A stretch of 41,473 bases of DNA from Bacillota bacterium. Its GTDB lineage: Bacteria; Bacillota; Desulfitobacteriia; Desulfitobacteriales; JAJXUE01. Below the pieces are notes generated by a model. The model did no database searches. It had not been told where the DNA came from and worked only from the letters and a program-made list of their open reading frames with translations. Positions within the stretch are counted from its first letter, which is position 1. Every line of letters starts with the position of its first letter. Of this stretch, positions 1 through 41,473 are shown in pieces. The stretch lies in contig JAJXUE010000026.1 of assembly GCA_021783135.1 (NCBI GenBank), positions 1-41,473 of the forward strand. The letters run 5' to 3'. Both the position numbers and the translations under genes were made by a program.

Positions 1-1123
1 GGTCCGCAGGCGTGAAATCGGGCGTGAACTCAGGTGTAAACTTAGGGGTTTCCTTTTTCTTACCGATCCCTTTTCCCACCCCTTTGACCTTTTCCCATAC
101 TCCGCCAAAGAACCTTTTAACAGGTTTAGGCACCACCAAGATACCTGCGCCTGACGCGCTGGTCAGCACTACCGGCCCGGTTGGCATATTTTGCACATTA
201 TAGGGATTCTCCAACGTAACGATTACCTGTTCATGCTCATAGAAGGGTACATTTGACTGGAACGCTCCGCGGTATGTTCCGCTGCCCACCGGCATTAGCT
301 GTCCTACTGTAAAACTATCCCTACCCTTGCGATTCGTAAGATAAGCCACATAAACTGGGTTTGGCCCCAGCTGCGGGTAGTTTTGGGCCAAACTTTCCGG
401 CTCAGGTAAATCGTTGGCGATAAGCGAGAATGAATTCGGTCCGTTGATTTTAGCTATACCAGTACCTCCCAGACCTACCGGACCCGGCTTGAGACTAAAC
501 TGCTTCGGTTTGATTTGCTTGCCTACCACATTTGTCGCAGGCTGCGGGGCCATCTGCGGCATCACCATCGCTTGCGGAACCTGTTGCGGAGCTGGATTAT
601 ACCGGCTGCGCGCCATACCCCTGACATTAGCCGCCCCCTGATTTACCTGCGACTGACCAGCATAATTCGGTGCATATACCTGACCTGTCCCTGCAGGGTA
701 AGCCTGTTGTTGCCCTGACATTTTACTCATTAGGCCCGGCCTCCTGCTTCTGCCCCCCCCAACAGGTGCCTGCATACCCGCCGGGTATTGTTGCGCCATC
801 GGCGCCATCCCAGGCATAGGCTGCATTCCGCCCGGCGCACCTGACATACCAGGCTTGCCGCCTTTATTGCGCCCAAACAAGCGCCCGCCTTGGCTACCGC
901 CCGGACCCATTGCTCCCGCCTGGCCTTGCGGCATCTGTCCCATTGGCATTTGGCCCGGATATTGGCCCAGATATTGACCCGGCATTTGACCCGGCATTTG
1001 ACCCGGATATTGCATACCCCTTTGACTACGCCCCATCATGCTATTGCCCATTCCTCCGGGGTAAGAGTTCATGCCGTTTGGAGCACCTGGATAGCCCCCC
1101 ATATTTGGCGGATAAGTGCCCAT
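1..1123 (-). CDS. Gly/Met/Pro/Gln-rich protein with RskA-like C-terminal domain, partial
   Basis: An open minus-strand frame starts with ATG at 1121-1123 and runs off the left edge without a stop, giving about 374 visible codons. A weak GGTGA lies just upstream of the start. Residues 1 to about 210 are low complexity: PGQMPGQ-type repeats, many Met, Gly, Gln and Pro, and short basic patches. From about 215 to 330 there is a folded-looking domain containing VYVAYLTN and VTLENPY...PTGPVVLTS, which resembles the extracellular domain of RskA-type anti-sigma-K factors. The tail is Lys-rich with PKFTPEFTPDFTP repeats. No signal peptide or membrane segment is visible. Function is unknown. The composition and the similar small neighbours suggest a spore coat or surface matrix protein (inference). 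Confidence 0.72.
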   Translation of the reverse strand, partial: MGTYPPNMGGYPGAPNGMNSYPGGMGNSMMGRSQRGMQYPGQMPGQMPGQYLGQYPGQMPMGQMPQGQAGAMGPGGSQGGRLFGRNKGGKPGMSGAPGGMQPMPGMAPMAQQYPAGMQAPVGGGRSRRPGLMSKMSGQQQAYPAGTGQVYAPNYAGQSQVNQGAANVRGMARSRYNPAPQQVPQAMVMPQMAPQPATNVVGKQIKPKQFSLKPGPVGLGGTGIAKINGPNSFSLIANDLPEPESLAQNYPQLGPNPVYVAYLTNRKGRDSFTVGQLMPVGSGTYRGAFQSNVPFYEHEQVIVTLENPYNVQNMPTGPVVLTSASGAGILVVPKPVKRFFGGVWEKVKGVGKGIGKKKETPKFTPEFTPDFTPAD

Positions 1124-1197
1124 TGAATCACCAGCTTTGGTATTATTTTCTTCTTTTCTATATATTATTGGCGGTATGAGTTGCAAGTGCATGGTTA

Positions 1198-1632
1198 CTA
1201 GCGCAGAAATACAACATCAATAGCCACCAAAACTAAAATTGCAATCATTAGTGCAGCCACCCCATTCGGTGTACTTTGGGGCGATGCTGCCAACACCACA
1301 TAAACGGGTGTCCCACACGTCGGACAATGATATACAGGCTGGTAATAATAACCTTGGTCGAGATATCGTTGATCGGGCATATACTGTGGATACGCTTGAC
1401 TTTGCACCTGTGGATACTGATATTGTGGATATTGATACTGCGGATATTGATACTGCGAATACTGGGCTTGCGGATATTGCACCTGCGGATATTGCACCTG
1501 ATTATAACTATATTGGCCGGAGGGATAATACGGTGGGTATGACGCACCGTATTGCGCTTGTGGTTGATATCTATAACCCTGTTGCGGGTAATGAAATCCG
1601 TAATCACCTCGCCGATATATGGGTGGTCTCAA
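1198..1632 (-). CDS. Tyr/Gln/Pro-repeat protein with CxxC zinc-ribbon-like motif and C-terminal membrane helix
   Basis: 144 aa. It starts at a TTG (1630-1632) preceded by GGGAGG about 10 nt upstream. Residues 15-80 are degenerate QYPQ and QYPQYQYPQ repeats. A CPTCGTPVYV knuckle follows near residue 104, with only one CxxC pair, so any zinc site would be incomplete or shared. The C-terminus (about residues 122-143, ALMIAILVLVAIDVVFL) is one hydrophobic helix. That predicts a tail-anchored protein carrying a sticky Tyr-rich segment, as in some spore-coat or exosporium proteins. I do not recognise a named family. It lies 74 bp upstream of the Gly/Met-rich gene on the same strand and is probably expressed with it. 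Confidence 0.68.
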   Translation of the reverse strand: MRPPIYRRGDYGFHYPQQGYRYQPQAQYGASYPPYYPSGQYSYNQVQYPQVQYPQAQYSQYQYPQYQYPQYQYPQVQSQAYPQYMPDQRYLDQGYYYQPVYHCPTCGTPVYVVLAASPQSTPNGVAALMIAILVLVAIDVVFLR

Positions 1633-1693
1633 GCAGCAGACACCTCCCTACGTGCTAATTCCTGCACAGACAGAAACTCTGCTGTCTATGTAT

Positions 1694-1728
1694 GTTGATA
1701 ATGGCCCTTATACAGGGCCATTATCAAC
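1694..1728. other. Perfect 14-bp inverted repeat between two minus-strand genes
   Basis: Arms GTTGATAATGGCCC (1694-1707) and GGGCCATTATCAAC (1715-1728) flank a 7-nt loop. The TAA stop of the upstream 93-aa gene (1708-1710) lies in the loop. There is no T-tract on either side, so it is either a factor-assisted terminator or an mRNA-stabilising hairpin. A CATACATA box (minus strand, 1687-1694) follows at once and could be the -10 of a sporulation-type promoter for the next gene. Confidence 0.6.
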
Positions 1729-1989
1729 AGGAGGAGCCGATGGGTTTAGCGGGGTATTATGGCGGTTAAGCCAGCGTGATCTAAGCCCACCCATACCGCT
1801 AAAGCCCTCCATTTGATGGGGGGCCGGGCCAATCGCACCTTGACCAAAACCGGCCCGGCGCTCACGCAGTCTGCTGATGATTGCATCCCTTCTACTCATA
1901 GGTGTAGACCCACCCTCTGGTGCTGGTCCACCCACAGAACCATCTAGCGGTCCACGCGTGGGACCACCCATTAATCGACCTCTGAACAT
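1708..1989 (-). CDS. Small Gly/Pro/Arg-rich protein, possible spore coat component
   Basis: 93 aa, ATG start at 1987-1989 with a strong AAAGGGGG ribosome binding site about 6 nt upstream. The N-terminal third is Gly/Pro-rich (GGPTRGP, GGPAPEGG). The centre has a basic amphipathic stretch, MSRRDAIISRLRERRAGFG. The C-terminus is Arg/Asn/Pro-rich. There is no signal peptide, membrane segment or recognised domain. It is the first gene of a run of three compositionally odd minus-strand genes. The coat assignment rests only on composition and neighbours. Confidence 0.6.
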   Translation of the reverse strand: MFRGRLMGGPTRGPLDGSVGGPAPEGGSTPMSRRDAIISRLRERRAGFGQGAIGPAPHQMEGFSGMGGLRSRWLNRHNTPLNPSAPPVDNGPV

Positions 1990-2044
1990 ACGCTTACCCC
2001 CTTTTTCTCAAGCTAACAATATAGGTAGATGCTACCTTCTATCG

Positions 2045-2053
2045 TAATATATG
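2045..2053 (-). promoter_or_regulatory. Candidate sporulation-type -10 box upstream of the 93-aa gene
   Basis: On the minus strand the 90-bp gap holds CATATATTA about 56 nt before the start at 1989, with TAACACC roughly 17 nt further upstream. This resembles sigma-E/sigma-K promoters (CATA-type -10). The match is short and could be chance. A small hairpin AGGTAG-ATG-CTACCT lies between it and the gene (2023-2037). Confidence 0.22.
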
Positions 2054-2080
2054 GCAATAAATACCACTGGTGTTACCCGC

Positions 2081-2899
2081 TTATCCACGTAGCACACGGC
2101 GTAAGTGGTGGAACAAACCAAATTCCTCCGGTTTTCTGCCACAAATGACACCATAACCAAAATAAGCCTGATTTCGCTGATTAAATTCCGCATTGGATTT
2201 CAATCTCGCCATCAACCCAGGTTCTCTGATTTTGCTCACTAGTTCCTTGATAAAGACCCAATCATTACGTAATTCCTGAACTATCTGATTCGAACCGGGC
2301 CGCAAATATTGTGGCAGAAGCGTACCGATATAAATAAAGCCGGCCTTTTGTAACACCCCAACCCAACCCTCAAATGATAAGGGTTGCGTACGCGGACCAA
2401 AACACTGTTCCATTTCCTCTCTAACTTCAGGTGTTAAATCCTGAACCAAAGCCATCTCTACATCCGCCAACCTGCCGCCGGGCTTTAATACCCGATAAAA
2501 CTCCTTGTAGACACGGGGCTTATCGAGAAACACCGTCAAAGACTCGGCTAAAACCAAATCAAATTCGCTGCTCGGCAGAGGCAAATGCGTCACGTCACAG
2601 GCTTTAAACTCAACTAATTCACCTAATCCCTCCCGCTCTGCCCTTTTTTGGGCCTTCGCAATCATCTCTTCGCTAATATCTATCCCGAGTACCTTACAGC
2701 CCACTTGCTTAGCAAGATAGCAAGTGGTTGCACCTGTGCCGCAACCGGCATCAAGCACATAGTGATTGGAGCTAAGCTCCAACTCGGGCAAATATTGCCG
2801 CGTATAAGGCATACCACCAGGATGTGAGCTGCCTATACCAAGCCAGGCCAACAATTCAAAATAGTTCATCTCGTCTATTTTCTTAAGCATTTGAGACAA
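2081..2899 (-). CDS. Class I SAM-dependent methyltransferase
   Basis: 272 aa from a TTG at 2897-2899. That start is chosen because AAGGAGGGG (2906-2914) sits 6 nt upstream. The frame is open to a GTG at 2915-2917, but that codon overlaps the ribosome binding site, and an ATG at 2888-2890 is a less well spaced alternative. The Rossmann methyltransferase core is clear: motif I VLDAGCGTG (about residues 48-56), the acidic end of strand 2 in GIDIS, CDVTHLPL, and post-motif VLKPGGRLADVEM. It belongs to the UbiE/Methyltransf_11 type of small-molecule methyltransferases. The C-terminal 100 residues do not tell me the substrate. Neighbours do not define a pathway. Confidence 0.88.
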   Translation of the reverse strand: MSQMLKKIDEMNYFELLAWLGIGSSHPGGMPYTRQYLPELELSSNHYVLDAGCGTGATTCYLAKQVGCKVLGIDISEEMIAKAQKRAEREGLGELVEFKACDVTHLPLPSSEFDLVLAESLTVFLDKPRVYKEFYRVLKPGGRLADVEMALVQDLTPEVREEMEQCFGPRTQPLSFEGWVGVLQKAGFIYIGTLLPQYLRPGSNQIVQELRNDWVFIKELVSKIREPGLMARLKSNAEFNQRNQAYFGYGVICGRKPEEFGLFHHLRRVLRG

Positions 2900-3008
2900 G
2901 CTAACCCCTCCTTCCACTGGGTCATGGTATTATATTCCAACTAAGTATCAAATGCGCGCAAAAAGGCCCGCTTGTTACGAGGTTATACTTCTGATAGTAT
3001 AAAAAATA

Positions 3009-3052
3009 GGGCTGCAGCTCTACGAACTATTTAGTTCGTAAAGCTGCAGCCC
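3009..3052 (-). terminator. Rho-independent terminator of the winged-helix gene
   Basis: A stem of GGGCTGCAGCT plus TACGAACTA pairs with TAGTTCGTA plus AGCTGCAGCCC, with one bulged position per arm and a 2-nt loop. On the minus strand the stem is followed by CCTATTTTTTATA. It lies 14 bp after the stop codon at 3066. Confidence 0.9.
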
Positions 3053-3065
3053 CTACCTGTAATTA

Positions 3066-3569
3066 CTAGTCCTGCGGCTCATTGAGAATAATGTATGAAT
3101 CTTGCACTGCTTGATAACCAAAAGCGCGGCGCAGCCGAATAAAACGCGGTTGATCCGCTTTATCCCCCAGCTTGCGGCGAATGTTCTTAATGTGGCTCTC
3201 TACATCAACATTCGGCACAGGCTCATGCGGGAAAGCCGCCTCTGCCAGAACGTCCTTACTTAACAAATTGGGCCCATTAACCAGCAAGCACTCTAAAATA
3301 CGGTACTCTGTAGCCGTAAGCTCGATTCGGTGCCCATTCAGGAATACCTCCTTGGTAGATTTAATCAACACCAACTTGTCTGTATAAGCTTTACCGGACT
3401 TGTCTGCACAGGAAGCATTGCTCCTCATGCTTTCCCTGCAACTCTCGTTGCTTTGTCCCAGCACCCAATTTAAAGTCGCCGCAATACTTTCCTGCATGTT
3501 TAGCACCTTATTAATCGTATCATCTCCGACCAGCACAATTACTGTTTTAGCGTGCAATAAATCGTGCAT
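3066..3569 (-). CDS. Stand-alone OmpR/PhoB-type winged-helix DNA-binding protein
   Basis: 167 aa, ATG at 3567-3569 with AAAGGAG about 10 nt upstream. Residues about 62-157 form a Trans_reg_C winged helix: ELTATEYRILECLLVNGP, then VDVESHIKNIRRKLGD as the recognition-helix region, then a wing ending FGYQAV. The first 60 residues (VIVLVGDDTINKVLNMQ, then a Ser/Cys-rich linker) are far too short for a receiver domain and have no clear phospho-acceptor Asp in context, so this is not an ordinary response regulator. It is probably a transcription factor driven by something other than a partner kinase, or the remnant of one. It is monocistronic with its own terminator. Target genes are unknown. Confidence 0.85.
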   Translation of the reverse strand: MHDLLHAKTVIVLVGDDTINKVLNMQESIAATLNWVLGQSNESCRESMRSNASCADKSGKAYTDKLVLIKSTKEVFLNGHRIELTATEYRILECLLVNGPNLLSKDVLAEAAFPHEPVPNVDVESHIKNIRRKLGDKADQPRFIRLRRAFGYQAVQDSYIILNEPQD

Positions 3570-3655
3570 CTAATCACCGCTCCTTTATTTTTATAAAACC
3601 TGCGTTCTATTGATGCCAAACCAGAGTTCTCGCAAATATAGTTCGCCACTTTCAT
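3539..3655 (-). CDS. Possible 38-aa leader peptide overlapping the winged-helix gene
   Basis: ATG at 3653-3655 follows AGGAAGGAA with about 6 nt spacing, a better-placed ribosome binding site than that of the next gene. The frame encodes 38 residues, including three Cys and a basic centre (ERRFYKNKGAV), and ends 31 nt inside the winged-helix coding region. Overlap in another frame would allow translational coupling. No homology is recognised and it may be chance. Confidence 0.25.
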   Translation of the reverse strand: MKVANYICENSGLASIERRFYKNKGAVIRCTIYCTLKQ

Positions 3656-3776
3656 GGAAATTCCTTCCTCATTGCACAAAAAAATATAAAAATTACAAAA
3701 AAAGCCATGCGTCTCACAGAGATATTTTGACTTCGACACTATCCCTAGGTTAGACTAGGCAAAAGGGGGGTTAACT

Positions 3777-4646
3777 ACGGACAGAAGAGATTTTTTGCGT
3801 CAAGCAGGCCGGTTGGTCGTTAGTCACAAAGTCATATCGACAATAGTCCCAGTCGGTGCCGCCAGCCTTGGGTGGGCTGATTATGAGACCAAGGATTTAA
3901 CCTTACACAAATTGCGCCTTGAACTGCCAAATTGGCCGCACCAGCTTAACGGCTACAAAATAGTCCAGCTTTCAGACCTACATTTGGAAACCCTGCATAT
4001 CAAGCTAAAGGCCATTACCGAACTTGCTAACAGCCAGAAACCTGACCTACTGGTTATCACCGGCGATATCGCGACTGCCCGCAGTGACTTAAACCATGTG
4101 ACGCAGGCCTTGGCACCGCTACAAGCTAAAGACGCCAGAATAGCTGTCATGGGTAATAACGATTATGCTCACTTTTCCCACACGCAGTTTGATGAATATC
4201 TCCGGCATATTGCAAGTTTAGGCATACGCGTGCTCATCAATGAAGCTGTCAAGGTAACAAGCGGTACTCATGCTTACTGGGTAGTGGGTGTGGACGATCC
4301 CGCCACTGCACATGACAACGTTCCGTTGGCTTTCGCCCAGGTTCCCAATGACGGCTTGCCTCGACTTGTACTCGCTCATTCTACCGATTGCATAGATGGA
4401 TTATATAATAGGAAGGTAGATTTATTTTTGACAGGTCATACCCATGGCGGGCAGATCGTTTTGCCCCTAATTGGCGCACCAATTAGAAATACCCTCCTAG
4501 CTGAGGAGGGTATTTATGCCGGTTATCATGTAATTAACGGTATTCGAGTGTACATCAACGTAGGTATAGGTACGAGCGGAATACCGCTGCGCATCGGAGT
4601 TAAACCGGAAATTGCCGTATTTGAGCTCTATCAAAAAACTGTTTAA
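3777..4646 (+). CDS. Tat-type metallophosphoesterase (YkuE/YaeI-like)
   Basis: Calcineurin-like phosphoesterase with the motifs in order: SDLHLE, TGDIAT, GNNDYAH (usual GNHD with His replaced by Asn), LAHSTD and TGHTHGGQ. The family hydrolyses phosphodiester or pyrophosphate bonds, and YkuE-type members act outside the membrane. The first ordinary start codon in frame is TTG at 3795, but the codons just before it read DRRDFLRQ, a twin-arginine motif, and are open back to a TAG at 3756. AAAAGGGGGG (3761-3770) is spaced 6 nt before an ACG at 3777-3779. I therefore place the start at ACG, giving 289 aa. If translation really begins at TTG 3795, the Tat motif is lost and the protein has 283 aa. 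The hydrophobic stretch VISTIVPVGAASLGWADY follows the RR as expected. Confidence 0.85.
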   Translation, partial: TDRRDFLRQAGRLVVSHKVISTIVPVGAASLGWADYETKDLTLHKLRLELPNWPHQLNGYKIVQLSDLHLETLHIKLKAITELANSQKPDLLVITGDIATARSDLNHVTQALAPLQAKDARIAVMGNNDYAHFSHTQFDEYLRHIASLGIRVLINEAVKVTSGTHAYWVVGVDDPATAHDNVPLAFAQVPNDGLPRLVLAHSTDCIDGLYNRKVDLFLTGHTHGGQIVLPLIGAPIRNTLLAEEGIYAGYHVINGIRVYINVGIGTSGIPLRIGVKPEIAVFELYQKTV

Positions 4647-4676
4647 ATTTTATGCAGCGATTGCATAAAATAGGAC

Positions 4677-4698
4677 TTTGGGAACATTTTGGGAACAT
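4677..4698 (+). repeat. Tandem 11-bp direct repeat in the darTG promoter
   Basis: TTTGGGAACAT occurs twice with no gap (4677-4687 and 4688-4698). It overlaps the probable -35 region of darTG and is a candidate binding site for an autoregulator (inference). Confidence 0.6.
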
Positions 4699-4718
4699 CC
4701 TTTTATTGTAACCTATAA
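4689..4718 (+). promoter_or_regulatory. Candidate darTG promoter
   Basis: TTGGGA (4689-4694) and CTATAA (4713-4718) are separated by 18 bp and lie about 105 bp before the darT ATG. The -35 element sits in the second copy of the 11-bp repeat. Fit to the sigma-A consensus is moderate. Confidence 0.35.
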
Positions 4719-4733
4719 CTATATTTTATGCTG

Positions 4734-4777
4734 TACTACATGGGCTCGTAGCAGGTTTTTGTGGCTACAATGTAGTA
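4734..4777 (+). other. Long imperfect inverted repeat in the darT leader
   Basis: Outer arms TACTACAT (4734-4741) and ATGTAGTA (4770-4777) enclose inner arms GTAGC (4748-4752) and GCTAC (4764-4768) around an 11-nt loop. It lies downstream of the presumed promoter and upstream of the ribosome binding site, so it could act as an operator or as mRNA structure limiting toxin translation. There is no T-tract. Confidence 0.5.
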
Positions 4778-4824
4778 TTACTTAATATTATTATATAGCG
4801 TATAGGAATCTGAGGTAATGCTTT

Positions 4825-5457
4825 ATGCCGCCAACCCCTGTGTATATTTATCATATAACGTCGATTAGTAATTTACCGTCTATTTTGGCTTCAGGCAGAC
4901 TGAATTCAAAATCATTAATAGATCTGCATTCTGTTCGATATACGAACATTGCTTATGACCACATACAAGATCGCTGAAGTAATACTAACGTACCTTGTGG
5001 GCCCCGCGGTAATTTACATAATTACGTTCCGTTTTATTTTGCTCCGCGTTCACCTATGCTTTACACAATTAATAGGGGAAATGTACGCGGATTTACAGGC
5101 GGTCAAAGGTCAATAATATATTGTGTCTCTACTGTTGAAGCGGTAGATGGTGTAAGGCCATGGGTTTTTACGGATGGCCACGGGACCATGAGGATTACTC
5201 AATTTTTTAGTGATCTTAACGACCTTGATGAAGTTGATTGGGATGTTATGGAATCTCAGTATTGGTACGACACGGAGATCCACCCTGATCGCAGGCGCCG
5301 CCGACAAGCTGAATTTTTAGTGTATGAATATTTTCCTATGAATTTGATTAGCCATATAGGGGTATATGACAGTGCAATCTCAGAAAGTATAATAACTATT
5401 ACGCGTAATGCAGGATATAATATCCCAGTATGGCAACGCCCAAACTGGGATTACTGA
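4825..5457 (+). pseudogene. darT: DarT DNA ADP-ribosyltransferase toxin, interrupted by in-frame TGA
   Basis: From ATG 4825 (GAGG at 4812-4815) one frame carries the whole DarT family signature: PVYIYHITSISNLPSIL, then IAYDHIQDR, then NYVPFYFAPRSPMLY, a VFTDGHG segment and QAEFLVYEYFP with the conserved Glu at position 163. Total length is 210 codons, normal for DarT. Codon 51 (4975-4977) is TGA in the motif that reads IQxRR in the family. A single C-to-T change in CGA would create it. Reading resumes in the same frame, so there is no indel. DarT transfers ADP-ribose from NAD onto thymidine bases in single-stranded DNA. As read here only a 50-aa fragment would be made, unless translation restarts internally (for example ATG 5056) or the TGA is read through. 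Its stop overlaps the darG ribosome binding site. Confidence 0.9.
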
Positions 5458-5471
5458 GGAGGTGTCCGCTA

Positions 5472-6512
5472 GTGATTGAATTGAGAAATGGAAATCTTTT
5501 AAAAGCTGATGCAGAAGCCTTAGTAAATACGGTTAATTGTGTGGGTGTAATGGGTAAAGGGATTGCACTGCAATTTAAGCAGGCATACCCTGACAATTTT
5601 AAAGAATATGCAAGGGCCTGCAAAAGCAAGCTTGTTGTTCCAGGTTCCATGTTTACGGTTCAAGTGGGCGGCATGCTGGCTAACCCAAGATATATTATTA
5701 ACTTTCCAACCAAAAGGCATTGGAAAGGGAATTCTAGGATTGAAGATATTGAATCCGGGTTAAAGGCACTTATCGCTGAAGTGAAACGTCTTGGAATTAG
5801 ATCCATTGCCGTGCCGCCATTAGGGTGTGGAAATGGTGGCTTGGTTTGGGATGAGGTCAGACCCAAAATAGTAATGGCTTTTGAAGACTTACCTAATGTT
5901 AATTTATTTCTCTATGAGCCAACAGGAAACCCGCCGTCTGAGGAGATAAAAGTCGCAACTAAAAAAAATTTAACCAACGCCAGAGCGTTACTGTTAGAAT
6001 TGATGAATCGGTACACTATTCCTGGGTATACTATGACTCTTTTGGTGGTTCAAAAACTTGCTTATTTTTTACAAGAAGCTGGAGAGCCACTGAAGTTAAA
6101 TTTTGAAAAAGGCATTTACGGGCCTTACGCTGAGAATTTGAATTTTGTGTTGAAGGCTATGGAGGGACATTATACTCGGGGTTTGGGTGATGGCAGCCGT
6201 AAAAAAGATGCCCCTATTTACCTTTTGCCAAAGGCTGCGTCTGAAGCATCTGAGTTTTTAATGGGTAGAGAAGAGTCTCTGCAACGTCTCGACCTGGTTA
6301 CGGATATTATAGCCGGCTTTGAGTCTCCCTATGGTATGGAACTGCTTGCTACTGTTGATTGGGTTATGAAGCAAAACCCTGAAACAGCTAACGATTTTAC
6401 CAAAGTTAAGGACCAAGTGTATATTTGGAATAAGCGTAAGCGTGATATTTTCAAGGAAAATCACATTTCGATCGCTTGGAAACATCTTAGCAATATTAAG
6501 GTTGATATTTGA
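5472..6512 (+). CDS. darG: DarG macrodomain antitoxin (ADP-ribosyl-thymidine glycohydrolase)
   Basis: 346 aa from GTG 5472, chosen because GGAGG (5458-5462, overlapping the darT stop) lies 9 nt upstream and the macrodomain begins here (IELRNGNLLK). An ATG in frame at 5430 lies inside darT and lacks a comparable site. Residues 1 to about 155 form the macrodomain: GNLLKADAEALVNTVNCVG with Asn22, GVMGKGIALQFK, FPTKRHWK with Lys81 at the position reported as catalytic in DarG, and IAVPPLGCGNGGL. Residues about 180-340 (VQKLAYFLQEAGEPLKLNFE...GIYGPYAENL) resemble the SocA/DUF4065 (Panacea) fold and probably bind the toxin. It removes ADP-ribose from DNA and neutralises DarT. Coupled to darT in one operon. 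Confidence 0.92.
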   Translation: MIELRNGNLLKADAEALVNTVNCVGVMGKGIALQFKQAYPDNFKEYARACKSKLVVPGSMFTVQVGGMLANPRYIINFPTKRHWKGNSRIEDIESGLKALIAEVKRLGIRSIAVPPLGCGNGGLVWDEVRPKIVMAFEDLPNVNLFLYEPTGNPPSEEIKVATKKNLTNARALLLELMNRYTIPGYTMTLLVVQKLAYFLQEAGEPLKLNFEKGIYGPYAENLNFVLKAMEGHYTRGLGDGSRKKDAPIYLLPKAASEASEFLMGREESLQRLDLVTDIIAGFESPYGMELLATVDWVMKQNPETANDFTKVKDQVYIWNKRKRDIFKENHISIAWKHLSNIKVDI

Positions 6513-6533
6513 GGGTAGTTGACTCACTCAATC

Positions 6534-6570
6534 AAAGAGACAGCACACTGATTGGCGCTGCCTCTTTTTT
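6534..6570 (+). terminator. Terminator of the darTG operon
   Basis: AAAGAGACAGC (6534-6544) pairs with GCTGCCTCTTT (from 6557) with one mismatch, followed by a T-run. It is 22 bp after the darG stop. Confidence 0.85.
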
Positions 6571-6614
6571 GTTTAGTTTTGTGCATAATACCCAATTATA
6601 CAAAACGGCCCGAC

Positions 6615-7649
6615 TTAGTTCGCAAAATGCTGGGCGATAATCGTGTTAAGCTGCTGCATATCCGGCACAAAATAATATAAGTTTGTTTGCACAATCGGGT
6701 CCATCGCGTACAACGAGTGACCGGTCAATTGATAATAATGAATATCTCCGGCTTTAAGCCCTTTAAGTCCGATTGCGAGGCTCAACATATCCTCAGTGGA
6801 CATATTGGTATTAATCAAAAAGCTGTGTGCCGCTGCAATTAATTGGGGCAAATTGGCGATATTAGCTGGGTTCATAGCTTTTTTTAAGATGGCCTTAAGT
6901 ACTATCTCCTGCGTTTGTTGTCTGCCAAAGTCGCCATTTTGCAGTGAATAGCGTTCATGGACAATTTCTGTCGCCATTTGACCGTTTAAAAAGTATGTAC
7001 CAGGATTAAACACTTTTCCTTTATCAGCGCTATACCAAGGGTAGGTTAAGGCAATCCGATATGGAATTGTTACCTCTACCCCGCCGACTGCGTCCACCAT
7101 GCCCTGCAAACCCCTATAGTCTGTTTCGGCAAAATAGTTAATCGCAACCCCGGTCAGATTACTCACCGCATCCAGCGTACTTTTCATAGCCGCGGCAGGT
7201 CCGCCCGCAAGCCCCCCCATGTAGCTGGCATGTGTAATCTTGGTCTCGCCATACCCTGGCAAGTTAATGCGTGTATCGCGCGGTATGGAGAGGATATTGT
7301 AAGTTTGGGTATCAATATCTACATGCACCAACATAATTGAGTCCGTTCGCGATGCAATGTTGGTAGTTTGCTCATCACTGCCAAGCAACAGCACATTGAA
7401 CACCCTGTCTTTACTCGCGGCCGGTAGCGAAGCCGACGTGGTTACTCCGGCTGTTGCCGCAGTCGTCACTGCGGCGACTGTCGGTTTACTTACAACAGGA
7501 ATGTTACCGGCGACAAAGTGTTGTTGCGGCGTCAGAGTATGGTAATAATAAGCCCCGGCGACACCAAGTGCGGCAATAACGCCCACAACGGTCAAAAGCC
7601 ATTTTACCGCTTTACCCTTTTTCCGGTCAGTTTGACCTGTGGTAGCCAA
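6615..7649 (-). CDS. LytR-CpsA-Psr (LCP) family wall-polymer ligase
   Basis: 344 aa from TTG 7647-7649, with GGAG about 9 nt upstream and no better start. A short basic cytoplasmic end (TDRKKGKAVK) precedes one membrane helix (about 17-36, WLLTVVGVIAALGVAGAYYY) and an Ala/Thr/Val-rich linker. The LCP domain follows: VLLLGSDEQ, SRTDSIMLVHVD, LSIPRDTRINLPGYG, KITHASYMGG and the VDAVGGVEV motif. LCP enzymes move lipid-linked glycopolymers onto peptidoglycan on the outer face of the membrane. It lies 50 bp downstream of galU and is probably cotranscribed. In this setting the likely substrate is the secondary wall polymer that holds CWB2 proteins (inference). Confidence 0.92.
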   Translation of the reverse strand: MATTGQTDRKKGKAVKWLLTVVGVIAALGVAGAYYYHTLTPQQHFVAGNIPVVSKPTVAAVTTAATAGVTTSASLPAASKDRVFNVLLLGSDEQTTNIASRTDSIMLVHVDIDTQTYNILSIPRDTRINLPGYGETKITHASYMGGLAGGPAAAMKSTLDAVSNLTGVAINYFAETDYRGLQGMVDAVGGVEVTIPYRIALTYPWYSADKGKVFNPGTYFLNGQMATEIVHERYSLQNGDFGRQQTQEIVLKAILKKAMNPANIANLPQLIAAAHSFLINTNMSTEDMLSLAIGLKGLKAGDIHYYQLTGHSLYAMDPIVQTNLYYFVPDMQQLNTIIAQHFAN

Positions 7650-7699
7650 ATACCCACTCTCCTCTCTATCCCCGCACTTTACTCCACACCAACCTTGGT

Positions 7700-8575
7700 T
7701 TAGAAGCTGTTTACCAGTCCCCTCAGATAAGCCATAACCGGTTCCGCCAAATCCTCCCGACGCAACGCATATTCGACAGTAGCGGTGATAAAGCCCAGCT
7801 TATCACCCACATCGTAGCGACGGCCGGTAAACTCGCACGCATAAACCCGACCAGCCTGAGCCAAAACACGCAGGGCGTCAGTCAGCTGAATTTCTCCTCC
7901 TCTGCCCGGCGGCAAATTTTCCAGAATAGCAAAAATATCCGGTTCGATAATGTAACGGCCAAGAATAGCCAGGTTCGAAGGAGCATCCGCCGGTTCCGGT
8001 TTTTCGACTAAGTCCAGGGCGCGGTAAACGCCATCCCCCAGCTTTTGCGGGGCTACGATGCCGTATTTGTCCACCGCAGCTTGTGGTACTTCCTGTACAC
8101 CCACTACGGTACCGGGATGAGCTTCATAACACTCCATCAACTGCCTGAGTACAGGCACTTCAGCTTGAATAATATCGTCACCCAATAGCACGGCAAAGGG
8201 TTCGTTGCCAATAAACTTGCGCGCGCAATAGATCGCATGGCCCAAGCCCTTAGCCTCTTTTTGGCGTACATAATGAATGTCAGCCAAATCAGCAATACCT
8301 TGTACCATTTCCAACAGGTCAGGCTTATTTTTTTCCTGAAGGAATAGTTCTAGCTCCACCGAACGGTCAAAGTGATCTTCGATGGCCCGTTTATTGCGGC
8401 CTGTTACAATAATAATATCTTCTATACCTGACGCGACAGCCTCTTCAATCACATACTGAATCGTAGGCTTATCGACTATGGGCAGCATTTCTTTTGGTTG
8501 TGCTTTAGTTGCCGGCAAAAACCGGGTACCCAGTCCTGCCGCCGGAATAATGGCCTTGCGAATCTTGTGCATCAT
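7700..8575 (-). CDS. galU: UTP--glucose-1-phosphate uridylyltransferase
   Basis: 291 aa from ATG 8573-8575, 5 nt after GAAGGGG. The frame is open further upstream but lacks homology there. It contains the nucleotidyltransferase signature [19 protein letters not shown], the uridine-binding region [24 protein letters not shown] and a GEIQLTDAL segment, all typical of bacterial GalU. It makes UDP-glucose from UTP and glucose-1-phosphate. The divergent phosphoglucomutase supplies glucose-1-phosphate and the downstream LCP enzyme attaches glycopolymers, so the three form a coherent envelope-polysaccharide module. Confidence 0.96.
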
Positions 8576-8671
8576 TCTTACCCCTTCCAATTTGCATATA
8601 TAAACGAAATTAAACTGATTTAACAGTTTATGCCTAAAACGGGTAACTTTGCAGTTTCTCATTTAGATATT

Positions 8672-8699
8672 ATTATAACATTAGACTCATGATTTACAA
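8672..8699 (-). promoter_or_regulatory. Probable galU promoter
   Basis: Minus-strand TTGTAA (8694-8699) and a perfect TATAAT (8672-8677) are 16 bp apart, about 97 bp before the galU start. Confidence 0.5.
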
Positions 8700-8750
8700 A
8701 GTACTCACTCGCCCGGTAGCTTGCTCAATTGTCCTGCAGCGACTGCTTTG

Positions 8751-8779
8751 TTGCGGTTACCCGTAAAGCAAGATATACT
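8751..8779 (+). promoter_or_regulatory. Probable phosphoglucomutase promoter
   Basis: TTGCGG (8751-8756) and TATACT (8774-8779) are separated by exactly 17 bp, with AAAGGAG following at 8803-8809 before the ATG at 8816. Confidence 0.6.
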
Positions 8780-8815
8780 TATATGGTAAGTATTAGTTAA
8801 GTAAAGGAGACCGTT

Positions 8816-10564
8816 ATGCCGAATAATACTTTCCAAAAGTGGCTTACTGACCCCTACTTCGACAAAGCGACCCAAGCCGAACTGCGCGCGATTGCTGATG
8901 AGCCCAAAGAAGTTGAAGACCGTTTTTATCGTCATCTCGAGTTTGGCACCGGCGGACTGCGCGGCCTGCTCGGTGCCGGTACCAACCGCATGAATACATA
9001 TGTTATCCGTCAGGTTACGCAAGGCCTTGCCGCCTATATTACCTCCTGCGGAGAAGCTGCCGTTAAGCGAGGAGTCGCCATAGCCCATGATTCCCGCCAC
9101 TTTTCCCGCGAGTTTGCGCTTGAAAGCGCTTTAATCTTAGCCAAAAACGGCATCAAGGCCTATGTCTTTGACAGCTTGCGCCCCACGCCGGAACTTTCCT
9201 TTGCCGTGCGCGAACTTGGCACCACCGCCGGAATCATGGTAACGGCCAGTCACAACCCTGCCGCCTACAACGGCTACAAGGTTTATTGGGATGATGGCGG
9301 TCAAATTACGCTCGAACGCGCTAATGCCATCTTGGCCTGCATTGAGAGCATCACAGATATCACTACGGTCCACCCCATCAGCATGGACGCAGCTGTCGAG
9401 CGTGGCTTGTATCAGGCCATCGGCGAGGTAGTGGATGCCAAGTATTTAGCTAAGATTAAGGGTCTGGTAATCAACCCTGCCGTAATCAAAACCATGGGCG
9501 ATACTTGTAAAATAGTCTATTCCCCCTTGCACGGCACCGGAAACATCCCTGTGCGGCGTGCGCTGGCGGAACTTGGGTTTAAACGCGTAACGGTAGTAGC
9601 AGAGCAAGAAATGCCGGACCCCGCCTTCTCCACCGTCAAAAGTCCCAATCCCGAAGACCCGGCTGCTTTTGCGCTCGCTTTAAAGCTAGCAGTAGCGGAA
9701 AACGCGGATGTGGCTATCGCGACAGATCCTGACGGTGATAGAATCGGTGTAGCGGTCAAAGCTGCCGCAGGTGAATATAAGCTGTTAACAGGCAACCAAA
9801 CCGGGGTGCTGATAACGTACTACATCCTCTCCCAACTTGCGGCCAACGGCAAGCTTCCCGCTAACGGTGCAATTATCAAAACCATTGTCACCACCGATAT
9901 GGTGTTGCCGATCGCACAGGATTACGGCATTACGGTGGAGCAAACTCTGACCGGCTTTAAGTTTATCGGCGAGAAAATCCATACATTTGAGCAGACAGGT
10001 GCGCATACTTTCCTATTTGGGTTTGAAGAGAGCTACGGTTACCTGGCCGGTACCTTCGTACGCGACAAAGATGCCGTATGCGCCGCAGTGTTAATCGCGG
10101 AAGCTACTGCCTACTACCTGGCCCATGGTAAAACTCTGAACGCAGTTTTAGATGAACTGATGGCCAAATACGGCTATTATCAAGAAACCTTACACACTAT
10201 TACCTTAGAGGGCAAAACCGGCCAGGCAGAGACAGCTTACTTGATGCAAAACATCCGTCAGCAGGCAGTCTCTGAGTTTGCCGGCTTTCAAGTCGGCTCC
10301 ATCGAGGATTACCTCGCCGGAACAGGCCGTAATTTAGCGGACGGCACACGCTATACCCTAACTCTGCCCCCAGCCGACGTTGTGAAATTTAACCTTGCAG
10401 ACGGCGGCTATGTCGTATTTCGCCCTTCCGGCACCGAGCCAAAGGCCAAAATTTACGTTTCCCTGCGCGAACCAAGTCTGGAGCAGGCCGTTGCATCAGT
10501 TGAGCGGGTTAAACAAAGTGCTTTGAGCTTAACCCGGCAAATATTAAGCTCCTTTTCGACGTAA
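8816..10564 (+). CDS. pgcA: Phosphoglucomutase/phosphomannomutase (PgcA type)
   Basis: 582 aa, ATG with AAAGGAGACC upstream. All four alpha-D-phosphohexomutase signatures are present: active-site TASHNP with the phospho-Ser at 145, metal-binding ATDPDGDRIG, sugar-binding FGFEESYG, and phosphate-binding RPSGTEPKAK. EFGTGGLRG near residue 42 and the length match the long Bacillota phosphoglucomutases. It converts glucose-6-phosphate to glucose-1-phosphate in the cytoplasm, feeding GalU. It is transcribed divergently from galU-lcp, so the 240-bp gap between 8575 and 8816 holds both promoters. Confidence 0.96.
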   Translation: MPNNTFQKWLTDPYFDKATQAELRAIADEPKEVEDRFYRHLEFGTGGLRGLLGAGTNRMNTYVIRQVTQGLAAYITSCGEAAVKRGVAIAHDSRHFSREFALESALILAKNGIKAYVFDSLRPTPELSFAVRELGTTAGIMVTASHNPAAYNGYKVYWDDGGQITLERANAILACIESITDITTVHPISMDAAVERGLYQAIGEVVDAKYLAKIKGLVINPAVIKTMGDTCKIVYSPLHGTGNIPVRRALAELGFKRVTVVAEQEMPDPAFSTVKSPNPEDPAAFALALKLAVAENADVAIATDPDGDRIGVAVKAAAGEYKLLTGNQTGVLITYYILSQLAANGKLPANGAIIKTIVTTDMVLPIAQDYGITVEQTLTGFKFIGEKIHTFEQTGAHTFLFGFEESYGYLAGTFVRDKDAVCAAVLIAEATAYYLAHGKTLNAVLDELMAKYGYYQETLHTITLEGKTGQAETAYLMQNIRQQAVSEFAGFQVGSIEDYLAGTGRNLADGTRYTLTLPPADVVKFNLADGGYVVFRPSGTEPKAKIYVSLREPSLEQAVASVERVKQSALSLTRQILSSFST

Positions 10565-10609
10565 TCGATAACCGCTCCCTTCAAATCCCTTCAAGGCATA
10601 TATTAGCTC

Positions 10610-10655
10610 AAGGCCATAGCAAACTCCTCAGAGTAAGCTATGGCCTTTTCGTTTT
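10610..10655 (+). terminator. Terminator of phosphoglucomutase
   Basis: Perfect 11-bp stem AAGGCCATAGC (10610-10620) / GCTATGGCCTT (10637-10647), then TTTTCGTTTT. It may also slow transcripts arriving from the convergent gene ending at 10702. Confidence 0.88.
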
Positions 10656-10701
10656 GTAAATACGGGGGTTTTAATCAATTGAGCGTGCCGCAGGTTTTCT
10701 T

Positions 10702-12594
10702 TTACCTACTTAAAACTTGGTCTATAGTCTGCTCCAGCGAGGCTGAAACATCGCTCATGTTCCCAACCACCGTGCTCTGTGGGATAAACGCTTTATTGTA
10801 TAACAAGAAATTGTTAACCCCATCCGGCAAGTAATTATGGGCGACCATCAGCAAAATTCCATTTTGTTTTGCGGCCAAATCTCCCGCCAATAAAGCCGAG
10901 GCATCCGGTGTCCCGCCGTTAACATCACGCGTGGATACCGCTGAGGAGGTAAAGTAGACAGGATATTGATCGCTTACCGGCAGATTGGCAAAATAATTAG
11001 TGCCAACGGCCTGCTCCGTGTAGTAGCGGTCACTGCCCCCCAGACGTGTTACATGATAGGTTTGTTGCAATGTGGCTTCCAACGCAGGGGTTACCACTGC
11101 ATCCCCACCCAGAACGAATACATTTTGGACAGACTTACTGCTTAAATAAGACTTAGTGACTGCGGATAAGCTCGAACTGTTAGTTAAGAGTACAGGATAA
11201 CCCTGTTCAGCTGCGAACACACTGCCCATGATGGCATCAGGCTCGCCATACCCATATGCTAAATAAACCGTCTGAGCTGAGCCCAGTTGTTGGGCGATGT
11301 CTACAGCAGTAGCGTAGCGGTCAGACCCACCCAACCTGGTCACGCTAAGGCCGCTGCTTTTTAACACACTCTCGATAGCTGAACTTACTGCACCATCCCC
11401 GCCAATAATGTACACATGGCTGGCTTGCAAGTTCGATATCTCCGCGAGTACAGCGCTCGACAAACTACCGGACGGCGTCATGAGTATCGGCGCATCAAGC
11501 TGCTTCGCCAAAGGAATTGCGGTCATAGCATCCACCAAAACATCCTGTCTGGTCAAGATGACATTTTTAGCACTGGTCCACCCTTTTTGGGCTACAGCCA
11601 CAGACATGTCCACATTATTGGTAACAGAAGCCCCAATGCGGCTCTCCGACACATAAGCAGGCTGTACCACAATGCTGCCTACAATATTAGCGCCATAGAT
11701 AATGTTGATTGTGCCTAACTTGGTCGGCGTCATCGAAACGCGAAACGTTCCATCATTTAAAGTAGTGTAGGATTGGTTTCCCCCGCCAATGCCGGACTCA
11801 TCTAAGGTAACATTTTTATTGTTCACCGGATTGCCGTTGGGATCGAGCAAAGTTACGGTCATCAAGCTTGGGGTGTTGAGCACTAGTGCTCCGGAAGTTT
11901 GCACACTAGCCGCACCGGGCGTGACACTGATGGACCCTACCACCAGCCCGCCGTGCTCAAAATAAACCGTTCCCAACTGCGAAGGGGTTAGGGAAAAGTC
12001 ACAGGTGCCGTCAGATAGGGTGGTGAAAGTTTGGCTCCCTCCACCGATTCCGGTTGAATCTACCGTAAGCTGCGTATTTGCCAGCGGCTTGCCATTGCTG
12101 TCCGTCAGCTTTACTGTTAGTTGGCTAGACGTATTGAGCACTAGGCTGCCTTGAGCTGTAGCAACAGCGTTAAGTACGGTGATTGGCGTTTGCACAGTAT
12201 AATTCTTGCCGATTTGACCAAAGCTCTGGCTTACTGTTAAGGTATATGTACCTGCCGTGAGCGGATTTAGGCCAGACACGGCAAAAGCACCATTGCCTCC
12301 GCTGATTTGGGCGCTTTTCACCGTCCCATCCGGCGCAGTGAGGGTAGCGACCACACTACCATTAAATGGGTTGTACAGCTGGTCATACAACCAAATATTC
12401 ACCGTACTTACTTCCCCGGCGATAAGCGTGGAATCGGAGTTAGTCATAAAAGCAATGCTGTTAAGCAATTGTGTATAGGAGCTTGATACCGTACCTGCTG
12501 AGCCTGCAGCCAGCGCGAGCGCCGGGCTTATACACGCCATCGAAACAACCATCATTCCGGCTATTACTCCACTTGTTACTTTACCAAGACGCAT
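10702..12594 (-). CDS. CWB2-anchored surface protein with tandem Ig-like repeats
   Basis: 630 aa, ATG at 12592-12594 after AGGGGGAG. There is a signal peptide of about 30 residues (VIAGMMVVSMACISPALALA). Residues about 45-140 resemble an Ig-like domain. Two diverged tandem repeats of about 80 residues follow (147-226 and 235-312), each starting LVLNT and containing TGIGGG or SGIGGG and a YTTLNDGT-like block. From about 318 to the end lie three CWB2 units with RLGGSDRYATAV, IIGGDGAV and VLGGDAVV landmarks, the third more diverged. CWB2 modules bind anionic wall glycopolymers. The order, repeats first and anchor last, is opposite to the two S-layer proteins. Probably a minor cell-surface or adhesin-like protein. 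Confidence 0.9.
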   Translation of the reverse strand: MRLGKVTSGVIAGMMVVSMACISPALALAAGSAGTVSSSYTQLLNSIAFMTNSDSTLIAGEVSTVNIWLYDQLYNPFNGSVVATLTAPDGTVKSAQISGGNGAFAVSGLNPLTAGTYTLTVSQSFGQIGKNYTVQTPITVLNAVATAQGSLVLNTSSQLTVKLTDSNGKPLANTQLTVDSTGIGGGSQTFTTLSDGTCDFSLTPSQLGTVYFEHGGLVVGSISVTPGAASVQTSGALVLNTPSLMTVTLLDPNGNPVNNKNVTLDESGIGGGNQSYTTLNDGTFRVSMTPTKLGTINIIYGANIVGSIVVQPAYVSESRIGASVTNNVDMSVAVAQKGWTSAKNVILTRQDVLVDAMTAIPLAKQLDAPILMTPSGSLSSAVLAEISNLQASHVYIIGGDGAVSSAIESVLKSSGLSVTRLGGSDRYATAVDIAQQLGSAQTVYLAYGYGEPDAIMGSVFAAEQGYPVLLTNSSSLSAVTKSYLSSKSVQNVFVLGGDAVVTPALEATLQQTYHVTRLGGSDRYYTEQAVGTNYFANLPVSDQYPVYFTSSAVSTRDVNGGTPDASALLAGDLAAKQNGILLMVAHNYLPDGVNNFLLYNKAFIPQSTVVGNMSDVSASLEQTIDQVLSR

Positions 12595-12644
12595 GAAATT
12601 TTCTCCCCCTACGTTAGTTATTCGATAGCCTTAATACAAAAATA

Positions 12645-12673
12645 AGTATAGCATTGTATACCTCTAAAAACAT
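12645..12673 (-). promoter_or_regulatory. Candidate promoter of the CWB2/Ig-like gene
   Basis: Minus-strand TATACT (12645-12650) with a 17-bp spacer to a poor -35 (ATGTTT). It lies about 50 bp before the start. A TTGACA further upstream is too distant for this -10. Confidence 0.3.
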
Positions 12674-12731
12674 GGGGGCAAATCTTAAGATTTTGTCAAG
12701 TTAGCCAAGCCTGCTCGATTGGTAACGCTAA

Positions 12732-12778
12732 TAAGCGCCCCACCTCCCTGAACTAAAGTCCGGAAGGTAGGGCGCTTA
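12732..12778 (-). terminator. Hairpin downstream of the MFS/adaptor operon
   Basis: TAAGCGCCC plus ACCT (12732-12745) pairs with AGGT plus GGGCGCTTA (12765-12778), with one unpaired base per arm. It is a strong stem but has no clear T-tract on either strand. It lies about 115 bp after the adaptor stop at 12893 and is the only terminator-like structure there. Confidence 0.5.
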
Positions 12779-12809
12779 CTCATTTAGCTGAACAATTCTG
12801 CTTGGTGAT

Positions 12810-12883
12810 TTCCGCGTGATGATTTCTGCTTGACGAACTTCGCATAACGCACTTCCGCGTGATTTCCGCGTGATTTCCGCGTG
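12810..12883. repeat. Short 11-bp tandem repeat after the adaptor gene
   Basis: TTCCGCGTG recurs at 12810, 12853, 12864 and 12875. The last three copies have an exact 11-bp period (TTCCGCGTGAT). It lies between the end of the long adaptor gene and its downstream hairpin. No function is visible. Confidence 0.7.
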
Positions 12884-12892
12884 TTGCTTCGT

Positions 12893-14722
12893 CTAGCTCT
12901 GCGCCACAACCTTGTCGCCGTTATTTAATTGGTCTTCCCCTTGTACTACCAAGCTCTCACCTTGCTGTAAGCCGCTGAGCACCACATAATCCGCACCGTC
13001 GGCAGATTGGGTATTGGTCAATTCACCCAGCTTAACCGGAACTAGCTTCGCTATCCCATTGTCATCCACAAAAACATTGGCTTGAGAGCCTTGTTGTTGC
13101 AGGGCGCTGCTGGCCGGAATCAAAATTACCTTTTGACTGTTGTCCACCGGATAGGCTTCCACACGCATTCCGGAAATTATGGATTGGCTGGGGCTATTGA
13201 TGGTGATATCTACAGGATAGTCCGTATTGCCGTTATCCGCTGCAGTATTGGCCGCATCTAAAGCGGGGTGGATAGCGTTTACAACACCGTCTAAACGAGT
13301 TTTGCTCGCCGGTATATATACCGCCATCGGCATGCCTTGGTGAATCGAGGCAATACTTGATTCCGGTACATCAACCGTCGCCATCAGCGGGTTCATGGAA
13401 GAAATCACGACGAACCCACCCTGAGGGCCTACAGCCTGACCAACTTGGGCATTTACTGCCACTACATACCCACCGATAGGCGCTGTAACTTGACCTTTTT
13501 CGATATTGGCCTGTACGACCTGCACCGAGGCTTGCGCCGCTTGAATCTGAGCCGCATTCACCATTAAAGTTGGGTCGGTCAGCGCCGATTGATAGGCGGT
13601 CTGTGCCTGATTCAGCTGCGACTGGGCGACAGTTACCGCGGCATCACCTTGGGTTTGGGCCGTAGTCAAAGCCTGCTGCGCTTGGTCGACCGCAGTTTGG
13701 GCTACCTGAACAGCCTTACTGGCTTGCACTGTGGCTAGTGCCTGCTGCGCCTGATCTTCAGCAGCTTGCGCTACCGTAACATCATTTCCGCTCTGAGCGG
13801 TTTGCAGCGCACTAACAGCCTGATTATAAGCAGCCTGAGCCACTTGTACACTCTTATTCGCTTGAGCAGCCTGCAACGCTCCCTGCGCATTTTGTAAATT
13901 GATTGAAGCCGCATCATAGGCGCCTTGCGCCGCCAGCAAAGCGGGATCGCTTTGGGAGTGCGCATTTTCCTGCGCAGTCGTTAACCCGATCTGGGCCGTT
14001 GCCAACGCGTCTTGCGCCTTAGTCACATTTTGCTGCGCCACACTCACAGCCGTAGCAGTTTGACTTTGCGCCGCTTCAAGCTGAGCCTGAGCTGCATTCA
14101 CAGCACTTTGCGCTTGGATCACTCCATTTTGCGTACCGCTTTGCGCCTTAGTTAAATTAGCCTGGGCTAAAGCCACAGCCTTTTGCGCATTGGCAATCGC
14201 AGAATTATAGGATACTTGGGTATTGGCGTAAGTCGCTTGTGCAGTTGCAAGCGCTTTTTGCGCCGCCGCTTGCGCATTTTGCGCCCCGGTCTTCGCACTA
14301 CTAAAACCGGCCTCCGCAGTTTGCAACGCAGCCAAGGCATTTTGCTGTCGAATACTGCTGCCCTGCTGTTCCGCTGATTGAGCGGCTTGCGCGCTTTGCA
14401 CCCCAGCCGCAGCCTGATTAGCTTGAGCTTGGAGTTGGTCGGTGTTAAGCGTAGCTAACAACTGACCCGGCTTAACTATGTCCCCCACTCTAACGTCAAC
14501 CTTTTGCAAAACTCCCGAGATTGCCGGCGCGATACTGGTTTGTACGAAAGGGGCCACCGTCCCGAGGAAAGTACCCCCAGTGGGCATACTGGTCGTTGTA
14601 AGCTGCATAACGTCAACCTTTGTCGGAAAGGAAGCGGTATTTTGCGCACCACATCCCGTCAAAACAGTTAAACCCATTGTACCGATGGCCAGCCAAGTTG
14701 TAAGCTGCTTGGCATGTATCAT
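12893..14722 (-). CDS. Lipoprotein efflux adaptor (membrane fusion protein) with very long coiled coil
   Basis: 609 aa, ATG at 14720-14722 with GAGGAG upstream. The lipobox is LTGC (Cys24). The N-terminal barrel/lipoyl half (VQTSIAPAISGVLQKVDVRVGDIVKPGQLLATL) leads into about 310 residues (roughly 97-410) that are almost wholly Ala/Gln-rich heptads. The chain returns to the lipoyl half (VTAPIGGYVVAVNAQVGQAVGPQGGF) and the beta-barrel. AcrA-type adaptors have about 400 residues and a hairpin of only about 60. It sits 25 bp after the MFS gene and is probably last in the tetR operon. It is a close paralogue of the adaptor at 21864-23624. Role: bridging the pump to the outside across a thick envelope (inference). 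Confidence 0.9.
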   Translation of the reverse strand: MIHAKQLTTWLAIGTMGLTVLTGCGAQNTASFPTKVDVMQLTTTSMPTGGTFLGTVAPFVQTSIAPAISGVLQKVDVRVGDIVKPGQLLATLNTDQLQAQANQAAAGVQSAQAAQSAEQQGSSIRQQNALAALQTAEAGFSSAKTGAQNAQAAAQKALATAQATYANTQVSYNSAIANAQKAVALAQANLTKAQSGTQNGVIQAQSAVNAAQAQLEAAQSQTATAVSVAQQNVTKAQDALATAQIGLTTAQENAHSQSDPALLAAQGAYDAASINLQNAQGALQAAQANKSVQVAQAAYNQAVSALQTAQSGNDVTVAQAAEDQAQQALATVQASKAVQVAQTAVDQAQQALTTAQTQGDAAVTVAQSQLNQAQTAYQSALTDPTLMVNAAQIQAAQASVQVVQANIEKGQVTAPIGGYVVAVNAQVGQAVGPQGGFVVISSMNPLMATVDVPESSIASIHQGMPMAVYIPASKTRLDGVVNAIHPALDAANTAADNGNTDYPVDITINSPSQSIISGMRVEAYPVDNSQKVILIPASSALQQQGSQANVFVDDNGIAKLVPVKLGELTNTQSADGADYVVLSGLQQGESLVVQGEDQLNNGDKVVAQS

Positions 14723-14747
14723 ATCTATCTTATCTCCTCTCTGTTAA

Positions 14748-16289
14748 CTAAAATTCCACGGCAACTGCGTGCTTTTCGCCTGACGCAGCATGTACTTGCT
14801 TTTTGCCGATAAATAGCGACGAAACCAGCGCCACTGCGGCAACGATAGCGGCAATGATGAAGGCTTCCCGCACTCCGTTTTGGAATGCTATTTGCCGTAA
14901 CACACCCATCAACCTCAGCATATCACCCTGATTGGTAACACCGTAAACAGACGGGTGCAACCCGTAAGCCGAAATCTTTTGCAGTGATTGGACACTGATA
15001 TGCTCCATATATGTTGCCAAGCTGAAGCTGCCATGGGTCTGCATAACAGTACCTAAAACAGCAGCCCCCATTGAACCTGCCACGTTACGCAAGGTATTTT
15101 GCAACGCTGAGGCTTGGTTGACCTGGCGCGGCGGTACTGCGTTCATACCGGCTGTGCTTAACGGCATTGAGGACAAGCCCATACCTGCTTGCCGCACCAT
15201 ATATACCGCCATAATCGAAAAATACGACCAGTTGACATTTAAATTGATTAATAACAACGAACCAACTAGCATGGTCGTAAATCCAACAAAAGCCAGCGGG
15301 CGTGCACCAATCTTGTCAAACAACGTACCACTGATTGGCATCAAGGCCGCAGTTAACAACGCCCCGGGCATGGTGAGAATACCGGTCTGCAAAGGTGTAA
15401 GGCCAATGCCGTTTTGCAAAAAAACCGGCAGGACGAACAGCGCCCCCATCATGCCTAGCGTCATAAAGCTAACTGCGACATTTGAAGCTAAAAATGCCCT
15501 AATTTTAAACAAGCGCAAATCCACCATTGGTCGTTCCGTAGTTAGCTCAAACACGACAAAAAGGGAAAGGGAGATACCCGCGACAACGAACAAGGAAATA
15601 ATTTTAATTGACCCCCACCCACTGGTCGGTGCATCCGAAAGCGCATAGAGCAAGCAAAAAAACCCTACCAATGAAGAGATAAAACCCGGAATATCAAACT
15701 TGCCGGCATCGCGCGCGGGGAGCTTAGGAATAAACATTTCCGCGATAAACAAGTTAATAATCCCAATTGGTACATTAATATAAAAAATTAAGCGAAAGTC
15801 TAAATACTGCACTATGTAGCCGCTTAAGGTTGGGCCAAAGGCAGGGGCAAACATAATCGCAATCCCCCACAGCCCCATGATAAAGCCACGCTTCTCCGCT
15901 TTACTTAAGCTAAACAGGATAGTCATGCTGATTGGCATTAACAGTGCGCCGCCAATAGCTTGAATTACCCGAAAGACAATAATTGAACTTGCGCTCCAAG
16001 CGGCACCGCAGAGAGCCGAGCCAGCGACAAAGAAGGCTAGGGCGAACAGGTACATAGTTTTGGCTCCAAAGCGATCGGCCAAATACCCGCTTACAGGTGT
16101 TAACATGCCGACCGTCAGCATATAGCCTGTAACAACCCATTCAATCGTACTTTGATCCGTGGCAAAAACACTCATCATCTTAGGGATGGCGACATTTACC
16201 ACACTACTGTCCAAAACAGCCATAAACACACCTAAGATAACGCTAATCATGGTCATACCACTCAGTCCGAAGCGATCTTTGAAGGTCAA
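14748..16289 (-). CDS. DHA2-family MFS drug exporter (EmrB/QacA type)
   Basis: 513 aa from TTG 16287-16289, 8 nt after AAAGGAGGAG. It is highly hydrophobic with about 14 membrane helices. DHA2 motifs are present: motif D1 near the start (LDSSVVNVAIPKM), motif A GYLADRFGAKTMY, the conserved Arg of motif B in FRVIQAIGGALLMP, and antiporter motif C in PAFGPTLSGYIVQY. It exports hydrophobic compounds using proton motive force. Two EmrA-like adaptors lie directly upstream and a long adaptor directly downstream, all in one orientation with short gaps, so it works with dedicated adaptors. Confidence 0.95.
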   Translation of the reverse strand: MTFKDRFGLSGMTMISVILGVFMAVLDSSVVNVAIPKMMSVFATDQSTIEWVVTGYMLTVGMLTPVSGYLADRFGAKTMYLFALAFFVAGSALCGAAWSASSIIVFRVIQAIGGALLMPISMTILFSLSKAEKRGFIMGLWGIAIMFAPAFGPTLSGYIVQYLDFRLIFYINVPIGIINLFIAEMFIPKLPARDAGKFDIPGFISSLVGFFCLLYALSDAPTSGWGSIKIISLFVVAGISLSLFVVFELTTERPMVDLRLFKIRAFLASNVAVSFMTLGMMGALFVLPVFLQNGIGLTPLQTGILTMPGALLTAALMPISGTLFDKIGARPLAFVGFTTMLVGSLLLINLNVNWSYFSIMAVYMVRQAGMGLSSMPLSTAGMNAVPPRQVNQASALQNTLRNVAGSMGAAVLGTVMQTHGSFSLATYMEHISVQSLQKISAYGLHPSVYGVTNQGDMLRLMGVLRQIAFQNGVREAFIIAAIVAAVALVSSLFIGKKQVHAASGEKHAVAVEF

Positions 16290-16331
16290 TTGCTTCTCCT
16301 CCTTTCTCTTTCAAAGTTTGCTAGCACTGCT

Positions 16332-17069
16332 TTACTCGACATGAATCTTAACCGTAACACTCATTCCTGGCACTAACACATCCTTGGCCAGGTTTTGCTC
16401 ATTGAGCGCAATTTCAACCGGAACCCGCTGTGCCACACGGGTGAAGGAACCTGATGCCGCCGTAATGTTGGGCACCAACGCAAACACTGACTGCGTATAA
16501 TCCTCAACTCGCGTCACAGTTCCATGCAGAGTCTGTCCCGGCAGCCCGTCGACAGTCACATCGACGCTCTGACCTACTCGTACCCTGCTTATTTCAGCTT
16601 CTTGGATATTAGCGGTGACCTGAGGCTGCGCGGTGTTCGCAATTACTGCCAGGACTTGTCCCGGCTGAACACCTTCCCCGCTCGCTGCATTGGCCTGCTG
16701 CACTCTCCCACTGATCGGGCTGCGGATATTCTCCATCTCCACTAGCTTTTCTTCCAGCAGAGGATTTTGTTGAATATAAGGCAATATGGTCGGATTTAAA
16801 TTCAAAACTGACTGGTTTGACTCCGTACCTATTATTTGCCCTTGGTTGACATAATCATTGACATTAACTTTCCAGTTGCTCAACCGACCCGGCAAGGCGA
16901 CAGTTATCGGCACGCTATCGCCGTCCGCAGTGCTTATTTGCGCGTCATCTGAAGTTACATAGCGCATCGCATCAATATAATAGACCAAACCTGCTGCAAT
17001 CAGGATAACGACTATTACCCCGAGGACAGCTCGCATAATGAGTTTCTTCTTAGAAGCGGCTTCTGCCAC
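16332..17069 (-). CDS. HlyD/EmrA-like efflux adaptor
   Basis: 245 aa from GTG 17067-17069. This start is preferred because GGAGGG (17077-17082) is 7 nt upstream. An ATG at 17084 is also in frame but abuts its own GGAGG. One membrane helix (AVLGVIVVILIAAGLVYYI) is followed by YVTSDDAQISTADGDSV, the standard start of the EmrA/HlyD barrel, then lipoyl halves around PISGRVQQANAASGEGV and a barrel ending VPGMSVTVKIHV. The central hairpin is nearly absent, in sharp contrast with the long adaptors nearby. It probably forms the adaptor of the MFS pump 42 bp downstream. Confidence 0.9.
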   Translation of the reverse strand: MAEAASKKKLIMRAVLGVIVVILIAAGLVYYIDAMRYVTSDDAQISTADGDSVPITVALPGRLSNWKVNVNDYVNQGQIIGTESNQSVLNLNPTILPYIQQNPLLEEKLVEMENIRSPISGRVQQANAASGEGVQPGQVLAVIANTAQPQVTANIQEAEISRVRVGQSVDVTVDGLPGQTLHGTVTRVEDYTQSVFALVPNITAASGSFTRVAQRVPVEIALNEQNLAKDVLVPGMSVTVKIHVE

Positions 17070-17118
17070 AAAAATTCCCTCCATCCTCCAAATTTGTGTC
17101 TAACCTTATCTCTGAACC

Positions 17119-17778
17119 TTACCTAATGTGAATTTTCACATTAGCTGACAAACCAGGAATAAGGTGTTCGCCTGGCTGAGCGTTAATGGTGATGTAAACC
17201 GGAACCCGTTGTACGACCTTGTCAAAAATATTGCTCAAACTCGTATCCGCCAAGCCATTGACCACAACTGCCGAAGCAGTGCCAATCCTACTCACACTTC
17301 CCGTAAATTGCGCATTCGGATAGGCCGGCAGGGTAATGTCCACACTTTCGCCCACATGGACAGAATTAATCACTGTCTCATCAATATTGGCCACCACTTG
17401 CAGCTTGCTTAAGTTAACTATGTAGCCAATTTGCTGCCCCGGTACGACCACTTGGTCGTTAACTCCATCATTTTGGATGATTGTGCCGGTAATCGGTGCC
17501 CGTAAATCCAAGGAGTCTGTCAGCTCAGATACGCGACCTAAGATTGCTCCTTGACTGACGCGCTCACCTGTCGCCGCAGTCCAACCCTTAAGTGTACCGT
17601 CCCCCGGGGAGGTTAATGGAACAATTGACCCTTTAAGGTCTGAACCTTGCACGCTGGCGTTGTCAGTTGATACGAAATAATACTGCTGGTAAAAATACCA
17701 GCCCCCACCGCCAAAAATTACGATGGCAGCGAGAATGAGTACAGTTATCACGCCTAATGCTCGTTTACTATTAGCCAC
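17119..17778 (-). CDS. Second HlyD-like efflux adaptor
   Basis: 219 aa, GTG start at 17776-17778 with GAGGGA about 8 nt upstream. It has a membrane helix (VITVLILAAIVIFGGGGWYFY), then YFVSTDNASVQGSDL, lipoyl motifs APITGTIIQNDGVNDQVV and a barrel ending IPGLSANVKIHI. It has the same architecture as the adaptor 50 bp downstream but is clearly diverged, so this is an old duplication and the two may form a hetero-oligomer. It is the first structural gene after tetR. Confidence 0.88.
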   Translation of the reverse strand: MANSKRALGVITVLILAAIVIFGGGGWYFYQQYYFVSTDNASVQGSDLKGSIVPLTSPGDGTLKGWTAATGERVSQGAILGRVSELTDSLDLRAPITGTIIQNDGVNDQVVVPGQQIGYIVNLSKLQVVANIDETVINSVHVGESVDITLPAYPNAQFTGSVSRIGTASAVVVNGLADTSLSNIFDKVVQRVPVYITINAQPGEHLIPGLSANVKIHIR

Positions 17779-17818
17779 AGCACTTCCCTCTCTCCAAACT
17801 TTCTACGTACTTGATACT

Positions 17819-17850
17819 CGCACTAGCCGCACTAGTCGCACTAGTCGCAC
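17819..17850. repeat. 9-bp tandem repeat between tetR and the first adaptor
   Basis: CGCACTAGC, CGCACTAGT, CGCACTAGT and a partial CGCAC follow one another without gaps. They lie in the 90-bp spacer after the tetR stop. No regulatory role is evident. Confidence 0.75.
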
Positions 17851-17868
17851 AATCTTGGCACACTGCCA

Positions 17869-18483
17869 CTACTCAACTTGGTCGACACTGTAGACTGAAA
17901 GAATCATCTCCACCAGCGCCCGTGACACTCGTTCGTCTGTCAGATGCTGCGTAATTTCCTGTGGTGCGCGCCGCTTAATCAAGGAATTGTAATACAGCGA
18001 TGCCAGCACAACATGCGCAATTACCGGAATGTCGATATCCTGTAATCTGTCTTGAGCAGCGGCTCTTTCCAGGTACTCAACTATAGTGCTTCTTTTTTCC
18101 CACATCAATTTCTTGATTTTTTCCGCCACATCCGGGTGAGAAAAAGACTCTGCCATGCCAAGTGTAATCAATTCGCTTAAGCTTGACAGTTGTTCTGCAT
18201 AATCCGAAATAATTTTGCTCAGGCCCTCACGCATCGGAAATTCAAGGTAAAATTCTACATCATTAGGTACCTTAAGTTGCTCGACAGCATATAAAACCGC
18301 CGCTTTTAACAGGCCTAGCTTACTGCCAAAATGGCGGAAAAGAGTTACGTCATTAACCCCCGCCCGCTCTGAAATACTGCGCGTGCTGGCGCCCTTATAG
18401 CCAGATTGCGCAAATTCCTCCAGCGCTACCTTGATCAAGCGCTTTCTGGTATCGCACTCGCTCCCCGGCAGTTTTTCACCCAA
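17869..18483 (-). CDS. TetR-family transcriptional repressor of the efflux operon
   Basis: 204 aa, TTG at 18481-18483 with AAAGGAGG about 10 nt upstream. The N-terminal helix-turn-helix is textbook TetR: RLIKVALEEFAQSGYKGAST, then ISERAGVNDVTLFRHFGSK. The C-terminal 140 residues are the variable ligand-binding half. It is the first gene of the adaptor-adaptor-MFS-adaptor operon, so it most likely represses its own operon and is released by a pump substrate. A candidate operator lies about 90 bp upstream of its start. Confidence 0.93.
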   Translation of the reverse strand: MGEKLPGSECDTRKRLIKVALEEFAQSGYKGASTRSISERAGVNDVTLFRHFGSKLGLLKAAVLYAVEQLKVPNDVEFYLEFPMREGLSKIISDYAEQLSSLSELITLGMAESFSHPDVAEKIKKLMWEKRSTIVEYLERAAAQDRLQDIDIPVIAHVVLASLYYNSLIKRRAPQEITQHLTDERVSRALVEMILSVYSVDQVE

Positions 18484-18527
18484 GACACTCGCGCCTCCTT
18501 TCCAAGCTTCAATTCTTGCTCAATTAA

Positions 18528-18556
18528 CTCATGGCAAATTTCCCTCATGGCAAATT
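18528..18556. repeat. 13-bp direct repeat in the tetR leader
   Basis: CTCATGGCAAATT occurs at 18528-18540 and 18544-18556, a 16-bp period. It lies between the candidate operator and the tetR ribosome binding site and might be a second regulator site. Confidence 0.6.
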
Positions 18557-18574
18557 CAGTTCGGGAAGTAATGT

Positions 18575-18594
18575 ATGCAATTGGTTGCTTGCAT
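18575..18594. promoter_or_regulatory. Candidate TetR operator
   Basis: ATGCAA (18575-18580) and TTGCAT (18589-18594) form a 6-bp inverted repeat with an 8-bp spacer, a normal size for a TetR dimer site. It lies just downstream of the tetR promoter, where bound repressor would block transcription. Confidence 0.45.
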
Positions 18595-18608
18595 TGGTCA
18601 ATAAAAAT

Positions 18609-18637
18609 ATTATAACGACAAAAAACAACCTCTGCAA
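18609..18637 (-). promoter_or_regulatory. Probable tetR operon promoter
   Basis: Minus-strand TTGCAG (18632-18637) and perfect TATAAT (18609-18614) with a 17-bp spacer. The -35 is embedded in the terminator of the upstream RND operon, so the two operons are packed tightly. Confidence 0.55.
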
Positions 18638-18657
18638 GGATTATTTTTGCAGAGGTT
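18627..18657 (-). terminator. Terminator of the adaptor-RND operon
   Basis: 10-bp stem AACCTCTGCA (18627-18636) / TGCAGAGGTT (18648-18657). On the minus strand it is followed by GTTTTTTG. It lies 30 bp after the RND stop. Confidence 0.87.
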
Positions 18658-18687
18658 ATCTTAGGATGTTTGTGGTTGTTGAGGCTG

Positions 18688-21600
18688 TTAGGCCGGGAGA
18701 CTACCCTCCGCCGTGACAGCTGGGTGTTTCTTTGCTTTATGTCTGTTCAAGAAATTATCGAAGTTCACGTACATCACCGGTACCAGTAGTAGGGTTACTA
18801 ACGTAGATAATGTAAGTCCGAAAGTAATAACTGCTGACATGGAGGCCAGCCCTTCTGAGCCTGTCCCACCGATAATCAACATCGGCAGCATGGCCAAAAC
18901 CGTCGTAGCTGTCGTCAGCAAAATCGGACGTAAGCGTATCGGTCCGGCCTGAAGAAGTGCTTCGGTCAGAGTCATACCCTTAGCCTTGAGTTGGTTGGTA
19001 TAGTCGATCAACACAATTGCATTATTCGTTACCAGACCAATCAACATGATAATTCCCATTAATGAATTCATATTCAGTGTTTCATGGGTGATCAGCAACC
19101 CCAGAAGTGCGCCGACAAAGGTTGGCGGCAAGGAAAACATGATGACAAAAGGAGTGAGTAAGGATTCAAATAAACTGGCCATAACCATGTACACCAAAAT
19201 GATGGAAACGCCTAGCCCTATCCCTAGCGACATAAAAGCCTGACCCATAAACTTGGCGGATTGGCCTGAGCCGATAGTATAACCTGCAGGAATGCGAAGA
19301 GCTTTGATTTTTTGCTGAACCTGCGCTTGGGCGGCTCCGGATGACGTTCCGAAAACATCAGCTTGCACAGTTACACTACGCGTCCCGTTGTAGTGATTGA
19401 GTGAGATTGGTTCCTGTGTCAACGTCAGCGTAGCCAGTTCCCCGAGCGGAACCAGGTCCCCCGCACCATTGGAGATATTGGTTTGTAAGATCTTCGTAAC
19501 ATCACGCGAATACGTTTCCGGGAACATTACCTCGATATTGTATTGGTTATCGCCCTGGTAAAAGGTTGAAGCATTGGTCCCCTCAAACGATGTGCGGAGG
19601 GCATTCACCACTTGCTGTTCAGTAAGTCCATTTTGCACTAAAGCAGTATGGCTAATATTCAGTTGGTAACTGGGTTGCCCAGTAGCCATCTGATTATCCA
19701 CATATTGCAACTGAGGTACCGACTTCATGATGTTGGCCACTTCATTACTCAGCATGGTTAAGGTGTTTAAGTCAGGTCCTTGAATTTGAATCTGAACCTG
19801 CCCACTCGAAGGCCCGCGCATCGCACTAGCGACGCTGGCAACTACCTTGGTACCCGGTACATCCTGCATATAACCCTTCATACTTTGCGCGATTTGGTCC
19901 ATCGACTGTTTGCCCGGGTTACCGATGGTAATAATCAAGCTGGCAAGATTACTAGAAGCGTTTTGGCCTAAACCCCCGGATGAACCCCCAATCTGCGCAT
20001 AGATTGAAGAGATACTTTTCTCATGCGCTTTAAGATTTTTCTCAATGTTTTGGATTGCTTGCGTCGTATTGACCAAGCTTGTCCCACTAGGCAAGGTGAG
20101 CGACACATTGATTTGGTTGGTATTAATCGGGGTCATCAGTTCTGTTCCTACCAAGGGAATCAGTGGCATGACGCCAAAAAACATCAGGATTGAGACAGCA
20201 ACCACAGTCTTGCGATGCGCAAGTCCCCAAGTAAGGACGGACTTATACGCTTCGGTAAGCTTGTGCATCCCTTTGCCAAACCAATCGTAAGGAGCCCAAA
20301 TCCGAAACGGGGCATCCACACCGGGAATAGTTTCGACCTCGGTGAACTTCTTGCCGGCCAAAAGTTTAGAAGCCAGCATTGGTGTCAAGGTCAGCGCAAC
20401 CAATAAGGCCACGGCATGGGAAAAGACCACAGTCAGCGCCATGGGACCAAATATTTGTCCGGCAATCCCACTGGTGAAGATTGAAGGAGCAAACACGCAG
20501 ATTTGCGCCAGAGCTGCGACAAACACAGCTGTGCCCACTTCCTTGGTCCCCACACTGGCAGCTTGCTTCGGATCCAAGCCACTCTGTCGCGCTCGGAATA
20601 TACTTTCCAAAACAACGACCGAGAAATCAACCAGCGACCCCAACGCGATCGCCAAACTACCCAGGGTGATAATGTTGATAGTGAGGTTGTCCAAGAACAT
20701 CAAAATAAATGTAGCCAACACCGCGATTGGAATAGCTACCGCGATAACGACAGTTGTCCGTACACTGCGCAAGATCCCAAGCATAATCAAGATACCGAAC
20801 AAAAAGCCCAGTAAAGTATGTTGTGCTACAAGGTCCACTGTTTCCCGAATATACTTAGCAGTATCGCTGACCACTGTAATCTTCGTGCCAGGCGGCAACT
20901 GTTTGCTGATTCTTTGCAGCTCCTGATGTACCGCATCAGACACTTGCACAGTATTGGCACCGCTAGCCTGGACAATGCTAAATCCTACGGCGGAATTATT
21001 GTCCACAGTCGCGATTAAGTTCACATCCTGGTTACCATCGACGACTTTGGCCACATCGCCAATTGTAATGGCCTTAGTACCAATTAATATCGGCACCTGC
21101 AATAAATCGTTGACCGAAGTGAACTGCCCATTGACCGTAAGCGGAATCAATTGACTACCCCGGTTGATTTGTCCTACATTAGCGCTGGAATTATCCGCAC
21201 TGATAGCGTTGACAATTTGTTGAATCGACAAGCCATAATACGTTAACTTTGCCGGGTCAACCTGCACTTGAATCTGTCTGGTCAGGTTGCCAATCATGTT
21301 GACCGTGCCGACTCCATTAACCTGCTGCAAATCCGGTTGGATAATGTTTTGGGCTAGATCGGACAAGTTTGACAGAGATTTGTTACCTGCTGACAAAGTT
21401 ACAGTCATAATCGGTTGACTGTTGGGGTCAAACTGCTGCACCAACGGACTATTCGCGGTGCTAGGGAGCTGATTGGTTACGCGGTTAATAATACCGCGCA
21501 TGTCTTCAATCTCACTGGCTAAATCTACACCATAATTAAATTGTACGATGACCTGACTGGTGTTTTGGGACGAGGTAGAATCTATCTCAGAAACACCGGA

Positions 21601-21822
21601 CAAGGTTTGTAAGGCTTGCTCGATTGGCTTAGTAACCTGCTGCTCTACCTCGGACGGTGATGCGCCTGGCATGGATGTTACCACAGCAGCAATCGGAAGA
21701 TCCAAGGTTGGCATGAGGTCTAAAGGAAGGCTGTTCAACGCGATAAATCCGATCAAAACTATAGCCAGCATGATCATAGTTATAGTTACAGGCCTTTTAA
21801 TGGAACTATCTGCAATCTTCAA
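18688..21822 (-). CDS. RND multidrug efflux transporter (AcrB/SwrC-like)
   Basis: 1044 aa, the usual length for RND pumps, from TTG 21820-21822. The N-terminus IKRPVTITMIMLAIVLIGFIAL is typical, followed by PGASPSEVEQQVTKPIE, two large extracytoplasmic loops and 12 membrane helices. In the TM4 region the usual two acidic residues (VDD) appear as VDF, leaving one Asp. In the TM10 region the sequence is NNAIVLIDYTN, where AcrB has Lys. A VFSHAVALLVALTLTPMLASKLL segment is conserved. It is 42 bp downstream of a long lipoprotein adaptor and forms an operon with it. No outer-membrane TolC partner is encoded nearby, consistent with a monoderm. Confidence 0.95.
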   Translation of the reverse strand: MKIADSSIKRPVTITMIMLAIVLIGFIALNSLPLDLMPTLDLPIAAVVTSMPGASPSEVEQQVTKPIEQALQTLSGVSEIDSTSSQNTSQVIVQFNYGVDLASEIEDMRGIINRVTNQLPSTANSPLVQQFDPNSQPIMTVTLSAGNKSLSNLSDLAQNIIQPDLQQVNGVGTVNMIGNLTRQIQVQVDPAKLTYYGLSIQQIVNAISADNSSANVGQINRGSQLIPLTVNGQFTSVNDLLQVPILIGTKAITIGDVAKVVDGNQDVNLIATVDNNSAVGFSIVQASGANTVQVSDAVHQELQRISKQLPPGTKITVVSDTAKYIRETVDLVAQHTLLGFLFGILIMLGILRSVRTTVVIAVAIPIAVLATFILMFLDNLTINIITLGSLAIALGSLVDFSVVVLESIFRARQSGLDPKQAASVGTKEVGTAVFVAALAQICVFAPSIFTSGIAGQIFGPMALTVVFSHAVALLVALTLTPMLASKLLAGKKFTEVETIPGVDAPFRIWAPYDWFGKGMHKLTEAYKSVLTWGLAHRKTVVAVSILMFFGVMPLIPLVGTELMTPINTNQINVSLTLPSGTSLVNTTQAIQNIEKNLKAHEKSISSIYAQIGGSSGGLGQNASSNLASLIITIGNPGKQSMDQIAQSMKGYMQDVPGTKVVASVASAMRGPSSGQVQIQIQGPDLNTLTMLSNEVANIMKSVPQLQYVDNQMATGQPSYQLNISHTALVQNGLTEQQVVNALRTSFEGTNASTFYQGDNQYNIEVMFPETYSRDVTKILQTNISNGAGDLVPLGELATLTLTQEPISLNHYNGTRSVTVQADVFGTSSGAAQAQVQQKIKALRIPAGYTIGSGQSAKFMGQAFMSLGIGLGVSIILVYMVMASLFESLLTPFVIMFSLPPTFVGALLGLLITHETLNMNSLMGIIMLIGLVTNNAIVLIDYTNQLKAKGMTLTEALLQAGPIRLRPILLTTATTVLAMLPMLIIGGTGSEGLASMSAVITFGLTLSTLVTLLLVPVMYVNFDNFLNRHKAKKHPAVTAEGSLPA

Positions 21823-21863
21823 CTCTCTTATCCGCCTTTACATTTACTTGCGTCGCGTCAATA

Positions 21864-23624
21864 TTAGCTGAGTGGTTGGACCTTATCCCCGTCAGACAAC
21901 AGATTCTGACCTTGGATGACGAGTTGGTCCCCTACATTCAACCCACTTGTGATCTGATATACGGTATCAGTCATTGCCCCGACTTGGACCATAACCGAAT
22001 GCGCAACACCATTTTGGACCACGAAGACGGACAAGGCGCCGCTTTGCGTCGTTAATACACTGTCGGCGGGTATCTCAATGCCTTTTTGTCCCTGGTTCAG
22101 CGCAAACGCCTGCACACTCATACCAGGTAGTAGTGTAGCTTGGGACTTAGGCAACGTAACTTCAACGGCATATTTTTTACTAGTGGCATCCGGTTGGGGG
22201 TCGACAGAGCTTATAGCTCCTTGAAGTGTTTCATTGACAGCAGTAATACTAACCTGCATCGGCGTGCCCACTTTCAAACTGGCAATATCAGTCTCAGGCA
22301 CATCGACGGTAGCAGTCAGCGGGTTCATGGAAGCTATGGTGATAAAACCACCCTGCGGCCCGACAGCTTGTCCAGCTTGGGCATTGACCGCTACAACATA
22401 TCCGCCCAACGGTGCCGTGATATTACCCTCACTGACTTGGGCCTCGACGACCTTGACTCCCGCTTGGGCCGCCTGAAGTTGGGCAGCATTCACCTGTAGC
22501 TGCGGGTTATTGATTAGGCTTTGATAGTTGACCTGAGCTTGCTGCAACGCAGCTTTGGCGGTCGCAACAGCATTACTGCTTGAAGTCTGGGTGGCGCTAA
22601 GATTAGTCTGGGCTTGTTTTAATACATTGGTCTGATTAGTCTGGGCAGCCTGTAAAGCCTGCTCAGCTTGTGCTAGTTGGGCCTGCGCAGTTGTCACAAT
22701 TTGCGAATTTTGCGCCGCATTAAGTGCGCTCTGTGCGGTGTTATAAGCGGCTTGCGAGCTGGCGATGGCACTGCTTGCACTATCGACTTTTAACTTACTA
22801 ACCGCCGACTGATACGCTATTGTTGCTTGATCATAAGCACTTTGTGCTTGCAGCAGAGCAGGAGCGCTCGCGGAATGGCTGTTTTGCTCCGCCGTAGTCA
22901 ATGCGACTTGCGCTGTATTTACGGCATCCTGCGCTTGGCTTTCGTTAGCTTGATCAGCGGCAACTTGGGCTGCCTGTTGTTGTTGAGCTGCCGCAAGGTT
23001 GGCTTGTGCCGAATTAAAGGCGCTTTGCGTTTGATTGATGGTATTTTGATATGTAACTGTGGCGTTTTGCAATTGCGTCTGAGCAGTCGTCAAGGCCTTC
23101 TGCGCAGCTGCTACAGCGCTGGCGGCCTGACTTTCTTGCGAAGCGGTAGAAGTTTGATTGGAATTAAAGGACGAATTGGCCTGCGCCTGAGCATTAGCCA
23201 AGTTTGTTTCAGCTGTTTGCAACGCAGCGCTCGCTTGATTTAAAGCATTCTGTGAGCTAGTCGAGGTTGCTCCCTGTTGGCTCGCCGCAACAGAGGCATT
23301 GGCAGCAGCTTGGCTCGCTTGAGCCTGAAGTACATCTGTATTTACCGTAGCCAGGAGTTCGCCGGGTGAAACCTTATCCCCAACTCTGACATTTACAGTT
23401 GTTACAATGCCGGAAACAGGGGATGCTATCACAGATTGGACAAAGGGTGTAACATTACCTAAATATGCATTACCAGAAGGAAGATTCGATAAACTGACTG
23501 TTTCTGTCTTCACCTTCATCGGTGGCGCTTTGACGACAGGTTTAGCCCCACAGCCGCTGAGGTATAGACTCATAATCACAATTGTCCCGACCGCTGCGGC
23601 AGCTCTAGATTTTTGTTTTAGCAT
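21864..23624 (-). CDS. Lipoprotein efflux adaptor for the RND pump, very long coiled coil
   Basis: 586 aa from ATG 23622-23624, which opens the signal peptide MLKQKSRAAAAVGTIV. GGAGGAGAG lies about 12 nt upstream. The frame extends 13 codons further but has no site there. The lipobox is LSGC. The layout is the same as the adaptor at 12893-14722: barrel and lipoyl half, about 300 residues of Ala/Gln/Ser heptads, then ITAPLGGYVVAVNAQAGQAVGPQGGF and a barrel. It and the RND gene are cotranscribed. The two long adaptors share near-identical lipoyl segments while their coiled coils differ, so one arose from the other and each was retained with a different pump. Confidence 0.9.
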   Translation of the reverse strand: MLKQKSRAAAAVGTIVIMSLYLSGCGAKPVVKAPPMKVKTETVSLSNLPSGNAYLGNVTPFVQSVIASPVSGIVTTVNVRVGDKVSPGELLATVNTDVLQAQASQAAANASVAASQQGATSTSSQNALNQASAALQTAETNLANAQAQANSSFNSNQTSTASQESQAASAVAAAQKALTTAQTQLQNATVTYQNTINQTQSAFNSAQANLAAAQQQQAAQVAADQANESQAQDAVNTAQVALTTAEQNSHSASAPALLQAQSAYDQATIAYQSAVSKLKVDSASSAIASSQAAYNTAQSALNAAQNSQIVTTAQAQLAQAEQALQAAQTNQTNVLKQAQTNLSATQTSSSNAVATAKAALQQAQVNYQSLINNPQLQVNAAQLQAAQAGVKVVEAQVSEGNITAPLGGYVVAVNAQAGQAVGPQGGFITIASMNPLTATVDVPETDIASLKVGTPMQVSITAVNETLQGAISSVDPQPDATSKKYAVEVTLPKSQATLLPGMSVQAFALNQGQKGIEIPADSVLTTQSGALSVFVVQNGVAHSVMVQVGAMTDTVYQITSGLNVGDQLVIQGQNLLSDGDKVQPLS

Positions 23625-23696
23625 GTTGAATAATCTCTCCTCCAAAAATATACTGGTACACACCTACCTATAAGTGAACTTTAGCCAACAGTAATA

Positions 23697-23725
23697 ATTA
23701 TACTCTATTATTTTGTACTTAAAAG
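23697..23725 (-). promoter_or_regulatory. Candidate promoter of the adaptor-RND operon
   Basis: Minus-strand TATAAT (23697-23702), 17-bp spacer, weak -35 CTTTTA (23720-23725). It lies about 73 bp before the adaptor start. Confidence 0.35.
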
Positions 23726-23772
23726 GACTTAGTGACATTCAAATCTGTATCTTGACAAAAAATTGACATCTT

Positions 23773-23813
23773 GCCAAGAAAAGGACCCGCAGCATGCGGA
23801 TCCTTTTCTTGGC
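23773..23813 (-). terminator. Terminator of the TPR genes
   Basis: Long stem GCCAAGAAAAGGA (23773-23785) / TCCTTTTCTTGGC (23801-23813) with an inner CCGCA/TGCGG stem. On the minus strand a run of six T follows about 10 nt later. It is 22 bp after the TPR stop at 23835. Confidence 0.75.
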
Positions 23814-23834
23814 ACCTTTAATCATCTTCACACT

Positions 23835-24422
23835 CTAATGCAAAGCGCTGATTTCCTTCTGCATCACAGAAAACATCGGGTCTTGCGGGCTTACGCTCTT
23901 AACACCCCGTTGCAAGGTATCCTTAGCACCGGACATATTTCCTAACGTGGCTTCAACGGCAGCCAGATTCGCCCATCCATAGGCATACGTCGGATTGACC
24001 TGGGTTGCCTTCTGATAATACGGGGCAGCAGCTTGCGGTTGGTTAAGCCCTCTATAATAAACATTTCCCAGATAGGTGACATATTCCGCACTTTTGGGTT
24101 GCAGTTGCACCGCTTTTTTGTAAAACTTGATAGCGTCAGTAAAGTCCTTATTGATAAAGGCGCTCTCGCCAGCATTTACTTGATCCATCACGTTATTGGA
24201 ATTTTGGACTGCAATAAGTTCATATTTTTTTAAATTAGCCTGTCCGACAAACTTAGCGGCATTAGGGTCGATGATCCGTGTCTGTTGCTGCGTAGTTGTC
24301 GCCACAGCACTGGCTGGGTTGGGTTTGTTAATGCCCGGCTGCTTATGATTTAGATTTAATCCTACGAACACGATGAGCAGGACCACTATAGCCAGCCCGG
24401 CGCCAAGTTGCCACTTTTGCAC
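23835..24422 (-). CDS. Membrane-anchored TPR protein
   Basis: 195 aa from GTG 24420-24422, 8 nt after GAGG. A GTG three codons upstream is in frame but overlaps that site. An N-terminal anchor (WQLGAGLAIVVLLIVFVGLNL) is followed by a linker and about three TPR units (AGESAFINKDFTDAIKFYKK, YVTYLGNVYYRGLNQPQAAA, YGWANLAAVEATLGNMSGAK), predicted to lie outside the membrane. TPRs are protein-interaction scaffolds. The partner is unknown. It follows a paralogous TPR lipoprotein with an 86-bp gap and ends at a strong terminator. Confidence 0.85.
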   Translation of the reverse strand: MQKWQLGAGLAIVVLLIVFVGLNLNHKQPGINKPNPASAVATTTQQQTRIIDPNAAKFVGQANLKKYELIAVQNSNNVMDQVNAGESAFINKDFTDAIKFYKKAVQLQPKSAEYVTYLGNVYYRGLNQPQAAAPYYQKATQVNPTYAYGWANLAAVEATLGNMSGAKDTLQRGVKSVSPQDPMFSVMQKEISALH

Positions 24423-24508
24423 CTTATCCACCTCATTTTGCTTATTATATTACCTGACTCGCTTATGAACTCTGTATAAACTACTGTAATTCTCCACATG
24501 ACAGCTGT

Positions 24509-25084
24509 CTATTTAAGCTTAGCCTGAAGCTGCGTAAAGGTTGGGTACAGCATATCGGAAGCGGGCAATATCTGCAGGGCTTTAGCAATTGTCGCCTTAG
24601 CGGCAGAATTATCCCCGAGCTTAATTTGGCAATCCGCCAAATTAAGCCAGCCATAGTCGTAGTCCGGTTGCACTTGGGTGGCCTTTATATAGTACGGCAA
24701 GCCTTGTTTGGCGTTTTTTTGCGCACGAAAATAGATGTTACCCAAATTATTATAGGCTATCCCGCTGTTAGGATTGATGGCAAGGGCTGCCTCATAATAG
24801 GCCTTGGCTTGTTTGTAATCTTGGTTAGCGTACGCACTGATGCCGGCATTTAACTGAATGTTAGCATCCTTGGGGTACTGAATTGCCATCGTTTTAAACC
24901 TTTTCAAGTTTGCGATACCCGTATATAAGTTTTTATTGGCAGGGTTAACTACGCCGGCGGCATTTTGCGCATTTTTTGGGACTGAAGTTGGAGCGTTCGC
25001 TACTGCCGGGGCTTTTGCGCCGCAGCCCACCGCGAGTAAAGCTACGCCAAATATACAGGTAACCAAAACGGTCTTATTGAACAT
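24509..25084 (-). CDS. TPR-repeat lipoprotein
   Basis: 191 aa from ATG 25082-25084, 9 nt after GGAAGG. The signal peptide ends in the lipobox AVGC (Cys about 21). After a Pro/Ala/Asn-rich linker there are about three TPR units: AGISAYANQDYKQAKAYYEA, YNNLGNIYFRAQKNAKQGLP and YGWLNLADCQIKLGDNSAAK. The repeats align with those of the downstream membrane-anchored TPR protein, so the pair arose by tandem duplication with a change of anchor. Probable envelope assembly factors. They lie between the efflux and S-layer loci, but sequence alone does not tie them to either. Confidence 0.86.
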   Translation of the reverse strand: MFNKTVLVTCIFGVALLAVGCGAKAPAVANAPTSVPKNAQNAAGVVNPANKNLYTGIANLKRFKTMAIQYPKDANIQLNAGISAYANQDYKQAKAYYEAALAINPNSGIAYNNLGNIYFRAQKNAKQGLPYYIKATQVQPDYDYGWLNLADCQIKLGDNSAAKATIAKALQILPASDMLYPTFTQLQAKLK

Positions 25085-25167
25085 TACTAAGCACCTTCCT
25101 GTTATGTTTGTAATTCGCACAACAAATATACATTGTTAGGCAAATATTAGACCTCTTTACTGCAACA

Positions 25168-25196
25168 ATTATAGCGAGAATGCGTAGTAAAGTAAA
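25168..25196 (-). promoter_or_regulatory. Probable promoter of the TPR operon
   Basis: Minus-strand TTTACT (25191-25196) and perfect TATAAT (25168-25173) with a 17-bp spacer, about 84 bp before the lipoprotein start. Apart from this and the S-layer terminator, the 324-bp gap 25085-25408 shows nothing else. Confidence 0.5.
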
Positions 25197-25333
25197 CCAT
25201 CCATTATTCAATCTCGCATTATGCTCCTGTGTTACTGCAAAAGTTTGCCAGGCCACAAACTCTGGAGTCAGCGAGCATTTGCTGCGAGGGAGATTTACCT
25301 GCTTTATTTTGGCTATTTTTTTTGGCATAAGCA

Positions 25334-25370
25334 AACGGTCCAGGCAAGGTATACTTTTGCCCGGACCGTT
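25334..25370 (-). terminator. Terminator of the 1847-aa S-layer gene
   Basis: AACGGTCCAGGCAA (25334-25347) pairs with TTGCCCGGACCGTT (25357-25370) with one mismatch. It lies 38 bp after the stop. The T-tract that follows on the minus strand is short. Confidence 0.7.
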
Positions 25371-25408
25371 GCGATTAGTTTACCGTAATGAAGTGGGTAA
25401 TAAAATAC

Positions 25409-28400
25409 TTATCCTAAAATACTGATTGTTATCGTAGCACTCGCCGCACTCTTTTGCGTTACGGTTACTAGATTGCCGACCGCAGTAACTGTGTAGGCGG
25501 CGTTGATAGCGCTGTTTCCGTTAAGCGCACCCGCAATTGCCGTGGCAACCGTTGAGGTGGGATCACCGGCTGTGACCGCTGCAGTTACCGTTGTATTAAT
25601 CGTACCATCGTTAAAGAGGACACTTACCGACCCAGTCCCGGTTGCTCCGGAAGAGACGGTGATGGTCTCGGTTTCCGGGGTAGCTGATACTGCCGGTGAA
25701 CCAGCTGAGTAAGCTACCAATACACTGCCACTGCCAACGGTTACGCCAGTACCATTGGGATCCGATGATGTTAATGTCCAAGTGCCGGTTGTCGCTGCGG
25801 TTGTCTGGGAAACCGTCACATCGGCTCCTGAAGGAGCGGCGGTGTAGTTGCTAGCACTCAAAGCTACGTCAAGTGCGGTGGAAATCTCACCCGCGACGAC
25901 ACTAGCTGTGTCACCGGTAGTTACATTAACCGTAACGGGTCCGACGCTATAACCACTACCATCACTAAAGTTTACAGTAATGGAACCTGCGGTAGTCGCT
26001 CCACTGGTGACTTGCCATTCATCTTCCTGGGCGGTAGCGGGGATTGCAGGTGTACCTGCTTTAAAGGCTTGGGTCTGAACGGACGACGCTACCACTCCGG
26101 TTGCTACCGTCAAATTCACCGAGTCGGTCACCCCACCTTGGTTGTAGATGGCGGAATAGCTCCCGGCCGTCGCGCCATTAGCTACCGTCACTGTGCCGGT
26201 GGAGGAGTCAATGCTAACGCCTGTAGCACCAAGCGGGCCTGTAAGACTATAGGTTCCGCTGTTGCTCAAGGCATTTCCATAAGCATCCTTCACGGTCGGG
26301 ACGACGCTAACTGCATCAGTTATATTTCCGGTTGCCGGCGGTGTAAGGGTGGTGCTGGCATACCCCAATCCGGTGATCGTCGCAGGAGCACCAAGCTGCA
26401 CCGTCAACGTTACGCTGTCTTTGATTCCGCTTTGGGTATAACTTGCGGTGTAAGTTCCAACAGTAGCGCCATGGGCTACAGTCACTACGCCTGTACCGGA
26501 ATTGATACTGACACCTGTTGCACCACTCGGACCCGAAATAGCGTAGGTTCCAGTGTTACTTAAGGTATTACCGTTAGCATCCTTCACTGTCGGGGCGACA
26601 GCAACCGTATCAGCTGTAGTTGTGCTAGTTGGGATAATGATTGAACTGCTATATGCCAAGCCGGTTACCGTTGCTGCGATTGCCCCACCGCTGACATTTA
26701 CCGGCAAGCTGGCAATGGCTGTTGTAGAACTTCCCGGGTTCGTGGCATAGAAGTCCAAGCTACCGCGCACTCCGTTGCCCGAGTCAATATTGCTGACTGC
26801 AGCGCTAGTACCGGTAATTGTATAGTATTGGACATTGCCATCCGCAACTGTAAAGTTGATGGTGCCGCTAGCACCTGTAATCAAGGCAACATAAGGTGTA
26901 CCGCTTTGCAGATTATTCGCACTGAGTATGCCGGAATCATAGACACTATTGTAGTCTAAGCTCGTGCCGCCAGGCAATATCGCTGCCACGTTGAACAGAG
27001 GTACCGGAGTATTTACTGTCTGGAAGCTCGGGGTGGTAGCGGATCCAAGGTTAATCGACTGTTGTACCGCTGCACCGTTAACTTGGGTAATCCATAAGTT
27101 ATTGGTAGAATTACCGACCAAATAGATGGTTTGATTCGCAATCGAGTTGCCAAAACCATCGATGGCGGTTAAAGTAACGTTTTGGGAGCCGCCAACACTG
27201 AAGTTAAACGACTGGGGATTGGCAAGGACGCTACTCACGGCACCACCACTGCTCGAAGCTCCGGCACCAAACACGGTAGTAACAGTAGCGGATTGGCTGT
27301 TGACCGAATTAGTAACCGTTACCGTCGGAGACTCAGCATACTTGTCACTTACGTAGGCAGTGACTGCTTGTACCGGTGCAAAGGTCATGCTTGAAAGAGC
27401 CGCCGTACTGCCGGTAGCAAGCGGAACAGTTACATTGTTGGTTGCATTGACAATCAAGGTCGACCCGGAGATTTCGAAGCCGAGGAAGCCTTCATAAGGT
27501 TGTTTTAGCGTCATCCCGGTTGCATCCCAAGCTTCAACAGCTGCAGGTGCGGATGATGGGCTGGACGGATTATAGCTGTAGGCAGTAATGATGTTGCCGC
27601 TTTGGGCCAAGAGGTACCCGCTTGTAGCACTCACCGGATTATAGCCCAATACAGTTCCTGTAAGCGAAGGCCAGATAGAGACATTGTTTACGCTAACGAC
27701 TCCGCTTGGTGCTACGTTGACTTGCGCCGTTTGTGGCGCACTTTGCAGTTGATAGCCGTCTATCGCACGCAATTTACCGTTGTCATTCGCTATCATAGTG
27801 TAATTAATACTTTGGGTCGGAACAGTAGCTATGGCAATCTGGCTGTTAAACGGTGCCACAACAAAGCTGGCATTATTGCCCATGTCATAACCGTCATAAG
27901 CAGTTCCGGATACAGTAGCCGTGTTTGCAGGTGCAGCATTGCCGTTTTTCAACGGTTGGTAGGTCATCATAGACGTAATATTACCCGCTATACCTAGGCT
28001 GGTTAGCTGGCTGGCGCCGGTAAAGTTAGCCGTAATACTGGTACTGGCTCCACCTTGACCGTTGGTAGTATCTAATGAAGTAGCACCTGTCGTAATACCG
28101 GAGTATGCTTGTACTTCTACATTAACCGCACCGGCAGTTGCATTGGTCCCGACACTGTTCACATAGAAGATAAGCTGTCCGCTGCCGTCGTAGGCGGCAG
28201 GATCGTTAAACGGCGTGTCCAACGTAGTAACAACACCTGTTGTTGCATTGGTCCACGTGTGTAAGTACAATTGGCCGTTATAATACTGGAAGTCTACGGC
28301 GGAAGGCACGGCATTGGCTGCTACCCACGGCAAATTGGCACCGTTGGTGTTACCGACTTGATCGATAGTCATGCTGCCCGGTAGCGTGATATTAAAGTCC

Positions 28401-30952
28401 AGACCATAGCCGGCAAATTGGTTAGCAGCAGAAGATGCTGAGGTCGGCGCAATCATAATACCGTTTTGGTTGAAGCCTGCAGCATAGAGCTCCTCATCCG
28501 AACCGAGTACATTGGTAAAGCTTTGTGTAGCTGTAGGCACGGCGGTGATTCCAGCATAATTCACCTGCAGTGGCGATGTGCTGACTGCTGCAGCTTGAAT
28601 AGTTTGCCCTTGCTCCCACACCAAGTTGATATAGTTACCACCGTTATTGTTTCCAACAAAGGTCATCGAGGTAATACCGCTGGTAGGTAAGCTTTGACCG
28701 CTCGCTATCGAGACAGTATTTGGTATATCGTAGATATAATACTGAGTAGCACTGTTAGCCAGACTTTGGGTAACAGGTACATTTGCCGTCACCACCAAGG
28801 AAAATTGGCCGTTGGCATCAGTTGTAACCACGGGGAAGCTGGTCGCACTAAACAGAGTACTTGTGCCATTTTGCACGAAAGCGTCATTTTGGATGTTATT
28901 GGAGGATCCTCCGCCCAATACATCATAATCTTGGATAGCGAGTCGAGCGCTCGTCACCGGGTTGCCGGCAGCATCTTCCAATGTGCCGCTAATCGTTATT
29001 TGCGAACCGGATGTAGCAGTTTCGGCCGCGTTAGATACTGAGGTGCTGGTAGCGGACAACCCTGTTGGGTTTAACATTTGGCTCGGACTGACATTGGCAA
29101 TTTGCGCTGCTTGCGCCACCGTTTGCCACTTATAATAGCCACTGTTGGTGGAACCGCCGCCATTAACCAACTGTGCTTGTACCGATACCTCCATGTTTGC
29201 GCCCAAGTCGGCAACGCCATTGGTGGAAGGTTGGTTGGCATTAATATAGATGACAGCCTGACCATTACTGTCAGTGGTAACATTGTAGGTAGCAGAAGGA
29301 GGTGCAATAGTACTGGTACTAACAGCGGCGTTTTGACCCACTGAGCCTATCCCTGTAGAGTCAGTGAAGAACGCTGTGGCATCTTGAGTAGCACTTTGCG
29401 CCGTCATCGTGAATTTTACAGATTGTCCGGCCATACTGGAACCTGTTGTCCCCAGATAAGTTGCAACCACCGGTACTAAGCCAGTTGTTTCACTCGCCGA
29501 ATTAGAAAAGCTCAAATTATCCGGTGCACTTGAAGAATAGAGCGGACTCAATACCAGCGTACCCGGAACACCCCACTGTCCAACTACCTTGTTAGATTGT
29601 ACAGCTTTACCGTTATTATAATAAGGAGCTTGGACAATCACATTGAATGCAGAATTGGAACTGGCGGTTGAAGTAAAGCTGATTGACACATTGCCACTAG
29701 CATCAGCCCCAACTGTATAAGTAGCTGTATATCTATCATTGCCAATGATAACCGGCGTACTAAGATTGTCCGCAGACAATATTTGACCATTAGCGGTTGC
29801 TGTAATATTGTTGGAATTGGTGACCAAATAAGTCACAGTCGAATTGGCGGTATTAGGTCCACTAATACTTGCGTTAACTGTAAGGGGATTATTAATGGTT
29901 GCAACCGCTGGAGAGGCCGCTGTACCGTTACCAACTGTTTGACCGCTTACACTCAGGTTGCTAATGCTAACTGCTCCTGTACTGACAGGGACGCTGGTGG
30001 GGTTAGCAGCCTCATTCAAAACTGTACTGGTTACCACACTGGGGCCACCCAAACCGACTACTTTACCGTTATTACCAATTTTAGCCCCAACATCAGTAAG
30101 TGTGGATGTGCCGTTCGAGCCGTCGGCTAACACAATCGGAGAATCGGTCATAGCAGCAAGCGGTGACCCCACCAAGGAGTCTACTAAGTGATTATTCATT
30201 CCGCTGGCAACATAGACGGGATTAAAGCTGTAGCCTAAGGTGTCAATTACATCTTGGTTGGTTCCGTAGCGATCATTGCCATAAATACGCGTGGCGTTAG
30301 CAATGTTTTGCACCAAGGTTGGACCGCCGATTATGTATACTTTCGAACCCAAGTAGGGTTGCTCGGAAGCAGGCAAAGTGCCATCTTGATTAGCAACCAA
30401 AATGGAGTAGTTATTGGCGGCAGCAAAGGATGCGACAGACAAAGCATCGGCGAGAGCATTATAACCGACCACAAAGGAACCGGCCGGACTGCTAAGCCTG
30501 GCTGCAATCGCCGCCGCTGTCCCTGTGCGACTCGTACCCTTTAGTACGGTGGTGGTAATACCACCCAGAGCATTGACTTGATTGACTACATTTTGGCTGA
30601 TAGCCCCAACTACATACACGTTTTTAACACCCAATTTAGTTAATTCCGCTTGGGCAGCGGCACTCAGGGTATTATTGTCAGTCAGGAGAATGGGAATAGT
30701 TTTGCCTGCCAAAGGAGCAGCAGCTAAGGCGTCAACCAGATTTGCATCACCGGACGGGGCCAAAATAGCCGTTCCGGCCGAGGACCAGCCTTGATTGGCG
30801 ACAGCTACGGAGGTGGCAATTCTATCTGCACCATACAGATTGGACGTTGTTACCCCCGTGCCGGCAAAGGCAGCTAGTGGTACCATGGTCAAGGTCATTC
30901 CGACAATGGCCATCCCAGCCATGGCTTTTTTAGTCTTCTTAAATCTACTCAT
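25409..30952 (-). CDS. S-layer-type protein with N-terminal CWB2 anchor and Ig-like C-terminal extension
   Basis: 1847 aa, ATG at 30950-30952 after GAGGAGGG. There is a basic signal peptide of about 30 residues (MSRFKKTKKAMAGMAIVGM...AAFA). Three CWB2 units occupy roughly residues 38-330 (LYGADRIATSVAVANQGW, YVVGAISQNVV, YIIGGPTLVQ, GLGGPSVV). Next come about 1070 residues of beta-rich, Ser/Thr/Asn/Gly/Val-rich sequence that is Cys-free in the parts inspected and collinear with the 1407-aa paralogue. The last 440 residues are unique: two tandem Big-type Ig units (each with VKDANGN or VKDAYGN and GTGVVTV or STGTVTV), then two related units containing VSSGATGTGSVSVLFNDG-like blocks. It anchors to wall glycopolymer and presents a long array outside the cell. 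Confidence 0.93.
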   Translation of the reverse strand: MSRFKKTKKAMAGMAIVGMTLTMVPLAAFAGTGVTTSNLYGADRIATSVAVANQGWSSAGTAILAPSGDANLVDALAAAPLAGKTIPILLTDNNTLSAAAQAELTKLGVKNVYVVGAISQNVVNQVNALGGITTTVLKGTSRTGTAAAIAARLSSPAGSFVVGYNALADALSVASFAAANNYSILVANQDGTLPASEQPYLGSKVYIIGGPTLVQNIANATRIYGNDRYGTNQDVIDTLGYSFNPVYVASGMNNHLVDSLVGSPLAAMTDSPIVLADGSNGTSTLTDVGAKIGNNGKVVGLGGPSVVTSTVLNEAANPTSVPVSTGAVSISNLSVSGQTVGNGTAASPAVATINNPLTVNASISGPNTANSTVTYLVTNSNNITATANGQILSADNLSTPVIIGNDRYTATYTVGADASGNVSISFTSTASSNSAFNVIVQAPYYNNGKAVQSNKVVGQWGVPGTLVLSPLYSSSAPDNLSFSNSASETTGLVPVVATYLGTTGSSMAGQSVKFTMTAQSATQDATAFFTDSTGIGSVGQNAAVSTSTIAPPSATYNVTTDSNGQAVIYINANQPSTNGVADLGANMEVSVQAQLVNGGGSTNSGYYKWQTVAQAAQIANVSPSQMLNPTGLSATSTSVSNAAETATSGSQITISGTLEDAAGNPVTSARLAIQDYDVLGGGSSNNIQNDAFVQNGTSTLFSATSFPVVTTDANGQFSLVVTANVPVTQSLANSATQYYIYDIPNTVSIASGQSLPTSGITSMTFVGNNNGGNYINLVWEQGQTIQAAAVSTSPLQVNYAGITAVPTATQSFTNVLGSDEELYAAGFNQNGIMIAPTSASSAANQFAGYGLDFNITLPGSMTIDQVGNTNGANLPWVAANAVPSAVDFQYYNGQLYLHTWTNATTGVVTTLDTPFNDPAAYDGSGQLIFYVNSVGTNATAGAVNVEVQAYSGITTGATSLDTTNGQGGASTSITANFTGASQLTSLGIAGNITSMMTYQPLKNGNAAPANTATVSGTAYDGYDMGNNASFVVAPFNSQIAIATVPTQSINYTMIANDNGKLRAIDGYQLQSAPQTAQVNVAPSGVVSVNNVSIWPSLTGTVLGYNPVSATSGYLLAQSGNIITAYSYNPSSPSSAPAAVEAWDATGMTLKQPYEGFLGFEISGSTLIVNATNNVTVPLATGSTAALSSMTFAPVQAVTAYVSDKYAESPTVTVTNSVNSQSATVTTVFGAGASSSGGAVSSVLANPQSFNFSVGGSQNVTLTAIDGFGNSIANQTIYLVGNSTNNLWITQVNGAAVQQSINLGSATTPSFQTVNTPVPLFNVAAILPGGTSLDYNSVYDSGILSANNLQSGTPYVALITGASGTINFTVADGNVQYYTITGTSAAVSNIDSGNGVRGSLDFYATNPGSSTTAIASLPVNVSGGAIAATVTGLAYSSSIIIPTSTTTADTVAVAPTVKDANGNTLSNTGTYAISGPSGATGVSINSGTGVVTVAHGATVGTYTASYTQSGIKDSVTLTVQLGAPATITGLGYASTTLTPPATGNITDAVSVVPTVKDAYGNALSNSGTYSLTGPLGATGVSIDSSTGTVTVANGATAGSYSAIYNQGGVTDSVNLTVATGVVASSVQTQAFKAGTPAIPATAQEDEWQVTSGATTAGSITVNFSDGSGYSVGPVTVNVTTGDTASVVAGEISTALDVALSASNYTAAPSGADVTVSQTTAATTGTWTLTSSDPNGTGVTVGSGSVLVAYSAGSPAVSATPETETITVSSGATGTGSVSVLFNDGTINTTVTAAVTAGDPTSTVATAIAGALNGNSAINAAYTVTAVGNLVTVTQKSAASATITISILG

Positions 30953-31028
30953 TAATTAGGACCCTCCTCTCATTGGAACCGATTGAAGTTTAAGCGGTAG
31001 AATCTTTCTGTCTTCAAGTACATCACCC

Positions 31029-31140
31029 AAAGGTATCCGACCCAGACAAAGTTGAATGGTATTCCCGTAGCAGCTATTGCGGTGGATTTGCCCAATAGAT
31101 GGCAGTAACTCATGTAAAGACTAAAAACATAGACTTCACA
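31029..31140 (-). promoter_or_regulatory. Conserved 5' leader element of the 1847-aa S-layer gene
   Basis: Positions 31084-31140 align without gaps to 35868-35924 upstream of the other S-layer gene, 47 of 57 bases identical by my count. Flanking it here are a hairpin CCGTAG-CAG-CTA...CGG (31065-31082) and ATCC at 31035-31038, which can pair with the GGAT that opens the block. It lies about 80-190 nt before the start codon and is non-coding on both strands. It is a candidate cis-acting RNA. I do not match it to a known riboswitch class. Confidence 0.6.
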
Positions 31141-31252
31141 GATAGCGCGGCATTATTAGAAAGATTTACCTATTAATAGAATACCATATATCTTTGGAAG
31201 ATGTTTAAATAACCAGAAATATTGATAACTTTTTATTTTAGTTTTGCGAATG

Positions 31253-31270
31253 TCCGCAAATATAATGTTC
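31253..31270. other. Inverted repeat upstream of the S-layer leader
   Basis: TTTGCG (31253-31258) and CGCAAA (31265-31270) with a 6-bp spacer, in an AT-rich stretch likely to hold the promoter of the 1847-aa gene. Possible operator. No equivalent was seen before the 1407-aa gene. The rest of the 488-bp gap 30953-31440 holds the leader element, a CCGGCA/TGCCGG pair (31287-31320) and a terminator. Confidence 0.4.
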
Positions 31271-31341
31271 CTACATTAATCAGACCCCGGCAACGAAGGC
31301 ACTTGATTCCCTTATGCCGGACTTTTAGCTCGATAAAATTA

Positions 31342-31379
31342 AACAGTCCCGGTATGAACTTATTCATACCGGGACTGTT
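31342..31379 (-). terminator. Strong terminator of the 1407-aa S-layer gene
   Basis: Perfect 17-bp stem AACAGTCCCGGTATGAA (31342-31358) / TTCATACCGGGACTGTT (31363-31379) with a 4-nt loop. On the minus strand TAATTTTATC follows. It lies 62 bp after the stop. Confidence 0.85.
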
Positions 31380-31440
31380 AATTTAAACACTTAGCTAGAA
31401 GAGCTGGCGGGGCGAGCCAAGCTCACCCTGCTTAAGCAAA

Positions 31441-34400
31441 CTAGTTAACGTTTACGGAGACAGCTCCGATTGTATTAGGTGTGGTGCTGTTAGGATTGTT
31501 GCTGAAGAACTTCAGTGTTCCAGCTGCGGTAGCACCAGCATCAACATTAGATACTGCAGCGTTGGAGCCGCTAACCGTGTAGTATTGAACGTTGCCGTTA
31601 GCTACTGTGAAGCTTACGGTTCCGTTAACACCGGTGGTTAGAGCTACATACGGGGTTGCGGTTTGCAGGCCGTTAGCACTGAGCGCACCCGATACGTATA
31701 CGCTGTTGTAATCCAAAGTGGTACTGGTAGACAGTGTAGCGTCTACATTGAACAGAGGTACAGGAGTGTTCACAGTCTGGAAGCTTGGAGTACTAGCTGA
31801 TCCAAGGTTAATGGACTGTTGAACAGCTGCTCCGTTGACTTGGGTAATCCACAAGTTGTTGGTGCTGCTGCCGGTCAGGTAGATGGTTTGGTTCGGCAAT
31901 GCATTGCCGTAACCGTCAATAGCGGTTACAGTAACGTTTTGCGAAGAACCAACCGAGAAGTTAACCGACACAGGATTAGTTGCAACACTAGCCAGTGAAC
32001 CGGTGTTCGAAGCGCCTGCAGAGAAGGCTGCAGTAACAGTAGCTGCTTGACTGTTAACGGAATTGGTAACCGTAACTGTCGGGGACTCAGCATACTTGTC
32101 ACTAACCATCGCGGTCACTGCTTGAACAGGTGTCAAGGTCGCTCCGCTGAGAGCAGAACTTGAGCCACCAATTAAAGTGTAAGGGCTTGTAGAATCAAGC
32201 GTCAAGCTAGTACCTGATCCAGTAAAGCCGAGGAAGCCTTCATAGGAATTTTTCAGTTTTACACCGGTAGGTACACTCCAAACAGCTACTGGCGAGCTAG
32301 TAGCACGACTGTAAGCTGTAATCGTCCCTCCGGTAGTACCGCTTTGAGCTAAGACATAGTTGTCATTATAGCCCAAGATAGTACCGGTGACAGCCGGGAA
32401 GATACCAACATTGTTAACGCTTACCATGCCGTTTGCAGCTACGTTAACTTGCGCACTTTGCGGCGCACTTTGCAGTTGATAACCGTCGATGCCTTGGATC
32501 TTACCATTTTGGTTAGCTGCGAGGCTAAAGGTAATACCTTGGGTAGGAACAGTCGCAATTGCAACTTCGCTGTTGAACGGAGCTACAACGAAGCTGGCAT
32601 TGCTGGAAGCGCTAAAGCCATTGTAGGAGGTACCGGCAACGGTTGCGGTGTTTGCAGGTGCAGCATTGGTGTTCAGCAATGGCTGATATCCCATCAGTTG
32701 AGCAACATTACCGACAACACCCAAGCTGGATACTTGGCTGGCACCGGCAAAGTTGGCAGTAACACTGGTGCTAGCGCCACCTTGACCGTTTGTGGTATTT
32801 AAGGAAGTAGCGTTATCGGCAATACCGGAGTAAGCTTGTACGTCTACATTGACAGCGCCGGATACGGAGTTCGAACCTACACTGTTGACATAGAAGATCA
32901 GCTGTCCGCTACCGTCGTATGCAGCAGGATCATTGAACACAGTATCTACGGTGTTGACGACGCCAGTTGCGGCATTGGTCCAACTGTGTAAATACAGTTT
33001 GCCACCATAGTACTGGAAGTCCACTGCAGAAGGTACTGCATTAGCGACTACCCACGGTAGTGTGCTGGTAGTGGCACCGACTTGGTCAATGGTGATGTTG
33101 CTCGGCAAGCTGATGTTGAAGTCAAGACCATAACCGGAGAATTGGTTGCCTGCTCCAGCTACTGTGGTCGGAGCAACCATTTGACCGTTTTGGTTAAAGC
33201 CGGCAGCATACAGTTCTTCATCAGCGCCTAAAACGTTGGTGAAGCTTTGGGTAGCTGTCGGTACAGCAGCGATTGAGCCGTAAGTTGCTTTCAACGGGCT
33301 GGTGCCAACTGCAGCAGCTTGAACGGTTTGACCTTGTTGCCATACCAGGTTCAGGTAGCTTCCACCATTGTTGTTGCCAACAAAGCTCAGTGGAGTAATA
33401 CCGCTGGTCGGCAAGCTTTGACCACTGGCCAAAGAAACAGTAGCCGGTACATAGTACACATAGTACGAGGTAGCGCTGTTTTGTACGCTTTGGGTCACTG
33501 GTACGTTAGCAGTTACCACAAAGGAGAACTGGCCATTAGCATCCGAGGTGACTACCGGGAAGCTGGTTGCGCTAAACAGGGTAGATGTACCATTTTGGAC
33601 AAAAGCGTCATTTTGAATGTTGTTCGAAGAGCCATTGATGGCATCATAGTCTTGAATGGCCAGTCTGGCATTTGGTACCGGATTGCCGGCTGCATCTTCC
33701 AAAGTACCGCTAATCGTTACTTGGCTGCCGGAAGTAGCAGTTTCAGCAGCGCTGGATACCGTTGTGCTGGAAGCGGACAAGCCAGTTGGGTTCAGCATTT
33801 GGCTTGGGCTGATATTAGCAACTTGGGAAGGTTGCGCAACTGCTTGCCACTTGTAGTAGCCGCTGTTGGTGGAACCGCCGCCATTGACTAATTGTGCTTG
33901 TAAGGAAACTTCGATCGATGCACCCAAGCTGTTCACACCATTGGTGGAAGGTTGGTTAGCATTGACGTATACAAGTGCCTGACCATTTGCATCTGTAGTT
34001 ACATTGTAGGTTGCGGTTGTTGTACCATTACCAACGGAAGACTGTTGACCAACGGAACCAACGCCGGTGGAATCTGTGAAGAAAGCGGTTGCAGAGCCCG
34101 GTGTACCTTGGGCAGTCATGGTAAATTTAACTTGTTGTCCAGCCATGGTGGAACCGGAAGTGGACAAGTAGGTTGCAACTACAGGTACCAAGCCGGCTGT
34201 TTCAGTGGCAGAACTGGAGAAGTTCAAGTTGTCAGGGGTGCCGGAAGTGTAGAGTGGGCTCAGCACTAAGGTGCCGGGAACTCCCCATTGAGCGGCAACT
34301 TTATTGGATTCTACCACTTGACCGTTGTTGTAATAAGGTGCTTGTACAACTACGTTGAAAGCGGAATTAGAGCTTGCTGTAGAGGTAAACGTTACAGCTA

Positions 34401-35664
34401 CATTGCCACTGGCATCAGCCGGTACACTGTAACTAGCGGAATACCGATCGTTACCGATAATAACCGGTGTAGACAGGTTATTGGCGGACAAGGTTTGTCC
34501 GTTTGCGGTAGCAGTGATGTTCGTAGAGCTTGTCACCAGGTAGGTCACATTGGAATTAGCTGTGTTCGGACCACTGATGGTGGCTTTAACTGTGATGCCA
34601 CTATTAATAGTAGCTACTGCAGGTGAATTAGCAGCTCCTGTACCAACGGTTTGACCGCTAGCGCTCAGGTTGCTGATGCTAACATTGCTGGTGCTAGGAG
34701 GAACAGCTGTCGGATTAGCAACTTCGTTCAAAACGGTGCTGCTAACTACGCTAGGTCCGCCCAGACCGATTACTTTGGCATTGTCAGGGAGTTTAGCTCC
34801 AACAGCAGCAGCCGTAGCAGCGCCATTCGAGCCGTCCGCCAAGACGATCGGGGAATTTGTCATTGCAGCCAGCGGGGAACCAACCAAGGAGTCAACCAGG
34901 TGGGCGCTCGTGCCATTAGCAACAAAGACATCGTTAAAGTTAAAGTTCAGGCCGTCAATTACATCTTGGTTGGTCGCATAACGATCTGCACCATAGATGC
35001 GGGTTGCGCCGGCAATATCTTGTACCAAGGTCGGTCCACCAATGACATATACCTTGGAGCCAAGATAAGGTTGCTCGGAAGCAGGCAGGCTGCCGTCCTG
35101 ATTAGCAACTAAGATCGAGTAGTTGTTAGCTGCAGCAAAGGATGCTACCGAGAGAGCATCAGCCAGTGCATTGTAGCCAACTACGAAGGAACCTGCAGGA
35201 TTGCTGAGTTTGGAGGCAATCGCTGCTGCGGTGCCGGTACGGCTGGTACCTTTCAGTACAGTCGCGGTTACACCTGTCATTGCATTTACTTGATCAACCA
35301 CGTTTTGGCTGATTGCACCAACTACATAAACGTTTTTGACGCCTAATTTGGTTAGTTCAGCTTGGGTAGCAGCACTCAGGCTGTTGTTATCAGTCAGAAG
35401 AATCGGAACAGTTTTGCCGGCCAACGGAGCTGCCGCTAAGGCGTCAACCAAGTTAGCATCGGCTGATGGAGCTAAGATAGCGGCACCGGCTGAAGTCCAA
35501 CCTTGGTTGGCAACTGCTATGGAGGTAGCGATTCTGTCTGCACCGTATAGGTTAGAAGTTGTTACCCCCGTGTTTGCAAATGCTGCCATTGGAACCATGG
35601 TCAGAGCCATTCCGACGATAGCCATACTAGCCATTGCTTTTTTAGTTTTTTTGAATTTACTCAT
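31441..35664 (-). CDS. S-layer protein with N-terminal CWB2 anchor (probable major S-layer protein)
   Basis: 1407 aa, ATG at 35662-35664 after GAGAGGAG. The signal peptide (MSKFKKTKKAMASMAIVGMA...AAFA) and three CWB2 units (LYGADRIATSIAVANQGW, YVVGAISQNVV, YVIGGPTLVQ, GLGGPSVV) are almost the same as in the 1847-aa paralogue. The remaining 1070 residues align from end to end with it (shared blocks include AAPYYNNG-like, LNPTGLSA and NNGGSYLNLVWQQGQ) and the protein stops where the paralogue's Ig-like extension begins. CWB2 domains bind secondary wall polymer non-covalently. With its strong terminator and long leader, this looks like the main S-layer gene, though relative expression cannot be read from sequence. 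Confidence 0.93.
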   Translation of the reverse strand: MSKFKKTKKAMASMAIVGMALTMVPMAAFANTGVTTSNLYGADRIATSIAVANQGWTSAGAAILAPSADANLVDALAAAPLAGKTVPILLTDNNSLSAATQAELTKLGVKNVYVVGAISQNVVDQVNAMTGVTATVLKGTSRTGTAAAIASKLSNPAGSFVVGYNALADALSVASFAAANNYSILVANQDGSLPASEQPYLGSKVYVIGGPTLVQDIAGATRIYGADRYATNQDVIDGLNFNFNDVFVANGTSAHLVDSLVGSPLAAMTNSPIVLADGSNGAATAAAVGAKLPDNAKVIGLGGPSVVSSTVLNEVANPTAVPPSTSNVSISNLSASGQTVGTGAANSPAVATINSGITVKATISGPNTANSNVTYLVTSSTNITATANGQTLSANNLSTPVIIGNDRYSASYSVPADASGNVAVTFTSTASSNSAFNVVVQAPYYNNGQVVESNKVAAQWGVPGTLVLSPLYTSGTPDNLNFSSSATETAGLVPVVATYLSTSGSTMAGQQVKFTMTAQGTPGSATAFFTDSTGVGSVGQQSSVGNGTTTATYNVTTDANGQALVYVNANQPSTNGVNSLGASIEVSLQAQLVNGGGSTNSGYYKWQAVAQPSQVANISPSQMLNPTGLSASSTTVSSAAETATSGSQVTISGTLEDAAGNPVPNARLAIQDYDAINGSSNNIQNDAFVQNGTSTLFSATSFPVVTSDANGQFSFVVTANVPVTQSVQNSATSYYVYYVPATVSLASGQSLPTSGITPLSFVGNNNGGSYLNLVWQQGQTVQAAAVGTSPLKATYGSIAAVPTATQSFTNVLGADEELYAAGFNQNGQMVAPTTVAGAGNQFSGYGLDFNISLPSNITIDQVGATTSTLPWVVANAVPSAVDFQYYGGKLYLHSWTNAATGVVNTVDTVFNDPAAYDGSGQLIFYVNSVGSNSVSGAVNVDVQAYSGIADNATSLNTTNGQGGASTSVTANFAGASQVSSLGVVGNVAQLMGYQPLLNTNAAPANTATVAGTSYNGFSASSNASFVVAPFNSEVAIATVPTQGITFSLAANQNGKIQGIDGYQLQSAPQSAQVNVAANGMVSVNNVGIFPAVTGTILGYNDNYVLAQSGTTGGTITAYSRATSSPVAVWSVPTGVKLKNSYEGFLGFTGSGTSLTLDSTSPYTLIGGSSSALSGATLTPVQAVTAMVSDKYAESPTVTVTNSVNSQAATVTAAFSAGASNTGSLASVATNPVSVNFSVGSSQNVTVTAIDGYGNALPNQTIYLTGSSTNNLWITQVNGAAVQQSINLGSASTPSFQTVNTPVPLFNVDATLSTSTTLDYNSVYVSGALSANGLQTATPYVALTTGVNGTVSFTVANGNVQYYTVSGSNAAVSNVDAGATAAGTLKFFSNNPNSTTPNTIGAVSVNVN

Positions 35665-35806
35665 TAAATAGAAAACTCCTCTCTTATGGTGTGATGATTT
35701 TGGTTTTTTTAGAGGTAAAAATTTTTCTTTACTTTACCTCTCACTCCCACTATTTAAGTCTGTCGTCACCCCCTAAGTTTCTTAAGATCTTCAGACATTG
35801 CGCAAT

Positions 35807-35924
35807 ATCTAAAGGCATCCATCCTAACAAAGAGGAGGCGTCCTTCCTCTCAGAATCTGATGAGGACGGATTTGCCCTTTAGATGGCACTAAATAATGGA
35901 GAGGCTAAAAATATAGACTCCACA
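35807..35924 (-). promoter_or_regulatory. Conserved 5' leader element of the 1407-aa S-layer gene
   Basis: It contains the second copy of the 57-bp block (35868-35924). A 9-bp perfect pairing, ATCTAAAGG (35807-35815) with CCTTTAGAT (35876-35884), closes a domain containing ATCC/GGAT and a hairpin CCTC-CAG-AAT-CTG-GAGG (35846-35865). It lies 143-260 nt before the start codon. Shared sequence plus a similar fold before two paralogous genes argues for a cis-acting leader RNA controlling S-layer synthesis (inference). Confidence 0.6.
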
Positions 35925-36279
35925 TCTTTTTACAGTATTCTTTGTAGATTTACATATTCCTGCTAATAGTGAAAACTTTTTTAAATAATTTCCATAATTA
36001 AATTGAGGATTGCATTTCAACACAAAATATCACTACAGAATGGCTTTTAAAACGCAATTTAATGCCCAATGTGTTGCTTTCTGTTCGGCCTCACCACCTT
36101 TAACCTATGCCTGATGCGGTATTATGCCACGTTCAGAGGGACGAGGCTAAGCTTGTCCATGCAACGCGATTTGTGAAGTAACCCCTATAAGGTTGCTTGC
36201 TGCATATAATATTCTTATTTGGCCGGCGGATTCCTGCAAATATCTTGAAAAAAAAATAATAAGTGGAATCTTGCTAGTC
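35925..36279. other. AT-rich intergenic stretch before the S-layer leader
   Basis: It probably holds the promoter of the 1407-aa gene: CTATTAGCAGG followed by TAAATCT on the minus strand also occurs, in shorter form, before the 1847-aa gene (CTATTAATAGGTAAATCT). A GGCCTC...GAGGCT pair encloses about 60 nt near 36090-36155. I see no gene and no convincing terminator for the amidase ending at 36280. Confidence 0.4.
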
Positions 36280-37923
36280 CTAATACCCTTCGTACACTAA
36301 AATGCCGCGATAAATACCTAGCGCTGCTTTAGCCTGCACATCAGGTGAGGCGAGGGCCTTTTCTTCATCTATATTAGTGATAAAACCCACCTCGATGAGA
36401 ATCGCGGGCATTGTCGTGTTTTTCAACACATAGTAATTGGCTTGTTTGACACCCCTGTCAGTCAAGCCTATCTGGTTGACCGTTTCTGTCTGAATGTCCT
36501 GTGCCAAGCGCGCCGATTGCGTGGCCAAGGTGCTGTCCGGACTGTAATAGGTTTCCGTCCCATGCGCCAGCTCAGTGGCGGAATTATTGTGAATACAGAT
36601 AAACAAATTAGCGTTGGCCTTTTCCGCGATATTTACCCGGGCCTGCAAGTCAGGTACCGCACTGCTCATGGAATAATCCGCACCTGCCGGCGATACATCC
36701 GTAGTGCGGGTCATGATTACCGTAGCTCCGGCTTGTCGCAAATAATTGGCCACATCCATACCCATGGCCAAATTAAAGACCTTCTCGGGCGTTCCGTCCG
36801 CGCCCATGGCGCCAGGGTCCGGCCCGCCGTGCCCCGGGTCAACCACAATTTTCATACCGCTTAACAAATAATCAGGCTGGATCGTGCCTTGGATTATGTC
36901 GCTAACTTGGTTCGACAACGCACCTGCTCCGCCGATCAAATACACTTCGGGATTATTCTCGGCCGCATTGCCCATGACGGAATAAGTTACCGCCGGCAAG
37001 CTGTTATTAGTTGCCATAAATAACGGTGCATTTTCTTTCGCGGCCAAAGCACCCGCCACCAAGGCGTCCGGGTAGTTTTCGCCGGTTACCACGTAGGCAA
37101 CCGGTTGACCTGTAGCCGTACTTGTTTGAGCTGTAGTTTGTGCTGGCATTCCTGTCAATACATTTTCCGCAAACAGATAAACCTTCGCCGCCGTATCAAA
37201 GCGGTCTACCCCACCCAGGCGAGTGATATTGGGAACACCCTGCAAGGTCGCATCCGGTATTGCTCCGTTTCCTCCGATAACCAATGTCTGGGGTGAAGTA
37301 ACCCCGTCTTGCAATGCGCTTAACTCGGTAAGCGTAGCCTCAGGCATCGCCTTTGCGCTAGTTAGGAGAATGGGGGTTTGGGTAACACCGGCATAGGCAC
37401 CGATTGACAGTGCATCCGGAAAATTATCCCCACTTGCCAGAATTACCTGGCCGCTCGCGCTGTCCAATCTTTGGGCCACTGCTACGGCTGTGGCATAGCG
37501 GTTCACTCCGCCAATCCGTTCCCAACTGATGCCGGCAGCATCCAGAGGGCTGGTAACGGCGTTCCCTAATGCTTGGTCTCCCCCCAGCAAAATAACGTGC
37601 GTAGCTCTTAATGCCTTGATTTCAGTCAGGACTTGGGGATCGAGGCCACCGGTATTAGTGAGCAGAATCGGCGCATCCAATTTGCGCGAGAGGGGAATAG
37701 CCACCAGTGAATCGGGGAAGTCATCGGCGCGTGCCAAAAGCACGGTATCAGCCTGCGTCCAGCCGGCCTGGGCGACAGCAATGGCCGTGCCAATCCTGTC
37801 CGTACCGTAAATTCGCTGTGTTTGACTTGCCAGCGGCGCAGCACTTGCTACCCCTTGCAAACCAAGCCAGAGCAGCATGAGAGCGCCTACAAATAGCGCC
37901 CATTTCTGATATTTTCTCGTCAA
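36280..37923 (-). CDS. CWB2-anchored N-acetylmuramoyl-L-alanine amidase (Amidase_3)
   Basis: 547 aa from TTG 37921-37923, preceded by GGAAGGGAGGG. An ATG at 37956 is in frame but has no site and would spoil the signal peptide (MTRKYQKWALFVGALMLLWLG). Three CWB2 units fill about residues 30-350 (RIYGTDRIGTAIAVAQAGW, LLGGDQALG, RIGGVNRYATAVAVAQRL, VIGGNGAI, YLIGGAGAL). The Amidase_3 domain (about 357-547) has all zinc and catalytic residues: His365 in VDPGHGG, Glu380 in EKVFNLA, His445 in ICIHNNS and Glu511 in ILIEVGF. It cuts the bond between MurNAc and the stem peptide outside the cell. It is 85 bp downstream of the CWB2 protease without a terminator between them, so a two-gene operon is likely. 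Confidence 0.95.
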   Translation of the reverse strand: MTRKYQKWALFVGALMLLWLGLQGVASAAPLASQTQRIYGTDRIGTAIAVAQAGWTQADTVLLARADDFPDSLVAIPLSRKLDAPILLTNTGGLDPQVLTEIKALRATHVILLGGDQALGNAVTSPLDAAGISWERIGGVNRYATAVAVAQRLDSASGQVILASGDNFPDALSIGAYAGVTQTPILLTSAKAMPEATLTELSALQDGVTSPQTLVIGGNGAIPDATLQGVPNITRLGGVDRFDTAAKVYLFAENVLTGMPAQTTAQTSTATGQPVAYVVTGENYPDALVAGALAAKENAPLFMATNNSLPAVTYSVMGNAAENNPEVYLIGGAGALSNQVSDIIQGTIQPDYLLSGMKIVVDPGHGGPDPGAMGADGTPEKVFNLAMGMDVANYLRQAGATVIMTRTTDVSPAGADYSMSSAVPDLQARVNIAEKANANLFICIHNNSATELAHGTETYYSPDSTLATQSARLAQDIQTETVNQIGLTDRGVKQANYYVLKNTTMPAILIEVGFITNIDEEKALASPDVQAKAALGIYRGILVYEGY

Positions 37924-38008
37924 AAACCCTCCCTTCCTTAACTTTATACGCAACATTGGGAGAATTTCGACGGGTACTTGTTAATTCCTCCAAGAAAATT
38001 GTGTGTTT

Positions 38009-40585
38009 TTAGTTAAATAAAGCCTGGAGCGCAGTCAATTCAGGCTGCGGCACAACGCTGTCACCGCCAAAAGCTGTGGCTCGTACACCATGCCAATTCT
38101 GCACTACTTTATTTAGTTCCGGCGGCAACCCGCTACTTGGCACCAATAACACATCCGTACCCCGGGTAGCGGCGAGAACTCCGCCGGTAAGAGCGTCTGG
38201 GAAATCCTCGCCTGTAGCAACATAAACCTGCTCTCCTACCGGGGGGAAGGTCTGCGCGACAACTGCGGCCGTGGCGTACCTGTCGTTCCCCGCCAGCCGG
38301 TATGGGTTGACCGTGCCGTCCAGCGTCAAGCCGCTGAGTACGCCTTCTCCCCCCACCGCGAGCGTGTCACTTACCCCAAGCTGACGCAGTGCTTGGTCTG
38401 CCGCTCCGGAGAGATCACCGGCAGGTGTCAGCAAAATAGGTTCCCCGGCCTGCGCCGCCTGCGGCGCGATGCTTAAGGCATCAGGGAAATTTTGTCCGTT
38501 AACTACAACCGCCTTGCCTGTCGTCCCGAGATTAGCGGCGATGTCCGCGGCCGTATGATAACGGTCGCTTCCGCCGATTCGGTCTGTCGGCGCCACTAAG
38601 CTCAGTTCAGTGTAAATGGCATCGGAAATGGCACCGGGACCGCCCAAAACGATAATATGCTGCGGGGCCAGGGTTTGGATCTCCGCTAAAACTGCTGTCG
38701 GTAAGGTATTACTATCGGTAAGCAAAATAGGCGCATTATCTTTGTACGCCAGCGGCGCACCTGCCAGTGCATCGGGAAAAGCATTATCGCGCGCCAAAAT
38801 TACCGTGTCCGCTCCCGTCGGAAATGCAGCCTGCGCAATCTGAATCGCTGTTTGAATGCGGTCCGCGCCAAACAGGCGGTCTTGCTGCAGACGAGGCGGG
38901 TACCCTAAGCGGTAAGTTCCCGGGGTATAAATACCTGCGGTTATATTGCTCCCGCTAGCCCCGCCGCCCACCAAAATCCAACGACCGCCGTCCCAGCGGT
39001 AAATATACCCCGGCAAACCTCCGCCAAGGTCGGAAGTTTGGGCAGACAGACCCAGCAGGAGCATTTTACCGGGCGGCCCCAAGCTTCCTTGCCAAGCGAT
39101 TGCCACGGCAGGGCCGCCCGGTATGATATCGGCCGGCAAGTCCGCTGCCGAGGTTGCAGTCGTCAAGCTCACGCTGACCTGGGTGGTAAAGGTGCCCGGT
39201 GGAATCAACAGGGCTGCTTCCTTCCCGGCAGTTTGCACTATACCGCCCGCCGGTACAACGTCAGCCGGAGCTTGCAGGGTTGCCGGCGTTGAGGCGTACT
39301 GCAAAGCGCTATACGCGTCCACACGCCCAAAGCCAGCTGAATAATTACGACCGGCGTCGCCAATATGTACCGCACTGTCTTCTAAATCGATGCGAATCTG
39401 GCGTGCCGTTAAGTCAGGTTGCTCACTCCACAGCAAGGCCGCCACGCCGGAGACAAAGGGCGCAGCCATTGAGGTTCCGTCACTGGTGGCTAAGGTCGCA
39501 GTGCCGTTTTGCCAATAGTCACTGACAATACCCACTCCCGGCGCTGTCAGGTCAGTTTGCGGACCGGTACAGGAAAAATTTGCCACAGTATCGTTGTCAG
39601 TTGAAGCTGTCACCGCGATAACATTCGGATCAGCGGCAGGATAGTCAACGCCCGGATTGCTCGCGCTGGTCGGGTCAAAATTGCCTGTGGCAGCTACAAT
39701 CAAACAACCCTTGTTCTCCGCATACTCTACTGCTTGCGTCAGGACATCCGTCTTGCCGCCTGCACCCAAGCTCAGATTGATTATCTGGGCGCCATTGTCG
39801 GCGGCCCACACAATCCCGGCTGCTATCACGTCATCAGTACCTTGACCGGAGCTGTCCATTACTTTCACCGGCATGATGCTCGCATTATAAGCTACACCCA
39901 CCACACCAAGACCGTTCAACTCAGCCGCCGCAATCCCGGCAACATTCGTGCCGTGGCCATTATCATCCTGGGCCGCGGCGGGACCGGATTCCCCGGTAAT
40001 CGCGTTATACCCGGGTACTAGGTTGTCAATTAAGTCCGGGTCAGTGAGGTCGACCCCCGTGTCAACGATGGCTATGGTTACGCCGCTTCCGGTAGCACCC
40101 ATTTGCCACGCTTGCGGTACGTGAGCCTTGGTCAGAGACCACTGCCCATCAATTGTAACCTCCGGCACATCTGACGCCGCCATCTTTTGCACTGTGGCCT
40201 GGGGCAGGGCGTTTACTTGGTAGGCGCGGCTGATTTCCGCACTCACTACGCCCTTAATTTGTCTAGCTTTACGTAAAGTCACTGCATCAACGGCAGTGCC
40301 AAACTCCAAGGTGGCGAAATTAAGCGGTCCGCGCCGAAGCACACTTGCTCCGAGCGCTTGCGCAATTTGGTCGGGACTGATACCGGCCTGCAGCTGCACG
40401 ACAACGTGTGTGTTCAAAGTCGAGTCAGGTAAAGTTGTTACTTTCACACTCTGAATTTTATTTAGTTCTGTCTTAAGGCCCTTGTTGGTATGGACTTGTG
40501 CCGGCATAGCCGCGGCAACACTTAATTGCAGCAACAAGCTGCCTGCTAAAGCCAGCGCGATAACAGCTGCGAATTTTTTCTGCAC
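38009..40585 (-). CDS. CWB2-anchored subtilisin-like serine protease (S8)
   Basis: 858 aa, GTG at 40583-40585 with AAGGAG about 11 nt upstream. Signal peptide to about residue 26. An inhibitor-like propeptide follows (about 45-125, HVVVQLQAGISPDQIAQALG). The S8 domain has the full triad: Asp175 in IAIVDTGVDL, His211 in NGHGTNVAGI and Ser372 in DGTSMAAPFVSG, with Asn302 as oxyanion residue in AATGN. A beta-rich segment (about 440-570) with LLIPPGTFTTQVSVSL resembles a ZU5-like module. The last 290 residues hold three CWB2 units (RLFGADRIQTAIQIAQAAF, VLGGPGAI, RIGGSDRYHTAADIA, VGGEGVLSG, RLAGNDRYATAAVVA). A wall-held secreted protease, plausibly processing surface proteins. Confidence 0.95.
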   Translation of the reverse strand: MQKKFAAVIALALAGSLLLQLSVAAAMPAQVHTNKGLKTELNKIQSVKVTTLPDSTLNTHVVVQLQAGISPDQIAQALGASVLRRGPLNFATLEFGTAVDAVTLRKARQIKGVVSAEISRAYQVNALPQATVQKMAASDVPEVTIDGQWSLTKAHVPQAWQMGATGSGVTIAIVDTGVDLTDPDLIDNLVPGYNAITGESGPAAAQDDNGHGTNVAGIAAAELNGLGVVGVAYNASIMPVKVMDSSGQGTDDVIAAGIVWAADNGAQIINLSLGAGGKTDVLTQAVEYAENKGCLIVAATGNFDPTSASNPGVDYPAADPNVIAVTASTDNDTVANFSCTGPQTDLTAPGVGIVSDYWQNGTATLATSDGTSMAAPFVSGVAALLWSEQPDLTARQIRIDLEDSAVHIGDAGRNYSAGFGRVDAYSALQYASTPATLQAPADVVPAGGIVQTAGKEAALLIPPGTFTTQVSVSLTTATSAADLPADIIPGGPAVAIAWQGSLGPPGKMLLLGLSAQTSDLGGGLPGYIYRWDGGRWILVGGGASGSNITAGIYTPGTYRLGYPPRLQQDRLFGADRIQTAIQIAQAAFPTGADTVILARDNAFPDALAGAPLAYKDNAPILLTDSNTLPTAVLAEIQTLAPQHIIVLGGPGAISDAIYTELSLVAPTDRIGGSDRYHTAADIAANLGTTGKAVVVNGQNFPDALSIAPQAAQAGEPILLTPAGDLSGAADQALRQLGVSDTLAVGGEGVLSGLTLDGTVNPYRLAGNDRYATAAVVAQTFPPVGEQVYVATGEDFPDALTGGVLAATRGTDVLLVPSSGLPPELNKVVQNWHGVRATAFGGDSVVPQPELTALQALFN

Positions 40586-40612
40586 TAATATTTTCGCTCC
40601 TTATGGTAAAAG

Positions 40613-40642
40613 TACATAATCTAATTCGCCATGCTTGGGCAA
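40613..40642 (-). promoter_or_regulatory. Candidate promoter of the protease-amidase operon
   Basis: Minus-strand TTGCCC (40637-40642) and TATGTA (40613-40618) with an 18-bp spacer, about 28 bp before the GTG. It lies in the 163-bp gap shared with the divergent CWB2 gene. Confidence 0.35.
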
Positions 40643-40748
40643 TTTTCTTTTTTTTTGCGCAAAGGATATTCGCTCTGATGGCAAGAATTAAACATATAAC
40701 GCACGAAGCTATGCCTTTGCTACACCACGCCAATGTTAGGAGAGAGGA

Positions 40749-41473
40749 ATGCCCATGACCATTTTACGTCGCAAAAAACTTACCACTGTTATCCTCTTTG
40801 TGTTCCTTGTTTCTTTTGTACTACCTGCGCTGGCAGATAGCACAACCGGCTTGCCCAACAGGATAGCCGGAGTCAGCCGTTATGACACCGCTATTCAAAT
40901 ATCGCAGGCCGGTTGGAGCTCAACTCCCAACGTTGTCCTGGCCCGCGGCGATGAGTTTGCCGATGCTTTGGCCGGGTCAGTCCTGGCCCACAGTTTTAAC
41001 GCCCCGTTGTTGCTCACTCCGCCTAATCAGCTTCCTGCCACTGTGCTGGCGGAAATAAACCGCTTGCAGGCGCAAACGGTTTATATTCTCGGCGGCATCG
41101 GCGCAGTATCTCCGGGCATTGAGACCACCCTGCGCAACGCCAACTTAAATGTAGTACGCATCTCCGGCAGCGATCGCTACGCGTCCGCCGCCCAAATTGC
41201 GCTCACTGCGGTTCCCACAGCTGCCCAGGCTTTTTTAGTTAACGGGAATTCTTTTGCTGATGCCTTAAGTATTTCCTCGTATGCAGCAGCCAACAAAATT
41301 CCCCTGCTCTTAACTGCTACGCAGCAAGTGCCGACTGCCACACTTAACGCCCTCAAATCGCTTAAGGCTACCAACATCACCTTAATTGGCGGTACTGGCG
41401 TAATATCCGCAGCGGAGCAAAGTCAACTGCAGGGTTTGGGCTTTAACGTCTCCCGCCTCGCCGGGGCAAACCA
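40749..41473 (+). CDS. CWB2 surface protein, partial at right edge
   Basis: Open from ATG 40749 to the window end, 241 codons visible. AGGAG (40738-40742) lies 6 nt upstream. A second ATG at 40755 with GAGG 7 nt upstream is an equally good start. The signal peptide has a basic N-terminus (ILRRKKL) and hydrophobic core (VILFVFLVSFVLPALA). From about residue 37 two complete CWB2 units are seen (RIAGVSRYDTAIQISQAGW, ILGGIGAVS, RISGSDRYASAAQIA, LIGGTGVIS) and a third begins (RLAGAN) at the edge. Any catalytic or repeat domain would lie outside the window. It is divergent from the CWB2 protease. Confidence 0.92.
   Translation, partial: MPMTILRRKKLTTVILFVFLVSFVLPALADSTTGLPNRIAGVSRYDTAIQISQAGWSSTPNVVLARGDEFADALAGSVLAHSFNAPLLLTPPNQLPATVLAEINRLQAQTVYILGGIGAVSPGIETTLRNANLNVVRISGSDRYASAAQIALTAVPTAAQAFLVNGNSFADALSISSYAAANKIPLLLTATQQVPTATLNALKSLKATNITLIGGTGVISAAEQSQLQGLGFNVSRLAGAN

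What the first reader, a model, noticed from the sequence alone, without database searches (positions are those of the whole stretch)
4825..6512. DarTG locus with the toxin stopped by a single in-frame TGA at codon 51
The reading frame 4825-5457 is a full-length DarT with all family blocks, broken only by TGA at 4975-4977 inside IQDR-stop-SNTNVP. The family reads IQxRR there. From memory, the second Arg aligns with Arg51 of the Thermus aquaticus toxin, reported as needed for activity. CGA to TGA is one transition. The rest, including Glu163, is undamaged and darG is intact, so the lesion looks recent. Options: a toxin lost in this strain with the antitoxin kept, a mutation selected during culture or cloning, a sequencing error, or stop-codon readthrough giving trace toxin.
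Basis: partly seen in the sequence, partly recalled or inferred. Interest (0 to 1): 0.85.

Follow-up and report, generated by a model that had tools for sequence, protein, structure and literature searches.

The report
Toxin-antitoxin pair with a dead toxin
A bacterial DNA-modifying toxin gene has very probably been knocked out by one stop codon at a key catalytic position while its antidote gene stays intact, and similar losses are seen in other bacteria, so this is a real but fairly ordinary kind of decay.

Summary
Frame 4825-5457 reads as a full-length DarT with one in-frame TGA at codon 51. darG beside it is intact, most likely starting at GTG 5472. Codon 51 aligns with catalytic Arg51 of Thermus aquaticus DarT; the column is Arg in 60 of 60 reference relatives. 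The 25 other columns conserved at 90% or more are all kept. In a neutral-drift simulation a frame this clean has probability 0.44 at 1% and 0.04 at 4% divergence, so the lesion looks recent.

The genome encodes selenocysteine machinery (tRNA-SeC, SelB) and a formate-dehydrogenase-type gene with an in-frame TGA. darT lacks the strong hairpin seen there, and no reference relative has Cys at that column, so recoding is unlikely.

The pattern recurs: of 80 DarG loci, 58 have an intact darT, 16 a broken one (3 on weak evidence), 5 none within 3 kb upstream, 1 at a contig edge; 8 of 24 non-MAG records are broken.

Verdict: a DarTG2-like locus, probably acquired horizontally, with a recently killed toxin and a retained antitoxin. 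Sequencing error or culture selection cannot be excluded without reads or sister genomes.

The parts
4825..5457 (+). darT pseudogene: 210-codon DarT frame interrupted by one TGA
   Evidence: PF14487, NF048013 and PADLOC DarT on both pieces; 3 solved DarT-type sequences matched
4975..4977 (+). in-frame TGA at codon 51, column of catalytic Arg51
   Evidence: column Arg in 60 of 60 reference relatives; aligned to the second Arg of IQERR in 7omv
4825..4974 (+). 50-residue N-terminal piece, the only product expected without readthrough
   Evidence: DarT E 4e-7
5056..5457 (+). longest internal reading frame after the stop (ATG, 133 aa), lacking the first 77 codons of the frame
   Evidence: expression not tested
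5458..5463 (+). GGAGGT, likely ribosome-binding site of darG
   Evidence: read; inference
5472..6512 (+). darG, intact, 346 aa from GTG: macro domain plus C-terminal DarT-binding-type domain
   Evidence: PF01661 1.8e-25 on the 5430 frame; NF048014 464.8 bits; PADLOC DarG 449 bits; 5m31 and 7yk3_B matches

Best explanation
A DarTG2-like toxin-antitoxin pair, probably acquired horizontally, in which the toxin gene has recently been killed by a nonsense mutation while the antitoxin gene remains intact. Shown: one stop in an otherwise clean DarT frame, at an invariant catalytic column; intact darG; darTG G+C of 0.406 against 0.49 for the window; a same-family genome keeps the neighbouring genes without DarTG. 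Inferred: translation ends after 50 residues and no active ADP-ribosyltransferase is made; the cell tolerates this because darG is harmless alone; darG is at present an orphan that could still strip ADP-ribose from DNA and neutralise a foreign DarT2, or will decay in turn.
For: Single lesion and DarT identity. Codon 51 = catalytic Arg51, 60 of 60 Arg. The 25 other columns conserved at 90% or more are kept. darT is no more diverged relative to darG than in intact loci: rank 31 of 58. Clean-frame probability 0.44 at 1%, 0.21 at 2%, 0.042 at 4% neutral divergence. Recurrence: 16 broken of 74 relatives that still carry darT, at differing places, while 79 of 80 darG are uninterrupted. In a phylum sample 4 of 21 genomes with DarT look broken, this one included. 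G+C. Synteny. Antitoxin alone did not impair E. coli growth in the T. aquaticus system (PMC5179494, passages).
Against: No reads and no second genome of the genus, so an error or a culture mutation is not excluded. No product was measured. The recurrence count comes from the 80 best-scoring darG hits, which favours intact darG. The genome does encode selenocysteine machinery.
Confidence: 0.8

Rival explanations
1. Sequencing or assembly error, or strain mixture: the living cell has an intact darT.
For: Only one base-level lesion in the frame, and everything else looks selected. No coverage data are available.
Against: 22 long open frames of the window (11,944 codons, my sum) run uninterrupted, so the contig is not error-ridden; I did not test each against homologues. 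Broken darT beside darG is common (16 of 74), so a real lesion has a far higher prior than a substitution error in this one gene (typical error rates recalled, not measured).
Confidence: 0.12
2. A nonsense mutant selected during isolation, culture or cloning, absent from the wild population.
For: The cognate T. aquaticus toxin was hard to clone because of toxicity (PMC5179494, passages); the lesion looks recent.
Against: darG is present and intact, so a working toxin should be tolerated. Broken darT also occurs in MAGs, which were not cultured (8 of 56 MAG records broken).
Confidence: 0.08
3. UGA at codon 51 is read through as selenocysteine, giving a regulated or altered DarT.
For: The genome encodes tRNA-SeC (68.9 bits; anticodon TCA) and SelB (382 bits) side by side and a molybdopterin oxidoreductase of formate-dehydrogenase type with in-frame TGA.
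Against: The positive control has a 6-bp stem with a GGUCU loop, -10.1 kcal/mol, matched by 8 of 1000 shuffles; darT has at best -3.2, matched by 88 of 1000 shuffles and by 41 of 187 darT codon starts. The downstream fold is weaker than most shuffles (169 of 200 at least as stable). The column is Arg in 60 of 60 and never Cys. Limit: 8 of 323 darG codon starts reach the control's energy by chance, so the scan alone is not specific, and a non-standard SECIS is not excluded.
Confidence: 0.02
4. Ordinary low-level UGA misreading gives trace DarT, held in check by darG.
For: The frame is otherwise clean; such misreading is generally known (recalled). Nothing here measures it.
Against: The residue inserted would have to serve as catalytic Arg51, mutation of which abolishes toxicity in T. 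aquaticus DarT (PMC9967889, passages). Readthrough product would therefore probably be inactive.
Confidence: 0.05

Closest known systems
DarTG (DarTG2-like), Thermus aquaticus DarT 7omv and DarG 5m31
   Same: DarT 1.2e-45 across residues 3-195; DarG macro domain 1.3e-51; gene order darT-darG; catalytic Glu, Tyr71, Met78 and His119 positions kept
   Different: darT interrupted by a stop at the Arg51 codon, so no complete toxin is encoded in one standard frame
DarTG complex 7yk3
   Same: DarT 1.3e-24; the C-terminal part of DarG matches 7yk3_B, residues 188-336, E 3.9e-24, the part that binds the toxin (role recalled)
   Different: toxin broken here
Broken darT beside intact darG in other genomes (L006, L023, L030, L036, L043, L080 by stop; L003, L004, L016, L046 by frameshift)
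   Same: single-lesion loss of the toxin with darG uninterrupted
   Different: stops at other columns (45, 52, 86, 139, 172, 177) or frameshifts; none at codon 51

Membership tests
DarTG toxin-antitoxin system | DarT (PF14487) domain | tested here: met
   by sequence, in two pieces on either side of the stop
DarTG toxin-antitoxin system | one uninterrupted toxin reading frame | tested here: not met
   TGA at codon 51; a member by descent, not shown to be a working system
DarTG toxin-antitoxin system | catalytic Arg51 | tested here: not met
   stop codon at that column
DarTG toxin-antitoxin system | catalytic Glu (T. aquaticus Glu160) and other listed active-site residues | tested here: met
   Glu163 aligns to the E160A position of 7omv; Tyr71, Met78, His119 kept; residue roles from PMC9967889 passages
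DarTG toxin-antitoxin system | adjacent DarG with macro domain and C-terminal domain | tested here: met
   NF048014 464.8 bits over residues 2-339; catalytic Lys in FPTK invariant in 15 aligned DarG
DarTG toxin-antitoxin system | reversible ADP-ribosylation of ssDNA | not testable with these tools
   needs biochemistry
Selenoprotein | Sec machinery in the genome | tested here: met
   tRNA-SeC, SelB, in-frame TGA in a molybdopterin oxidoreductase
Selenoprotein | SECIS hairpin just after the UGA | tested here: not met
   -3.2 against -10.1 kcal/mol in the positive control; z +0.92; the simple scan does not exclude a non-standard element
Selenoprotein | Cys or Sec at the same column in relatives | tested here: not met
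   Arg in 60 of 60 in the MAFFT alignment

The most novel reading that the evidence does not exclude
darG is kept after darT is lost because it has a use of its own: an orphan DNA de-ADP-ribosylase and DarT2 inhibitor that immunises the cell against DarT2 carried by incoming phages or mobile elements (anti-addiction), so that toxin loss with antitoxin retention is a recurrent outcome rather than mere decay.
Probability: 0.2. Interest if true: 0.55.

Novelty: new member of a known kind. Interest (0 to 1): 0.3.

Why it matters
It shows by sequence that chromosomal DarTG loci often lose the toxin while darG stays intact: 16 of 74 loci, against 0 of 19 on viral contigs (Fisher p 0.036; the two sets were sampled differently). 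That makes it testable whether orphan DarG protects cells from DarT-bearing mobile elements. It also warns that presence of a darTG annotation or a DarT profile hit does not mean a working defence system.

Tried and rejected
Selenocysteine recoding was tested with a positive control in the same genome and rejected as unlikely. A shared recoded position across relatives was rejected: the stops of 7 other loci fall at columns 45, 52, 86, 139, 147, 172 and 177 and include TGA, TAA and TAG. A sister strain was sought: the genus holds one genome, the other 2 genomes of the family have no DarT, 4 of the other 72 genomes of the order have a DarT match but none is close enough to date the lesion, and plasmids gave 11 records, none covering 80% of the query. 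The phage collection was not searched with search_dna_similar. Old, relaxed decay was rejected by the darT-darG identity comparison and the drift simulation. Chance was not a concern given the profile E-values.

A pairwise-BLAST codon count put Arg at column 51 in 55 of 60, the other 5 (Leu 4, Met 1) I attribute to gap placement. The 60-row reference set holds 57 of the 58 intact loci plus L083, L084 and L082, the last later classed as broken at its C-terminus. In one search G249's darG match was flagged with one TAA near a contig start, whereas my scan found a 347-residue uninterrupted piece. The promoter-terminator scan found 9 promoter-like sites against 5.6 (sd 2.7) expected and nothing I rely on. 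Rfam found no family in the window. Literature: one paper held darT, darG, pseudogene and toxin-antitoxin together, and its pseudogene passage is unrelated; a looser search gave nothing relevant among the 12 listed. So I found no report of recurrent darT loss, in those searches only.

Full report
Observation. The window is a whole contig of a 2.71-Mb genome in 67 contigs, the only held genome of its genus. The frame 4825-5457 translates as a 210-residue DarT interrupted once, by TGA at 4975-4977, codon 51. Pfam, PADLOC and NCBIfam place both pieces in DarT, and a six-frame search finds this as the only DarT of the genome, with one TGA inside. darG follows; its most likely start is GTG 5472, 8 bases after a GGAGGT and 14 bases after the darT stop codon, because 53 of 80 homologous loci align from residue 14 or 15 of the longer frame. 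It is uninterrupted and matches DarG NF048014 at 464.8 bits. The part lists macro domain and C-terminal domain; the latter matches chain B of 7yk3.

Where the stop falls. Against T. aquaticus DarT (7omv, E 1.2e-45) codon 51 aligns with the second Arg of IQERR, chain position 52; the catalytic Glu163 aligns with chain position 161, which reads Ala there and fits the E160A mutant, so chain numbers are one above the published ones and codon 51 is Arg51 (my count). Arg51 is described as needed for NAD+ polarisation and proton abstraction, and its mutation as abolishing toxicity (PMC9967889, passages only). In a MAFFT alignment of 60 reference relatives the column is Arg in 60 of 60. That the stop hits a key residue adds nothing to its effect, since any early stop would remove the active site; 26 columns are this conserved, so the coincidence is mild.

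Age. The 25 other columns conserved at 90% or more are all kept. Under a simple neutral simulation (substitutions only, no indels) the chance of seeing such a clean frame is 0.85 at 0.2%, 0.44 at 1%, 0.21 at 2%, 0.042 at 4% and 0.017 at 5% divergence. Relative to darG, the window's darT is not unusually diverged: rank 31 of 58. The lesion is therefore recent, or the frame is still in use.

Is the frame still in use? The genome encodes tRNA-SeC (68.9 bits, anticodon TCA by ARAGORN) next to SelB (382 bits). A second place over the tRNA-Sec cut-off is a tRNA-Ser by ARAGORN. One of three molybdopterin oxidoreductases has an in-frame TGA in a context typical of formate dehydrogenase (name recalled), followed by a 6-bp stem with a GGUCU loop, -10.1 kcal/mol. 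This is a positive control. At the darT TGA the same scan finds at best -3.2 kcal/mol, reached by 88 of 1000 shuffles and by 41 of 187 darT codon starts; the control value is reached by 0 of 187 darT and 8 of 323 darG codon starts. A free fold of 60 bases is no better than shuffles (z +0.92). With Arg, never Cys, at the column in relatives, selenocysteine is unlikely. Trace misreading cannot be excluded but would have to supply Arg-like chemistry.

Recurrence. The best 80 of at least 580 DarG loci were scanned with a DarT model over stop-to-stop pieces. darT is intact in 58; interrupted by a stop in 6 (L006, L023, L030, L036, L043, L080); frameshifted or split in 7 (L003, L004, L016, L031, L046, L050, L082, of which L031, L050 and L082 are weak); decayed or truncated in 3 (L018, L047, L078); not found in the roughly 3 kb held upstream in 5 (L010, L017, L044, L065, L071); and at a contig edge in 1 (L014). 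In the 24 records not titled MAG, 8 are broken; in the 56 MAG records, 8 are broken and 5 lack darT. Stops fall at different columns, so the losses are independent. In the same 80 loci darG has an internal stop in 1 (L047), but loci were chosen by darG score. In a sample of 398 genomes of the phylum, drawn without regard to darG, 21 have DarT; 4 look broken (this one, G425, G295, G194), G115 and G437 are uncertain, and G195 has a DarG match without a DarT match. On viral contigs, 19 of 20 full-length DarG loci have darT in one piece and the twentieth starts at a contig end. Broken 16 of 74 against 0 of 19 gives Fisher p 0.036; broken or missing 21 of 79 against 0 of 19 gives p 0.010. The two samples differ in how they were drawn.

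Origin. darT and darG have G+C 0.406, the flanking genes 0.478 and 0.476, the window 0.49. Genome G047 of the same family keeps the neighbouring phosphoesterase (two copies, 63 and 62%) and LytR gene (66%) on one contig but has no DarT or DarG match; between its phosphoesterase copies lie a HepT-like/nucleotidyltransferase pair and an IS200-like transposase gene. So this spot takes up toxin-antitoxin modules.

Mechanism. In a working DarTG, DarT ADP-ribosylates ssDNA, stalling replication, and DarG removes the mark and binds DarT (PMC5179494 passages; PMC10305079 passages). DarTG can block phage replication (PMC11481870, passages). Here translation most likely ends after residue 50; the longest downstream frame starts at ATG 5056 and lacks the first 77 codons of the frame. 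No active toxin is expected. darG has its own ribosome-binding site and alone is harmless in the T. aquaticus system, so the mutation is tolerated. Whether darG is selected afterwards is open; chromosomal antitoxins that block plasmid toxins are known as anti-addiction (PMC10305079, passages).

Verdict. The DarTG2 label is from the macro-type antitoxin and recalled nomenclature. Interest is moderate to low; the recurrent loss is the more useful result.

Noticed in passing
L176-L179, L181-L189, L191-L196 (viral contigs): 19 of 39 viral-contig loci encode only the macro-domain half of DarG (38-63% identity in the listing, lowest values included) with no DarT in the DNA held, save a weak 21.6-bit hit in L193; possible phage counter-defence against DarT2.
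   Followed up: partly
L210:1370-2840 (G047:C85): Between two phosphoesterase copies in a same-family genome, near the spot where the window has DarTG, lie a HepT-like/nucleotidyltransferase pair and an IS200-like transposase: a toxin-antitoxin hot spot.
   Followed up: partly
L155 (G000:C53:21372-22643): Molybdopterin oxidoreductase with in-frame TGA and a GGUCU-loop hairpin, a likely selenoprotein of formate-dehydrogenase type in the window's genome.
   Followed up: yes
L047: Both darT and darG carry stops, a DarTG locus in later decay.
   Followed up: no
5366-5393 +: Sigma-70-like site, 11 of 12 matches, inside the 3' end of darT and upstream of darG; could let darG be transcribed alone, but the number of such sites is near chance.
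   Followed up: no

Follow-up and report, generated by a model that had tools for sequence, protein, structure and literature searches.

A previously undescribed structured leader RNA precedes S-layer-type (CWB2) genes in the Desulfitobacteriales, the only order in which it has been seen so far, and we regard it as virtually certain that this RNA is a real conserved family. The best reading of its anatomy, to which in its general form we assign a probability of roughly 45%, is that an exchange between two of its helices, P1 and P5, tunes a 5' stabilizer of the mRNA resembling the stabilizing Shine-Dalgarno sequence (STAB-SD) of cry3A.

The DNA analyzed here is a stretch of 41,473 nucleotides from a Bacillota bacterium (GCA_021783135.1 JAJXUE010000026.1:1-41473), referred to as the window. 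Two S-layer-type genes with CWB2 domains, already recognized as such in the initial annotation, lie on its minus strand, as do all window features described below, and the leader RNA therefore reads GGGCAAATCC. One encodes 1847 amino acids (25409-30952) and the other 1407 amino acids with three CWB2 domains (31441-35664). The annotation had also reported a gap-free 57-bp block before each gene, at 31084-31140 (the 31.0-kb copy) and 35868-35924 (the 35.8-kb copy), and this was confirmed: the blocks are identical at 47 of 57 positions, compared with 34 for the best gap-free 57-mer in shuffled versions of both intergenic regions (200 trials) and 30 at the next-best site elsewhere in the window. 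The distance from block end to start codon differs as had been described, being 132 nt for the 31.0-kb copy and 204 nt for the 35.8-kb copy. Conservation does not stop at the edge of the block, however: across species the best conserved part is 35761-35863, downstream of it. The block makes up only the 5' portion of a larger element, which is conserved across species and read from the minus strand, and it contains, in the 35.8-kb copy, hairpin P0, the 5' strand of P1, and the start of P2. The initial interpretation, a new structured leader RNA before S-layer genes, is supported, with the amendments that the block is only a part of the domain and that the 31.0-kb copy is decayed. A strong intrinsic terminator with a 17-bp stem (31379-31342) lies just behind the 1407-amino-acid gene, so that transcription of the following S-layer gene requires a separate promoter. 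The S-layer genes are immediately preceded by a CWB2 amidase (36280-37956) and a CWB2 subtilase (38009-40585), neither of which has a covariance-model match.

The extent of the family emerged from several searches. When 61 genomes were searched at the DNA level with 35930-35780 as the query, most of the order proved to have matching sequence ahead of S-layer genes, with the consensus GTCTAAAGGGTAAGCCACCC, a variable hairpin, GGGGGGACGCCCCC, GGGTGGRTG, CCTTTAGATATTGCGCAATGTCTAAAG, about 20 nt, and TTAAGGGGGTGAGGG. Covariance model R1, seeded with eight homologues and with the window excluded, found the core domain of the 35.8-kb copy (35761-35889) blind at 78.1 bits, along with 77 places in 53 of the 74 genomes of the order. 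The covariance search that had been proposed for the blocks thus does return homologues before S-layer-type (CWB2) genes in these 53 genomes. The order is Desulfitobacteriales by its named matches, which comprise Desulfosporosinus, Acididesulfobacillus, Paradesulfitobacterium, Gracilibacter, Candidatus Dichloromethanomonas, and Peptococcaceae or Bacillota bins. The refined model R2, whose training set includes the 35.8-kb copy, scores that copy at 86.4 bits. R1 found nothing in nine additional genomes from the class, and R2, in a survey of 399 genomes of the phylum, matched only 12 genomes of the order and none of the 387 outside it, with searches spanning more than 40 genomes being run under stricter filters. 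Wherever the downstream sequence could be read, in 72 copies, the element stands before an S-layer-type gene, and the downstream open reading frames start like a secreted S-layer protein (M-x-KTKK-x-LA...); CWB2 (PF04122) was present in nine of the ten downstream proteins scanned, the tenth being a fragment. Membership in a known Rfam family, judged by a covariance-model match at the gathering score, was rejected: Rfam 15 gave no family match within the window, only weak unrelated matches when the two window leaders were searched, and no match at E <= 0.5 for 20 homologous loci.

In its own genome the leader has three copies: the 35.8-kb copy, the decayed 31.0-kb copy, and a diverged copy on another contig (L002, G000:C40:32659-32774) that stands before another CWB2 gene. 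The last of these has P1, P5, and the start-less Shine-Dalgarno (SD) sequence unchanged and a very different middle, with AACTGC/GCAGTT as P2 and a GC-rich hairpin. About a dozen other CWB2 genes of this genome have no detectable leader. In one other genome, two identical leader cores 4.4 kb apart (L109 and L110, G007:C3:1182084 and 1186497) show that S-layer genes and their leaders were recently duplicated in tandem.

The sole related idea that we found in the open literature searched is the SLH motif, a riboswitch candidate of Synergistaceae, Clostridia, and Negativicutes that lies before proteins with SLH domains in about 60% of cases and was proposed to be cis-regulatory (Stav et al. 2019, PMC6429828). 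Both are structured leaders before surface-layer protein genes, Clostridia included. The leader described here differs in preceding CWB2 proteins, with an SLH domain in none of the ten downstream proteins scanned, and apparently in its range, a search of 84,980 species genomes with the P5 core pattern having returned Desulfitobacteriales records alone. On these two grounds, gene class and P5 core range, we argue that the two leaders, which were compared by description only, are probably separate.

The structural elements of the initial annotation correspond to helices of the family. Its hairpin in both blocks is P0 (35895-35926 and 31111-31141), its outer ATCC/GGAT pairing is the 8-bp helix P2 (ATCCGTCC, 35864-35871, with GGATGGAT, 35817-35824), and P1 is the stem of 9 bp that it drew in one copy (ATCTAAAGG, 35876-35884, with CCTTTAGAT, 35807-35815). 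P0, which lies upstream of the covariance model, folds better than shuffled sequences (mean z of -2.56 over 18 leaders); its sequence varies between families, with the hairpin itself kept. The domain closed by P1 includes, besides P2, a variable hairpin, the P3 region (35848-35863), which is a stem of differing sequence in most homologues, and the P4 hairpin GGAAGGACGCCTCC (35834-35847) with its near-invariant GGACGC.

Compensatory base changes in homologues, the absence of which had been named as a ground for refutation, clearly support a structured cis-regulatory RNA and are strong in P1, P2, and P4. Across 74 distinct sequences, 94.4% of cells are paired and both sides change in 14 of the 20 pairs; the both-side cells number 131, compared with 34.2 +/- 4.5 in shuffles, none of 500 of which reached 131. 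The alignment was fitted to the structure under test, which favors that structure, but the effect size and the slid controls, in which shifting the partner by 1 to 3 columns drops pairing to 39 to 70%, still speak clearly. P2 is the clearest helix, with both-side changes in six of six pairs; CCACCC/GGGTGG, for example, is exchanged for CCACAG/CTGTGG, and the window copy has ATCCGTCC/GGATGGAT. In P1 both sides change in six of nine pairs across the family. P4 is paired in 98.9% of cells, and its pair 66-95 carries 17 both-side changes.

The P5 hairpin CTTTAGATATTGCGCAATGTCTGAAG is predicted at 35789-35814, with 95.6% of cells paired, compared with at most 49.3% in slid controls. Its left arm is the 3' strand of P1, CCTTTAGAT, and its right arm and the 5' strand of P1 share the identical sequence GTCTAAAG, so that P1 and P5 are mutually exclusive. 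At least six of eight P1 pairs and at least seven of eight P5 pairs are kept in 70 of 75 copies. In predicted folds of RNAs truncated before the 3' strand of P5, P1 formed in 73 of 75. For full-length RNAs, the mean energy difference between the P1 and P5 states was -1.3 +/- 3.5 kcal/mol; the P1 fold was best in 47 and the P5 fold in 20. P5 shows no covariation beyond shuffles in the family alignment because its sequence is nearly invariant, and its conservation could therefore have another reason. Several routes by which the exchange might act were rejected. Masking of an SD by P1 or P5 failed because static folding gave no consistent change in exposure at either SD (mean unpaired, 0.35 in the P1 state versus 0.31 in the P5 state at one and 0.41 versus 0.41 at the other), and a route from switch to output is thus not visible. 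Transcription attenuation was discarded for want of a U-run after P5, the only terminator that the scan found (31379-31342) being the one that ends the upstream gene, and pairing of a downstream AGACA with TGTCT of P5 was dropped because AGACA occurs in only 28 of 69 leaders. Overall, we would put it at even odds that the exchange is used for control.

Behind P5 lies the start-less SD TAGGGGGTGA (35766-35775), which is STAB-SD-like and occurs as (A)AGGRGGTGA in 70 of 75 copies. It is complementary over up to 10 bases to the 16S tail GGATCACCTCCTTT, as seen in six of six relatives, the window's own assembly having no 16S gene, and opposite the U of CCUCC nearly every copy has G or A. In the 12 nt that would be the place for a start codon, only 1 of 50 distinct sequences has one, compared with 15.4 expected from the same leaders; a leader peptide was rejected on this basis, start codons being depleted rather than conserved. 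The real start follows 66 to 194 nt after the start-less SD and has its own SD (GAGAGGAG, 35676-35683, in the 35.8-kb copy). Pairing of ACGCCCCC in P4 with GGGGGTGA as an anti-SD was also considered. The letters permit it, but columns 95/209 show C-A and T-G beside T-A, and we do not claim the pairing because the changes do not track each other.

The STAB-SD of Bacillus thuringiensis cry3A binds the 30S subunit and blocks RNase J1 (PMC4113751), and RNase J is encoded in the genome studied here. As in cry3A, a far-upstream SD without a translation start stands before the gene for an abundant, crystalline protein, and the cry3A transcript end at -129 (PMC4113751) may be set beside the 66 to 194 nt found here. 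Unlike the SD of cry3A, the present one lies behind a conserved multi-helix RNA with exclusive helices, and its stabilizing effect is a proposal by analogy. We consider the chances evenly balanced that the start-less SD would serve as an mRNA stabilizer.

Upstream of P0 there is a putative sigma-H-type promoter. The Bacillus sigma-H consensus is RNAGGAWWW / RNNGAATWW (PMC8510167), and the window copy has GCAGGAATA-N11-AAAGAATAC, a -35-like element at 35955-35963 and a -10-like element at 35935-35943, with one mismatch at the last W. The core AGGA(A/T)(A/T)-N12..16-GAAT is found in 48 of 75 copies, nearly always 37 to 52 nt before P1, and the full consensus with the 11-nt spacer in 22 of 75; sigH is encoded in this genome. 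With such a promoter likely upstream of the block, the block should be transcribed. In having both elements, and in the 11-nt spacing of the full matches, these predicted sites resemble the Bacillus promoters; they differ in being missing from about a third of the 75 leader copies, which must use other promoters. Most of these copies belong to the second paralogue set of one genus, Desulfosporosinus by its named records (g3, L103-L124), which has P1 to P5 and the start-less SD and lacks the sigma-H-like promoter; this suggests split regulation of two S-layer genes. The promoter, if used, would tie the S-layer gene to the transition phase.

Taken in order, the following events may be proposed. 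The sigma-H-type promoter just upstream of P0 would start transcription, with the RNA start expected about 7 to 12 nt downstream of AAAGAATA, and the nascent RNA would fold the P1-P2-P3-P4 domain first. The emerging second GTCTAAAG could then displace the P1 5' strand to form P5, so that the leader would choose between two folds of almost the same energy. Some 20 nt beyond P5, at the ten-base anti-16S sequence without a start codon and about 70 to 150 nt ahead of the real start, a 30S subunit would dock without translating and, like the STAB-SD of cry3A, would block 5'-to-3' decay by RNase J. The choice between P1 and P5, set by a ligand, a protein, or the ribosome itself, would determine the degree of 5' end protection and hence how much of the very abundant S-layer protein is made. 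In its full form, a regulated STAB-SD that replaces the terminator or masked start site as the output of the switch, and in which a sensing domain (P1-P4) and P5 decide 30S parking and mRNA longevity, this scheme is doubtful, though one to be taken seriously; no description of such a control mode was found in the open literature searched. The uses first suggested for the leader, namely mRNA stability, a riboswitch, and phase-specific control, each gain anatomical support from the start-less SD, the P1/P5 exclusion, and the sigma-H-like promoter, respectively.

Other readings give the same elements different roles. In riboswitch expression platforms with P1 strand exchange, a downstream hairpin reuses the 3' strand of the helix that closes the domain, as P5 does with the P1 3' strand here. 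It is possible that P1-P4 is an aptamer for a metabolite or ion, that the ligand closes P1 with P5 as the anti-P1 hairpin, and that the start-less SD is secondary. The closing of a multi-helix domain by P1, a conserved asymmetric internal loop (GTAAG/GTG type), the near-invariant GGACGC of P4, and the near equality of the two folds in energy would fit such a role, which was also proposed earlier for the SLH motif before other S-layer genes (PMC6429828). In contrast to those platforms, however, P5 is followed by neither a terminator nor a ribosome site with consistent masking in the two states, and the leader serves a single gene class, with no transporter or enzyme contexts to hint at a ligand. 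We judge a riboswitch unlikely, if the least so of the alternatives. Somewhat less probable still is a protein-bound leader, in which CsrA, the S-layer protein, or another protein would bind P4/P5 or the G-rich segment and repress or stabilize the mRNA. Pointing in this direction are the GGA in the loop region of P4, the GCGC-looped hairpin TTTAGATATTGCGCAATGTCTAAA, which hardly varies, and the finding of CsrA in 23 of 26 genomes searched, but a genome listed as 100% complete (G017) has the RNA and no CsrA match, so that CsrA alone cannot be the partner, and one binding site for a protein would hardly require P1, P2, and P4 to covary.

The same TTTAGATATTGCGCAATGTCTAAA is a near-perfect, almost invariant inverted repeat and could be a DNA operator, conserved for transcription-factor binding and not as RNA. 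Its family form, however, carries an imperfection acceptable to RNA, namely T.G at one pair in 68 of 74, its left arm doubles as the P1 3' strand, and the P1, P2, and P4 helices around it covary strongly as RNA; we consider an operator very improbable. The two blocks, finally, might be nothing more than a recent duplication that accompanied the paralogous genes, leaving the 31.0-kb copy functionless. That copy is without P4, the start-less SD, and a sigma-H-like promoter and is undetected by either R1 or R2, and the common part is P0, which evolves fast elsewhere. Against this, pairing persists with changed bases in P0 (31111-31141, z of -2.86), in P2 (ATCCACC, 31081-31087, with GGTCGGAT, 31035-31042, and one bulge), and in a P5-like hairpin (CTTTGGGTGATGTACTTGAAG, 31012-31032, eight pairs kept by changed bases). 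P1 there keeps seven of nine pairs (ATCTATTGG, 31092-31100, with 31025-31033), the P1, P2, and P5-like pairings having been drawn by hand. The clearly conserved 35.8-kb copy is moreover untouched by the argument, and duplication as the whole explanation has very little to recommend it. We read the 31.0-kb copy as a partial, decaying duplicate. A further stretch, 36237-36089, shows by eye a second sigma-H-like promoter (GCAGGAATC-N11-TAAGAATAT), a P0-like AACCTTATAGGGGTTACTTCA, and an SD-like TTAAAGGTGGTGAGG; R2 scores only 5.8 bits inside it. It lies 270 bp upstream of the live leader and may be a third, older remnant, left by a tandem duplicate of the complete leader that has since decayed.

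Few proteins in a cell are made in such quantity as those of the S-layer, and the route to their high mRNA levels is poorly known beyond a few model species. With its hint of a promoter, its pair of mutually exclusive folds, and a ribosome site that lacks a start codon, the conserved leader makes both mRNA stabilization and switching directly testable mutant by mutant. The leader is, in addition, an orphan RNA of riboswitch-like character in a group of sulfate-reducing and organohalide-respiring bacteria in which RNA regulation has been little studied.
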